Shown piece by piece: positions 1 to 64,000 of a DNA stretch of 64,000 nucleotides (position 1 is the first letter of the stretch; the number at the start of each line of letters is the position of its first letter). The position numbers and the translations under genes are program-made. This DNA comes from Stachybotrys elegans. Lineage: Eukaryota; Ascomycota; Sordariomycetes; Hypocreales; Stachybotryaceae. Location of the stretch: assembly GCA_020746835.1 (NCBI GenBank), contig JAGPNK010000003.1, forward strand, positions 372,001-436,000, written 5' to 3'. The notes below the pieces were generated by a model. It searched no databases and had not been told where the DNA came from. It was given only the letters and a program-made list of their open reading frames with translations.

Positions 1-538
1 GTCGGGGATTGGTTCAGTTTGGAATACACAGGGACTGGACAGTGGACTCCAATTCCTAGCTCTAGGAGATGTGCTTTTGGTGGCTATATTGGTTCATCGG
101 GGGCAATCATGCCGAGATTCTCTTTCAGCTTGTATTATTGCCTTTTCTGGTCGAGATTTCATGCCAAATGAAGGCCTTGTTTTGATGTTGCAAAAGAGAT
201 ATACCTTCGCAAACATTGAACAGGAATTCTAAAGCAGGAATACAACCTGTCGTCGGCTCCGTTTGGTATTAAAAGCTCGAAATCCCGGGTAATGAGATGG
301 CTTATTACGCTCCTATTACTCCATCTACTTCATCATGTGCTACCACGTGACGTGCAGTGAGGCTCAAGAGCCTTAGGTAGTGACATACATCAGCTGCGGC
401 TGAAGCCACGTCATCTTGTCCCTCGATCATCTATTTATTCCATTGCATTGCCCTCTGGTTCTATTTCATTCCCCGTTGCCCGACTTTCTCGTACTTTGTT
501 TAGCAAACATCGGCTCCTCGTGTGACTGGATAGTTACG
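1..538. other. Gene-free left flank and promoter of the HET gene
   Basis: No coding region is supported here. The sequence is mixed and moderately AT-rich, and it presumably holds the promoter and 5' leader of the HET gene that starts at 539. An open frame continues upstream of 539 to a TTG near 416, but it has no ATG and no family similarity, so I treat it as leader. Confidence 0.5.
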
Positions 539-2560
539 ATGTCTTCATATACCTACGAGCCTCTTTGTCGGGACAAGCAAGAGATTCGACTCATGAGTTT
601 ATTACCAGCCTTGGACACCCCGCAAGATGAGGCAAGCATGGCACCAACGAGCCGAGCCGAAGCATCCACAATTAGAGCCTCCATTCATAAAGCAGATCTT
701 ACAGAAGACCTAGTCTTCTTGGCTTTATCCTATGTCTGGGGAAGTGAAAACAACAGGTCTACAATTCAGGTCGACGGCTTCTCCCTGCCAATCACGCAAA
801 ATCTTCTGTCCGCTCTCAAGCATATCCAAGACAGCACCGAGCCGGTAACGCTGTGGATAGACGCCATCTGTATCAACCAGTCTGACAAGGAAGAGAAGTC
901 ATGGCAGGTTCAAAATATGAAACAGATATACAAGAAGGCAAGAGGCACCATTGTCTGGCTCGGGGAGGACATTGACGGCGCTGGACACGTCATGGCGGGT
1001 TTCTCCAATCCCTCCCTGCTTCTTCAGTCATTGCTTGATTTCGACAAATTGATCCAACAGTACGACGTCTCATCACCGCATGATGCATCCAAGGCTCTAC
1101 AGAGTCTGCTCAACCGTGGATACTTCTTTCGGATCTGGTGCCTCCAGGAGTTTTGCGTATCAGACAACGTGACCATGGTATGCGGTGACCACCGTGTGGC
1201 TCTGGATTCCTTCTACGAAATCGCCAATATTATGAAAGGGTGCATCTATACGCGGGTTTGCACTGCTTTGGGTACGCAGGAATTTCCCATGGCTGAGAGT
1301 GCCACGAGGCTGTTTGCATCGCAATTGGGGCCCGATGGCGCAAACAGAATGTTTAATCAGAGGCAACAGCTGCGACGAAGCTCACGTGAAAGTCATGTTG
1401 GGAATAATGGAGGGGCATCAACGCTTCTACACCTGCTCGTCTCTGCCTTTACACATATCGGGAACGATGTGACTCTTCGGTCGACAGACCCGAGAGACCT
1501 CGTATATGGTTTGCTCGGGTTGGCTAGCGATACCGACCAACTCTGCATCCGTCCGGACTACAAAAAGTCTTGTGAGGAAGTGTTTATCGAAACCTGGTCG
1601 GCTATCCTAGCAAAGAGTTCGGCAGCAGCGCTAGGGGTTTCCCAATATGGGAGACAGAGAGTTGCTGCCATTAACGAGGATGCAACGGCTCCGGGTATCG
1701 CTATATTCTCTGGCAGATTCTCTGAATATGGCCTTCCACGGCTCGACTTTACGGCGCCAGGCGGCCAGGACCTGCCATCATGGGTGCCAGATTGGCGCGT
1801 GTTGAGAGACCCATGCATTAGCTCTGATCTAATGGATAAACCATTCAATGCTTGTGGCCAGAGAAGTGAAACCAGGTGGGTTTCAACCAAGGAAGACGTG
1901 ACAATAGCCCTCAAGGGAGTTCGAGTGGACATGGTCAAAGGAGTGGGCACAACCATGTCCCTAGTGAAGGATCACATCACTCAAGGCTTCCAGCCAGCAG
2001 CCACATTTTTGACAGAGATTGCCAAATTTCTGCAGGAATCAATAAATCCGGACCGTGTTAGGCCATTTGTTTATACTGCCGCGCAGGTTGAAGAAGGGGT
2101 ATGGCGAATCCCCATCACAGATCGACAAGTCAGAGCCACAGGGCGTAATGATTATGAGCGAGCTACATCTATTAGCACTGAGGCTTACCTCTTTCTAATG
2201 CGCGTGATATCGGCATGGGACCAAGCCCAAGGATCGACAGACAGGATGGCAGTAGCAGATCTCGCTTTCATGACGGCCACGATGGAAAGGATGGGCACAT
2301 TTGGCTCTTATATGCGTCTCATGATGACGAACTGTGGCCGGAAGCCTTTTTACACAGAGAAAGGTTACGTAGGTCTCGGACCTTACGCGACGGAGGTTGG
2401 TGATGTTGTGGCCATCTTTGATGGGGCACCTATCCCATTCATCCTCCGGCCGAAGGAGGGTTTGGCATACCAACTGTTGGGTGAAGGGTATATGTATGGG
2501 CTGATGGACGGCGAGTTCATACAGGATGACACGGATGAGTGTACCTTTGTTCTTGTATGA
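539..2560 (+). CDS. HET-domain (heterokaryon incompatibility) protein
   Basis: Intronless, 673 aa from the ATG at 539. The N-terminal third is a HET domain. It shows the block LSYVWGS (about residues 61-67), the block LWIDAICINQSD that follows it, and the third block beginning RGYFFRIWCLQEF. HET proteins set off programmed cell death when genetically different hyphae fuse, and many act as partners of NLR-like sensors; the domain is distantly TIR-like. The C-terminal half has no domain I recognise and is typical of stand-alone HET proteins. The only in-frame extension upstream begins at a TTG, so the ATG at 539 is the sensible start. The family call is firm; the specific incompatibility role is unknown. 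Confidence 0.9.
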   Translation: MSSYTYEPLCRDKQEIRLMSLLPALDTPQDEASMAPTSRAEASTIRASIHKADLTEDLVFLALSYVWGSENNRSTIQVDGFSLPITQNLLSALKHIQDSTEPVTLWIDAICINQSDKEEKSWQVQNMKQIYKKARGTIVWLGEDIDGAGHVMAGFSNPSLLLQSLLDFDKLIQQYDVSSPHDASKALQSLLNRGYFFRIWCLQEFCVSDNVTMVCGDHRVALDSFYEIANIMKGCIYTRVCTALGTQEFPMAESATRLFASQLGPDGANRMFNQRQQLRRSSRESHVGNNGGASTLLHLLVSAFTHIGNDVTLRSTDPRDLVYGLLGLASDTDQLCIRPDYKKSCEEVFIETWSAILAKSSAAALGVSQYGRQRVAAINEDATAPGIAIFSGRFSEYGLPRLDFTAPGGQDLPSWVPDWRVLRDPCISSDLMDKPFNACGQRSETRWVSTKEDVTIALKGVRVDMVKGVGTTMSLVKDHITQGFQPAATFLTEIAKFLQESINPDRVRPFVYTAAQVEEGVWRIPITDRQVRATGRNDYERATSISTEAYLFLMRVISAWDQAQGSTDRMAVADLAFMTATMERMGTFGSYMRLMMTNCGRKPFYTEKGYVGLGPYATEVGDVVAIFDGAPIPFILRPKEGLAYQLLGEGYMYGLMDGEFIQDDTDECTFVLV

Positions 2561-3326
2561 GCGAGCACAGCGTCGGACAAGACGAGAGCGCCGAATAAGA
2601 TAGCGATGGCCGATTACAGGGGATTTTAACTAGTGTGGTTTTCTCACGACCCGAGTTCAATCTGTCTCGATGCAGTGTATCAAACCCAACTCAGTAAAAT
2701 ATTCTTTACACGGGTTGTCTGTAGTTCGTCGGCCTGTCGAGTCTTTTTGTTGAACATTTACCGAATGGCTGGATGTAAATATGGGTTGAGATTCAAATAC
2801 ATTATGTCGGCAAAGACTTCCTTGATGGAATTAATAGACGCTTGAATAGCTGCTGCCTCGGAGTCCTTGGAGTCCTTGCATATGTCTGGAATCTTGTTCA
2901 GACGAGAGATGAGCCTGGCCATGGGATGTATGTAAGATATCTTGACCATGAAATTCCGTATCGAGTTTGCCAGTCAGCCTTATTCCTATTTAATAACTGA
3001 TCTTGTACTAATACACACTTATTGGGGTAAATAAAGGGGGCATGTAAGTAAGCTGCCGAGATTTTTGGGTTTCCAGCTCGACCGCTTACTATCCCAACCG
3101 TACTTGATGCTTTGCATGAGGCTTGATCCTTTCTATCAAGGCAACTCAATTCATACAGCCAGAACTAAGACACCACGGTTACACGCAAAACAAATTTAAT
3201 TCTTCCATATTTACTCCAACCTTCATTGTTTGACACTGTTCTTTGGTCCTGCGGGTAGCAAGGCCACTATTGTTCGCATATACTATCGTTCCTTTTTCCA
3301 CACTGGACACACCTACTACATCATAT
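2561..3326. other. Intergenic, no gene seen
   Basis: AT-rich spacer between the converging HET gene and the GH5 gene. Only short chance open frames are present. It should hold both 3' untranslated regions. Confidence 0.5.
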
Positions 3327-4809
3327 TTACTCCAAGTCTCGACATACCGACGAGTTGGCAACCTCGTCCAGGTTCCTCGAAATGACACCCGCAGCAACAG
3401 AATCTAACAACAGTCAGCCATCACGATCCTCTACCCGCCATAATTATGCGTATATTACTCACCTCGGTATGACCAACGATACTGTCCACCATGGTGGGCA
3501 GCAACATCTAACAACACAGTCAGCCATCATCGTCATTCTCTACCCACAATAAGTATGCGCATATTACTCACCTTCGGATGTCCAACCATACACTCCCTGG
3601 TTGACCTTCCAGGTCCAAAATAGCCAGCCCAAACCCTTCTCGTACGTTTGCACCTGCGCGGCGAACCACTGCCGGTAAAAGTCTTGCTGCGTGTTGGGAT
3701 CCCAGTCGGGCGTGTCTTGCACCTCGTCGGCCACGGCGATGCTCCACTCGCCGACAATCGTGGGCGTCTCGGCGTTGCGGTCGTCGTAGCACGATGTGTA
3801 GATGTACCCCTCGTGGCTCAGGGGAACATCCCCATCCCACCTGAGGTAGCGGTGGTCGTCAAAGGCAAGGCTCGTGGCATCGCCAAGAAACTCGGTTGGG
3901 TCTCCCGTACCCCAGTTGCTGCTCATCATCATCACGTGGAGCTCGTCGTTGCTGGCAACACCAAGTGACTTCTCGACTTCTCGGATGCCCTAACAAAGTC
4001 AGTAGGCTCACACACCGGCTTAGGGGTTACGAGATGTGCGCACATTGTAGGCGTTTACATAGAATGTGCTGCGTAGCGAATCAACGGCTTGGCCCCATCC
4101 GAAAGGCTCGTTGAGGAGCTGGATCATGCCGACATTTCGATACTCGTGCGTCGTGTGGACTATCTCAGTCATCCAACTTAGCCATTCAACGGCGCGGCCG
4201 TAGTTGTAATCGTTGTAGAAGCCAACCCATTCGACGATCTGACCAGTAAAGGGCTGCCAGGGCTCTTGGGCACCAGGGCCTCCATGAAGACTGACATATC
4301 AGTACAGCACGACAATAGAACAGGTATCCCGTCACTCACTCAAGAATGATGTATAAGCCACGGTCGCTTGCCAGCCCTACAAAACGCGTAAGAAATTCCA
4401 GGCCGCCCTATAAAGTCAGCCGTGAGCCTCGACAATATGGCTGTAGACATACCCTGGGAAAGTGCTCAGAGGAATCGACCAGGTCCTCTTTTAACCAGTA
4501 CCCCAGTGGAATTCGAATCGTATTCAGTCCAAAGCTCACCATCTCGTCCAGATCGTCCGCATTGATCCAGTTCTCCCAGTGCTCGCGAAAGGCAGCGTCG
4601 GAACGGTCCTGTCCCGTGTTCATGACGCAGTCAAACTCCGATTGCTGTCCCTCGCAGCCAATGTCGGCCCATTCCTGCCAGTCCATCCACGGCTCAAAGA
4701 CAAACAGGCCGCCAATACCGACACCGCGAATCTTGTCATTGGCGGGCAGCCAGGCGTGCGCAGAGTATGCAAGGGCCGCAGCGGCCACGGCTGGTTTGAG
4801 CAAGAGCAT
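3327..4809 (-). CDS. GH5 endo-beta-1,6-glucanase, secreted, with a duplicated exon-intron segment
   Basis: Six exons on the minus strand: 4809-4453, 4407-4340, 4290-4044, 3989-3572, 3507-3463 and 3403-3327. They join in frame to 403 aa, the usual size for fungal endo-1,6-glucanases (neg1/BGN16 type). A signal peptide ([19 protein letters not shown]) leads. The catalytic acid/base lies in [10 protein letters not shown], and a TPTIVGEWS block carries the nucleophile. The C-terminus [15 protein letters not shown] is family-typical. The enzyme would cut 1,6-beta-glucan in cell walls, its own or those of other fungi. Exon 5 is only 45 bp and lies between two near-identical introns. It arose by tandem duplication of about 109 bp and inserts about 15 residues just before the canonical C-terminal block. 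Both flanking introns are phase 1, so skipping exon 5 keeps the frame. Confidence 0.9.
3404..3571 (-). repeat. Tandem-duplicated intron plus exon edge inside the GH5 gene
   Basis: Introns 3571-3508 (64 bp) and 3462-3404 (59 bp) share their donor GTGAGTAATAT, the internal GGGTAGAG, and the branch-to-acceptor stretch GATGGCTGACTG..TTGTTAG. The exon ends before them also match (TAT.GTTGG.CAT.CCGA.G), and so do the exon starts after them (GTTGCTGC). The period is 109 bp, so this is a segmental tandem duplication and not just two similar introns. Confidence 0.85.
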
Positions 4810-4815
4810 GGTGAT

Positions 4816-4931
4816 GATGTTCGGGACAAAAAGGTACAGTAGCGAGGTGAAGTAGACACGACAAGAGGAGCGGGATGTCCGGGACAAGAAGGTACGGTAG
4901 CGAGGTGAAGTAGACACGACAAGAGGAGCGG
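4816..4931. repeat. 58-bp tandem duplication in the GH5 5' leader
   Basis: Copy 1 (4816-4873) and copy 2 (4874-4931) are nearly identical. Both contain GGTGAAGTAGACACGACAAG followed by AGGAGCGG, with only a few mismatches. The block ends a few bases from the GH5 start codon at 4809, so it lies in the transcribed leader or core promoter. Confidence 0.9.
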
Positions 4932-5406
4932 CGTCTGTGCATTTTATATTGACTGATTGGATCCTACCTCACGAGGCCGAATATCGCAACTCATCCTAAT
5001 ACCAATGTAGGCCAGCGCTCAATGCGGCTCGACATCGGGCCTACCTCCGCATGCAGTTGCACGCGTAATGGCTATTCTCGGCGAGCATCGCCTCACTATG
5101 ACACATGAAGAATGAGCTCGCGCGTGTCGGGGATAGGATAGCTCCTGGTCGATGTCTTAAGTCGTGTTTGCAAACATCTCCACTAAGACAAATGCTCCTA
5201 TTGTTTCAAATACCCTATTGGACGGAAGCGGCAAAAGAATTGAAACGGCTAGTTTTCAGCTCGGCAGTAATCAAGTAGTCCATGTCATGTCTTAGTCTCT
5301 ATTCAGCCTGAAATAATATGTAGAGACCAAACGCCATGCCCGCCACGGTTTTCTAAGTGCATGCCATCTGGCCATGGAATAAGTTCCCGACTTGTGTCCT
5401 CTCAGC
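4932..5406. other. Intergenic, GH5 promoter side
   Basis: No gene seen. It lies between the 5' end of the GH5 gene and the 3' end of the DUF3632-like gene, both on the minus strand, so it should hold the GH5 promoter. Confidence 0.45.
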
Positions 5407-6310
5407 TCAACCGTTGCGCTCCGTTGCAGCCTCCCAATCGATAGATGTTATGATACTGTCGAGCTTCAAGATGGCTCCCTCCAGCCGTTCTGGCGTGACC
5501 TCGTCAAGCTTATAGCGTTGCCAGTTTTCCTTGATGTCCACGAGACGTCTTTTCCAGAATTCCAGTCGCTTCTTTCCAAAGAGAGGGATGTCAGAGTCTC
5601 TGACTAGTCTTCCGAGCCAGAACATTCTCTTGGAGTCTTCGTCCAGGTCCACTGGGGGGTTCTTGAAGTAGGTGTCACACCAGCACTCTCCGCAACGAGT
5701 GATGAATTCAGTGGCTCCGTAGAGTCTAGTCTCCATGAGGGGGCCGTTGACATCAGGCTCTTCCAGAGCTCGCCGGCATTCCCAGATGCCGTACATTGTC
5801 CCTCGGCCCACAAACGAGATGCGGGAGTAGAAGGAAGTCATGCACTTCCATCTGGAGACTACCTCCTCAACCTTCCACCCGTTGCGCCTGAATTCATCCG
5901 GGTAGAACTCATAGTCCTCGGTCCAATCTGGTGGGATGACGCCATTAGTATGTGAAGAGCATTCTCCGTTGACAAGAGCCCCTACCATTGAGGAAGTCCC
6001 TCATGAATATGCCGAAATATGGCAGGTCTTCAAAGCGATTATCCTGGAACGGAGTCTCTCTGTCAGTGCCACGAAGGAAAAGATAGGACGATGGCACTGG
6101 TGTGGCTTACGGAGTCCGGCCCGTCGAACTTGTGAAGGTTTTCGATGACTTGCACCAAGGTGTCTTGGAAGTGGTGATTTGGCGGGAAATAGGTGGTACA
6201 GCTAGCGACAACCATATTGAAACAGCTAAAGTGATTGACGACTGCCTCTGTCGCATCCGAAGGTAGCTCTATGGTCGTCGGGCCGCTGTCTTTATCGTGT
6301 GAGATAAAAG
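5407..6310 (-). CDS. DUF3632-like protein, 5' end unresolved
   Basis: Three exons can be joined in frame on the minus strand: about 6310-6111, 6043-5986 and 5927-5407. The visible chain includes TLVQVIENLHKFDGPDS and LPYFGIFMRDFLN, which resemble the fungal DUF3632 family. The C-terminal part is mixed-charge helical (for example GRLVRDSDIPLFGKKRL). Function is unknown; these proteins are predicted cytosolic. The first exon appears to begin at an acceptor AG near 6311, so at least one upstream exon is missing from my model. The first in-frame ATG is at 6215, and a shorter protein starting there is the alternative. The family name rests on remembered motifs and is moderate. Confidence 0.55.
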
Positions 6311-8172
6311 CTAAGGCAAGAGGTCAGGGGGCTGTTGGTTGTTGGTTGCTTTCCTCGCAGCCTAAATCCATAGCCGGTCCTCAAGCAGCGAGGTCCATAA
6401 TAATTGAGGCTGTAAATTGGTTGTTTCGACCCAGACCTCCAGATTTGGGACTGAGGCCACCCTACCGATTCCTCATACGTAAGTCGTATCACAACTTCTT
6501 GAATCAATTACTGACCCGGTACCTGGGTAGTACGCCTTTGGAGAACCCAGCGGAGTTGGATCTTCTAGCAAAACATGGATGTATGCAGATGAAGCAAGAG
6601 AGCAAGTCCGCGGTGCACCACCACCGGTACCCCCCGGATCAAATTTGAGATACCCCGGCAGATTTTCCAACCTCGAGAACTATTCCTTTCAGAGCCAGCC
6701 ACCTTATACGCATGTCCCCTTGGTGCCTGGCCAGCGGGAGACGTGGAAATCCCACGAGCCTGTTGGGACTTGGCGCGCAACCTACAACAATAATGACCGG
6801 TCTACCTTCGATGTCAGGTACCACGACTCAACAAAGCCAATTCCCTCTGGTGCTCGGGAAAGGCCCTTCACTATGGGCACGTACCACGCTAGGAACCCGA
6901 GCAGCTCCAGAAGGGCGAAATAGTCGCCGGCAAGCAACTTCAAAAGCGAACTTCACTAGCAAGTCACCCTGAGACGGCTGTCGCTCGTGGATTTCTTTTG
7001 TATTATCTGTGGAATCCTTCATGTCATTACCTCATTGTATAGCCCCAGTATTCTTTCCTATTGTCCTACAGCCATTCCATTCATTTCCATATTCATATTT
7101 TGTTATGTATCATTTCTCATGTTTCCTCGCTTACCTATCCATTTTCATGTCTTTGGCCTTACTATCATATATTACAAACAGATATAGATTTCTGCGAAAG
7201 GTCCTAGGCCGTTATTGAGCACTGAGATTGGTTACATAGAGCTGGATAGACACTTCTTTTGTTTTTCGGCAAGTCTCATGCTCTAGCCGTGTTTCGTCTT
7301 TCCGCGGTATGTGAGGATATAGATGTTTCTTTGGTTACAAAATTCCAAAATCACTCACCCTTAATATATGCGAAAGTCGCTTGATAGAAGTAGACAGTCG
7401 GTTGTTGATCTTTTGTCTCTTGCCAGGTCCATAGCCCTCTTGCCTTTTCGAAATACTCTGCTATTTTTTGGTGATTTGTTTCCCAAATGTGCCGGCTACT
7501 TCATAATTGTACCCATGTGTTTCTAGATCACTCTAGATTGGACAGAAATAGCATGTGCGTCGCCTCCTCTTCTTGGCAATTCAGTGTTGATTACCAGTAC
7601 GGGAAGCTCTGCGTGAAGCCGGAACTGAGCTGAGTCACAGCATTCCTGGCCTTACTCTGGCCGAAAGCGGCAAGTTCTGGTTTGGGGTGATAATGCATAA
7701 GGAACTCACGTGCACTCTGTACCAGGTCTACAGTCATAATGAAGCAAAATGATAGAGCAGGTGCATGCAGTGAGGAAAAAAGAAGGATAGTGTATGCGAA
7801 AAACGACAGTTGCCCTGTTGCCCACAGGATCAAGAACAGAGTTGAACAATGAAGGAACTGCCAGACTGTGTGAACCAATAATTTGTCTTAAAGTTAGAAT
7901 TACCAATCAGAATAGATCCAGGGAATGTCTAACAAGGAATTTTGATTCACCACTATGCACTTCTTTCCCAATGTCTAGCTGCTAAATTTGTTGATGCAGA
8001 TGGGCGTAAGCCCCTATTTGTACATTTGTTCTGTCCCACATTCCAACAGTACGAGGCACGTAGAAAGTTTGTAGATTAGGTGAAATGTCGAGGTCCTGAT
8101 TGTATGATCATGCTGACCAAGCATCTTTCCCAACGTAGTCTTTCCTGACTTTCTTCGGATCCAGACTTAGCC
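6311..8172. other. Long gene-poor stretch
   Basis: No gene I can support. A 114-codon open frame at 6579-6923 (plus) is proline- and arginine-rich with no recognised domain; an ATG-started 48-residue tail near 7591-7734 (minus) is similar. Both could be chance or exon pieces. From about 7000 to 7560 the sequence is AT-rich. The 5' exon of the DUF3632-like gene may lie in 6320-6520. Confidence 0.4.
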
Positions 8173-8937
8173 TCAGGGTCTTGATACGAAGTCGGCCACA
8201 GCATCTTCAACAAATTGAGCGGTATCAAAAGGCTTGCTGAGCATGGGAGAATGGCTGCTTTCAACCTCCCTCGCCGTCACGTTTCCGCCCGAGACCTTTG
8301 CTAAATCGATGAAATACTGCTGGATTTGTGGCAGCAGAGCGTGGTCTTGTTTCGTCACGAGATACCAGCAAGGGACATCTTTCCAGCCCTCGTAGGAGTA
8401 CTCTCCATCTTCGGTCAGGGACTTGATAGAATGAGTCGTTAATTTCTTGACCCATGCCTCTGCTTCCTCCTCGGGAAGATCATGATAGAACATGTCCCGA
8501 GGATCAGCGACGATCTTGGCGATTCCTGCATCGAAGTCCGGCACCCACTGTCCTAGTGGCTTGCTATCTTTGGGGAAAAAGACCATGCCAGCTATGGTGA
8601 ACCCCGTAGCAATCATGGCCAGACCTATAACATAACCGGAGGAAGATTCTGCGGTGTCAGGCTTCCTGGTGAAACCTTTAATGGCACTGTTTCCGACATG
8701 GCCACCATAGGAGTGAACGACAAGTACCACGTTGTTCCCTTGCTTGGTCTCGGCTTCAATGGCCGTCTGTACTGCCTTTACATCATTCACAAAAGACGCT
8801 GACAGATCTCCGGCAGTCGATGGGAGACACACAGAAGCGCACCGGAAGCCGCGAGGTTGAAGGATAGCTATGAGCTTATCCCATGTCTCCGGGCTATGCC
8901 ACGCTCCAGGAACAAAGATCAACGAAGGTTTGGCCAT
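8173..8937 (-). CDS. Alpha/beta-hydrolase (AB_hydrolase_6-like esterase)
   Basis: Intronless, 254 aa, minus strand. The start MAKPSLIFVPGAWHSPETW is typical of small cytosolic alpha/beta hydrolases, with the oxyanion strand followed by an HS block. The nucleophile serine sits in VVHSYGGHVG (about residue 77). The acid is likely in TKQDHALLP and the catalytic His in ESSHSPMLSKP, giving a Ser-Asp-His triad in the right order. It probably hydrolyses a small ester; substrates of this fungal group are mostly unknown. It is divergent from the Zn2Cys6 gene at 9362 with about 420 bp between, so that factor could regulate it (inference only). Confidence 0.88.
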   Translation of the reverse strand: MAKPSLIFVPGAWHSPETWDKLIAILQPRGFRCASVCLPSTAGDLSASFVNDVKAVQTAIEAETKQGNNVVLVVHSYGGHVGNSAIKGFTRKPDTAESSSGYVIGLAMIATGFTIAGMVFFPKDSKPLGQWVPDFDAGIAKIVADPRDMFYHDLPEEEAEAWVKKLTTHSIKSLTEDGEYSYEGWKDVPCWYLVTKQDHALLPQIQQYFIDLAKVSGGNVTAREVESSHSPMLSKPFDTAQFVEDAVADFVSRP

Positions 8938-9361
8938 TGGGTGGATATTATCGGTGGATGTTTGATATTCTGGATTGTTCTTGATGTAATGGGAACAGAA
9001 TCGGAACGAGGGTCTTTGATGGGCAGGTAGGATGAAGTGTGAGCAGAAGCATAGTATAAACTGACTTTATCTGGAATCTTCGGACCCTTTTATACACAAT
9101 TGGTAATAATATCAACCTTGGAGCATTTCTCTCTGCGCCGATGCTTTTTCGTTCTGACTTGCACTGGGTCATGATGCCTGGCTCGACCTCAGTATAGCCT
9201 CCGTATATTATTCCATATCTGGATTAGTTTCTTGGCGCTCGTGACTCCAGGCGTCAGCAGTATCCACTTCACCCCTCCATAAAAGCGAATAAATATTCTC
9301 AACTGCAAACTACGGGGCGTCCTTGGCAGGAAACGCCGCACCACAGACCGATCAACAGACC
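8938..9361. promoter_or_regulatory. Divergent promoter, hydrolase and Zn2Cys6 gene
   Basis: A 424-bp spacer lies between start codons facing away from each other at 8937 (minus) and 9362 (plus). No individual binding site is assigned. Confidence 0.5.
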
Positions 9362-11218
9362 ATGACGAAGCGAAGGAGAAATTGGAAGGCCGGCCGCAAC
9401 ACCGGAGGTTGTCTTGGCTGCAGTCAAAGACATGTCCGCTGTGACGGAAGACAGCCTTCATGGTAAGCTCCCTAAACATCGGTTGTGGTGGATAATGAGT
9501 GATTGAGTTTCCACATCCTAACAGCCGTTGTAGCACAGCTTGTATCAAAGCGAAAGCGATTTGCCAACCTAAAAAAGAACAACTGCCTTTGAATGATAGG
9601 AGAGCAACGCGGCTTCCTGGCGAAGAGGATCCATGGTTTCTGCGTGCTTCGCCTCTCAAACAGCCGGGCCATATCATGGATCCATTTGACTGCCTACCCA
9701 TACGTATGCCCAATAGGTCAAGAGAATTGTTACACTACTGTGAGAGACACGGGTTGATATATTATCTGGGGCCACATCTAATGCTTTGCAGTTCACGGCT
9801 CGGCTGGAGAAACGATCGAGGAATGCAACTTTTGGAAAGCAAAAACAATGTAAGCAATCATTCTCGTCGAACTTCCAAATCCTTGTCGAATCCTTCCTAT
9901 TGTTCCCGAAGCGTGGCTAACGTCGTCTAGTGCGTCTTTGATGCAAGACCGGAACGCTCTTCAGCATACTCTTATAGCGGCTGGCTTGCACTACATGTGG
10001 GCAACTGGTCGCGGTCTGCAAGGGTTTCAAGAGACCTTTTGCAACAATGAGTTACAGATCATAGGCGATATAAGAATGTGGCTCACATACCCCAATATTC
10101 GTGACATGGCAACCATTGCCAGGCATATTGGCATCATGGCCCTCACCGAGGTGAGCGTCATCCTCCTTTTCTATATGCCCATCTCACATTTTTCTAGTGT
10201 TCATTAGGAAATATTGCCACGGCAGAGGTTCACCTGGAAGGCTTCAGATCTATGATCGACCAATGCTACCCAGTCAGTTATGACCTTCCTCTCCAATTAT
10301 CCCGTCAAGAGGAAGCAATCAACTGTGTATTTATTCTGTAGGTTCCACCCAAGGCTTCTAATTTATCTTCTCACTGACATTATTAGCATTCACCATATCG
10401 TTTCCAGCACCAAACGCCGAGTTGATAGCACTCAGTCGTTGAGGAAGCTTTTGGGTCATGGGCAATCCCGATCATCCTCTGAAGCCCTGATTCATCTATT
10501 ACACCAATGGCATGATGATGAAATCGGGTCATTGCCATCTTTGATACAAATATTCGTCCTCTATCCATTCTTCCTCGCCACTCCCCCAATTGGTGTAGAG
10601 TATCGCGTGGACGCAACCTCTCTTATCCAAAGCCTCAAGGAAGTAACGGCCACGGCCCAGAAAGGGAGTGTCTTGACAGGAAGCGAGGATCCACACCCCG
10701 TATTTGGCGGAGGTTACATGTCAAAGATTTCCTCAGCAATGCTTGGCTGTCATATGTCCATGCCCAGTGGCTCCCAGTCTTCCCCAACGCCGGGCTTGTG
10801 TTGCAAGAGGGAGATGGGAACATCATGGTCTGGAATTTCCGTTGCCGCAGAGCTATACATTTGCTATGTTCTGCCAATATTTGGCTCTAGCAGGCCTAAT
10901 GTCAACCCGTCTTTCAAGCGCCTGGTTTCAATATTGGTAAAGGATGTATTCGAAGAGGTTGTGGTATCAGATTTGGTGTTTTGGAAAGCATTTGTTGGTG
11001 CGTATTGCTTGGACAGATCACAGTCGGAGCAGTACGATGCACGGCTTGAAGGATATGAGCTCATCTTGAATGGATACATCAAGACCTGGAGCATTTCGAA
11101 CAATGTCGTTGATTGGGCAGAAGCCAAGAAACGACTCTCCTCGACGGCATGGCTCGGCTTGTTAGAATTGGAGGAACACGTATGGACCAAGGCAGTTCCT
11201 GAGGAATACCACTTGTAA
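9362..11218 (+). CDS. Zn2Cys6 transcription factor, middle of the model unresolved
   Basis: Exons 9362-9462, 9534-9739, 9792-9849, 9931-10150 and 10198-10272 join in frame, followed by a long 3' coding part ending at 11218. The binuclear zinc cluster is complete (CLGC..RC..PSC, then TACIKAKAIC, spacing C-x2-C-x6-C-x6-C-x2-C-x6-C). It is rebuilt only if intron 1 uses the second acceptor, TTGTAG. After it comes DPFDCLPIRMP, a block typical of fungal regulators of this type, and a C-terminal region with TSWSGISVAAELY. Between 10273 and about 10430 I found no clean splice that keeps the frame. Either an intron is unusual or the gene is damaged there. Predicted nuclear regulator; target unknown, possibly the divergent hydrolase. 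Confidence 0.8.
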
Positions 11219-11598
11219 CTCATGATTGTAAGACTAGAATACTCTCCTATCGCTTAAACCATGTCCGAATATTTTAGTAGTGACGGATACTTCGTGAAGA
11301 GGCATTGTCATTTTGGATGCATGCACGCCTTTCGAGTAAGAATAACTCTACATGAGCAAATCATGACCGACCTAATTCATTCAGCTTGGATGATGCCGGG
11401 TCTGCAGTAGGAAAGGAGGTTCAAAACGGAAGAAGCAATCATAGTAAATTTCGCGACCAGAAGGGCCTCTTTTGCTAATTCCATCGTTACTCTTGTTCGA
11501 TACTGCGAATGTGTTCCCGAAAACCACCGCTGCGTTGAGGCATCCCTTTATATGAGGTGATGTCCTGGAACACTCTTCTAAATGATGCCTTTCAGCAT
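11219..11598. other. Convergent intergenic spacer
   Basis: No gene seen. It holds the 3' ends of the Zn2Cys6 gene (plus) and the GFA-type gene (minus). Confidence 0.5.
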
Positions 11599-12150
11599 TC
11601 ATATATTGGGCATACCATGAACTTGCTCAACACCCTCGATAGCATCCAGCCATGCTACACGTCCCTCGGTGAATATTTCAACTTGGGGCCTCAGCTTCGT
11701 CTCGTGGAGGTGGAAATCGTCAACCGTGCCGATGCGCATGAAAAAGATGTCAGGGTTGCCCGAGCTGTAGCGCCACATGAGACCACCACAAGTACTGCAG
11801 AATGAATTCGTCATATCGTTGCCACGCCGAATGGTCTCGGACTGCGTGAACTCTTTCAGATTCTCGCGACCGCGCACCCACTTCAAGTGCGTCTTCTTGA
11901 TGACGAAGTTGGATGCAAACATCGAGGCGGTGATTTTTCGGCAGTTCGCGCAGTGGCATACAAATGCATTGACGAAGCCCTCTCCGGATACCGGCTAAAC
12001 CGGTTAGTCCCTGTGAAGTAGTTGCGATGGTGCACATACGAAGGATACTTGAATCGCGCCACAAAGGCAGGTAGCTGTGGCTTCATCGTCTGTCGACCAC
12101 CCATCCCTGGCAAGGCCAGCAAGAGGGAAGTTTTGGTTTTCGGAAGCCAT
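11599..12150 (-). CDS. GFA / CENP-V domain zinc protein
   Basis: Two exons, 12150-12040 and 11994-11599, split by a 45-bp intron, give 168 aa. Zinc ligands are all present in family order: TCLCGAIQVSF, then CHCANCRK, then CSTCGGLMWRYSS. The family (glutathione-dependent formaldehyde-activating enzyme-like, Mss4 fold) binds structural and catalytic zinc. Most fungal members have no proven substrate, so formaldehyde activity should not be assumed. The start at 12150 (MASENQNFPLAGLARDGWS) matches the usual short leader of fungal GFA proteins. The length is normal, nothing is broken, and predicted location is cytosol. Confidence 0.9.
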
Positions 12151-12849
12151 GATGAGGGCGGTATTGGACAAGAATGTGGTTATCTTCTTAGGGTTGGAGA
12201 TGCTGTTTGGTTTGAAGATGCACTGGGTTGGGAAAAGGAGCACCTACTTATATACTTGGATCATCTCAACTGCCAGACACAAATATTACTGTTTACCCCA
12301 TCGTCGCAATCCTGACGGCTGCAAGCGCAGATCGCCCAGTAAACAATTATAAATCAACTTGCTTGCTTGCCACGTCATTCAGTCGTAATCGAAGGAGACT
12401 GATAGCCTCGCTTCAAGATGTAAGCGTCGGAGTTGCCAATATCAACGAGTAACAGTGCATGTGTCGCCTAAGTTTCTCCCGAAGCGGAATGGTGTCTTTG
12501 GTGTATGCTCGCTTTTCTCTATAAGCGGAATAGCGGGGTGATCTCTTGAGTGCATGTTTCGCTTGAGGCCGTACAGAAGCGGAATAGTGGAATAGTGCCT
12601 TCAGCATATAGCAACGGAATAGCGGAATAATACCCTCATGCCTCCTTCGCTTGAGTTTCTCCAGAAGCGGGATGGTGTCTTACCTCCCAATCCACAGTCT
12701 AGAAGAAAATGCTAGAAAGTGCGGAGTAAGCACGGTCCCCCCGCGAATAGCTTGCCGTCTGGATGTCTTTCCTTCTACGAAGCTGCGATTGAGTCTTTGC
12801 CCGAGCCCATCGAAGTTGGCACCTAGACTAGATTAACGGCCGAGCAAGC
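12151..12849. promoter_or_regulatory. Divergent promoter region of the GFA gene and second Zn2Cys6 gene
   Basis: A 700-bp spacer between start codons facing away from each other at 12150 and 12850. Its middle (12460-12690) is the repeat block described separately. No other gene is visible. Confidence 0.6.
12460..12690. repeat. Degenerate ~46-bp tandem repeat with AAGCGGAAT core
   Basis: Five related units start near 12462, 12508, 12558, 12604 and 12646. Most carry CGCTT, a 7-12-base gap, and then AAGCGGAATAG, so each can form a small hairpin with CGCTT/AAGCG arms. The first and last units are closest (AGTTTCTCC.GAAGCGG.AT then GGTGTCTT). CGG triplets are the usual half-sites of Zn2Cys6 factors, and such a gene starts 160 bp downstream. 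Confidence 0.75.
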
Positions 12850-14387
12850 ATGTCTCGGACAAAGACTGGGTGTCAAACATGCAGATGCCGGCGGATCAAG
12901 GTACGCTAATCCCCCCTGTTGGCGAGTCTCCAGCGTTCCGACAAGAATTTCTCTAGTGCGATGAAGGGAAACCCGTGTGTCTGCAATGTATCAAAGCAGA
13001 ACGAGAGTGCAGACAGGGCTCGGACAGGAAGAAGCCCGACTTGGTCTTCCATACCGAGAACATGTACGCAAGCGGCAATATCAAACGACCCAGAGGCCCT
13101 CGTGGAAGTTTGACGCTGCAGCGCCCCGGGGCTGATCGCCTGTCCCAAGCGAGGGCCTTTTACATCAACTTTTATCTTGATGGGCTATCCGAGGCACCAG
13201 TCACCACATCTAGTATGCTAGAAGGCCTAACTGAGTGGATCAGTGCGAGGAGAGAATCAGCTATGGTCGACCGTGCCGTTTCTGCGGTAGCCCTGGCTGT
13301 GTTTTCGGGCACCCAGCACAGCCCATCAGCAGCCAAAGAAGCAACCAAGATATATGGGGATTTGCTTCACTTGGTGCAAGCCGAAATCATGAACCGCGAC
13401 TTGGGGCTATGCTCAGGGCAGATGGTGGATTCATCTCTGCTAACAATTGTCCTAATGGCCACCTATGAGAATATAATGCACCGACCCGCCGATGAAGAAT
13501 CGGACCACTCGCTCGGTACGCTACACAGCTGGTCACACCACCTTGGGGCCTTGGCAGTTTTGCAGTCGTGGTATGAAAATTCGAGAGTTCACATCACGCC
13601 ATCTACAATAGTCAAGTACAGCAGGAGAGGGATCATGCGCAGAGCTCTCCTAATGGGAAGCGCCCTGCCGTTGTGGCTGCGGGATGGAAGCGACTTTGGC
13701 GAGAGCGGCGTGGACCTCGTATTTGATGGCATTCTCTTCCGGTTGGTCAATTTGCGCCACCGTTTGGATAGTGTTCTGCGTCACGCTCACGGCATTCACC
13801 CAGTCGATGCAGATGTGCTTGCCAATGAGGCCGCGGAATTGGACGCTGCTTGCCAGCAGTGGGAGAACAGTATTCCTCAGTGCTGGCTCCCAAGAACACA
13901 AGATTCATCTCCCTGCAGACGCAACCCTGAACACGGCATATTTCCGCCATTGGTTTCCACCTATACGGAGCCGTCATACGCAACAGTTTGGCTGGAGTAT
14001 CTGACTATCAAGATTCTTCTCAAGAGCACCATGATTCAAATCAGCAAAATACGGCAGGTGACAGCGCGTGCGGAGAACATGGAGGAAACCATGCAACGGG
14101 AGGGCTTGGTTGAAAGCTGCACTCGCATTATCCCCTTCATCCTCGGCAGAATGAGTCTGGACGATAGAGAAAAGCTAGAGCAACCACCAGGGACGGCTCC
14201 CGACTCGACAAGACCGAGCTTGATTATCTCTACCGGCTGGCCCCTGACCGTCCTCTCCTATCACCAGGGTATCGATGCAGAACACAAAGCGTGGTTTCGT
14301 TCTCGGCTCGTCCGAATTGGGGGAATACTGGGTGACGGGTCGCTCAAATGCGCCGGGCACGGTGGCTGGGCACATAACGTTGTGTAA
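12850..14387 (+). CDS. Zn2Cys6 transcription factor (Fungal_trans_2 type)
   Basis: Exon 1 is 12850-12900 and exon 2 is 12957-14387, giving 493 aa. The cluster is complete across the intron: CQTCRCRRIKCDEGKPVC, then LQCIKAEREC. The intron splits the cluster after IK, a position common in this group. The remainder matches the layout of Fungal_trans_2 factors, with a helical C-terminal domain and no other recognisable domain. Predicted nuclear regulator binding CGG half-sites. The CGGAAT-bearing repeat just upstream is a possible autoregulatory site (inference). Length and frame look normal. Confidence 0.9.
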
Positions 14388-15441
14388 TGAGCTGGGCGTG
14401 GTAATAATACCAATTCTTATAGTTATGTTGTCTGTCCAGACGATGGGATCATGCATTCTCAACAATGCATCTTGGCATCGTCTAGTTCGTGGGGCCTTAT
14501 CTGCCTGTGGCCCCATTACTTCCTTTCGTCCATCTTTCGTGATTCGACGTAACATCCGAGGAGAGACGCTTAAACGAAGAGTGGGCGCAGCTCCAGTCGC
14601 AGGGATATACGGAGATATGGACCGGCACGACTTGTCAAGCCCTTGGTGATACAGTAGCTCCGGAGTCAGGGGCAATGAAGCGGGGGCGAGGGGACTAGCC
14701 ATCGAGCGATACACGGAAGAGGTCTGGCGTGCTCCCCGAGTCCACTCTGGAATACAATCCGCCATGTCCATCAACGGAGTGGCATGCGGGGCCTAAGCAA
14801 GAATGAGTCCCAGCCGTGGGGATTCCATATAACCAGGGAAGTGTCAGGTACAGTAGTGTACTGTCAGTGCCACCTCTTCCCGGCAAGCTTGATGATGGTC
14901 TGTGCAAAGATCAGCAAGTGCGAAACATACAGACGACTTCTCCTTTTACTTTTGCTCACCAAGTTCGACCACAACAACAACATACGGCGCCGCAAGTCCA
15001 GCTCTGGCCCTGCTCCCAGCGTGGAAGGTAGCATTATTTCGAGTGATAGCACCAAGCGGTCGCGTATGTATATCGCCCTATCGTATTACTATAATGCAAT
15101 ACTTTACGGAGTAAGACTACGGAAACGGAGTGGAAGGTGACAGTGCCCGCATCGGCTCGGCGCCACGTGGGTCGAGGCCTTGGGATGTGATGGCTCCTGG
15201 ATGGGTCGTGACAACCTGGCCCTGCTTGTCAAGAGCCCGAGCGATGCCAGGGATTTGACGTGCCCGAAAAGACGGCAGCGCCATGGTTAATTAACTAATA
15301 AGATCGAGAAAAAAAAACGGCCCCAATGCTAAATCTCTCCTCCAGGGGTGCCCTTCTTTATGTAAAGGGGACAGGCGCATGCGAAGAGTGAGTTTGGACA
15401 CCGCTCTCACTCTCGTTTTGCGATTGCGACTCCGTTGCAAA
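14388..15441. other. Intergenic, about 1 kb, no gene seen
   Basis: Short open frames on both strands look like chance. A purine-rich AT stretch near 15300-15320 and a pyrimidine-rich run just before 15442 are consistent with a promoter for the membrane-protein gene. Confidence 0.45.
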
Positions 15442-16854
15442 ATGTCGACGTCAATCCCAAACCGTGGGCCGCAGCTCCTGGCGGTCAACTTGACCTTCTT
15501 CTCGCTGGCTGCCATCTCCATCACCCTGCGATGCTACGTCCGGACCTTCATGGTCAAGGCCTTTGGGCTTGACGACTGGCTGATGCTGGCTGCGTCTGTA
15601 TGCTGGCCCCTGTTGTTTGGACTGATTTCTGCCAGTTTGCTAACACGAGTCGTTCTTCAGGTTACCTTTGCTCTCTACACTTCCTTCTCCTCGGCAGGAA
15701 CTTTCTTCGGCACTGGGCGCCACGATGCCGACCTGACGGAAGAAGGCATCAGGAAAGCCAGAATGGTAAGCACCACCAAGGACCCCATGATTAATATGCT
15801 GCTAAATTTGAATTGTTAGTGCTGGTGGTTCTGCTACCTCACCTACGCCCTGACCATGGTCCTTACCAAGATCTCCATCGGCTGGTTCCTCCTCCGCGTC
15901 ACGACACAAAAGCTGCACATCTGGATCATCCGCATCGCCATCATCGCAACATGCGGCTCCGGTGCCGTCTTCTTCTTCGTCGCCATGTTCCAGTGCAGCC
16001 CCGTGCACTTCTTCTGGGACACGAGGATCGCGGGAGGAACCTGCGTCAGCCCTGACATCATCATCGGTCTCACCATCGTCTTCACCATCGTCAGCGTGGC
16101 CTCTGATTTCACCTTTGCCATCTTGCCCGGTGTTATCGTGTGGAACCTGCAGCTGAACAAGAGAACCAAGTTCCTTTTGATCCCGCTCCTGGCCATGGGT
16201 TGCGTGTAAGTAGCCCCTTGATGCTGTGCCACGATTATGGTTTCTAATATGCCCATTAACAGAGCGAGCGCGGCTGTCATTGCCCGGTTTCCCTACCTGC
16301 CAAAGTTCCGAGAGGACAACTTTCTGTGTACGTGGTATTTTCCTGGTGTTTTGAGCCAAGGCGGACTAACATGGTTACTGCTAGGGAACACACTCGATAT
16401 CGCCATCTGGTCCACCGTCGAGCAGGGTCTGGCCATCACAGCCGGCAGCTTGGCAACCCTTAGACCACTTCTTAAGATCTTTGGTCACTACTTCGGCTGG
16501 TCGACCAACAAACCGACCGGCATGTCTGGTCGGGGCTATGGCCTCTCTGCCACGCCCCACAAGCGAACGCAGAAGAGCAACTTCTCCTCCAGCAAGGCCG
16601 ACGACGTAGAGCTCCTGGCAGTGGCTACGGATGGTGATGAGAGGGACCCCGAGAAGACGGCTGCCCACAGCCACAGCAGGTCCAATGAGGGCATGTCGAT
16701 TCAGATCAAACGGGACATAACCGTCGAGATCCACCGGGAAATCAAGGTTGAGTCGAAGCCACGACTCATGGGCGTGACGGAGAACCCGAGCAACGAGAGC
16801 ATCAACTACCCCGTGACTGGGTACAACGCCTACGACGTTGGCGTGAGTCGATAG
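15442..16854 (+). CDS. PTH11-type rhodopsin-domain membrane protein
   Basis: Five exons (15442-15597, 15661-15765, 15820-16205, 16263-16327, 16385-16854) join in frame to 393 aa. It shows seven hydrophobic segments; landmarks include LRCYVRTFMVKAFGLDDWLM, CSPVHFFWD, and the block ARFPYLPKF. These are hallmarks of the fungal 'rhodopsin domain' integral membrane family related to PTH11 receptors. No CFEM cysteine domain precedes the helices. The cytosolic tail (about 140 residues) is charged, with repeated ITVEIHREIKVE at its end. Predicted plasma-membrane protein, possibly sensing a surface or chemical cue; ligand unknown. Confidence 0.88.
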
Positions 16855-18084
16855 ATTGATAGCTGCACATCGTAATACTCAAGTCCCCCTTCTCCTTTCT
16901 CCTTTCTCATTTCTCATTTCCTTGACCGGCATTTCTTACCGTCATGGACCACAGTGGCAACGGCAGTGGAGTGTCCCCTCCCCTTATCACTGTTGAGACT
17001 GAAAACTGTTGTCGACGGGGAAAATGGACCGGTACGTGGACTTGGATAGTGGAGAGAAGACCGTTACATCTTGATGGAGCAGCAAAAGAGTTGGCCTGTG
17101 GAGTAATTACGCTTGTGCTAGTAGTCAATGGGTATAGTGTTCCGCTTAAGTTGTGGAGTAGAGCAGAACAGGCAATTAGTACGCGCGGATTATGGCTGTA
17201 TTCAAGCAAGTTATCGGATGAGTTTCAGATATCAGTTGCTTTGCCCGGGGCGTTCGGCGACACTTGCGTAACTCAGCCCTGCCGACTACTCAACTACTGC
17301 TGAAGCAACCCATGTGAAGTCCGATGTATGGGCATACAGAAGTACGCGTATACACTCAGACTCTTGCCCAATAACCCGTATGTGTGCGTGGAGAATTTAA
17401 CCCACCTTCTTAACCCGTACGTAATCCGTTCTACAATGCCTGCCGCTTTTCCTTCGCGCAAGCCTCACGACTAGCCGTAGGGGGGGTCAAACGGTGGGCC
17501 TCGGCACTAGATGTTGGTTGTGCCCCTTGCATGGCATTGCCGACGATTCCGTTTCTGTACTCCATCTCCGGCAGGGTCCTCATGCCACCGCTTTTGATCC
17601 TTGCTTAAACGGCAAAACTTGCAGGCGAGGCCTCATACTTGCGCTTCGAGCTGGCATTTGCATTCGGGAACAGACAGTCGGTACCGTTCGCTACGCTGCT
17701 GGATGACAATTACCTTCTCTATGCAGCCGCATCCGGGCACAGGTCTCCGCAAGTAATAGGAGGCCCGGGTCCTATCGTGACCTGATTGCTGCTCATCATG
17801 ACATGTTCGAGACCTGGGCCCTTGTTGACAGTTTGAATGTGATAATCCATGCAATATGCGGTTGGTCATGGATCGTCGAGTAGGCCAAGACACGTGCTGC
17901 CTCCCGAGCCCGCCCTGATCCGCCTCCGTCTCTACGGGGGGGTATTTATTATACAGCCTGCCGCTGCATCGCGTAGATGTTGTGTGTTGCCCAACCGCAT
18001 CCTTCGGCTTCAGTCACTCCTTCCTATTCCAACTACAGCTGCGGTTGTATCACATTCCTTTGAATCCCCCCCCCTTGAGCAAAG
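16855..18084. other. Intergenic, about 1.2 kb, no gene seen
   Basis: No convincing coding region. A C-run just before 18085 and a TATTTATTATA element near 17943 suggest the GMC gene promoter. An open frame at 16944-17303 has no recognisable features. Confidence 0.5.
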
Positions 18085-20016
18085 ATGAAGCTCTCCCCGA
18101 CATTCGGCCTCCTGGCTGCCGCCAGCACCACCATGGCTGCTCCCGGCGCTACCAAGCTTCCCGACTATGAGTACGTTGTGGTCGGCTCCGGCGCCGGTGG
18201 TGGTCCTCTGGCCGCTCGCCTCGCCATGGCTGGTCACCGAACCCTCCTGATCGAGGCTGGTGACGACTTTGGCTCGGTCAACTACACCGTCCCCGCCTAC
18301 TCGGCCAACTCTTCCGAGGACCCGGAGATTTCTTGGAACTTCTTCGTGCGCCACTACGCCGACGAGGAGCGCCAGGCCCGTGACTTCAAGACCAGCTACG
18401 ACACCCCCAACGGCGAGTACACGGGCCTCAACCCTCCCGAGGACGCCGTCATGAAGGGCACTCTGTACCCGCGCACTCAGGCCCTCGGTGGCTGCACTGC
18501 GCACAACGCCCTCATCACCGTGTACCCTCACAGGTCCGACTTCGAGTACCTCGCAGAGCTGACGGGCGATGACTCGTGGGCTCCTGACCACATGCGCAAG
18601 TACTTCGAGAAGCTCGAGGAGAACAGGTACCTGGGCGGACAGATTGCCCCCGGCCACGGCTACGACGGCTGGCTGGGCACCGAGACGGCTCCCCTGAGCA
18701 TCCCTCTCGGCGACGCTCAGCTCCTCAGCATGCTCGGCGGTGGTGCTGTGGCCCTCAGCACCGCCACGGGCGGCACCATCACCATCGACGACCTCATCAT
18801 CGGCGATGCCAACGCTGACACCCCTACCCGCGACACCACTCCTGGCTACTACCAGATTCCCCTCTCCAGCCGTGACGCCACTCGCGTCGGTCCTCGCGAG
18901 CTCATTCTGGCCGTGCGCGACGCCAAGTTCGAGAACGGCACCAAGATGTACCCTCTCGACGTCCGCACCAACGCCTTTGTCACCAAGATCAACTTCGACA
19001 AGTCCACGCCTCCCCGCGCCACCGGCGTCGAGTTCCGCGACGGCAAGCACCTGTACAAGGCTAGCCCTCTCTCCGACGGCTCCAAGGGCAAGCCCGGCAG
19101 CGTCAAGGCCGAGCGCGAGGTCATCATTGCCGGCGGCACCTACAACTCGCCCCAGATCCTGAAGCTGAGCGGTGTCGGTCCCGCCGAGGAGCTCAAGAAA
19201 TTCAAGATCCCCGTCGTTGTCGACCTGCCCGGTGTCGGCACCAACCTCCAGGACCACTACGAGATCTCCGTGCAGGGCAACGCCCCCATGGACTTCCCTG
19301 CTTTTGAGGGTTGCACTTTCGGCCTCTACACTGACGAGGACCCTTGCCTCGACAGGTGGAAGAACCCTGTTCTCGGCGACCGCGGCATCTACTCGTCTCC
19401 CGGTCCCGCCGCTGCCATGTTCTACCAGACGAGCGCAGCTGAGAAGGGCGAGTTTGACGTCTTCGCGTTCGGTGGTCCCATCAACTTCCGCGGCTACTTC
19501 CCCAAGTACGCCGTCAACGCCACCATCGAGCACGACTGGTTCACTTGGGCTATTCTCAAGGCCCACCCTCGCAACACGGCCGGCAGCGTTACCCTCCGCT
19601 CCGCCGACCCCCTTGATGTCCCTGACATTGTCTACAACTACTTCGACACCGGAAACGGCGACTCGGACGCCGACATCAAGGCCATGACCGAGGCCATTGC
19701 CCTCGTCCGTGACGCCTTTAGCAGCCAGCCCGTTCCCTTCACCGAGGTCCTCCCCGGTGCTGATGTCACCAGCGACGAGGACCTGGCCGACTACATCAAG
19801 GACGCCTCGTGGGGTCACCACGCCTCGTCGACCTGCCCCATCGGCGCTGACGATGACCCGATGGCTGTCCTCGACTCGAGCTTCCGCGTCCGTGGCACTG
19901 CTGGCCTGCGTGTGGTCGATGCTTCCGTCTTCCCTCGCATTCCCGGCACCTTCACTGCTGTGTCGACGTACATGGTCGCTGAGAAGGCGGCTGACGTGAT
20001 CCTCAGCGGTCTGTAA
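18085..20016 (+). CDS. Secreted GMC oxidoreductase (FAD-dependent)
   Basis: Intronless, 643 aa, with codon use far more GC-rich than its neighbours. A signal peptide (MKLSPTFGLLAAASTTMA) is followed by the FAD-binding motif VVVGSGAGGGPLAARLA (about residues 31-47) and LLIEAGDDF. The family signature block TLYPRTQALGGCTAHNALI is present. Near the C-terminus, SWGHHASSTCPIG holds the conserved catalytic His, and VVDASVFPRIPGTFTAVSTY ends the FAD domain. The family oxidises alcohols, reducing oxygen to hydrogen peroxide or passing electrons to quinones. The PGTF ending resembles the clade of PatE-like and other secondary-metabolism GMC enzymes more than glucose oxidase. The substrate is not predictable from the sequence. 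Confidence 0.93.
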   Translation: MKLSPTFGLLAAASTTMAAPGATKLPDYEYVVVGSGAGGGPLAARLAMAGHRTLLIEAGDDFGSVNYTVPAYSANSSEDPEISWNFFVRHYADEERQARDFKTSYDTPNGEYTGLNPPEDAVMKGTLYPRTQALGGCTAHNALITVYPHRSDFEYLAELTGDDSWAPDHMRKYFEKLEENRYLGGQIAPGHGYDGWLGTETAPLSIPLGDAQLLSMLGGGAVALSTATGGTITIDDLIIGDANADTPTRDTTPGYYQIPLSSRDATRVGPRELILAVRDAKFENGTKMYPLDVRTNAFVTKINFDKSTPPRATGVEFRDGKHLYKASPLSDGSKGKPGSVKAEREVIIAGGTYNSPQILKLSGVGPAEELKKFKIPVVVDLPGVGTNLQDHYEISVQGNAPMDFPAFEGCTFGLYTDEDPCLDRWKNPVLGDRGIYSSPGPAAAMFYQTSAAEKGEFDVFAFGGPINFRGYFPKYAVNATIEHDWFTWAILKAHPRNTAGSVTLRSADPLDVPDIVYNYFDTGNGDSDADIKAMTEAIALVRDAFSSQPVPFTEVLPGADVTSDEDLADYIKDASWGHHASSTCPIGADDDPMAVLDSSFRVRGTAGLRVVDASVFPRIPGTFTAVSTYMVAEKAADVILSGL

Positions 20017-20516
20017 AGCAATGTATAGGATGGGGTTATGTGTATGTGTATGTATGTAACGAAGATGTCAGGAGTCCTAATATTACAACCAGCACCTTTA
20101 GGTCGCATGTCTTAATGCTTTGTATCTTTTTGAGTGATTGGTCGTTCCGCTTCATGCTTCATCCTTTATATCTATCATGTATTGCTAGCCGCATCTTCTT
20201 GTTCCCTTCCCATTCACGACTTCATGCACGCACAGTTCGCAGGTCATACACTGTCTACATCCGCCTCATTTCTTCCAGCTGAATCTAGACTTGCTCTTCG
20301 CATTTACTCTTAAACCTCTTCGTTCCTAACCCCCATCGCCAGCCAGCTCTTTGACTACGTTAAAAACACCCTACCCTATACATATACGTAGTTCGCTTAC
20401 CTTAGTAGGTATTTCGTTAGTATGTCCTAGCGGGCCCGATCTCGCCCTGTCGCAACCAAGGATCGCGTGCAGCATCCGCTTCCCTTCCCTGCACCCACAT
20501 TAACTGCGAGGCCAAG
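20017..20516. other. Intergenic, GMC 3' end and Zn2Cys6 promoter
   Basis: No gene seen. The sequence is AT-rich up to about 20430 and then pyrimidine-rich before the start codon at 20517. Confidence 0.5.
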
Positions 20517-22843
20517 ATGCCGCCGCCGACTGTCGGCAACATTTCTGCTCATCCTGCTGCTCTTGCTTCTTCGCCATCTCCCTCTACCCCTCCTGTACCA
20601 CCGCCACCTCGTTATAACGGCAGCACGGGAGCTCCCAGCGAGTCGGATGAAGACGCGAGGCCGGCAAAGCGTCAGAAAACCCAGGCCTGCCTGCGTTGTA
20701 GACGGCGCAAGGTGTGTAGTCACCCTTCCCCCCCTTCCCTAGCGCTTGGGCAGTTGCTCATTACTGATGCGCGCGCGTAGCAAAAATGCGACAACCAGAA
20801 GCCGTGTGGCAATTGCTTGAAGGCTGACGAGCAATGCTACTCTGCCTCCCACCCACCCAGGCACGTCGAGGGTGTGGGTGCGGGTGCGGCTGAACTTCTG
20901 GGCGAGAATCACCTCACTCGCCTCGCTGACATCTCTGCCCTCGAGGAGCGCATATCGCGAATTGAGCAGATGAGTCTACGGCCTGCCCTAAGCAACGATC
21001 TTGGCGACTCGGCGAGCTCTCAAGGCCAAGCTGCAGAGTCCCTCGGGTACCATGCGACCGACCCGCTGCCCTCTGCCTTCCAAGAGGCCGTCCCTCTCCC
21101 TAGGAGTACCCCGGCCGTCGCACTGTTGGCCACCTTTGCGGCGCACGCGACAGACCAAAGTTCGCCCCGTCCCCGCGCAGATTCCGCGGATAGATGCTAC
21201 GCTAGAGGAGACGTTGAGGGAGTCGTTGATGTCGCCATAGAAGAGGCCCTGTTCACTACCTATGAGGACAAGGTGCACTGGCGGTACCCCTTTCTGCGTT
21301 TGCATCAGCTCAGAGACCGTAACACGCGGTCGCCAGGACCCTGCACTGCCTTCTTTGTCCGCATGATTTACTCCATCGGTCTCCTCCTGGAGAGGAACAG
21401 CCGCGCCATTCCTTGTGGGCATAGGCAGGAAGACTTCTACCGCATGGCCGTCACAAGGTATCTTGCCCATGTCTTCAACCAGCCCGACCATCTGCTGCAT
21501 ATCCAGGCTTACCTCCTGCTTGCCATGCACGCCCTCTACTCGCCGTCCACGGAGCGCATCATCACCATCACATCTGCAGCCATGCGCTACTGTGTCATGG
21601 CTCAACTACACTGCGCTGCTGCCGAGCCCGAGCCCGTCGATGTAGCCGCCCGGGTCCGCATCCAGATTCGCCGCCGCATCTTTTGGTGTGCGTACAAGCT
21701 TGACCGCACGGTGGGCGCAACCTATCATCTCCCATTCTCCCTTCCCGATGCGCAGATCACGGCCAAGTTGTACGCCAACATTGACGACAGGGAGCTGGAG
21801 GAGAAATGCCGCGCTGCGTTTCCCGACGACCCGCGGGGGGTTCTGCCTTTACAAACGTTTCGGCTGCTCTCCACGTCGTCTACTGTCGGCAGATCCAGAG
21901 CAAGATCCTCAACTCTACGCTTCACCGCGACTTCAGCAGCCACATCGATCGCAACGACCGCTGGCGACTCCAGGTTCTCGACAAGTTGGATCGATGGAAA
22001 TCCCTCTGGGATTGCTACGCCGACACGCCATCAGTGAAACTTGGTGGTAACGACTGGATCAACATGATGTACAGCTACAGTCTCTGCATGTTGTATCAGC
22101 CAACCAAGGTTTCAGTGTTGAACTCGGCCGGCGTTTGGACCGTCAAAGCCTGCGTGCAGGCCTGCCTCATATTCCGCAAGTTTCAGAGGGACACGCAAGT
22201 CGCCGAATTATGGCTAGGTCTTCTCACTCAGTTCAAGTGCGGTGTAGCACTCCTCTACACCTTCTTCGCCACGCCACCACAGGTACGGCCGGCCGTGTAC
22301 GAGCATCCCGATGTGTCCGAGGCTGTAAGAGCATGCAGCATCACGCTCACCCTCATAGCCGAGCGCTGGCCAGAGTCTAGGTGCATCAGGAACACGTTCG
22401 ATATCCTTGCACGAGAAATCCCGCTCTTTGAGCATGCGTCAGCAAGGATTCCGCCCGCCACGCGGAGGGTGCGGCAGGAATCTAGTGACGCCCTGCTCTC
22501 ATTACTCAAGGAGCTGGAGCCCATTGTCATCCACCGCGATACGCTACGGATGATCCGAGAGATTGCAACAGAAGATTTTCCTTCGCATAGCCAGGCTCCG
22601 GCAGAACCTGCGGCCCCTCCGCAGATATACCTGGACAGCAACGTTTCAACAGCACCACCACCACCGCCACCACAACAGCAAGACTACGTCTCGCCTGCAC
22701 GACATCCTGGGATTGTGGAGGACTTTTTCCAGCCATTGACACCCTCTGGCCTCGACATGGACGGCCTGGGGCTGGACCAAGAGAGCTTGGCAGACATTTC
22801 CATTGAGTTTCCTGCCTATTTCGATCTATCCGACTACGTTTGA
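20517..22843 (+). pseudogene. Zn2Cys6 transcription factor with a one-base frameshift
   Basis: Exon 1 is 20517-20711 and the second begins at 20781. The zinc cluster spans the intron (CLRCRRRK, then QKCDNQKPCGNCLKADEQC). A Fungal_trans-type middle domain follows, with RRRIFWCAYKLDRTVG. The reading frame then breaks at a run of six G (21835-21840). Upstream protein runs on to DDPRG in one frame; downstream coding (from GSAFTNVSAALHVVY to the stop at 22843) is in another, and one more G would join them. No intron fits, because the sequence on both sides is conserved-looking coding. Either this is an assembly error in a homopolymer or the regulator is truncated after about 430 aa. It lies beside the lyase/hydrolase/transporter set and is its likely regulator. 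Confidence 0.8.
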
Positions 22844-22982
22844 TGCCTGCTCGACTTGGCTTCTGATCCGTGTCCTATCAGAGCGTCTACGCTCCCAAAC
22901 AGGTATATTGCTAAGAATAGACGCTAATTGCTCAATCGGCTACGCTGTATTTTTAATAGATCGAATACCCGCCTGTATAACA

Positions 22983-25038
22983 TCACTGCCCAGCGGTTTT
23001 GGAAGCCGGTGATTCGGGACAAGTGATTTCTCTGCCCGCCACTACGTCGAAAAAGGCATCGGCCAGGTGGCCTCCTCGTGCGATGGAATTGCCATTCTTG
23101 TCTGTCGGCAAGTTGGCGATGGCTGGCGCCGCGACTTCACGCATGTAATAGGACATGCCTCCCTTGACAAATTTGTCGGCAAACTGCCGGGCCTGCAGAG
23201 TAGGACCTTGTATAGCCCAGACGGGCTGGAACTGCCAAACTACGCCCATCTTGGCTATGTCGGAATGAAATGACTCGACCTCCTCGGGCGAGTAGCCCCC
23301 CTTTGAGAAGTCGTAGGCTCCGGTGAAGCCAAAGGCGAACATGCGGTCGGGGTAAACAGCCCTTACGGCCTCGTGAAACTCGCGCATATCTTTCTTGTCT
23401 AGAAGCTAGTGGTTAGCTTTCGCTTTAACAACAAGGACAAAACATATGAATGGGCAGGTTAAGGTTGGGTGTAAGAGTGCCATGAGGTGTGTAGGAGCTT
23501 ACTCGGTTTATCTGCACAATACGATTAGCTGGATGAAGACATTAGATAAAGAGTGCTTGGACTTGGGCTCACCTTGGCGACTCCATGTCAAGTCTCCCAG
23601 TGGTGCTGCAAGTAAACATCGGTCGATGACGGCTTGGACGGACCACTTCCACATGTACTGCCCAAGAGGCGTCCTAGGAATTTCCCAGTCGAATGGGATG
23701 CATCGCCCAACCAAACCCTTGGCAAGCGCTCGTCGCTCGTGCAGCGGCACAACACGGCCGGCGATACTCTCCAGGTAGGCTTTATACTGTTCCTCGGTGG
23801 CATTGGCTCGGACAGCCTCGTCAAATGTCATCAGCCCTGCAGAAGCCTTCCACTCTGCCTTAACAGTGGCATAGTCCTTTCCTTCCCTGTTGGCCTCTTC
23901 TACAACCTGAGCGAAGGGGGGGACATCCACTGTGGCACCCAGGACGTATGGGTGATCCCTGGGGTCCGACACGCTGGGTCGATGTGAGCTGATTTCCGTT
24001 CTCGCAAGCCGCCCTGTGCAGTCGAGTATATCCTTGCTTACCTAGTGATGAGTTCGGCACTGTTGCTGTCACAACGACACAGAAGCATCGTATCGACCCT
24101 ACATTCCCCAGCATAAGTCAGCTGCTTGGCCACAAATACAAAAGAATAACAAAGTGGAAGATTGGGCGATGTCTCTGTAGGGAAAGTCATACCCCATGAT
24201 ATCAAAAGTCATCCTGATCGTGGTAAGCCTCGATAGGTATTCCGAGGTGGACACAATGGTCCTGCCCTCGCCGTTGGTGAACTTCTTGAGGCCTATAGCG
24301 AGGTCGTCGATATGGATCATGGCGACGCCCGACTCGACAAAGTTTCGCGCCAGCTTCATGCAAGCCGTCAGCGAGCCGAAGCCCATGTCGGCGTCGGCGA
24401 CAATGGGCAGCATGTAGTCGATGCATTCCAGATGCTGGCGCTCCTCCTTTGGATAACGCAAGCGCAGCTGTTGCTGGCGCTGGTCATGGAAGAGCTGCAT
24501 GTTGAAGATGCGCCTGACGATGGACGGTATCAGATCGGCGGGATAGTCGGCATGATCCTCGCCCGGAAAGGTTGCCTGCGCATGTCCTGCGAGTCCTCCA
24601 GATATGTAGACGGTCCGCACTGGTCTAGTGTGAGTCTTGGACACCCGGGGAAGGTAGCGAAGAATGAAGGAGTTTTCATACTGCTGTTGGCCAACTCCTT
24701 GGCAATTATTGGCTCAGTTGTGCCAACCGTCAGCTCACACGTCCCATTGGCCTTGTGCTCCTTGAGCATACGCCATAGCTTCCGGCCCTGCGCGCTGGAA
24801 GGGTACTCGATCTTGAACCCAAGATTGCGCAGCGCAGCAATTGACTTGGCAGAGTACGGCCTGTGAGGTTGTAAGCCGCCCGAGACCAAAGACTGCAAAG
24901 GGCCTCGTCCTGCCAAGAGACGCTCACTGACCGTTTGATGTGTGCCTGCCGCTCGGTCTGCCACCAAGCCTCAATCTGTCGCACCTCGGCATCGAAGGCC
25001 TCGCTCTCGGCCTCGACGCTGTCCCACTTGGTTGCCAT
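22983..25038 (-). CDS. Isocitrate-lyase-family protein with altered active site
   Basis: Seven exons on the minus strand: 25038-24932, 24860-24682, 24619-24193, 24098-24042, 23973-23573, 23511-23503 (9 bp) and 23398-22983. They join to 531 aa, near normal ICL length. The ICL fold is clear: HIKRPYSA near the N-terminus, TVYISGG, DHADYP, VADADMGFGS, DIMGVD followed by a CRCDSNSAELITS block, and VVWQF. The catalytic loop KKCGH of isocitrate and methylisocitrate lyases reads KKFTN, so the general-acid cysteine is gone. The preceding EDQ reads DDL, and the usual SPS carboxylate-binding block is replaced by FGFTGAYDF. It should still bind Mg2+ and a small oxo- or hydroxy-acid, but probably not cleave isocitrate. 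It shares a promoter region with the M20 gene. Confidence 0.88.
23399..23572 (-). other. 9-nt micro-exon between two introns of the ICL-like gene
   Basis: Intron 23572-23512 ends in GTGCAG, micro-exon 23511-23503 (ATAAACCGA) follows, then intron 23502-23399 begins GTAAGC. With it the protein reads TWSRQDKPNKKDMREF. This aligns without a gap to the ICL family stretch with WM..KKPD. Skipping it stays in frame but drops three residues. Confidence 0.6.
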
Positions 25039-25654
25039 TGGATTTTCGTTATCAGTTGCTTATTGGAGCTGAACAAGACCCTGCGCGGTAGAATATGTTG
25101 GCGAGATTAGACGAGATATAGTCAAGTACAGCTTGTCAGGTCCTCGTGCGCATGTCCTTTTCAGTCGCGAATCGTTCTGGTCCACAAGGCAGTCCGATCT
25201 AAGAAGCCGTTCCCTATAGCCCAATGTCTGTGTTCGGCTGCGCTCGGAAACTGGCGGGCAAAGCCGAATCTAGGCATAATCTTATCAAGATTGGGGTCAT
25301 ATCCATAGACCCTTAATGGATTTGTATAATACTAGCTTATCCCAAACAATCAAAGATGTGCCAAGTTGCTTCGCCCAAAGCCGCCGGGGCCATCGGGACC
25401 CATCGGGACTCGTCGGCGCTCGTCGGGGTTCATCGGGCCCATATAAGCTGGATATGTTGGCTTTCGGGGGTGACGGCGACCAGCCAGGAGCATACGGCAC
25501 ATACGGCACTGCTCGCCCGATGTAGGGCTAGAATACCATCATCCGTGCTCTTCGTGTCTGGGAGGAACAAATGATTACTTTTGGGTCCGAGTCGTAGCAT
25601 TCCTTCGTAGATGTTTCATCCTAGAAAGCAAACAGCGCACCTGTCTTATCCGTA
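25039..25654. promoter_or_regulatory. Divergent promoter, ICL-like and M20 genes
   Basis: A 616-bp spacer between start codons at 25038 (minus) and 25655 (plus). It contains the 10-bp array at 25391-25440 and the TATA-like ATATAAG at 25441, oriented for the M20 gene. Confidence 0.7.
25391..25440 (+). repeat. Five 10-bp units with CATCGG/CGTCGG beside a TATA box
   Basis: The units read CATCGGGACC, CATCGGGACT, CGTCGGCGCT, CGTCGGGGTT and CATCGGGCCC with no spacing. Every unit has TCGG at the same place, so CGG triplets recur once per helical turn. ATATAAG follows at once. Confidence 0.85.
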
Positions 25655-27005
25655 ATGATTGTACCAACTACCCTCGACGTGGCCGCCAAGGCGCGCTCCC
25701 TCATCATAGACGAGACTGACCGTCTCCGGGCCCAGCTCGACAAGGTCTGCCTCGACATCCATTCCCATCCAGAGCTGTGCTATGAGGAGACATTCGCGCA
25801 CCAGACGATTTGCGACTTCCTCGAGACCAACGGCTTCACGGTGAAGCGGCACGCCTATGGCATAGGTACGTGCTTTGAAGCCGAGATTGGCACCGGGGGG
25901 CAGCCCGTCATCTACTGCGCCGAGTACGATGCTCTCCCTGGCATCGGACACGCCTGCGGGCACAACCTCATTGCTCTGTCGAGCATCACGGCCTTTGTTG
26001 CTGCGGCCAAGGCAGCCACCACGCTCGGCCTTGCAGGCAGGGTCCGCCTGCTGGGCACGCCCGCCGAGGAGGGCGGAGCCGGCAAGGTCAAGCTTCTTGA
26101 CGCCGGCGCTTTCGAGGGCGCGGCGGCGGCGCTCATGTCGCACCCAACCAGCATGGGCCGCATCAAGGAGGTCGAGGGGCTAGCAGGGGCCGCCGGTCTC
26201 GTCACCGTCGCCGCTTCCAAGCTGACGGCCGAATTTTTCGGCAAGGCTGCGCACGCCGGCGCGACGCCTTGGCAGGGTCTCAACGCTCTCGACGCCGCCG
26301 TGAGCTCCTATGTCAACATCTCCATGATGAGGCAGCAGATCCTGCCGGCAGATCGCATCCACGGCGTCATCACCAACGGAGGCGATGCGCCCAACATCAT
26401 CCCCGAGAAGACGAGCATGGTCTATGCCGTCCGTAGCAGAACAGCCGATGGCTGCCAAGACTTGGTCAGAAGGGTCAAGGCCTGCTTCGAAGCGGCAGCG
26501 ACCGCCACAGACTGCAAGGTCAATGTCGAAGTGTTAGTACACCTGGACTTACTCTTTGCACTATGACCATGTTACTGACCACCTTTGGGTGCAGACCCCT
26601 CTTCTACGCTGATCAGATTCTTAACTCAGCACTTTGCGAGGCTTTCACTGAGGAGATGGGTTTCATGGGTGACAAGTTCCTGCCTATGGCCAAGGAAGCC
26701 GTCTCGGCGTCTACTGACATGGGTATGGCCCAGCTCTCACCGCACTCCTGCGTCTGGTAGCACACATACTGACCCCTCGCATAGGCAACGTATCACATGT
26801 CGTGCCATCATTTCATTGCTCATACGGCATTCACTCGGGCGACGCGTCCAACCACACCGCCGGCTTCGCGGCAGCGGCAGCCACACCAGACGCGTTGGAC
26901 AGAGCCGTCAGGGTTGGAAAAGGATTGGCCATGCTGGGTATCCGGCTTCTCATAGACGGGGAGTTCAGCCAAAGCGTGAGAGCGGCGTTTGAGCTTGCAA
27001 AGTAG
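25655..27005 (+). CDS. M20-family metallo-amidohydrolase (M20D/PM20D2-like)
   Basis: Three exons (25655-26532, 26595-26722, 26785-27005) join to 408 aa. The metal-binding and catalytic sites are intact: HSHPELCYEE, AEYDALPGIGHACGHN, and TPAEEGGAGK with the general-base Glu pair. The dimerisation domain follows, with AEFFGKAAHAGATPWQG. The M20D group hydrolyses amide bonds of N-acyl amino acids, aminobenzoyl-glutamate and unusual dipeptides. No signal peptide is present, so it should act in the cytosol. Facing the ICL-like gene over a shared promoter, it plausibly releases an acid or amine from an imported amide (inference). Length and motifs are normal. Confidence 0.92.
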
Positions 27006-27335
27006 GCTAAGCGGGGAGAAGACGAGGAAAGTCCAGTAAACATACAGTTGCACAAATACCTGGGTCAAGTCGACGATTGGGGTGCTGCTAATTCTTATTT
27101 AAGGCGGTGTTACGCAGAGATTTCTTGGGTCTACATGGTCTACTTAGGTTACATAAACAGTACATGTAATATATTAGATGTCTATCATGCTTTGCCAATC
27201 ACCAAGTTTCTAGTTTACTTTCTTTGAGCTGTCTCCTGCGCCTGACAACCAAACTACAACTTCCCCGCCGACGAAGAAACCCCATTTAATAGACTCTACT
27301 CTTTCCACAGTGGACACTGAGGGGACGGTTATGCA

Positions 27336-28051
27336 TTATGACTGTATCCGAGCGGATATTTCACCCATGGAAGCCACTTGCTTGGACATGCCAGCGGCAA
27401 GGATCGAGATGTCACGACCCGCCATGGTGAATCTAGAACACGTGAGTTTCAAGACACGGCAATTATCAGAAGAGGCGTTCAGCACGTACCTTATGTTTGA
27501 ATGGCGCTTAGCAAAGTGCTCAATGAGGTCTGGCCTCAGCTCCATGCCACCGAGTCCGACGAAGACCTGACGGCCACCTACACTAGCCTTCTGGGCTGCT
27601 CTGGCAATCTTATCGATGGCCTCATGAAACTCCTCCTTATCATACTGGCCCGTGATTCCTAGTCTGTTGTACTAGTCAGTGGCGAATCCAGAGAGTGGGA
27701 GGGCTATGCATTGGTTGTGTTCTTACTCCATGCTCAAGTCTGCACACCCGATAAGGAGCGCGTCAAGGCCCGGTACAGCGGCAATGGCCCTTTATTAGTA
27801 GACTATTGTCAGCGCCAGAACAGTTGTGATAGCAGTCAGTTGGCGTTACTTACTCTACATTTTTCATGCCTTCCCTAGTCTCAATCATGGGCATGATTAG
27901 GACGGCATCATTGACGATCTCCGCTACAGTAGTAGGCGGGATATGGGTCGCATACTGCAGCAGGGGCTGGACCATTGTTAAAGAGCGGCGACCCTGAGAC
28001 CCAGCATATGCAAATTAGCTTCTTGGGCTTCCGATTGGGTCTTCTTGTGCC

Positions 28052-28090
<39 letters not shown>

Positions 28091-28555
28091 GCAATGTACT
28101 AACTAGGGGCGGGTATTTGGCTGCATTGACACATGTTTGAGCTGCTTCGACAGTGTCGACGTGTGGCACAATAATGGCCTGGCATCCTCCGTCCAGGCAT
28201 CGGGATATCCATTGGGGCTCACAAGTGGGCACAACCACCATTGGCGTAATCCTGGCCGCAGCTTAGTACAAGGGGATGCATATAGGAGGGAGTAGACTTA
28301 GACTAACCCAACATTGAGGCAGGCAACTGAAATTTCCCTGACGGTTTCGATGCCAATGGCAGTATGTTCCAGATTCAACAGAAGAGCTGAGTATCCAGCC
28401 CGCTTGGCAACTAGGGGGATCTCGGTAGAGAAGCAGAGACGCAGGCCAAACGAAGTCGCCAGCTTGTTCTCCAGCATTACCTTCTTAACCAGATTGGGCC
28501 GGCAGAGCTCACTCAGCTCCATTGGGACATCCTTGGTGGCGGTGGTGGAAGCCAT
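27336..28555 (-). CDS. HpcH/HpaI-family aldolase with a missing active-site Arg
   Basis: Six exons on the minus strand: 28555-28308, 28251-28104, 27993-27854, 27789-27727, 27663-27490 and 27432-27336. They join to 289 aa. HpcH/HpaI landmarks are LNLEHTAIG (His kept, preceding Asp now Asn), IIVPHVDTVEAA, YPPLGRRS, MPMIETREGMKNVEAI (metal Glu kept) and ADLS (metal Asp kept). In class II HpaI/GarL aldolases the segment after the His reads VVRP or RVPTNEP, and the Arg binds the pyruvyl carboxylate. Here it reads VVVPTCEP. The family retro-aldol-cleaves 4-hydroxy-2-oxo acids to pyruvate plus an aldehyde. With Arg lost the substrate or reaction is probably different. It is divergent from the MFS gene. 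Confidence 0.88.
28054..28088 (+). repeat. (GA)n microsatellite in aldolase intron 2
   Basis: An uninterrupted run of about 17 GA dinucleotides lies inside intron 28103-27994. It reads as a polypyrimidine tract (CT)n in the transcript, a few tens of bases before the acceptor. Confidence 0.9.
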
Positions 28556-29075
28556 GGTTGTGCTGTGGACGTATGTACTTGGACCTAGGTGTTGGTGCAG
28601 ACACGAGATTGGGGAGATGGTGATCAAGAAGACGGCCGCTGCTGCACTTGCATGGCTGGTTTTCCTTTGGCATGCGATAAGTTGCTCGATTGGGGCGTGC
28701 CGAACAGCGAGTCAACCATCGGACACGGACGGGGGCATAACGTCTAATCATCGGCGTGGGCTCCGACGGGGGCCGATGGCTGGGGGCGAGGCGAAAGATA
28801 GGCTAGTGGCGTCCAGTAGACCGGCTTCTCTGTGGGGATGCATGATAGAACTACAGTATGTTGGCTCGTTTATGGGGATGTTATCTTTGTTTGACGCACG
28901 TCCGTCCGGGGTCACCTGCAGGGACGCTGGAGATATATGACCTGTGCAGCCGCTCGATCGACAAGGCCGTTGTTCTCCATTCTCAGAGCCATCAACGAGA
29001 GAGCCGTGGTTCTTTGCAGGAAAAATCCCACCTTTGCCAACACCCCTTTTTTTCTCCTCGCAGCTTCTCGCCCCC
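28556..29075. promoter_or_regulatory. Divergent promoter, aldolase and MFS genes
   Basis: A 520-bp spacer between start codons at 28555 (minus) and 29076 (plus). It holds CATCGG at 28717 and 28749 and, on the minus strand, at 28773. The same core recurs in the ICL-like/M20 promoter. Confidence 0.65.
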
Positions 29076-31216
29076 ATGGAAGACGACAAGAAGATGACGC
29101 AGACTGTGACTCGCAGCAGCAGCGTCGCCGATGGGCAGGCCCAGGCCAAGCCTCTCTCCTTCGGGAAGAAGCTCGTGTACCATCTCTGGGATCAGGATCA
29201 GCACCTCAAGAGTCCCGAGGAGCGCAAGCTCGTCAGGAAGCTCGACTTTGGCATCCTCATCTGCGCAACTCTCGGCTGGGTCCGTAGCTCCAACCTGACG
29301 GCGGCCCTTTTGCTGACTTGTTTGTACAGTGGATGAAGTACATTGACCAGAATAACATTGTCAATGCCTGTGAGTCGCCCTGCAAAGTCGTTTGTCCGTA
29401 GCTGTCTTAACGCCCTTTGCAGACGTCAGTGGAATGAAGGAGGATCTGAACATCCAGGGCAATGAGTACACATACATGATCAGTAAGTTGCGCTCGACTC
29501 CCCTAGACGCACATGTCGAATCAAGTGCAAAGTTCTGACTTGAGACGAAAACAGTGTGCTACACCATCGCCTTTGCCATCATGCAAATCCCGTCCAACGC
29601 CATTGCTCTCAAGATCCGCCCTCGCATCTGCATTGTTACATGCGAGATTGGATGGACCATCTTCACGTACATGCCCATCTGTCCATTCCTCTCAGTTCTT
29701 CCGTCTTGTTCTATACGGCTCACACCTCTCCAGTTTTGCCCAAGCAGCCGCCACCAGCTCCCGACAGATGTACGCGTTCCGCTTCATGGTCGGCCTGTTC
29801 GAGTCTGGCTTCTCCCCCATCATCATCTTCCTCCTCGGCTCCTGGTACACCAAGACGGAGCTGGCTAAGCGAATGGCTATCTGGCACATCACGGGCTTCT
29901 TTGGTTCGGCCACCTCCGGATTCCTCCAGGCTGCTGTGCACAGGACCCTTGATGGCAACCTGGGCCTTGCTGGCTGGCGCTGGATGTACATTGGTAAGCA
30001 CTCTCTCCCCAATTGTGACGTCTACTGACAGAACGCAACCCGCTGACATTTACCGGTAGTCTGTGGCTGCATGTCTCTCCCCGTTGCTCTCTCTGTCTGG
30101 TGGCTTCTCCCTGATCTGCCCCATAACACCAAGGCTTGGTACATCACCGAGGATGATAAGAGAATGGCCCTGCACCGCTCTGCTGTCCAAGGCAAGGTCC
30201 AGGTGACGGGTAAGCTGGACAAGGCTCTTGCTAAGCGCATGTTTGGCAGCTGGCGGTGGTGGGTTCTTTGCCTCACATACATCCTGGTGAGTTCTTCCTG
30301 GGTGAGGGCTGCAGTGAGCTCCTTTTTTGCTAATTGCGGCGTCTACAGTACGGAAACTCATGCCAGGGTGTATCTTACTTCGCCATCTACCTCAGTATGT
30401 GCATCGTTTTACACAGTCGTCAGCGGCCACTAACCTCTCCATAGGAAATTCTGGGTACAGCGTCAGCCAGCGCAACATTATCCCCGCCTGCGCCAATCTC
30501 GTGTCCATGATCACCGATTTCACCTGGAGTTTCATGTCCGACTATACCCAGAACCGCATCTATTGGATGGTTGGTCCTATTGTACGTGACTCATTTTCAT
30601 TACTCGTGGTTGGCGAAGAAGCGATAGAGACTGATGGCTGACACGTATCCTTGAACAGATGTGCACAACCGTCGTGAGCTCGGCCATGTTGACTGCTTGG
30701 CCGGCCGACGATGCCGCTCGCGTAGCTGCATTCTTCCTTGCCGCAAGCGGTTTCGTCACGGGTATCACCTGGGTTAGTATTCACCGCCTGCGAGAAGTCG
30801 TAAATCCAAGACCCTGCCGCATTTACTAACCGCCTGCCTACAGACTTGGGCCAATGAGGTCAACGTCGGAAACGCCGAGGAGCGTGCCTTGACCATTTCC
30901 AGCATGAACGGTCTCTTCTACGCAACCGCCTCCTTCCTTCCCATCCTCATCTTCCCCCAGACCATGGCTCCTAAGTTTGAGCGAGGTTTCCCTTCGCTTC
31001 TGGGTTTTGCGCTCGGTGCATGCATCCTCATGCGTAAGTGCCCTCGCCTTTAACAGCTCCGGCCCTGAACTGACGTACTTGTCCCTCCTAGTCTTGGCAG
31101 ATTTCTTGCACAAACGCCAAATGCGCCTCGAGGCAGAGAAGGCTTCCGACGAGATTCCTGCCGAGGCCGTTAAGAAGCAGGATGACAGCGAGAAGGAGAA
31201 GGAGTTGGAGCTGTAG
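29076..31216 (+). CDS. MFS transporter, anion:cation symporter (Liz1/Fen2/Tna1-like)
   Basis: Eleven exons (29076-29279, 29330-29369, 29423-29482, 29555-29666, 29734-29993, 30060-30286, 30349-30394, 30445-30581, 30659-30772, 30844-31033, 31092-31216) join to 504 aa. The protein has about 12 membrane spans. Motifs are typical of the ACS branch: KLDFGILICATLG, YIDQNNIVNAYVSGM, then MVGLFESGFSPIIIFLLGSW with WYTKTELAKRMA. The family imports small carboxylates such as pantothenate, nicotinate, allantoate and biotin precursors, with protons. A plasma-membrane importer here fits a pathway starting from an external organic acid or N-acyl compound. The substrate cannot be read from the sequence. Confidence 0.92.
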
Positions 31217-31871
31217 ATGCCTGTATAGGTAGCCTTGCGCAACGTATAGAATATCTTGTGGTGTCTTTTCTGATTCGATCCCTGCCATAGTTGCTCTCCT
31301 AGAGGCAATCATCAGGGGATTAGGGTTGCCTATGGGGCTTATAGAAACAGTAGTTGAAAGAAGCTGATACCAAGACCTATAAATGAAATCCGGCGTGATT
31401 GTGACATGGAATATTGTGTCTTGGCTTTTAGGGACTCGAGCTATCATGCCTGGTGCACTTGATCCAGGCCACAAGAGTTAACGGAGGTGGCCAAAATCAT
31501 CCCAGCAAAGGTCACAAAAGATCAGGCAGCACATCAAGGCGGACCGAGGCAAGCAGGCAAACCGTCGGAGGTGTGTGGCCAATGGTCATCAACCTGGGAC
31601 ATTCCGATATCGCTAACGGAAATCCTCATAGATTATGTACGCTGAATGCGGAGAGTAGGTGGTAATATTACAGGTGGCGCTAGAGTATGCCTTGACGCCA
31701 ATATATATACATCGTAGACAGACCTCGGGAAGACGCAGATGGCGAAGGTCTCTGCTTCGCTTGCGAATAATTTCTCGTACACGGCCGCTCCGTCCAAAGT
31801 CGACTCTCCAAAACTCCGGACAGTGATACCAACACAGCCAATCCAAAGTCATTGCTTTATAGTATGCGTTC
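31217..31871. other. Convergent intergenic spacer
   Basis: No gene seen; 3' ends of the MFS gene (plus) and TIM17 gene (minus). Confidence 0.5.
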
Positions 31872-32591
31872 CTATAGGGGGGCTTCGTTCGTCGGAGGGG
31901 GCTGTACCTGTAGGGGCGCAAGTCAGTATCAACAGCGACATAGATAGCAGCTCGCTGCCAAAAGCAGGCCTGGGGGATGCACGAGGTACCCACATCCAAC
32001 TTAGTGCTGCCAGCCATCATCTTCTGGAAGCCGATGCCGACACCCTCAATAACTGCCAGCAAGACTGCACAGCCGATGGCACCGTTTCTTGCCGCCTTGT
32101 AACCGCCACGGATGGCCAGAGAGCCACCAGTCAGGAAACCTGCGCCGATGGCGTTCCACGGGTCCTCCTTCTTTCGTAGGCCCTTGATGGCGCAGTCTGG
32201 ACGAGGTTAGATGTCGATGCGGGCAAAGGGGACGAGCGAGGGTGCGGCTAACCGTATGTGCTAAAGAGGCCACCCCAGACTGCGGTTATTGTCAGCTTCC
32301 CGATCGTGCGTGCAGACAGCCAGCTTTGCTACGCACCACCAAAGTTTCCTCCCAGGACGGGGGCGCGCATCTTGATGGCGGTGATGGCGCCTATCCTTCG
32401 CTCGCCGTAGGGACTGTTGCGGAAGCCCTTGATACCGTGCCATACGGTACCGCCGATGGCGCCCATGGCGAAGGCACCTCCGAAATCCTGTGGTGCGTCG
32501 TTAGCATCGTCGATGAGTGTGTCAGGCGTCGACCGGCTGCAGGGCGTACATTGAGGATGACGAGAGGGCAGGGATCTCGCGAGTGATCCAT
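31872..32591 (-). CDS. TIM17: Mitochondrial inner-membrane translocase subunit TIM17
   Basis: Five exons on the minus strand (32591-32550, 32487-32337, 32279-32253, 32196-31994, 31907-31872) join to 152 aa. The sequence is strongly conserved: [14 protein letters not shown] at the start, then [34 protein letters not shown] and [10 protein letters not shown]. Tim17 is a core subunit of the TIM23 complex that carries presequence proteins across the mitochondrial inner membrane. It has four membrane spans and an N-terminus in the intermembrane space with conserved acidic residues (D2 and D6 here). The last intron uses a GTGGGT donor, and the final exon encodes only [11 protein letters not shown]. 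Housekeeping gene, intact. Confidence 0.95.
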
Positions 32592-33056
32592 GGTGGGCAT
32601 GTGTGTGTATGGCTATCGACTGCGCGGGGCACGGGAGGAGGAGACGGTTCGGCGATGGAAGGGCGACGAGGGTGATGGATGGAATTGGAAATGGAGATCG
32701 CGAGGCCGTAATAATCTGGCGTGGATTGGAGTTGCTTGCGAGAACATTTTATTGTGGGGCCAGGGATAGCGATTCTATTTGCCTCTACGACCAAGCGTAG
32801 AAATTTTCGTAGCGCATGCGCCACAGATACAAAGCCACTGTTCAGCCACATCCTACCCTACACGTTCGTGTCTCCAAATTTCCCGCCTTCATTGCTTCAC
32901 GACTCTATTCTTACCTTAGCTTGCGTGAACATAGGGTGCACTTCAGGCGTTTCCTTTTCTATATGTTACGATAGCCTCAATTTATATTCATTCAATATTT
33001 TCTACTATCGTCTCTATTTCTCCTTCCGCAAAATTCCTACTTCCTCCCTGGCCCAT
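32592..33056. other. Intergenic, TIM17 promoter
   Basis: No gene seen; the TIM17 promoter and 3' end of the oxidoreductase gene, AT-rich in its right half. Confidence 0.5.
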
Positions 33057-34183
33057 CTACTCTTCATGGTCAATGCGGATCATGACCTTCGCAAAGTGCT
33101 TCTTCTCGTTCAGTCGCCTGTATGCCTCCTTGGCCTCTGCCAGCTCAAACACCACATCATCCATCGCTGGCTTAACCTCCTTTGCATCCATGAACTTGAC
33201 CAGCTCCTTGAACTGGTTGCGCGTGCTGGTAAAGAAGACGCGCACACTGCACGCCGCCATGAAGACTGCCATTAGAGGCACCGGCTCAGCATTGCCGCCG
33301 ACGGCTCCAACCATGTGAACAATTCCGTCCACCCGAACCGCGGCCAGCGATTGTGCCACTGTTGCATAGCCGCCAACATCGACGACGTTATCGAACCCGC
33401 GTCCACCAGGGGTGAGGGCCCTTGCTTCCAGCCCCCAGTTGGGGTTGGTCTTGTAGTTGACCACATGGGCAGCTCCAAGGCTCTTCAGACGAGCCGCTCT
33501 GTCCTCGCTCGATGTAGTTGCGACCACTGTCGCGCCGGCAGCCACTGCCAGCTGCAGTGTTGCGATGCTGACGCCGCCAGTACCCTGGACGAGAATCCAG
33601 GCGCCAGGACCAGGCTCTTTACCCTTAACACCAAACAGCGCATTCCAGCCGGTTGCAAAGGTACAAGTGAGCGTGGCGGCCTCGAGCCAGTTAAGCGACT
33701 TTGGGGCATGGACGAGGCCTTTCTCTTGAAAGACGCCAAATGAGGTCAAGGTGCCAGGTCTGCCTTGTCCAAGACAGCCCACCGCATCCCCGAGACCCAG
33801 AGGCTCATCATCGCCGGCTCTCTGCGAGGGGGCAGGGTTGGTCTGGGTGACTACCCGATCTCCAGGGGTAAACTCTGTAACTGCAGATCCCACAGCCTCA
33901 ACGACACCTGCGCCATCGCATGCAGGGATGACTGGCGGCGTAATGGGACCGTTGATGCCCTGTTCTTGGTGTGAGTGTTCGATGGTAGGGTGAAGATCAG
34001 ATGAAGAAGACCAACCTTGGGGTCGGGAATCACAAGTTCTCTGTAGTTGAGACTGGCGGCCATCAACTTGACAAGGACCTCATCTGGAGCCAGGTCCTTT
34101 GCAGAGGGGATATGGAGGTTCTCCTTGAACTCAAGAGAGGCCTCGAAGCCTTCCTGGCGAGCCAAGATCCACTGACGAGCCAT
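33057..34183 (-). CDS. MDR-superfamily NAD(P)H-dependent oxidoreductase (zinc-less quinone reductase type)
   Basis: Exon 1 34183-34016 and exon 2 33959-33057 give 356 aa. An N-terminal GroES-like domain is followed by ASLNYRELVI, GDRVV, and the cofactor motif WILVQGTGGVSIATLQLAVA (Rossmann fold, AxxGxGxxG-type). GGRGFDNVVDVGG and FAKVMIRI complete the family pattern. The Cys ligands of zinc alcohol dehydrogenases are absent, so it is of the quinone-oxidoreductase or enoyl-reductase type. It probably reduces quinones or activated double bonds with NADPH in the cytosol. It faces away from the regulator-like gene at 34608. Confidence 0.9.
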
Positions 34184-34607
34184 GGTAAAGTGCTGACGAA
34201 ATTGGTGGTTGGAGAAGGGTGGTTTCTGAGTGAGTCTGACTTCTTACAAGTGTATCTGACGAGTAAATAAAGCCTTGAATAGCAGAGGAACTGTGTACAC
34301 TTATACGCTTCGTCCCGTCCAAGCCTAAGATATCTCCTCGTCGCCTTCATGAATCCTGACCAATAGGAAACATTCGCCAGCAGGTCTCAATCTACCAGTC
34401 CGTCCTAGCCTCAAAACTCATTTTCCTATTCAGGCAAAGCACCGTCCGCATGACAAGGATGACATGGCGCCGTCAAACTCCACTGCCGACGGGTATAACC
34501 ATCCCTCACTCTCTCTTTACCTCCACCACGTCCGCCCATCTCTTTTTCCCAAAATGAACAATGAGATTTTTGATATTTGACAGGCGCGACTACCGAAACT
34601 CCTGAGA
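34184..34607. promoter_or_regulatory. Divergent promoter, MDR and regulator-like genes
   Basis: A 424-bp spacer between opposite start codons; no specific site assigned. Confidence 0.45.
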
Positions 34608-35990
34608 ATGGTCTCATTGACATTTGTAAACACGACGGGGGCGCCTGTAGTCTCGCGGGACTCGGCAAAGCGGATAAGAGGCCACATTACTCGGACCAAC
34701 TTTGCCAAGCGTCGTCAACTGAAGGCCGCGGAGCAGTCATCCAGTCCGCCCGAGTCGTCGGTTTTGGCGGATTACTGGCTGGCTACGCCACAGCGAGTTT
34801 CTTCTGGGGCGGGCTTGGTGGACCAACAACGTTCCGAGTCTATGGGTATGTCCTCCTTACGCATTACAAATGCATCATTAATGGTGACCACACCATTGTG
34901 GGTTGCTTACAATCATGTTAGTTATCGAGTTGTGGGACACCATGTTCGCACATAACGCTCAGGACATACGCGACCCTGAAGCGCGAGCCCTATGGCTCAA
35001 CCTAATCTGCTCAGATCCCGCCCTCCATGACGCTACCATGGCCGTCGGCATGCGGCACTGGTCAGTCGACCCTACGTGGAAGTGGACAGCCGGTATCCAC
35101 ATCCACCGGGCTGTCAGTTCCCTCATTCAACGGATAGCCTCTGGCTACGCCTTCACCGACAGCGCTCTGGCTGTGGCCATGACACTGGCGTTTGGCGAGC
35201 GCCTGAACCAAAATGACTCCAGCTGGAAGATGCACATCGACGGTGCTGCCCAGATGATCCGGCAAAGACGAGCCTTGGGTATCACAGCTGAGCCGTGGTG
35301 GTTCACCGGTCTACTGATATGGTACTTATGCCTTGACACCTAGGAAGCCTTGACAGAGTCTTACCTTGTTATAGTGATTGTTTAAACTACGTTATGAAGT
35401 ACTCCCGGTCCTACGACAGAAGCATTGTCGAAGCTATAGGCGAGGACGGCAACCCGGACATTGTACAGGTTTCCGAGATAACCGAGAGATTGGCCAAGCT
35501 GCGAGACTGCATAAACACGTGTCTCCAGGACCCAACAAGTCTTTCAGCCTTGCGCGAAACGATATCCGCGCGCGTCGCAGCCATGCTCAAGGAACTAAAG
35601 GGCCTGCAGACCCACGAAAACAACGAAGTGCGAGCCTTTTCCTGGTCAGCCCAGCTCCTACTACACCTATCATGGCAATCAGCACCACCTGTCGACATGA
35701 CTATGATGGCCAAAGAGCTCTCCCACGCACTGGACTGCAGGCCCTTCCCACCGTGTTCGTACATGGAGATTACATCCTGCCCGCTCATGCTGGGCGCTCT
35801 TGCGGCCGAGAAAGGATCGCAGACGAGGGCCTGGTTCCTTACGAAGATGAGGCAGGCCGTTATGGCGCCGCAGCTGCGTGGTTTCGACACAAAAATCGAG
35901 ATTTTAAGGAGAGGCATGGCTCGGGATGACGATGTGCTTATGAAGCCGCTACGCGATCTCTGGAGTAACGAGATAGGCGTTGCTCTGTGA
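34608..35990 (+). CDS. Fungal-specific regulator-like protein without a zinc cluster
   Basis: Three exons (34608-34845, 34922-35321, 35375-35990) join to 417 aa. The start MVSLTFVNTTGAPVVSRDSAK and the basic segment after it resemble fungal proteins often annotated as 'tachykinin family' or fungal-specific transcription-factor domain proteins. The rest looks like a Fungal_trans_2 helical domain. No Zn2Cys6 cluster is encoded, and none was found upstream. Proteins of this kind may have lost DNA binding or may partner other factors; this is inference. The frame is intact. Confidence 0.7.
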
Positions 35991-36143
35991 TATTTAGGAT
36001 AGGAGTGATTTCGGCATCATAGAGCGTCCAATTTCTACCATAAACAATATGAACACAAAACCGCTTGTTCCAAGTTTCCAATGGGTGAGCTGTACCATCA
36101 ATTTGAGTTATCATAATGCAGAATCCAACAGGGTCACAGCCAA

Positions 36144-39100
36144 CTATTCCTTACCAGCCGCCTTCTCCTCCTCCTTCTGCAACTTCCGCTTCTCAACCAA
36201 ACTCTCCAGCAAGTCCTCCGAAGCCTTTCTGCGGGGGTTATCCGCCGCCAGTATCCTCTGATCGACCTCCACAACCCACGACAGCTGCTCGATGGCGCGG
36301 TCGAGCTGGCCCTTGTCCATGTACGCCCTGGTAATGTCGTAGCCCAGCTTCAGCCTCCGCGGGTCCTCCTCTGGAAGGATCTTGGCCAGCTTGACCTGGG
36401 TTTTCTCCAGGAGCGCGATGCCTTGGTCGATGTGTCCCGCCTTCTGGTACGCACGGGCGAGGTAGTGCTCCACCTTGAGCAGCCTCTGGTCGTCGGCCTC
36501 CATGGTCAGGGATTCTGTTGCCACGGCACGTTCAAGCAAATCGACTGCATCTTTATGCAGTCCTCCTTCTTGATACCTCTGCGCCAGCTCAAGGTAGGAG
36601 AGGGGTCGGTCGGGACTCTTGTCGGCGATTATCTCATTCTCCAGCTCTCTTGTCTCTGTAGTGATTGCTCCGGCCTCTTGGAGCATTCCCGCTGCTTCGT
36701 AAGCTCCAGCAAGCTCCTTGTTAATCACCAATCTTTGCCATGAACTCCCATCTTTTTGCACGATTTCGGTTGCCAGCCTGGATAGAAGTGTGGCGCCTTT
36801 GGTCAGTCGTCCGCAGGACAGATATGCGAGCGCGAGCTGCCGTTGACAATCCCGGGACACTGGCGTTTGAAGGTCGGCGTTGTCAGTAGAATTTTCCAGG
36901 ATCTCTACCGCCTTCTCGGGTCGGTTGCTGATACGGTAGAGCTTCCCAAGAGATCGTTCCGTTTTACTTAGTAGGGCGACATTCTTTCCGTCCATGCTCT
37001 GTATGGTGTAGTACACATGCTCTAGATGCTTGATGGCTTCTTCAATGTCCCCGTTGGCCGCACAGGCCTCTGCAAGGAGGTACTGCGAGTCAAGAACGTC
37101 CATGCCATCTAGGGGCGCCATTCCCACCATTGTATCGAAAATCTGCGCTCGGAGGCTCTTGACTGCTTCCCACCTACTCTGATGCGTGTGAATGGTAGCT
37201 AACGCATCCATACTCATCAACGTGAGCCGGCTCTGCAGTCCCAGCGCGTCCTTGCAAAGTTCCACAATGCGATTGAACAGCTTGTCGTCCTTCTCCCACT
37301 GACTTTGGTCTCTGTATACCAAGGCCAGATTCATTTCTTCCCTGAGGTAAATTGTGTGCGGAACCAGCAAGATGAGCAAACTTAGCCAGAAATTATGGTT
37401 CCTGGATGCAGCCTCGAGAATCTCTTCACTAAGGTGTGTACCTGGGTCCCTCTTGGCGATCAAAGCCTGAGCAATTTTCAGAGCGTTTCGTTCGTTTCCC
37501 ATGGCTGCTATCATCATCTCTTCTGTAATCGTTGTTTCCTTGACGAGTCGCTCCAGAACGTCCATGTCCAACTCCATTTCTCCCAATGCCATCTCGAGAA
37601 TGATTTGCTCTGGATGCGTGTTATGTGTCTCCTTCTGAATGTCATCATTATCTTGAACCCTAGAGTCAGCGCTCTCGTCGTCTGGATGCCATTCCTCAGG
37701 TTGAAAATCCGGGTTTCCAAAATGAGCCATATTGTAGACGCTGTTCTTAAATATACTTGCTGCTGGATGGGATGTATTTTCTGGGACATCCCCCTTGCTC
37801 TCATCGTACTCTGGGATAATGTCGATCTGAGAATCCTGTATAGGCGGACCTGCTGCCAAATGTTGTTGGCCCAGATCACTGCCACCGTCATCCGACCCAT
37901 CCAGCCGTGTCTGCTCAGTTGGCTCTTCAGGGAGACTAAATTCTTTGGATGAGGTAACCGATCCTCTAGATTGCTCCTCTGTGTCTTCATCAACTGCTGC
38001 CTTGTTCGAGTCAGCCTCGACTGTGTCATTGGCTGAAGAGATAGGAATGGCAAATAGAGCAAGCTGCTCCATATGTGATCCCAGATGTCGCTTGAACATG
38101 GTCGGAAGAACACAGATGACATCTGCAGACTCAGCCGAGACGGCGTTGCGCTCTCTCAAGCGTTCCTCCCAATCTGTACAACAAGGGCAATCTTGAGCTG
38201 GGATTTGACCCATGGGTCTCCTTGCTATGTCGAGGAAGGGCTGTTCATCACTACCCTCTGCAGTATCCGGGTGTTGCTTCCGAATATGACTGAGGTAGGC
38301 CTCCTGAGTCTTGAACGACTTGCCTTGGCAGAACTGGCACGTGTAACTGACGCGGTGGACTTGCATCTCGTGACGGAACCAATCGTTGATGTCGCTGAAG
38401 TAGGGCGCGTCGCAGCCTGGAAAAGTACAGACGTATGATCGCAGATCGGAATACACGTGTCGTCGCCACACTCGCTCGTTCTTGAACTTTTTCATCCTGT
38501 AACAGAAGGGACACTCTATCTCCTTCTTTGAACCCTTTTGCAGATCGTCAAGACGGGGGATCTTGAAAGCCAGGGAGGCCTCGAACCCTTCGTCGACCGA
38601 GCGCGTGATTGTTGTGTAGGATTTGGCATCGCTCTCGTGGTCTGAGGCGTCATCTGCAGCGAGCATCTCCTGTGTGATACCAGCTGGATTCAGCTTCGAT
38701 GCTTCTGTGAAGAATGTCGACGGCTGGCTCTTGGACTCGTGGTATAATATCTCAGGACTGAGAGTCGGCGAGCTCAGAGGAGGTGGAGAGAAAGCCTCTG
38801 GGAGCTTTTCCTGAATCATTTCGAATTTTCCTTGGAGCTTCTCTCGATGATCGTGGATGTAGCTCAAATAATGACGACGATGAGTGATGCTGCGACCAAG
38901 TCTTGTTCGCAGCCACTCCCACTCTTTGCCCGCGAGCTTGGGGTACTTTTCCTGGACATGATTTATGTCGTACCGGTCATCGAACCTGTATCTCGACCGG
39001 CTCAAGGCTTTGGCAAATACGTCCTGTGAGCCAGCTTGGCGAATCAAGCCGGATATTCGGAAGAGACGACCGATGCATGACCCGATTTCTGCAAGGAGCT

Positions 39101-39519
39101 CGGTCTCTTCGCTCAACTCTTCTGCTTCCTCATCACTATCACCAAATACTTCTGACGCAACCTCGCCCTCTCGCCGACCAGCCACAATATCGGAGACTGG
39201 GCAGCGGATTAGCATTTGTGAAGAAGTAAACGCTTCTCCACTTACGTTCTGAGGCAACTTCTTCGAGATCTTCCAAAAGCTCCATAATATGAACAAAGAC
39301 ATCTTCGGCTTCGTTGAGACGGGACTCGAGCGATAGTGGCGAATGTGCGGCATGGAAGGCGCCAATGTTGCCTGCCCAGAGACAAAATCTCTCAAGCTCA
39401 TCTTGTACATGCTGGCGCTTGATTCGAGATGTCGGATTCTCTGCGTTAGAAGCAGCTGTGACAATAGCCTTTAGGATTGCGACGCATTCATAGCATCGCT
39501 CAGATGCGGAAACGCTCAT
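36144..39519 (-). CDS. C2H2 zinc-finger and TPR protein (NLR-like helper architecture)
   Basis: Two exons, 39519-39246 and 39196-36144, give 1108 aa. The N-terminal part is a helical domain with a cysteine pair (ERCYECVAILKAIV) and an acidic stretch. C2H2-like fingers follow around residues 318-440: ECPFCYRMKKFKNERVWRRH, CTFPGCDAPYFSD, TCQFCQGKSF and PAQDCPCCTDW. The C-terminal 400 residues are consecutive tetratricopeptide repeats, ending in a charged tail (KRKLQKEEEKAAGKE). Fungi have many such proteins with large TPR arrays, thought to act in self/non-self sensing; function here is unproven. The gene is head-to-head with the DUF7580 gene at 39981. Confidence 0.85.
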
Positions 39520-39980
39520 CGCGAAGAGTGTGCTGCTGGCCAATACAGAGGGGGAATCCGAGAGATATCAGGCTCTGGCCATGAGGACGCGAGGAGCACA
39601 AGGATATCTGCTGCTAGTAATATCAGCCGCAAAGTATTGCCAGGTTGATCCCCCCCTCGGTTGGAGGGTGACAAGGATAAGGAAAGTTTTGGCACAGCTT
39701 CTCACCAGTAAAGGGCAGGGCAAAAGTACACTTTTGAACAGCCACACGAGGCAGAATGTGGAAGGATTCCTAAATCCTTGTCATGCTGACGCGAGCACAT
39801 TTGTCATGAACATCAGTGCGGGGCTCTGCTCCGCGCCGCCTCAGCGTCTTGCATGACCTGGATGACATGGGAGCCTGAGAGGGAGGGATGGACGGACGTT
39901 GTTAATCAGGCTCTCCTGCTTTCCTCCTCTCGATCCGTCCCGTCCCCGTCCCGCGTTTCTCCTCCATTCATCTCCACAGT
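39520..39980. promoter_or_regulatory. Divergent promoter, C2H2/TPR and DUF7580 genes
   Basis: A 461-bp spacer between opposite start codons. A pyrimidine-rich run (39910-39975) precedes the DUF7580 start. Confidence 0.5.
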
Positions 39981-41810
39981 ATGAGCGGGCTAGAAATCGT
40001 TGGTGTTGTTCTGGGAGCTTTCCCGCTCATTATCGCGGGCCTTGAGCAATGGCGCGACGTCGCCAAAGTTGGCGGCTTTTTCTGGCAGATTCGCAAGGAG
40101 TACACCAAATGCCGGCGTGATGTTCAGTTTTACGAGCTCATGTACAAGCGCAACCTCAAAGAGCTCCTGCTCCCCGCCATAAGCGACGCCGACCATGTCT
40201 CCCGGCTGGTCAACTCGCCTGGCGGCCAGGACTGGGCAGACGAGCAGCTGCAGCTTCAGCTCAAAGCTCGTCTTCAAGAGTCCTTTGACCTCTACATGGA
40301 CAACATCCAGCGAATCAACGAGACGGTCGAGGAGCTCCGCAAGGAGCTATCTTTCGACAAGTCAGCCGTGCAAGAAAAGGTCGCGACGACTCCGGAGGTG
40401 AAGAAGCGACGCGCATCAGTCCCCGAGTCGGCGCCGCGAAGCTCCCGATTGTCGACGGCCAAATCACGCATCAACTACGAAGCATTTCGAGTTAAGTTTA
40501 GCTTCAACGAGTCTGTCCGGAACGAGCTCTTTGACCAGCTCAAAGAGTGCAACACACGGCTGGAGCAGCTGCTCAAAACCAGCGACAAGATGGCGGCGCT
40601 CCAGCACACGGAGGAGCCCGTGCCTGCGAAGCGCACCCACTCTCTTGAAGTTATCTTCAAGAAGGCATGGAAGCACTCGGCCCTTCTCTTCTCTGCTCTG
40701 CAAAAGGCATGGCAATGCCCTTGCCGGAAGCACCACGTCGCTCATCTCCGTCTCGAGCACCGGACCATGTCGGATATGCGGTTCGAGCTTCTGCTTTCGT
40801 CGGCGCCCAACGCCGCCAAGACAGCGCCTGAATGGTTGTGGAAGGAAATTGAGTATGCCAACTTGCCTGGCTGCGCAGGGTCCAAAGGCATCTGGTCAGC
40901 GCCCTCGAAGTCTGGACAGTCAGATCCGGTCGGGTCATTTGAACAGAGCCTAGAACAATCGCTGGTCCTCACTGAAGCGGGTAGGGAGAGGCAGTCGTCC
41001 GTCAGCTCGATCCCGTCAATTACAATTACCCAAGAGATTGTCAAGAAAAAGGTGACATTTGCCTCGTCGGAGAACGCGGATCTCAATCTCGAGATAGATG
41101 TCATGATTGACCCGTCGATCAACCTCTGTCGACTTCTGAGCGAGAACGAAGATCACTGTTTCGGTATTGTTGGCTATGAAGACCAGACCTATCACCTGCA
41201 CCCGTTTTCACAGATAAATCCAGCAAATACATACAAACCCATTTCGTTGGACTTCATCCTCTCCGAAGAGTTTGTCGGATATATGAGCCGACGCCAGCGC
41301 TACTCGATCGCCCTCCTTCTCGCCTCTTCGGTTGCGCAACTGCGCTTCACGCCATGGATCAAGACCAACCTGACCAAGCATGACGTCCTCTTCTTCCCAC
41401 GAGAGACGGACGACATGGGCGATATACACTACGAACCCTTCATCCGCCAGAGTTTCGACACAGCCAAGACCCGAGTTCGGAGCTCAGAGGCCGAAAGCTG
41501 CAACTTCTACTCGCTCGGCATCATCCTTCTGGAGTTGTGTTTCGGCCGGCGGCTTGAAGACCACCCGATGCGCAAGAAACATCCTGCCGGCACCGGCGAG
41601 GAGAAGATGGCCTTTGACCTCATGGTGGCGCTCAAATGGTCCTGCAGTGTGCGGGATGAGGGTGGCGACGACTATGCTGCGGCGGTGAAGTGGTGCTTCA
41701 CGGGCGCGAATGAGGATGCGGGATCGTGGCGAGGCGATGTAATTGATAATGTAATCCGGCCGTTGGAGAGATGTCAAGAGCACTTCAAGGCGGCGGCAAC
41801 GGTTGTGTAA
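39981..41810 (+). CDS. DUF7580-type protein (fungal cell-death/prion-like family)
   Basis: Intronless, 609 aa. The start MSGLEIVGVVLGAFPLIIAG, with AKVGGFFWQIRKEYTKCR, is typical of fungal DUF7580 proteins, whose helical N-terminus resembles HeLo-like cell-death domains. The C-terminal third (from about residue 390) looks like a degenerate kinase-like fold, ending in YSLGIILLELCFGRRLEDHP, a pattern of pseudokinase C-lobes. No catalytic kinase motifs are complete. The likely role is in programmed cell death or vegetative incompatibility by analogy; not proven. No membrane anchor or signal peptide is obvious apart from the hydrophobic N-terminus. Confidence 0.8.
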   Translation: MSGLEIVGVVLGAFPLIIAGLEQWRDVAKVGGFFWQIRKEYTKCRRDVQFYELMYKRNLKELLLPAISDADHVSRLVNSPGGQDWADEQLQLQLKARLQESFDLYMDNIQRINETVEELRKELSFDKSAVQEKVATTPEVKKRRASVPESAPRSSRLSTAKSRINYEAFRVKFSFNESVRNELFDQLKECNTRLEQLLKTSDKMAALQHTEEPVPAKRTHSLEVIFKKAWKHSALLFSALQKAWQCPCRKHHVAHLRLEHRTMSDMRFELLLSSAPNAAKTAPEWLWKEIEYANLPGCAGSKGIWSAPSKSGQSDPVGSFEQSLEQSLVLTEAGRERQSSVSSIPSITITQEIVKKKVTFASSENADLNLEIDVMIDPSINLCRLLSENEDHCFGIVGYEDQTYHLHPFSQINPANTYKPISLDFILSEEFVGYMSRRQRYSIALLLASSVAQLRFTPWIKTNLTKHDVLFFPRETDDMGDIHYEPFIRQSFDTAKTRVRSSEAESCNFYSLGIILLELCFGRRLEDHPMRKKHPAGTGEEKMAFDLMVALKWSCSVRDEGGDDYAAAVKWCFTGANEDAGSWRGDVIDNVIRPLERCQEHFKAAATVV

Positions 41811-42001
41811 GGCATGGTCAGTGTTCAACAGGCACTGGTGCTTGCCTCAGTTCATTTCAAGCTCATCGTGTGTATCCAGCGAGCGTTGCCATGCAGTTCA
41901 ATGATGTTATGCCTTATTGTATGGTAGATTGTCTAAATATGAGAGCGATTGGAAGTCGAGTTAGGGTGCAAGGCAACCAGCCCGACCAAGTGTAGGCGTA
42001 G

Positions 42002-42769
42002 CTACCCTCTGGATGAGAATAATGACTTAAAGTATTTCCGAACTCGAGATGAAATGGCCTTAGTCTCAGTCTTGTTCTCTGAAGCGGCATCTTCCTTGGG
42101 CTTGCTTGGGATAACCTCGACAAGCTTGTCGGCGAGACCAGCAAAGTTCGCATCGCCTGTTGCACGTATGGCATCCCGCATCTTCTCCAGCGTTGCGTCG
42201 GTCAATCGGCGACCGTACCCAATCGAGTCCCATACCTCGATACCAGCTCCTTCTCCCGCGATGGCTTCATAGTAGATGACTACATAGCTGTTTCTCCAGT
42301 CTGGTCGGGCTTCGCCGCTACCATCGCCAATTAGGCCGGAGTCGTCATCGACCATCCAGCTCTCCAGCTGTCCCTGCTTGCCCCAGCAAATAATCTCCCA
42401 ATGGCGCTTGGTGTCGCCTTCTACGAATGACGAACAAGTGTTTTCGTTAACCGTTTCCGCCACACCAGATCGGCTAGTGGAATGCGTAGTCTTCCGCGGC
42501 TCAACCTCCAAGGGATCTATGTACGTGGCGACCTCCACCCAGGACTCGGTTATTGTATACGACTTGGAGGCGGGCAAGATTTGTATTCCAAAACGTGGTT
42601 CATGTGGCGGGTCGCGATGATAGCGAGACGCGGGCAAGGTCGAGAAGACAGGGCACCACTTTCGCCTGGTAAGAAACTCGATCGCGGGGTCGCTGTAGCC
42701 CTGTGGGATGGGCAGCTTCGTGCCACTGGGAGGCCGAAGGCAAATGACGGCTTCGTTAGAGAGGTCCAT
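42002..42769 (-). CDS. Hypothetical protein, 255 aa, family not recognised
   Basis: An intronless open frame with balanced composition and no stop-rich shadow on the other strand. It starts MDLSNEAVICLRPPSGTKLP. The middle has an aromatic-rich stretch with WEIICWGKQGQLESWMV and NSYVVIYYEAIAGEGAG. The tail is basic and amphipathic (SRVRKYFKSLFSSRG). No signal peptide or known motif is present. It may be lineage-specific. It faces the 3' end of the DUF7580 gene. Confidence 0.6.
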   Translation of the reverse strand: MDLSNEAVICLRPPSGTKLPIPQGYSDPAIEFLTRRKWCPVFSTLPASRYHRDPPHEPRFGIQILPASKSYTITESWVEVATYIDPLEVEPRKTTHSTSRSGVAETVNENTCSSFVEGDTKRHWEIICWGKQGQLESWMVDDDSGLIGDGSGEARPDWRNSYVVIYYEAIAGEGAGIEVWDSIGYGRRLTDATLEKMRDAIRATGDANFAGLADKLVEVIPSKPKEDAASENKTETKAISSRVRKYFKSLFSSRG

Positions 42770-43327
42770 TTGGGCTCTCGGACGTTTACTGAAATGTGAT
42801 AAAATTGTTCCTAGTGGGCTTTGGTTCTGGTTCCTGAGCTTGCGCTAGAATTACCAGCCTGAGCAGCCGGACGGGCTCCCTATTAATGGCCTTGAAGATG
42901 GCTGGGGGAATACCGAAGCAACCTCAGCCGCGGCTGAGCCAAGCCCTTCAACCACAGGAAAGGGCAGGGATTGACATGTCAGTGGATGCTCGCCATTCCG
43001 TAAGGCATATTCACGGAGCATATGATAATGCAGTTGTCGCACAGCTCTGTAACAGGGTAGTGAAAGCGCAACGTATATTAATGCCTGTTGCAGTCCAAAT
43101 GACTAGCATTCTCTGCCAGTGTCATTGCATTTTCCACCATCAGACGCCGTGTCGAAGCTAATAAAACACGTATCGATACCTACACAGCTGCCTCGACATT
43201 CCCGCCACAAGCTCCTCGGCTGCCAAGTCTCCGAGCCATCCACACCGCCCTTCAACCTCGTACTGTCGTCACCTTTTTGTCACAAATTGCTGCTCAATCC
43301 CGGCTACCTGTGATTGAAGAGAGCCTC
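42770..43327. other. Intergenic, no gene seen
   Basis: Promoter side of the hypothetical gene at 42769 and the 3' end of the opsin gene. Confidence 0.45.
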
Positions 43328-44340
43328 TTAGTGGTGGCCATTCTCCTCATCACCAATGCGGATTCTGCCTTCACTATTCAGGCCGTGTGCCCAGTATCCG
43401 CCCAGGTCGGCGTTCGTCTCCGGCATTCGTCGGTGCGCAACCAAGAGCCAAGTACCGAAGACCGGCTTGGCAAGAATGTCGAGAATGGCGTAGATGATAA
43501 TCTCAGTGTCGACGGACACGCGACGAGCTCCGTCGGCGACACCCCAGACGCTGCATTCTGTTAGTAATTGATCGTGGATGAGGGGACGATTTCAGAGTAC
43601 ATACATGGGATAGATTGTCCAGAGGATGAGAGTGAAGGCAGACAAGGAGGCGAACAACTTAGTCGTCTTGTTGCCTCGGGCGGCCACGGCAGCGCGACCG
43701 TTGACAGCAAGGTGCCAGATGACGAACAGGTAGGAGATGCATCCGATGGCGTACCATCCCCATTTCTGCGGAGTATGCTCGCGGCCGAAAGCAGCAAAGA
43801 GACCGGAGAGAACCATGATGATATCGGCGACGATAGCCATCAGAGTGTGGGCACCACTGATGCCAGCCAAGAGGCAGAGATCGAGCAGCAGCAGAGGCGT
43901 GGTCAAGCTCCAATCGACGTATCGTGCCCAGAAGACCTGGCGGCACTCGTCATGGTGGGTGCTGGGGACATGCCTGCCGTGGTGGTCCTTGACCTTGTTG
44001 CAGGCAAATGCATTGGCATCACCGGTCGCCATGGCAAAGTATGAGATGGCAGCCGTGAGGGTGATGAGGGTCGTGACGGTGTGGTAGAGTCTCCGCTGGA
44101 GGGGAATGTTCCAAGATCGGAGGGCAAAGACGCCCGAGAAGATGAGCATGATGGCGAAGACGACCCAGAGAGTCGTCATTCCCGTCTTGCCGGCGGTTTC
44201 GTACTCGGTAGGAGTGGCTGGGACGCGGTCAGCGGTGTTCCGTCTCGAGAAGCACGTCTATACGTACGGACAACTGTCGGGATGGGCCTGACGGGACCGC
44301 CATTGTGGCCGCCCTGGAGGAGAGAGTATTCTTCAATCAT
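43328..44340 (-). CDS. Microbial (type 1) rhodopsin, CarO-like proton pump type
   Basis: Three exons (44340-44268, 44217-43605, 43550-43328) join to 302 aa, with seven helices. Helix C reads ARYVDWSLTTPLLLLDL: the aspartate acceptor (bR D85) and donor (bR D96) are both present. Helix G has the retinal lysine in ILDILAKPVFGTWLL. YPIVWGVADGARR in helix F/G is family-typical, and the last intron uses acceptor ATGCAG to keep it. Both aspartates predict a green-light-driven proton pump of the CarO type, not a NOP-1-type sensor. It sits in the plasma membrane and needs retinal. No carotenoid or retinal gene is in the window. Confidence 0.93.
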
Positions 44341-46053
44341 GGCGCTGCTTGTGTAAGTGGAAGTCGTGATGAGTGTCGGCCAGTTGGCTGTCCAGATCCA
44401 GCCTGAAGAAGAAATTATTGCACACGAGAATGCAAATGTCAACAAGCACCTGGAGCAAGCGGATGCAGCGGGATACCCGTCTACTTAAACGGCCAGGCAT
44501 CCAGCTGACATGGCTTGGGGCCAAAAGCTTGCTGCTACAGCAAAGCATGCTTTCTGCCGACAGCGAGCAACGTCATCCATTACATGTTTGAAACCCTCAT
44601 CGGGTCTAGAAGCAGTGCGGGGGAAACGCGGTGCAGGCATGCCGTGTGCCGCATCGATTGGACCTTGATTGCTTGGTCTGCCCGGCAGTCATGTCATCAT
44701 GACTTTTCGGTGGGTGAAACGTGAGGCAGTCAGATGAGGGGCTGGACGGCTCCCCACGTCATACATTACCATTGGACCACCGCTCGCTGCTCCGAGGGGG
44801 CTTGGGGGCGTCAATCCCGATGCTTCGATGATTCCGGTAAGTCGTCGTGTGATGGCTTTTTGCCGTCCGGGCCACTTCAGCCACAATTCCCTTGCCTTTT
44901 TGCCCCTTGTCCTTTTCATCTCGATTTATTCATCCATCCGGCTGTCTCTAACATTCCGTCGAAGACACTCTGGCTTGGTAATCTTCCCCTCCTGCCCACG
45001 GTTGTGCGAAAGACGCATCCCACCAAGTTTCGCGCCCAAGTCCCATAACACCTGATTGACTGTTATTTGGCCACCATTGGTGCTTCCTTCAAGCTGTCAA
45101 AACTTTCCCTTCTCATGGGACCATCGTATAAATAAACCGGCTAACGGCATCGCTGCAATTAAGCTCTGCCCAGCGTCTTGCTAGCTCCGATCTCCCAACA
45201 AGCTACCCAGCAAGCTTCCGCGACGTGACAGCAGTTGAACGCCACGTTGCCACTTCAAATTTAGTCCACATAATGGTTCAAAGCAGAGAGGACATTATTT
45301 GTCTTCCACACCATCTCGCCCTACACAATTGGTCTACCCTAGACTAACGCAAGCCTCCTCCTTGTCGCTGCTGAACGATGGCTAGAAGCCTCCAACTGCC
45401 GGCACTGACCACCCTGTTTGTACTCCAGTATTGGCCAACCGCCTCATGTAAGGCTGTTCACCGGTTCGGACGGTCAACAAGTTGTCCTTGTCCTGTGAAG
45501 CCGTGGTATCGGGTCACAGCTGTCGCGACCAAGCGTGAAACGACGGATGCGGAGAAGCTCCCACACCCCTTCAACTTCAGCAGTCAGCTGAAGCAGACTC
45601 GACAAGGAATGGAGCGCAGCCTACCTAGCCGCCCGCTGGCACAGCCTGGAAATAACAGCATCAAGCCCATCCCCACCAATTGGGTTCGAGCCGGTTGACC
45701 AGGTCTGGTTTGATGGGCACACCAGGCTGGCCGACTCGGTGGTCCATTGCACAGCCCCAAGAATTATTATCGCCAATCAGGACCTGTGTGCCTTGATAGG
45801 TAGGATCGTCCTGATGCAAGCCCGGCCACACATGCGGGCCAGTCCACAGAAAGGATTTGGCCATAGAACCAACAATGCTATTCTGGGCTGCACATATGCA
45901 TGTTGGTTGACTTGACTTCTCAAAGTGTACAATGAACGTGATAACCTCGCGCCGCTGCTTGATTCGGTCAGTGACTATAAATACCGCTCATAGAATAAAA
46001 GAATTGAACCCCTTCACCAAGACCCCTCCTACGACCAAAGTATCGCCATCAGT
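44341..46053. other. Intergenic, about 1.7 kb, with a possible small secreted ORF
   Basis: No well-supported gene apart from the small ORF at 45378 listed separately. A TATA-like TATAAATA is at 45127. The left part should hold the opsin promoter. Confidence 0.4.
45378..45698 (+). CDS. Possible small secreted protein, 106 aa
   Basis: The ORF starts MARSLQLPALTTLFVLQYWP, with a hydrophobic leader and likely cleavage after ASC. Cysteines are few (SCKAV, STSCPCP). A TATAAATA box lies about 250 bp upstream and pyrimidine-rich sequence precedes the ATG. No homology is recognised and no intron is evident. Fungal effectors often look like this, but so can chance ORFs. Confidence 0.3.
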   Translation: MARSLQLPALTTLFVLQYWPTASCKAVHRFGRSTSCPCPVKPWYRVTAVATKRETTDAEKLPHPFNFSSQLKQTRQGMERSLPSRPLAQPGNNSIKPIPTNWVRAG

Positions 46054-49000
46054 ATGACCCAGGTGAGTGTAAGTAACCCGGACCACAGTCTAGTCACTTG
46101 TCTCATTAAATACAGCTGCATTTACGAAACTCACACCACATGGGCGCTCTGCCAACTTCGCACCCGGGCTCTCCAATTGAGAGGAGCGCTCGGGACGGAT
46201 CCCCGACTTCCTCTTCGCCCTCAGAGGCAATAATGACCCCAACGGCGAGCGAAACCCCGGCCGACGTCCCTCTGCCCTCCATCGAGTTGGAACCGCAACC
46301 GAATCCAATCTCATTCGGAGGCGCGAGGGCTGACGGACCGCGAGTCCCGTCCCTGTCAGTCGGTGATTCCGACAGCAGCGACTCCATGACACCGTCGCCC
46401 AGGACGACATCAGACCTCAGCCCAGACAACGGTCGCAGCGGCGATGGAGCAACTGGCATTGATGCCCAGCTGCAAGCTGTTCAGCTGACCGACTCGTATC
46501 AAATGCCCGAAATGGCCCGCGCTATCAACGATGTTTCCAAGGACATCCAAGCCCACAACCGCTCACTGCTTACCCCTGAACCAGCGGACAAGGTTGCCAT
46601 GGGATCCCCATCTCCAAGAAACCGTCGACGTACGAGAAGCAATTCACCCTTGCCGGAACTTACACACGACGTTAGGGAGGAGAAGCCGCCAAACGATCGG
46701 TTCCACGACGCGAACTTCCAGCGCGCTTTTGCAGAAGCAAAGGGGGTGATGGCCACTATTACTTCAACTCTGGGGAGTGGCAGGCTGCACGATGAGCTGG
46801 ACTCAACCATGGCACGCCTTCATGAACGCGCGAATCAACTTGCTACGTTCGAATGCTCTCCAACCCGCACCGTGGGCTTTGTTGGCGACTCGGGTGTGGG
46901 TGAGTGCGCCCGGAAACGACTCTTCATACTTTCACTAACAACATGTAGGGAAGAGCAGTTTGCTGAATTCCCTCCTGGATATGAAAGGGCTGGCCCGAAC
47001 AGTGAGTGCGACACCATATTGGACTAACATACCGTTCTAACAGTCTCAAGAGCAACAGCGGATCAGCCTGCACCTGCGTAGTGACTGAGTATCACTATCG
47101 CGACAGTACTGATTTCACGGTTGAAGTAAACTACTTCACTGCTGCGGAACTCTTGGAGCAAGTTCAGGACTTGCTTCAGTTTTACGAAACATATCACTTG
47201 CACAACGACAGGTTCACCAGTGCAGAACAGGAAGACAGAGAAGTTTGCAAGGAGAAGGCGGCGGTGGCGAGTGACACTTTCAGCTCGATGTTTGGCAGCC
47301 ACTTCAATCATGAGAGAATGCTGCAACATCTTCGAGACGGTCAAGCAAAAGAAGTGGTGAGAGGTCTGATTGATAAATGTCGACCAGGTCGAGAGAACCC
47401 TTGCCAAGTCAGGAAAGACCTGAAAGCATGTTCCGATCTGATTGCACAGCTTACATCGGAGACATCGGGGCAATCGTCAAAGAACCGGCCAGCTGCGTGG
47501 CCATACATCCGGAATATTAAGTTGGTGACTGCCACTCAATGACTAGCACCTGTACTGACCCAAGTGTAGGGTGTACACAAATGCTCACATTCTCAGCAAA
47601 GGGCTAATTTTGGTGGACCTTCCAGGTATGTTATTTGTTCATGATGCGATTCGACTTAACTCAACCATGCTGCTACAGGTCTGCGGGATGTGAACTCAGC
47701 GCGACGACACATAACGGAGCGCTATTTGATCAAGTGCGACGAGGTCTTTGCGATTTGCAACGAGGGCAGGGCTATCACTGATGTCGGGGTTGTGAGTGTC
47801 TTGGATCTTGCCAAGAAGGCCCAACTCTCTGACGTTGGCATCATTTGCACAAGATCTGATGTAAGTGGAATGCCACATACTTGGTAATTTTGACGGAGAT
47901 TCTGACGAAACCAGGATATTCAACCGGAAGAGGCCAGAAGAGACTGGCAAGGTGATAAAGCTATCCAAGTCCAAGCAAAGATAGAGTCCATCCGAGCTAC
48001 TAAGGAGACGATCCGATGTCTCAAGGAGGAACAGGAGAACATTCTGGATTACGACGACCGGACGGTTGAAGAGAATGAACTCTTAGTGAATATTGGCAGG
48101 GAAATGGTGACTGCAGAGTATGTCCCGAAAAACGTATGAATGGAAATGTTGCTGACACAGAACAGGCGGGAACTAGGCCAATGCGAGTTTGCGTAAGTAA
48201 AAGCCCATTCTCGATGTGTTATGGACTAACATGAAATTAGGCTGACACAGTGTCTTGTTACCACACGCAACGACATCGTGAAGAGGGAGCTTATGGAGAA
48301 ATACCGGACCCAAGTGACCAAGGGCCAGCTCCACGTTCACTGCGTCAGCAACAAAATGTACTGGGAGCACAGAGAAAAGCCCAAAGGCAAAGCCATGCCG
48401 TATCTGAACTTGTGCGGGATCTTGGCCATTCGCGAACACTGCATGGCACTCGTGTCGGAGAGTCGATACTCAGCAGCTCTCAACTACATGAAGAATGACA
48501 TATCGTCTTTCCTCAGCGATGCTGCACTTTGGGTTCGGTCTGGTTCTGGGTCTATGACTGCGGAGAGGAAGACCAAGATCCGAGATGCCCTGGATGCTGT
48601 CGAGCGACGTCTCAAGCGAGTAAGCTGGTGCCATCGACATAAATACGCAGTGAAGGCTAACATGAGGGAAAGGCTCTTACCGGCAACTCATCCAGAGTGA
48701 GCAATGCAGCAAGGATGGCAAAATCGGAGTTCAAGGACACAATATCTACATCAAGCTGTATGAGCTAGCCATTGCTTTCTGAGCAAGAATTCACCTCCTG
48801 ACATCAACCACAGATACTAGGTTCAACTCATGGTCTAAGAATGCCCAGAATGCCAACATGGAATGGAGATCGGTGAGCCAATTTCTCTCCAACTCCAACC
48901 ACCCATAGTACTAATGCGTTGTATTTGCAGTGGCATCACTGTAAGGACACCCTGAACGTATGCCTGAGCGAAAAGAACTAACACAGCAAAGCAAGTTACG

Positions 49001-49862
49001 CTGCGTTTTGTCGGAATAGAGGCAACCATTACACAGCCAAAATAGGATCCAGAGATTGGAACTCTGAGATTATACAACTCATGGTTGAAGATGCTGAACC
49101 GTTGTGGTCGCAATTGTGCTCTACCCTGGCAAGTGAGCAGGAGGATCTTGTGGGCCATATCCTTGAGCTCATTGAATCCGAGGTGGACTTTCTGGGTGCG
49201 TTACTTTCCTCGAACAGCAAAGTTATGCCAGGCTAACTGATAAAATGCAGAGACGGAGTTGGGAGACGAAGAAGATGTGGTTGAGGTGCTGGGACAGGCA
49301 CTACTTTATCGACAGCGCCTCATTGAAGCAGACGTGGAAGGGGCCCTGGAAGCTTTCATGAAAGACCTGAAGTTCGTAACCATCCTTCTGGTTTTCAATG
49401 GACCACACTGACCTTTTAGCTCGCTTCGTATTGATGCGTTTTCCAGCATACCAACTTCCTTCATTGGAGTGGAGATGGAGGACGCTTATCGCAAGGCAGG
49501 CGCGGAATATGGTGAGTACACTCTTTGGGCCATGGCCATTTCTAATCGATAGAACAGGAAGTGGAAGCGACCAGAGGCGAAAACACGCTATCAGCTCAGC
49601 CGTGAACCGAAATGAGCTGTTCAAGGACTTGCATCAAGCGCTCAAGAAGGGCTTCATCTCGCGAGCAGACTCTTTCCAGCAGACTCTAAGTGATGTGGCT
49701 CAAGCTCACTTGGAGAGTGTCCGGCTTACACTCAACATGGTTCGTGACGAGAATGTGATTCTGGAGAGCGAAAAGGATCCTCAGTTTAGGGATCGCGTAG
49801 AGGCCGGTGTACGGGCTGCTAAGGTTGAGATTGCGGGTATCTTGACGTCAGTGTCTGCATGA
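46054..49862 (+). CDS. Large P-loop GTPase, SLIP-GC-like (dynamin-related)
   Basis: Multi-exon gene. A short first exon (46054-46062, ATGACCCAG) may splice in frame to 46111; otherwise the start is the ATG near 46140. The first 200 residues are Ser/Pro-rich and disordered. The G1 motif GDSGVGKSSLLNSLLD is formed across an intron. G3 is LILVDLPGL, and G4 is IICTRSD. Downstream blocks (RYLIKCDEVFAICNEGRAITD) are typical of fungal proteins called 'nuclear GTPase SLIP-GC'. A helical middle and a stalk-like region follow to MVRDENVILESEKDPQFRDR near the C-terminus. Vertebrate SLIP-GC acts in germinal-centre nuclei; the fungal role is unknown. I did not place every intron of the 3' half. Confidence 0.85.
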
Positions 49863-50136
49863 TGTGTTTCGGGAAAGATTGGAAGCTGAGAAGGTAGGTA
49901 GCTGCGGATGAGTTGAGCGGAAGTTATGTTTCTTATGTACCAGGGAGCAGTTCATGGTGTATGTAAGGATATTGTGTTTTCTTGCTCGTATAAACCGTTT
50001 CTCATTCACATCCTACTTACCCGTGAATTAAAACACGCCTAGCCTACAACTTGCATCGGGCCATAAATTGTGAGAGTTTGAGCCGTGGAAATATTCGGTT
50101 CATGTTGCATTTACTACACTAGATACTGGTAAGCGC

Positions 50137-51515
50137 TTATTGGGTGGTGACCTTGATGGCGACGAAATCATCCTGGGCAAGATCAAAGGAGATGCTTGTG
50201 CCAGTTCCAGTTGTGCCAGAGTACGCTTCCTCCCAAGAGAAGGATCCCTCTCCGAGTCCCGGAACGTCGGAGAAGTTGACTGAGAAAGTACCGGCACCAT
50301 TGGCAGCCGAAAGTCCAATGACGACACCATCGGAGAGAGGGCCAGCCCAGTAGGGGTAGATCTGGCCGTTGACGGGCGCGGGAGCACCCGGAGGCACGAA
50401 GGGCTCGGCAGGCACACCAAGCGAGTCCTGGTTAATGTCGATAAGGGCCTACAGGGTGTTAGACAGCTGCAAAGCGTACTGAAGGCCTGGTTCCTTACCT
50501 TGTTCTTGAGAATGGTCAGCGAAGAGTCGCCAATCGTGTTGAGATCGGCGCCGATGATAAGAGGCGACTTGGCAATAGCCCAGAGGCCAAAGTGAAGTCG
50601 CTCTTGGCTCTCGGTAAGAACGCCGTTTCCAACAAACTAAATACATTAGCAATGCATCATAGTTGTCGGAATATCGGTCACTCACAAGCATGTCGAGGTC
50701 ATTGAAGCCTCCAGGTCGGGAGAACTCGGCAATGGTGGACGCCCGGGCACCGATGCGGATGACCGACTCCCAGTCACCCCAGTTGTCACCCTCGATGCGC
50801 CAGGAGTGACCATAGTCAGCACCCCACTCCCAAACTGAGTTGCGGCCCCAGTTGCAGAGGTTAAAGGTGATGGGCTTGATGTCGCTCACGGCGATCAAAG
50901 CATCGCGGAAGGTGGCATACCAGGGACGGGTATCGATGTTCCCGCTCCAGCAGGTCTGGGGAAGGGCTCCGTTATCGCAGGGAGTAAAGCAATTGTCGTG
51001 CTTCCAGAAGTCAATGTCCCATTCAGCGAGGAGGCGGGCATCCTGCTCCTCGTAGCCCCAGGATCCGGGGAAGCTGGCGCAGGTTAGAGTACCGGCGCAG
51101 CCGTACAGACCAAATTTGAGGCCCAAGCCGTGGATCTCATCCACAACGGCTCTAATGCCGTTGGGCCACTTGTTAGGGTCAGGAACAAGGTTGCCCTCGG
51201 AGTCACGTTCCCTTGTTGACCAGCAATCGTCAATATTGACATGGTCATAGCCAAGATCCTTTAGACCAAGGGAGATGAAGTTGTTAGCTGTGTCAAGGGC
51301 GTAGCGGGCGGACGCAGCATCGCACTGGGCCACGTTCTGTGGTTGCGTCAGTTTCCGAACTGTGACATTCTTTTAGCAGAGATTCTCACCCAGCTGCTCC
51401 ATCCCATAAGAGGAGTGAGGCCCTGGCCATCAGGGATTCGTCGCTCCAGAGCGTTCACCTGGAGAGCCGAAGCCAAAATGGAGATAGCGACAGCAGAACG
51501 CATGTTGGAGGACAT
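50137..51515 (-). CDS. GH27 alpha-galactosidase, secreted
   Basis: Four exons (51515-51390, 51336-50686, 50636-50499, 50448-50137) join to 408 aa. The signal peptide [20 protein letters not shown] leads into [15 protein letters not shown], the start of the TIM barrel. The nucleophile Asp is in FWKHDNCF and the acid/base Asp in [16 protein letters not shown]. The C-terminal beta-sandwich is complete. It removes terminal alpha-1,6-galactose from melibiose, raffinose and galactomannan outside the cell. An in-frame ATG at 51503 is an alternative start. Nothing is broken. Confidence 0.94.
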
Positions 51516-52667
51516 CTTTTCGCGGATAGAGTATCACAGGACACTTGGAGACTTGCCCGTGAGGAAGCAGTTCTGGTGCTGCTGAAAGGCAGAAGCAGAA
51601 GTCCATTTATACTTGTCGTGGTGGCCATTGCCTTCTCCTCACTTGCAGATCATTCTTTTCACTCCGTCAACCCATTTGGGGTATCCTGTTGTCGTGATAC
51701 GATGATCGACATGGTAGTGCCAGACTTGGGCAGGCAATGCGACCTCATGGTTCAACATTTTTGCCGTCGGCTGCTGCAATATCCACCTTGTTATGAACCG
51801 CACCAATTGACCATACTAACCCCAGCTGCCACTCGTTTGTTGCGTATGGGGATGTTGGGGAAGCGGGGTGTAGGTCCAGCAGTTTATATTGCCGGACCAA
51901 TCCTCGCCGTTTCCGAAGTTTGACGCAGAGCCCTGATCTTGGTACAGCCTCCTTGCCATTTGAAATGCCCGCGAATGAGTACCAAGCTTGGATGCTGTAT
52001 TCATTGGCAACTCTCTTGATGAGGCTGGCAAACTGTTTCTTGAACCAAACTTCACAACTGCGGATGACTACAGACAAGGGGGTGTCGGGAACCATTGTGC
52101 CGCCAGCGATGAGGATGGCCCTTTCATGGCGTGAGGTCATTGACAAGAGAATAAATCATGGTTCCGCCAGTTACGCGGTCGTATGGAATTCTTCAAATGA
52201 GCCAAGCGATGCAAGTCAGCTTCGCTACCTTGGTAGACACAACCGATGAGGAGTCTGAAACAAGGCGAATATTGCAAGGAGGAAGGATTCCACCCATAGT
52301 GGACAGTCAGGTCCGATGGCAGATGACAGCCTCTAGAGCACGGAATATCCCGACTTAGAGGGGCAAATACAAGACTTGGGCTTCGAAAGTTGAACAAGAA
52401 CAAGTCGTACATTTGGACAAGTTGTTTTATTATTGTAGGGGCGTGGCAAACCGTGACGTGGAGCAAACCCCAATTGGAAGAGAAACGGATTAAGTATTAC
52501 CTAGATGAATCTAACATACATCAAGCTTTTCTCAATCGAATTTTGTATCCAATTGCCATCTATTGATTTGATACCGTCTTTATCGTCAGAGGGAGCCTCC
52601 TCGAAGTCGCTGGTCTGTATCCCATTGGGGCACACGAACGGGAAATCCCACATACTGGCTATTATTA
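51516..52667. other. Intergenic, no supported gene
   Basis: It contains the GH27 promoter. A 131-codon frame at 51745-52140 (minus) has no recognised motif. One copy (52621-52654) of the 34-bp inverted repeat lies at its right end. Confidence 0.4.
52621..52654 (+). repeat. 34-bp inverted repeat, copy A
   Basis: The core TTGGGGCACACGAACGGGAA followed by ATCCCACATA. Copy B at 55568-55601 is its reverse complement with one mismatch. Confidence 0.85.
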
Positions 52668-53813
52668 TTACTGGTTCGGGATCACCTTGAGACGGAGTGC
52701 CGTGAGCTCAGTGCATCCGGGCCTGAGCTGTGCGCTGAGACGGCCCCAAGGAACAGAAGGGTGAATGCCGTCGGTCGGGCAGATCTGGAAGACAGTTCGA
52801 GAACCAATAGCCTTGATATATGTCTTGCCCTCGGCGTTCTTTGTAACCTCCAGTTTGATCTTCTCCAACCAGTTTGCATCGCCGCGCGAGTAGGGCACTC
52901 CAAGCTCCTCGTTGGGACCGAGGCGGAGATAATCGTACCCGTTCTCAATAACCGTCCCATCACTCTGGAACACATAGGCGTCCCAATTGGCGCTGGGCCA
53001 GAATCTCCAACTATAGCCCCCAGGAGCATTTCCAGAGACACTGACCAATCTCTGGCCGTCGTAGGGTCCGCCCTCAACAAAGACACCAACGCGGTCCGTA
53101 GGATAGGCATTGACAGTAGCAGTAGCCGTAGCCGTATTGGTTATTGTCGTAAGGGAGGTCGAGGGTATAATGACCTTGTCAGGCGTCTCAGTGGCAAACT
53201 TTGAGACAATGATAGTCTCGGCCTCCAGCGTGGTGTATGACTTGGAGATGCCACCGCAGGCGCAGGCGCTTTCGTAGCGGACGACCCCAGAGCATGCTGA
53301 GGCATACGTCGGGACAACGGAAGGACAGTTGGTGATGGGTGTGGCAGTGGGCTCCCCCTCGTCCCGCCTCTTGACCTCGCCCCAGGGCAATGTCTGGGTA
53401 ACAGTCACAGTGGCCGAGCTGGTTTCCGTGAGTCCAGTGACGGACGTCTCAGTCACGGGATCAAGCGTTTCCGTGATGTGAGTTGTCTGGGTGATTGGCA
53501 CGGGAGTAACGGTGCACTGCATGAAGGCAGAGCAGTCGGCCAGGCGTGTCGCCTGCAGGCCGCGGAAGGTACCCGTCACAGCACGAGCACAGTTGTCCTA
53601 AAGGAGAGAGACTCAGTCCGATATCCTGAATACAGAAGGTGATTGGTTGTTCGGGGAAGGAAGACTCACCGCATTGCACTTCTTGACTTCCCTCTTTTCA
53701 AAGCCTTCGGGGCGAGGAGGGGTCAGGCCGGGAGGGACATCTACCACGGCAGCAAGGGTGCCCTGGAAGAGGATTCCGAACGAGGCGAGCTGAAGGATAC
53801 TGAGAGAATGCAT
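52668..53813 (-). CDS. Secreted Thr/Ser-rich protein, function unknown
   Basis: Exon 1 53813-53670 and exon 2 53597-52668 give 357 aa. The signal peptide MHSLSILQLASFGILFQGTLA is followed by a KR site (FEKREVKKCNADNC). Eight to nine cysteines lie in the N-terminal half. The linker is rich in Thr/Val and likely O-glycosylated (TETSVTGLTETSSATVTVTQ). The C-terminal 150 residues form a compact region with GGYSWRFWPSANWDAYVFQ. The architecture matches uncharacterised extracellular fungal proteins; no enzyme motif seen. Confidence 0.75.
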
Positions 53814-54135
53814 TTTGACTTGAGGATGCTGTCAATAGGCTTCGATCGGTGAGTGATTGTGTCCATTTTCTGAGACCTATCGTTCTACATGCTGGATTTT
53901 ATACCCCAACGGTTGCAGTAGAGGCCGGATAGATTGCTCCGTGGGTGGCTGAAGCGGTAATTGCACCCGCTGTTAGACAAAATTTCCACATTGTCAATAC
54001 GTCTCAGCTATTCGTGCTAGAGAGATCCCAAGCCGGGTGGCACTGTCAGGTCCTGGTCTAGAACTTCGCCTAGATGCACAACAGTCACCTCTCCGCCGGT
54101 TTAGGACCGTCCAGCTAGTCCAGCACCTACTCAGC

Positions 54136-54449
54136 TGAACGAGCTACTCTCCATTAAGTCATTCTCCAAGGACGACCCGACGGCCTGGATCAAGGCGCAC
54201 TAAAGCCCGAGATTGTCGGTGGAGTCAGTCTCATCATCCACTTCCCCAGACAACCTGATCTCTGTTCAACGCACTCTGCGCCATATACAAAACAATTTCT
54301 CTCTGTATCAAGCTGTTCTAGCTCGAGGCCTCGCTTTGACTGTCATATCCGTCTGGGAACGTCTTGACGCATTAAAATTAGCCTTCACCGCCAATTCTGG
54401 TCCTAGTATTTCACACCTTCAAGCTGAGAGCAGCACAGAAGCTAAGTGA
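54136..54449 (+). pseudogene. Coding-like fragment with in-frame stop
   Basis: One frame reads QLNELLSIKSFSKDDPTAWIKAH, then a TAA stop. It continues with protein-like sequence including ISVQRTLRHIQNNFSLYQ and VISVWERLDALKLAF, ending at 54449. Composition on both sides of the stop looks coding. No family recognised; it may be a decayed gene or transposon piece. Confidence 0.3.
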
Positions 54450-55557
54450 GGCTATAAAAACCTCTATCTCTACAAGCGCTACCTAAATGTCAATAGTCTT
54501 GTCTTGTGTTCCACTCGGTAAGCTCGTGGTCATGTAGTCTAGCGTCCCCCTTCTTTTCAGCACTCTATGTTTGGTTAGTTTCACCGGAATGATCCGCCGG
54601 ATCGCCACTAGTCAAAGGGATAGTGGCAGACAGAGTCGCAAATCCACCAGCCCTATGCTGCTGCTGTACTTATTTAACGCGTGAGGGGGGGTCTCCTCAT
54701 CCCCCCTGGCTTTGCGTGCCCTACAGTTGCCGTATGCTAGGGATAACTGGTCTTATTTAGTAAAATGATGCTAATCAAGACAAGCTTTTCGAGCTTGAAT
54801 ATAGCTACCCTCTACCAGGAAGCTCAACGTGCAGAATCGCCAGAAACAATACATGCCGATTGCACGGCACAAGCCTCAACAGAAGCACATGCCGGTATTC
54901 ATTAATCATTGGCGGGACATTGTTGCAATCAGTTAAAGAGACCATAACTTTCTGCTTCCTTAGCATGGCCAAAGACCTAGTCAGCACCTCAATAACATTA
55001 CAGTGACTATAATAATGGTGAAGGCAGTCCCCCTTTCTCTAGCTCTTCGTGTTTTTATTCCCCACTCCTCCCGTGTACGGGTAATCTCAGCCACTTGCAG
55101 CATAATTTGGGCATCGCCTCCTGATACATTTAGCTCACCCGCCTGTGCGTGGGCCCCTGGACTATCGTCCAGCCAGCCGTAAATAGGCGGTGTCCAACTC
55201 TCGCGCCTCGTCAGGGCCATCATGGCTGTGCACCCAACGACTACCATCCGTAGCTGGGGCTGCATGAACCGGGCAGGACTGAATACGATTGTCAACATAC
55301 ACCCTTCTGCAGTCTAGCCAACGCCAAAATTAGTCCGGTATTACAGTTGATGGCCACGTAGTTATGGGTAAGGACGGCCAAATAAACCATTCCCATCATT
55401 CTGGCCATTCTCATAATAGGGAAACGGCCTGCGCAGTCAAGCAGCCGTCTCTCGTTAAAGCTCATCCAAGCCACGTCAGTGACAGACGGGACCGATGGGG
55501 TTGCTTGTCGCTTGGCTTCGTTGTACAGCTCACCAGCGAAATGTAAAAAGACAGCGT

Positions 55558-55615
55558 AAAAAGAGATTATGTGGGATTTCCCGTTCGTGTGCCCCAATAG
55601 GGAAAAAGAGATTAT
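55558..55615 (-). repeat. 34-bp inverted repeat, copy B, within 13-bp direct repeats
   Basis: Copy B (55568-55601) overlaps a flanking direct repeat. AAAAAGAGATTAT occurs at 55558-55570 and 55603-55615, enclosing 32 bp, which looks like a target-site duplication. Confidence 0.7.
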
Positions 55616-56493
55616 TTACAGGAGAAAATTGCATAGAATATTCGAGCAATAGCTACCGGAATATTGTAGGATAAATCCTATCGGGTCAAACGTGTGTATT
55701 TCCCCGATGAGCTTCATTGAGGTGGGGGCTCTCGATTTCACAATCCGCCTTGCACACAGCCTAAAGGTGATGAGGATTTCTTGTATTGTAAGCTCTTTGC
55801 TTGTGCGTGTGCCAACGACCACCAAAGGCCTGAGCCTACGAATAATCGTTCTTCTGTTGCAATATTCGTACAAACAATACCACTTGCTTGCTCCCTCTGG
55901 CTGGAATGGTCGCCATGACAGTTTATCATAATCAAGCAGGCTCTCTCTCGACCCCGCACTGTGGTGTTGGCATCTGGCCAGGATGTGCTGGGGGTTGTTC
56001 AGCTCCCGCTCCAAGAATGCCTTATGCGGTGGTGAGGCTGATTTTACGCGTCAACATGACGTGTCCAGGTTTCAGAGAGAAACAAAAAGAACAATAGCAT
56101 AGAATCACAACGAAAGGCCTACTGATAATCCTCAGCAAGGCTACACCCACCGGCATCGGAGTGTCTTGGAGTTTATACACTTTCCATGTTGTTCGTTGTT
56201 TCCCAGGTGATAGTAGCGAAAGCCGACATACCAGGGTGAAGCTGAACCTATAAGAAGCGGCTGTGGCGTTCTGTCGATCGTTCAGCCGGCGCGCGTGACT
56301 CACCGTCCCGTCCGCTCCCGGACCCAATCCTCGATCTTATATTCGACCCTGACATCTTTGAGCTTTCGTCTTAGTGGATAGCCACGTCGATTCCAACGTC
56401 GGTAACGATACGGAAAGAAGTAGCAAATTATCATGAACATCTATACTATGATCCAATATACCTCGGATACCCCAAGAGAAAATAATCTTTATC

Positions 56494-59325
56494 ATGTCTG
56501 TGCAGCGTCAGACCTACAGTCGACAGGTGGCGGGGGGTAGTACCAAGGAGGAGAAGAGTCAGACAAGTAATCCAAACTCGCAAGTGAAGGAAGAGGTAAG
56601 CCCTCGGCATAAACCTTCGATGAAGCGGCGGAATGCACTCGTCTCTATCTGAGACGTATCGCTGATACCTGCGACTTGCTGCTGTTATTTGCTTGCTGAC
56701 ACTATCATTCAGAACGACGAACCCCCTACTCGCCGAAACGATTACTGTATGAACGGAAGCTTCCTGCAAGCCATCGGCCTTGGAAACAGAGGCGAAAGCG
56801 ACATGTTCGATTGTGTGACGGACGGTAACAAGCCTGTTAAGGAAGAGAAGGAAGACGAGCTTTGCCAGCACTGCCTCAACATAAACTGGTCAATCATGGG
56901 TGAATTGATGAACTTTACTGGACGCTTCATGTGGATTGGAAAGCCCATCGATGACGTCGGAGAGCATTACCGACGTGTCAAGGCAGATTCCAAATGCCCG
57001 CTCTGCCGCCAGTTGCGTGCTACATGGATAACCAAGTTCATCCGGGAGCGGCATCCCAACAGAAAGGATCCAGGCGACAGGATCCATATATTTCGACACC
57101 TTCGTCACCTGCCACAAGTCAGTGACTTTCCAACGTCGACGCAGGTCTTGCGAGAGAACAAGACACCGTTCCACATCGCCGTCGTTCCTATTCTTCGCGG
57201 GTGGCGGCAGGAGATCAGGACGCACGTTGCAACAAGGGGCCTAGTTGTCGTCAAACCTAGGGTCATGACTGAATCCAAGATCTTTGTCAACCAACCCGTT
57301 GCGGAGAAGTTTGACACCGAAGTGGTAGAGCCCTGGATGAAGTTTTGCAAGCGCCAGCACAGGGTACACTGCCACCCCCAGGAACCAGACGTTGAGGGTC
57401 TCAAGTTGATCGACTGCGAGTCTGAGGACTTTGTCATTCGTCGTTATCGTCCTCAGGATAAATATGTTTGTTTGAGCTATGTATGGGGCAAAGAAGGTAC
57501 CGAGACATCACCTGTGCCGATCAAGAAGAAGAGGAAGCGCAAGATGGAGGACGACAAACGCCGGGTCAAGTCAAAGTCCCCCCGTGTACGAAATAATACA
57601 TCACGGGCGTTGACCCTCACAACTGGCAATGAAATGCGGATTGCCAGGCTAGACCGGGAGAAGGAGACGTACAACCCTCCAACAAGACAACCTGTGCCAA
57701 AGCACATCCTGGATCTAGCCGCAAAGGCTTGGCTTCCAATCACTGCCGACAGTTACATCATCAACGAGCCAGTCCAAAAGCTGCCCAAGGACCTCCCGCT
57801 GACGATCAAAGACGCGATCAAAGTAACTAAATCGTTTGGGTACCGCTACCTCTGGGTGGACAAATACTGCATCAACCAAAAGAATAAAGCCGAGATGCAG
57901 CTTCAGTTTAGTCGCATGGGTGACATCTACGCTGGCTCTCAGCTCACCATATTTGCTTTGGGAGAGAACTCTGACAGCGGGCTCCCCGGTGTCAGCACCA
58001 CGGAGAGGAATTACCGCCGACAGTGCACAGCGATTGGAGACTACCAGTTCGTCACGACGATGCCGGATCCGCACCTGTGTATCAAGCAGTCAGACTGGTC
58101 GAGCAGAGCCTGGACATACCAAGAAGGCCTCTTCTCCACGCGCCGGCTCTTCTTCACCAACTTTGAGGTCTACTTTGAGTGTAATGCGATGAACGCCATG
58201 GAGTCCTTCAAGAGCAATCTGAGGACATTGCACACACGGAATGGCGAGCGGCTACGTGCGTGGCACCGCGCCGGGCGGTTTGTCTGCGGTAACTCGAACT
58301 CGTATTCCCATGTTAAAGTCAGCGGCAACAGGACTTGTCATCGCAAGATCGACATCATCCGCCGATGCCAGCTTCAAATCCGCCAGTACACCAAGAGGCA
58401 GCTTACGGACCCCAAGGATGAGCTGAACGCATTCTCAGGCATCGCCCGTTTCTATGCCCGTTCAACGGCAAGGATCGCGAGCTTAGCGGGCGTTCCGGTC
58501 CCTTTCCCTATTGCTATGCTTCCGCATATCGAGAAGGAAGGCATTGATCACCTTGCCTATGCGCTTGCTTGGACGCACCGAGTTCATACTTTTTGCGAAC
58601 CCGAGCTGGCCTGCCTCTACCCGAAGATGCAGTACAGATTGAGAGCTATGCCTTGGGAGCCCTATGAGAACCCGTTGCCCCAGCGCCGACGTGGTTTTCC
58701 TTCGTGGTCCTGGGCAGGTTGGTTCGGCGAAGTTGCCTTGCGTCGAGATTTCCCCTACTGCTGGACGGGTCTTCTTAGTTCAGTCAAGCTGGGCTTCCGA
58801 AACGACGCTCCCCGAGAGTACTCTTGGCTGCAGGACTTTGGACAGTACAGCGATCAAATGATTGCGATGCTTCTCAACACAACCGAGCTTCAATTTGACG
58901 CATATGTACTAGATCCGGAGAGACTCGAGTTCTGGGACCGATCAGGCAGTTCTCTGGAGTACAGGAGCCCTTCTACTGCCATGCGCGTGAACATGTCGAC
59001 TGGCCCGACTTCATTTGAAGATTTCCGCATGCGGCTGCTCGACGGCACATACGAGTGTGTTGTTCTTGGAACTCATGGCGAGCCTCGCCGAGCGATCATG
59101 CGGGCCATGCGAGGGAGAGACAAGAAGAGCCACAAGGCCCGAAACCACCGCATCGATTTGTTCAAGATTGTGGAGCGCGAGGGGGTCGTCTGTCTTGTTG
59201 TCAAGACGGTCAAGGGGGTGTCTCAGCGAATGGGTGTTCTCAAGGTTGACTTTCAAGGCTGGGGGAGACGAGCTGCATTGAGGGAGTGGACGTTTAAAGA
59301 TAAGAAGAGCTTCGTTTTGGTTTGA
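56494..59325 (+). CDS. HET-domain protein with an N-terminal Cys motif and a basic insertion
   Basis: Exon 1 56494-56595 and exon 2 56713-59325 give 904 aa. An N-terminal zinc-finger-like pair of Cys motifs is seen (ELCQHCLNIN and CPLCRQLR). The HET domain begins at YVCLSYVWGKEG. It is then interrupted by about 90 residues containing PIKKKRKRKMEDDKRR, an SV40-like nuclear-localisation pattern, and resumes with LPLTIKDAIKVTKSFGYRYL and VDKYCINQKNKAEMQ. SSRAWTYQEGLFSTRR is the third HET block. The C-terminal half has PSWSWAGWFGE, common in fungal HET proteins. The ATG at 56749 is an alternative if exon 1 is not used. Confidence 0.88.
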
Positions 59326-61176
59326 GCAGAGGATGATGGGATTTTTCTTGTTTTCTTGTCTTTCATGCTCGTCGTTATGTTTCCTCATGTCCCCGCGCGC
59401 ATGTTCTTTGTATTGACTTTTATTTACTATCTCAATTTCAGTGATGATCTATCACCAGTGAGCTATTTTGTTTTACGTCGTTGCAATAAGCTTCCACCCT
59501 AGCCTTATGCCTGGATGATAGCAAGATGTATACGGGCCAACACAAATACCAACATAAGACCTTCCAAGGATGAGATATGCCACATTAAACATACTTCAAT
59601 CTTTCCCAATGATAATTTTCTCATGTGCCAAAGCGATGTTTCTATACAGACGTACGAACCGACCGACGACTAGCGTAGGTCTTGGTCGCACTTGCAAACC
59701 AAGAGCAAGTGCCGAAACTGGCGAATAATCCCCGATCAGATATGTTCTTGATTCCTCACAGATTCAATATTAGCAAGCGTGCTGCTCCTTTGGGGCACGG
59801 TATGCTGCTACCTCTGTGTTGGTCACCACCGCCACGGGTGCATTCGTGAGGGGTGCTAGAGCTGCTGCTGCTAGACTTACCACAGCCGTTGGTATTGAAG
59901 TCATAGCAAGGCTCTTCATAAACCCGAAGTGTTGCTGTGTCGAGGCTGTGAGTCGAAGGTAGCCTGGTAGCTAAAGTAGTAGAATTCACGCTTGGTTTGG
60001 TGGTCTGTTTGACCATGGCGTCTCCTTGAGCTTGTGACTCCCTGTTTCGAGCTCGGGAACTGGCCCGGAAGGCTATTTTGTATATGGCATCATTGAAACC
60101 AGGCGAGGTTGTCTGATAAGGTCGAAATCGAACTTGAACCCAATTATCCAGTCAGCACGCATTACTTGGCATCGCCGGCTGTGTCAGTCCAAGCGCCCTG
60201 CTCTGCCAAGTTGATAGCTGCGAGAGAGGTGGCTTCATCAACACGGGCTGTGGACATGTGGTCGACGAGGAGGCACTGATCGAGGGTCACAAAATGGTAA
60301 ACCCGCCGCGGGCCTAGCCAGAAAAATGGCTATGAATCTACCCCATGGTAGCGACTACACTCGATCTGGAGAACAACAGTTCTACATTCGGGGAAATTGT
60401 GCAGGTCTTGAGCCGAAATAACCTTGCAGTCAGGGGTGATGTTTCCGTCAGAAGTGAGGGATTGGCGCAGCTAAACAAGGCACCTCTGTTTCCGATCGCC
60501 TAGGTCGCATGAGCTTCGAAAATTACAAGTGATGGAGCCGAGCGCAGGCTTTGAGACAATTGTCTCATGGGATTCCCAGGAGGTTCTATTCCGAGCGAGC
60601 TGTCTTGGGACGATGGCAATGCAGCATCGGCTGATCCCCACAGTGGAGAATTGGCTGTGGTGTGCCATGGCTGGGTTCGGGTGCCTCTGTGTTTTGTATC
60701 CTTTGTCCTTTGTCAAGGCTACGGTCGCGACATTTCCCTTCAGTATTGAGATGATGCTACAAGAACATGTCAGTCATATTTGAAGTAGGCCAGCTTTCAC
60801 GACTCTATCCTTACAGATAAACGGTCATCTCGTGATTGTAGGGCTGACTTGATGTACCACCATTGCAAGCAGCTAATTTCCCACTGAAACCCATTCCAAT
60901 ACCTTCTCGATCTCTAGGAATACTCTCTTTTCCGGTAGGAGCCATGTCACGGAAGCGGTTCATTTCTTTGACTTGCTTTCCGGTATAAGCCATGTCACGC
61001 AAGCGGTTGGTTGTTTGCCCTCCTTTTCCGTCTTCTTCTTCTTCGCCCTCCAGGTAAATACAGACTCCGGTCCGAGCTCCTACTCCTTGACACTCGTTTC
61101 ACGGATACACGATACTGCCATTCGTTTTAATCACACCGTGTTATTCCAGGCTCGAGCCAGCGCAAGACCAGCCACA
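59326..61176. other. Intergenic, about 1.85 kb, no supported gene
   Basis: An 86-codon frame at 59756-60016 (minus), with a Ser run and several Cys, could be a small gene but has no support. Direct repeats lie at 60929-61008. The right end should hold the protease promoter. Confidence 0.4.
60929..61008. repeat. Two direct repeats, 48-bp spacing
   Basis: Both copies read TTTCCGGTA..AGCCATGTCACG.AAGCGGTT, with two or three mismatches. Confidence 0.75.
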
Positions 61177-63547
61177 ATGAGGGGTATCCTGACCGGGCTG
61201 GGCGTCTTGTCCAGTCTCGCATCCGCCATCGAGGCCACGCAGCACGATGGCATCATCAGTTACCCCCTCAAGGCGACGACTGCCAGGAACATCAGCAAGA
61301 GGCAGATCGAAATTGGTGTCGAAAATGGACTTGACGGCGTCCTCTACACCATCGACATCTCCGTCGGCACCCCTGGTCAGACGGTCGCCGTCCAGGTCGA
61401 CACGGGATCAGAAGAGCTTTGGGTGAACCCCGAGTGTGCGAGCTCCATTGACCCAGCCTTTTGCCAGTCCACTGGACGCTTCACCCAAAGCACAACCCTT
61501 GTCGATCTTATTACTCGTGGCGGGAAGCAGTATCCCTTGGGAAACGCCGAGTGGGAATACGGTCTCGACTATGTTGGCGTTGGATGTAAGCCAGAACTAC
61601 GCCTCGTTGAGAGTGTCATGTCTAACCTGAAATAGCTGCCCTACTCGAGGGTCAGATTTTTGGTGTCGCGGACGATACCTCAGGTTTGCCAGCGGGCGTG
61701 CTGGGCCTTGCTCCAGCACTGTCTGGTTGGAATAGTCCCTACCCTCTTGTCCTCGACAACATGGCAGCCCAGGGCTACATTTCTAGCAGAGCGTTCAGTC
61801 TGGACCTGCGGCACGCCGGCGCTCAAGACGGTGAAATAGTTCTCCCCCTCCGTGTCGAGAAGCCATGCTGAATAAATACTTCAGGCGTCGTCATCTTTGG
61901 CGGCATTGATACAGCGAGATACATCGGACCTCTCGAAAGGCTGCCGATCATTCCAGCTAATCAGTCACCCGATGGATTCACTCGGTAAGTCCATGGATTC
62001 AAACTCTACAAATCGAGTGCTCATGCCGTTGTAGCTACTGGGTCAGCGCCAGTAGCATTGCCGTGTCGCGCCAAGGTAAAAATGATGTTATCGTTTCCGG
62101 GACCGCTCGTGCATTCACCCTTGACACCAGTTATTCACTCACCGGACTCCCCAGTCCCCTCTTTGAAGCTTTCATACAGGCCTTCCCGACCGCAGCGCCC
62201 GCCTCGGGAACCAACCAGTACACTGTCGACTGCTACGCACTCCAAGTCATCGGTGCTATCCGCTTTACGTTTGGCAACACGGTCATCAGCATTCCCTACC
62301 GGGACTTCATCTCGCAGAAGGGCAACACGTGCTACCTTGATGTTATCCGGTCCGATTGTGCGTTACCACGTTGTCCTTTAATATTCTCGTATGCCACGCG
62401 CTAACCTCGTCTTGGTACAGCCCTGCCCGTCCTTGGCATCAACTTCTTGCGGGCGGCCTATGTTGTCTTTGACTTGGACAACCGTGAGATCCTTATGGCT
62501 AACAGCGCCATAAATGACTGCGGCTCCAACCTTGTCCGCATCGGCTCCGGGCCGGGCGCTGTGCCCTCGATTGTCGGAACATGCGCCGGAACCTCTAGCT
62601 TCACCACGCCCATCTCCACGTCTACTTCGACACCAACCTCTACTGGTGCATCCACTTCAGCAGTCACATCTACTTCCACCTACTCGGGTATCTCCACACC
62701 GGCAACTACATATACGTCAACTTCAGTCTCTACTAATTCTACATCTATCTCCAGAGGGTCATCTTCGTTCACATTGGTGTCATCAGGTTCTCGAAACGCA
62801 ACCACACCGGTACTTACAAGTACCTCTACCTGCATCTTTAACGGCTCGTCAACTGCAATATCTACAACCTCTCTGTCCCGTTCGAGGAATTCATCTCTTA
62901 TAACATCTATTTCATCGACCTCCTTTAATAAGTCTACATCTGTGCCCAGGAGCACATCTACCTGCACTGTCACCATTTTCCCCACGACAACTTCTGCGAA
63001 TTACATCTCCACGCTTAGTACACGCTCAAACCAACCAAACATTACTGGTTCATCTTCCGTGACCTCTTTGATAACGAATACCACAACCTTCAACTGCTCT
63101 TCTAGGGCTCAGGTCACGACCCAGATCATCGCGCAAAACGGTTCCCCAACGACGGCTACGTACACATTACCAGGCAGCCGCACCCGCACTGGACATACAG
63201 TGCAGCCAGGGCCTCAAGTCATCAAGGTCATACCAGCGTCAACCCGCCCCGTTCCATCCATCATTCATGGCCCCTCTCAAGAAGCAAACGCATTCACCTC
63301 ATCTCCCAATCGTCTATATGTACCACCTCAGCGGACTGGGTTCCCTCCAAAGGCCGCTGTTACGGGTGTTCCTGAACCCTTTGAGACCCAGATTAGGCAC
63401 AAGTCGGTTAAAGTAGCAATCGGAGCGCCTACAGAACCAAGCAGCACTGATTCTTATAATGGGCCGATGGTGGCTGGTGCTTCAATTCACCATGCTCTTA
63501 GTCTGCTGGGTATGGGTGTTATAATGCTAGTTACGCTCTTCCTTTAA
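61177..63547 (+). CDS. GPI-anchored aspartic protease (yapsin/OpsB-like) with a long Ser/Thr stalk
   Basis: Five exons (61177-61585, 61636-61830, 61885-61984, 62035-62357, 62421-63547) join to 717 aa. A signal peptide and short propeptide ending SKR are followed by the first catalytic block AVQVDTGSEELWVNPE (canonical Asp-Thr-Gly). The second block reads FTLDTSYSLTGLP, where the family has DTG or DSG; the Gly is Ser here. FGGIDTARYIGPL and LGINFLRAAYVVFD are pepsin-fold landmarks. A stalk of about 300 residues rich in Ser/Thr follows, and the end is hydrophobic (GMGVIMLVTLFL), a typical GPI signal. Yapsins process proproteins and wall glycoproteins at the cell surface. The Ser substitution may lower activity. 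Confidence 0.9.
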
Positions 63548-64000
63548 AGTCATAACAGTCCTTCTTTTCTTACTATAAATAACCTGGGCTATATCTAGTT
63601 GCAAATAGGACAACGGCAAAACTGGAAGAAGAAAAAAACCAGCGCTAAATAATTACACATGAAAGAAATATTTTTGATGTTCCATTCAAGAATTAGGAAG
63701 TACATTCTTTCAGCTTCTAAAGATAGATATAATCGACGCGCAATGATTGTATTAGGGCGGTGGTCCGCTACAGTATGAAACTAAAGTATGCAACCAGCAT
63801 TTTGTTATTCCAAACAAGAATGTAGACATTGGCTTCCGTAGCGTTTGAGCCTTATACAATCAGCGCTTAGATAGCAAGTGCCTGTTTTCAATGGCTAGAA
63901 GGCCATGGCGATACATCCCTACCACTAATTAACATTGTTATGTTCTTCCTCGCAGGGCACTTCGTTGTGCTCTAGTTCCTGGCTCTTGTTCTGGAATAGG
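63548..64000. other. Right flank, no gene seen
   Basis: AT-rich sequence after the protease stop. It holds the 3' untranslated region and no visible coding. Confidence 0.5.

What the first reader, a model, noticed from the sequence alone, without database searches (positions are those of the whole stretch)
20517..31216. Candidate undescribed catabolic cluster: regulator, ICL-like protein, M20 amidohydrolase, HpaI-like aldolase, ACS-type carrier
Five neighbouring genes of compatible function lie within 11 kb, and the four enzyme/transporter genes form two divergent pairs. The order suggests import (MFS), amide cleavage (M20), then two TIM-barrel lyase-fold steps. Both lyase-type proteins depart from the canonical active site, so the pathway probably handles a substrate that neither standard isocitrate lyase nor HpaI uses. 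I know of no described fungal cluster with this combination, but I cannot search.
Basis: partly seen in the sequence, partly recalled or inferred. Interest (0 to 1): 0.82.

Follow-up and report, generated by a model that had tools for sequence, protein, structure and literature searches.

The report
Conserved fungal organic-acid gene cluster
A mould carries a small, apparently co-controlled group of genes, found side by side in some other fungi too, whose two key enzymes have altered active sites shared by their fungal relatives, so the group probably handles an organic acid that nobody has yet identified.

Summary
The window is Stachybotrys elegans. Four of the five genes have clean spliced models; three match deposited proteins at 100%.

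The cluster is more than chance. ICL-like and HpaI-like orthologues share a contig in 11 of 20 species where I listed both; M20 sits with one or both in 8 of 11 named records. Locus tags are consecutive in Fusarium sp. DS 682. The two divergent promoters share a rare 10-bp-phased motif: 24 matches in 43.4 Mb, 5 of them here.

Both TIM-barrel enzymes have altered active sites that are conserved, not decayed. The ICL-like protein has KKFT where ICL has KKCGH, Phe at the Cys position in 120 of 120 listed rows. The HpaI-like clade lost the catalytic Arg and Asp and gained another Arg, but keeps its metal ligands.

The M20 enzyme looks ordinary and is a lineage-restricted addition. Microdochium groups with Hypocreales, suggesting transfer.

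Best reading: co-regulated uptake and breakdown of an amide-linked organic acid by two non-canonical metal-dependent enzymes. Substrate unknown, direction inferred. Eight paper searches aimed at it found no description.

The parts
20517..22843 (+). Zn2Cys6 regulator gene (Zn_clus + Fungal_trans); intron 20712-20780; frame interrupted near 21838-21893
   Evidence: the two sides read separately, not mended
22983..25038 (-). ICL-like protein, 531 aa; exons 24932-25038, 24682-24860, 24193-24619, 24042-24098, 23573-23973, 23503-23511, 22983-23398; KKFTNGEG (residues 207-214) in place of KKCGH
   Evidence: model; 100% match to deposited protein
25391..25436 (.). five CRTCGG units with 10-bp period in the ICL/M20 divergent promoter (25039-25654)
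25655..27005 (+). M20 amidohydrolase (PM20D2 / Xaa-Arg dipeptidase-like), 408 aa; exons 25655-26532, 26595-26722, 26785-27005
27336..28555 (-). HpaI-like class II aldolase-fold protein, 289 aa; exons 28308-28555, 28104-28251, 27854-27993, 27727-27789, 27490-27663, 27336-27432; Arg70 position is Val89, Asp42 position is Asn61, clade-specific Arg264
28763..28778 (-). CRTCGG-N4-CRTCGG pair in the HpaI/MFS divergent promoter (28556-29075); further CATCGG units at 28717 and 28749
29076..31216 (+). MFS carrier, probably of the organic-anion type, 504 aa, 11 exons

Best explanation
A conserved, co-regulated fungal metabolic cluster. Inferred working: an MFS carrier imports an organic anion; a catalytically ordinary M20 amidohydrolase (in the Stachybotrys/Fusarium/Microdochium form) frees an acid from an amide; two metal-dependent TIM-barrel enzymes act on the acid. 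The ICL-like enzyme keeps most of the Mg2+/2-oxoacid half of the ICL site but lost the Cys loop and the succinate half, so it should cleave or hydrolyse a 2-hydroxy or 2-oxo acid whose leaving part is not succinate. The HpaI-like enzyme keeps the metal ligands but has lost Arg70 and Asp42; a new conserved Arg264 at the end of strand 8 may replace them. A Zn2Cys6 protein, perhaps the neighbouring one, probably binds CGG-N7-CGG direct repeats in the two divergent promoters. SHOWN: gene content, linkage, conserved site changes, shared rare motif. INFERRED: substrate class, direction, step order, co-regulation itself and the regulator-motif pairing.
For: Linkage: ICL-A and HpaI orthologues on one contig in 11 of 20 species with both; M20 with one or both in 8 of 11 named M20 records (counted); consecutive tags IL306_013121/013122/013123, FGRMN_1286/1287, FGADI_5803/5804. 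Motif: 24 matches of CRTCGGN4CRTCGG in 43.4 Mb, 4 in one promoter and 1 in the other, the other 19 each more than 40 kb from the next; with one mismatch allowed the window still has only these five, against a shuffle mean of 1.14, and 1 of 100 shuffles reached five. Residues: F at the Cys position in 120 of 120 listed ICL rows; HpaI clade V in 61 of 62, N in 65 of 65, new R in 59 of 59, against R and D in 55 of 55 others. Metal ligands kept in both. Confident models on the expected folds. The genome keeps two KKCGH copies elsewhere, so this gene is not its only ICL.
Against: No substrate, assay or expression data. ICL-A and HpaI are on different contigs in 9 of 20 species (3 of these may be different assemblies). 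M20 close orthologues are named from three genera only; F. graminearum and S. chartarum (2 strains) have M20 with no listed partner. The ICL-like protein passes NCBI's isocit_lyase equivalog cut-off (353.2 vs 275.9 bits), so residual ICL/MICL activity cannot be excluded by sequence. The motif was noticed by eye in both promoters before the genome scan; single CRTCGG units are as dense in one other place of the window (600 bp from 31561, 5 units) as in the HpaI/MFS promoter; the motif is absent from the regulator's own promoter. The regulator reading frame is doubtful.
Confidence: 0.6

Rival explanations
1. A biosynthetic or tailoring cluster: HpaI-fold and ICL-fold proteins build or trim a polycarboxylic natural product and the MFS carrier exports it.
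For: HpaI-fold relatives with biosynthetic roles are among the structural matches: macrophomate synthase 1izc and citrate synthase SbnG 4tv5 (1izc). Patchy distribution and apparent transfer are also typical of secondary-metabolite clusters.
Against: No synthase of the usual kinds (PKS, NRPS, terpene cyclase) was hit in what I scanned with Pfam: the five genes and 9 other window ORFs, not every ORF. An M20 hydrolase with intact motifs and a carrier nearest organic-anion importers fit uptake better.
Confidence: 0.2
2. Propionate or glyoxylate metabolism: the ICL-like protein is a 2-methylisocitrate lyase with unusual loop residues, as several database names claim.
For: Name given to P0007, P0008 and P0108; TIGR01346 above cut-off.
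Against: The Cys of KKCGH is absent in 120 of 120 listed rows and its His is present at the aligned place in only 1 (P0008); the NLSPS-type loop is replaced; the same genome has two KKCGH copies. The names look transferred by similarity.
Confidence: 0.1
3. Oxidised-sugar catabolism, for example N-acetylglucosaminic acid from oxidised chitin: import, de-N-acetylation, then aldol cleavage of a 2-keto-3-deoxy acid.
For: HpaI relatives named GarL, YfaU and RhmA are 2-keto-3-deoxy sugar acid aldolases by name and the carrier's best NCBIfam model is a D-galactonate transporter, below cut-off; bacterial precedent for the logic in PMC9537276 (passages read).
Against: No deaminase or dehydratase among the five genes; loss of the Arg that binds the C4-OH in HpaI (PMC8560999, passages); gives no role to the ICL-like protein.
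Confidence: 0.05
4. Chance neighbours: five common fungal families that happen to lie together.
For: The two lyase genes lie on different contigs in 9 of 20 species; that such families are common in fungi is general knowledge.
Against: Consecutive locus tags in three Fusarium genomes, shared contigs of 45-150 kb in several species, shared rare promoter motif.
Confidence: 0.04

Closest known systems
Isocitrate lyase / 2-methylisocitrate lyase (PF00463; A. nidulans ICL 1dqu)
   Different: KKCGH is KKFTN; SGW is SGG (A or G in most relatives); TGHGG is MGFGS; NLSPSFNW is GFTGAYDF; IED is IDD.
HpcH/HpaI class II pyruvate aldolases (TIGR02311, GarL, SwHKA) and macrophomate synthase
   Different: Arg70 to Val, Asp42 to Asn, new Arg264; 105.9 bits against a 368.8 cut-off.
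Xaa-Arg dipeptidase / PM20D2 (7yh4), M20 amidohydrolases
   Same: EYDALPGIGHACGHN, GTPAEE and following motifs conserved; above the TIGR01891 cut-off.
   Different: No defining difference seen; substrate unknown. The PM20D2 name is the one sources give to relatives.
Fungal catabolic and xenobiotic clusters such as FDB1/FDB2 of Fusarium verticillioides (PMC10512309, passages read)
   Same: Hydrolase, carrier and fungal regulator side by side.
   Different: In the passages read, no cluster combines an ICL-like protein with an HpaI aldolase; 'lyase', 'HpcH' and 'M20' occur 0 times in the main text.

Membership tests
Isocitrate lyase (enzyme) | ICL fold and Pfam ICL domain | tested here: met
Isocitrate lyase (enzyme) | NCBI isocit_lyase equivalog cut-off | tested here: met
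   TIGR01346 353.2 vs 275.9 bits; counts against my reading
Isocitrate lyase (enzyme) | catalytic KKCGH loop (motif as stated in PMC11982470, passage) | tested here: not met
   KKFTN here; F at the Cys position in 120 of 120 listed rows
Isocitrate lyase (enzyme) | succinate-side loop NLSPS (role recalled) | tested here: not met
   GFTGA here
Isocitrate lyase (enzyme) | cleaves isocitrate or 2-methylisocitrate | not testable with these tools
   needs an assay
HpaI pyruvate aldolase | fold and two acidic metal ligands | tested here: met
HpaI pyruvate aldolase | catalytic Arg70 (role stated in PMC8560999, passage) | tested here: not met
   Val89; V in 61 of 62 rows with a residue in the fungal clade
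HpaI pyruvate aldolase | NCBI HpaI equivalog cut-off | tested here: not met
   105.9 vs 368.8 bits
M20 amidohydrolase, PM20D2-like | M20 domains, amidohydrolase cut-off and metal-site motifs | tested here: met
Anion:cation symporter (Dal5-type) MFS | MFS fold and ACS subfamily | tested here: inconclusive
   MFS_1 met; TIGR00893 134.6 bits below its 395 cut-off
Zn2Cys6 regulator | Zn_clus and Fungal_trans domains in an intact gene | tested here: inconclusive
   both domains found; frame interrupted near 21838
Fungal metabolic gene cluster | conserved adjacency in other species | tested here: met
   consecutive tags in three Fusarium genomes (two or three genes each); same contig in 11 of 20 species for ICL+HpaI; carrier and regulator not followed
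Fungal metabolic gene cluster | co-expression | not testable with these tools
   no expression data; a shared promoter motif only

The most novel reading that the evidence does not exclude
The KKFT proteins are a large fungal subfamily of the isocitrate lyase family with a different, undescribed reaction, and the HpaI clade uses a relocated arginine; here the two are wired together into a new organic-acid pathway that has moved between fungal lineages as a unit.
Probability: 0.4. Interest if true: 0.68.

Novelty: new variant of a known kind. Interest (0 to 1): 0.55.

Why it matters
A widespread fungal branch of the isocitrate lyase family is named in databases as isocitrate or 2-methylisocitrate lyase although the catalytic cysteine is absent in every row examined here. 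A cluster that ties one branch to an HpaI-like enzyme, a carrier and an amidohydrolase gives a handle for finding what these enzymes do, and warns that glyoxylate-cycle and methylcitrate-cycle annotation in fungi may be partly wrong.

Tried and rejected
Rejected: the ICL-like gene as the organism's only ICL (two KKCGH copies exist). Rejected: decaying pseudogene enzymes (changed residues conserved across species). Weak: GMC oxidoreductase 18085-20013 as a sixth member; the stretch between it and the regulator has no CRTCGG unit. The Tim17-family ORF at 31613-32206 looks like the right-hand edge. Literature: ten paper searches ran. Eight were aimed at the cluster or the KKFT subfamily and gave no description in the listings; two searches returned no paper. 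Searches (species; HpaI residues) had other aims. The library lacks most subscription journals. Neighbourhoods in other fungi could not be read directly: no fungal contigs other than the window's own genome were reached. The listings are capped: 120 of 207 ICL, 120 of 332 HpaI and 120 of 7936 M20 hits were shown, and for ICL and M20 only the 7999 candidates sharing most words were scored. The trees used 39 ICL, 33 HpaI and 15 M20 rows that I picked; several nodes are weak, and M. bolleyi sits nearest Fusarium in the ICL tree but nearest S. elegans in the HpaI tree. The structure models give no coordinates here, so the place of Arg264 is read only from the secondary structure.
Full report
OBSERVATION. 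The window is bases 372001-436000 of contig 23 of a 43.4 Mb fungal genome. Three of its proteins are 100% identical to Stachybotrys elegans records. I built spliced models with GT..AG introns. The ICL-like, HpaI-like and M20 models equal the deposited proteins over their full length. Families are confirmed by Pfam and NCBIfam. Two divergent pairs exist: ICL-like/M20 around 25039-25654 and HpaI-like/MFS around 28556-29075.

M20 AND CARRIER. The M20 protein is closest among solved sequences to Xaa-Arg dipeptidase 7yh4 (230.5 bits) and keeps its motifs; it exceeds the TIGR01891 cut-off. The carrier is an MFS protein whose best NCBIfam model is a D-galactonate transporter, well below cut-off, so its assignment to the anion symporters is only likely.

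LINKAGE ELSEWHERE. The protein lists give the length of the longest contig of each record, so identical lengths in one species mean one contig. In 11 the contig is the same: S. elegans, F. fujikuroi, C. orchidophilum, M. bolleyi, F. heterosporum, F. beomiforme, Colletotrichum SAR11_59, F. acuminatum, Cadophora DSE1049, Karstenula and Fusarium DS 682. In 9 it differs: Xylariomycetidae FL2044, Xylariaceae FL0016, Xylariales PMI_506, Pestalotiopsis NC0098, Seiridium cardinale, Lecanosticta, and three where different assemblies may be compared (C. acutatum, C. noveboracense, Zasmidium). Four of the shared contigs are 45-150 kb long, where chance sharing would be about 0.1-0.3% each for an assumed 45 Mb genome; on the ones of 2.8-4.4 Mb (6-10%) it says little. 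Of 11 named M20 rows of 72% identity or more, 8 share a contig with the ICL-A or the HpaI row of that species; F. graminearum and two S. chartarum strains do not (no partner listed). Consecutive tags: IL306_013121 HpaI, 013122 M20, 013123 ICL; FGRMN_1286 ICL, 1287 M20; FGADI_5803 M20, 5804 ICL. Linkage of carrier and regulator elsewhere was not tested.

TREES. In the ICL tree S. elegans, Microdochium bolleyi and Fusarium form one clade (support 1.0), apart from the other Xylariales-type rows; in the HpaI tree the same set forms a clade (0.997); in the M20 tree M. bolleyi sits inside the Stachybotrys/Fusarium set (39, 33 and 15 chosen rows; inner nodes often weak, and the nearest neighbour of M. 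bolleyi differs between trees). Since Microdochium is placed with Xylariales (recalled), this suggests transfer of the three genes together. The HpaI clade also includes Tremellomycete yeasts, nested among ascomycetes with moderate support.

SHARED PROMOTER MOTIF. In the ICL/M20 promoter five CRTCGG units lie exactly 10 bases apart (25391, 25401, 25411, 25421, 25431). CRTCGG-N4-CRTCGG occurs 24 times in the whole genome, against 60 for the reversed control, so it is not generally enriched. Four of the 24 are in this array and one is at 28763-28778 in the HpaI/MFS promoter; the other 19 are each more than 40 kb from the next. At the rate set by those 19, a 520-bp promoter should hold 0.0002. 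In the window no other match appears even with one mismatch (5 found, shuffle mean 1.14, 1 of 100 shuffles with five or more). Caveats: I had seen CATCGG in both promoters by eye before fixing the pattern; counted as single units, a stretch from 31561 is as dense as the HpaI/MFS promoter; the regulator's promoter has none. Direct repeats CGG-N7-CGG suit a Zn2Cys6 protein, which is an inference.

LITERATURE. Of ten searches of the open full-text library, eight were aimed at the cluster or the KKFT subfamily; none listed a paper that I could recognise as describing this gene combination. I read only passages of PMC11982470, PMC8560999, PMC10512309 and PMC9537276; the other papers were seen as search listings.

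VERDICT. A real, conserved, probably co-regulated cluster with two non-canonical lyase-fold enzymes. The kind of system (fungal metabolic cluster) is known; the combination and the two active sites are not described in what I could search. Substrate, direction and order of steps remain open.

Noticed in passing
window 21838-21893: The regulator's reading frame is interrupted near a G run; either an unusual intron of about 53 nt removes a helix that looks coding, or the frame is broken. Not resolved, not mended.
   Followed up: partly
G000:C4:1188933-1190378 (L008): A second KKFT-type ICL-like gene in the same genome (deposited as P0057, checked), about 52% identical to the first.
   Followed up: partly
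window 28054-28088: A perfect GA repeat (17.5 units) lies inside an intron of the HpaI-like gene.
   Followed up: no
window 18085-20013: Single-ORF GMC oxidoreductase gene directly upstream of the regulator; its start looks like a signal peptide by eye only.
   Followed up: no
window 31613-32206: Tim17-family domain on the minus strand just past the carrier, a likely housekeeping right-hand border.
   Followed up: no
proteins P0140, P0151, P0155, P0166: The altered HpaI clade also occurs in Tremellomycete yeasts, nested among ascomycete sequences with moderate support, suggesting transfer between phyla.
   Followed up: partly
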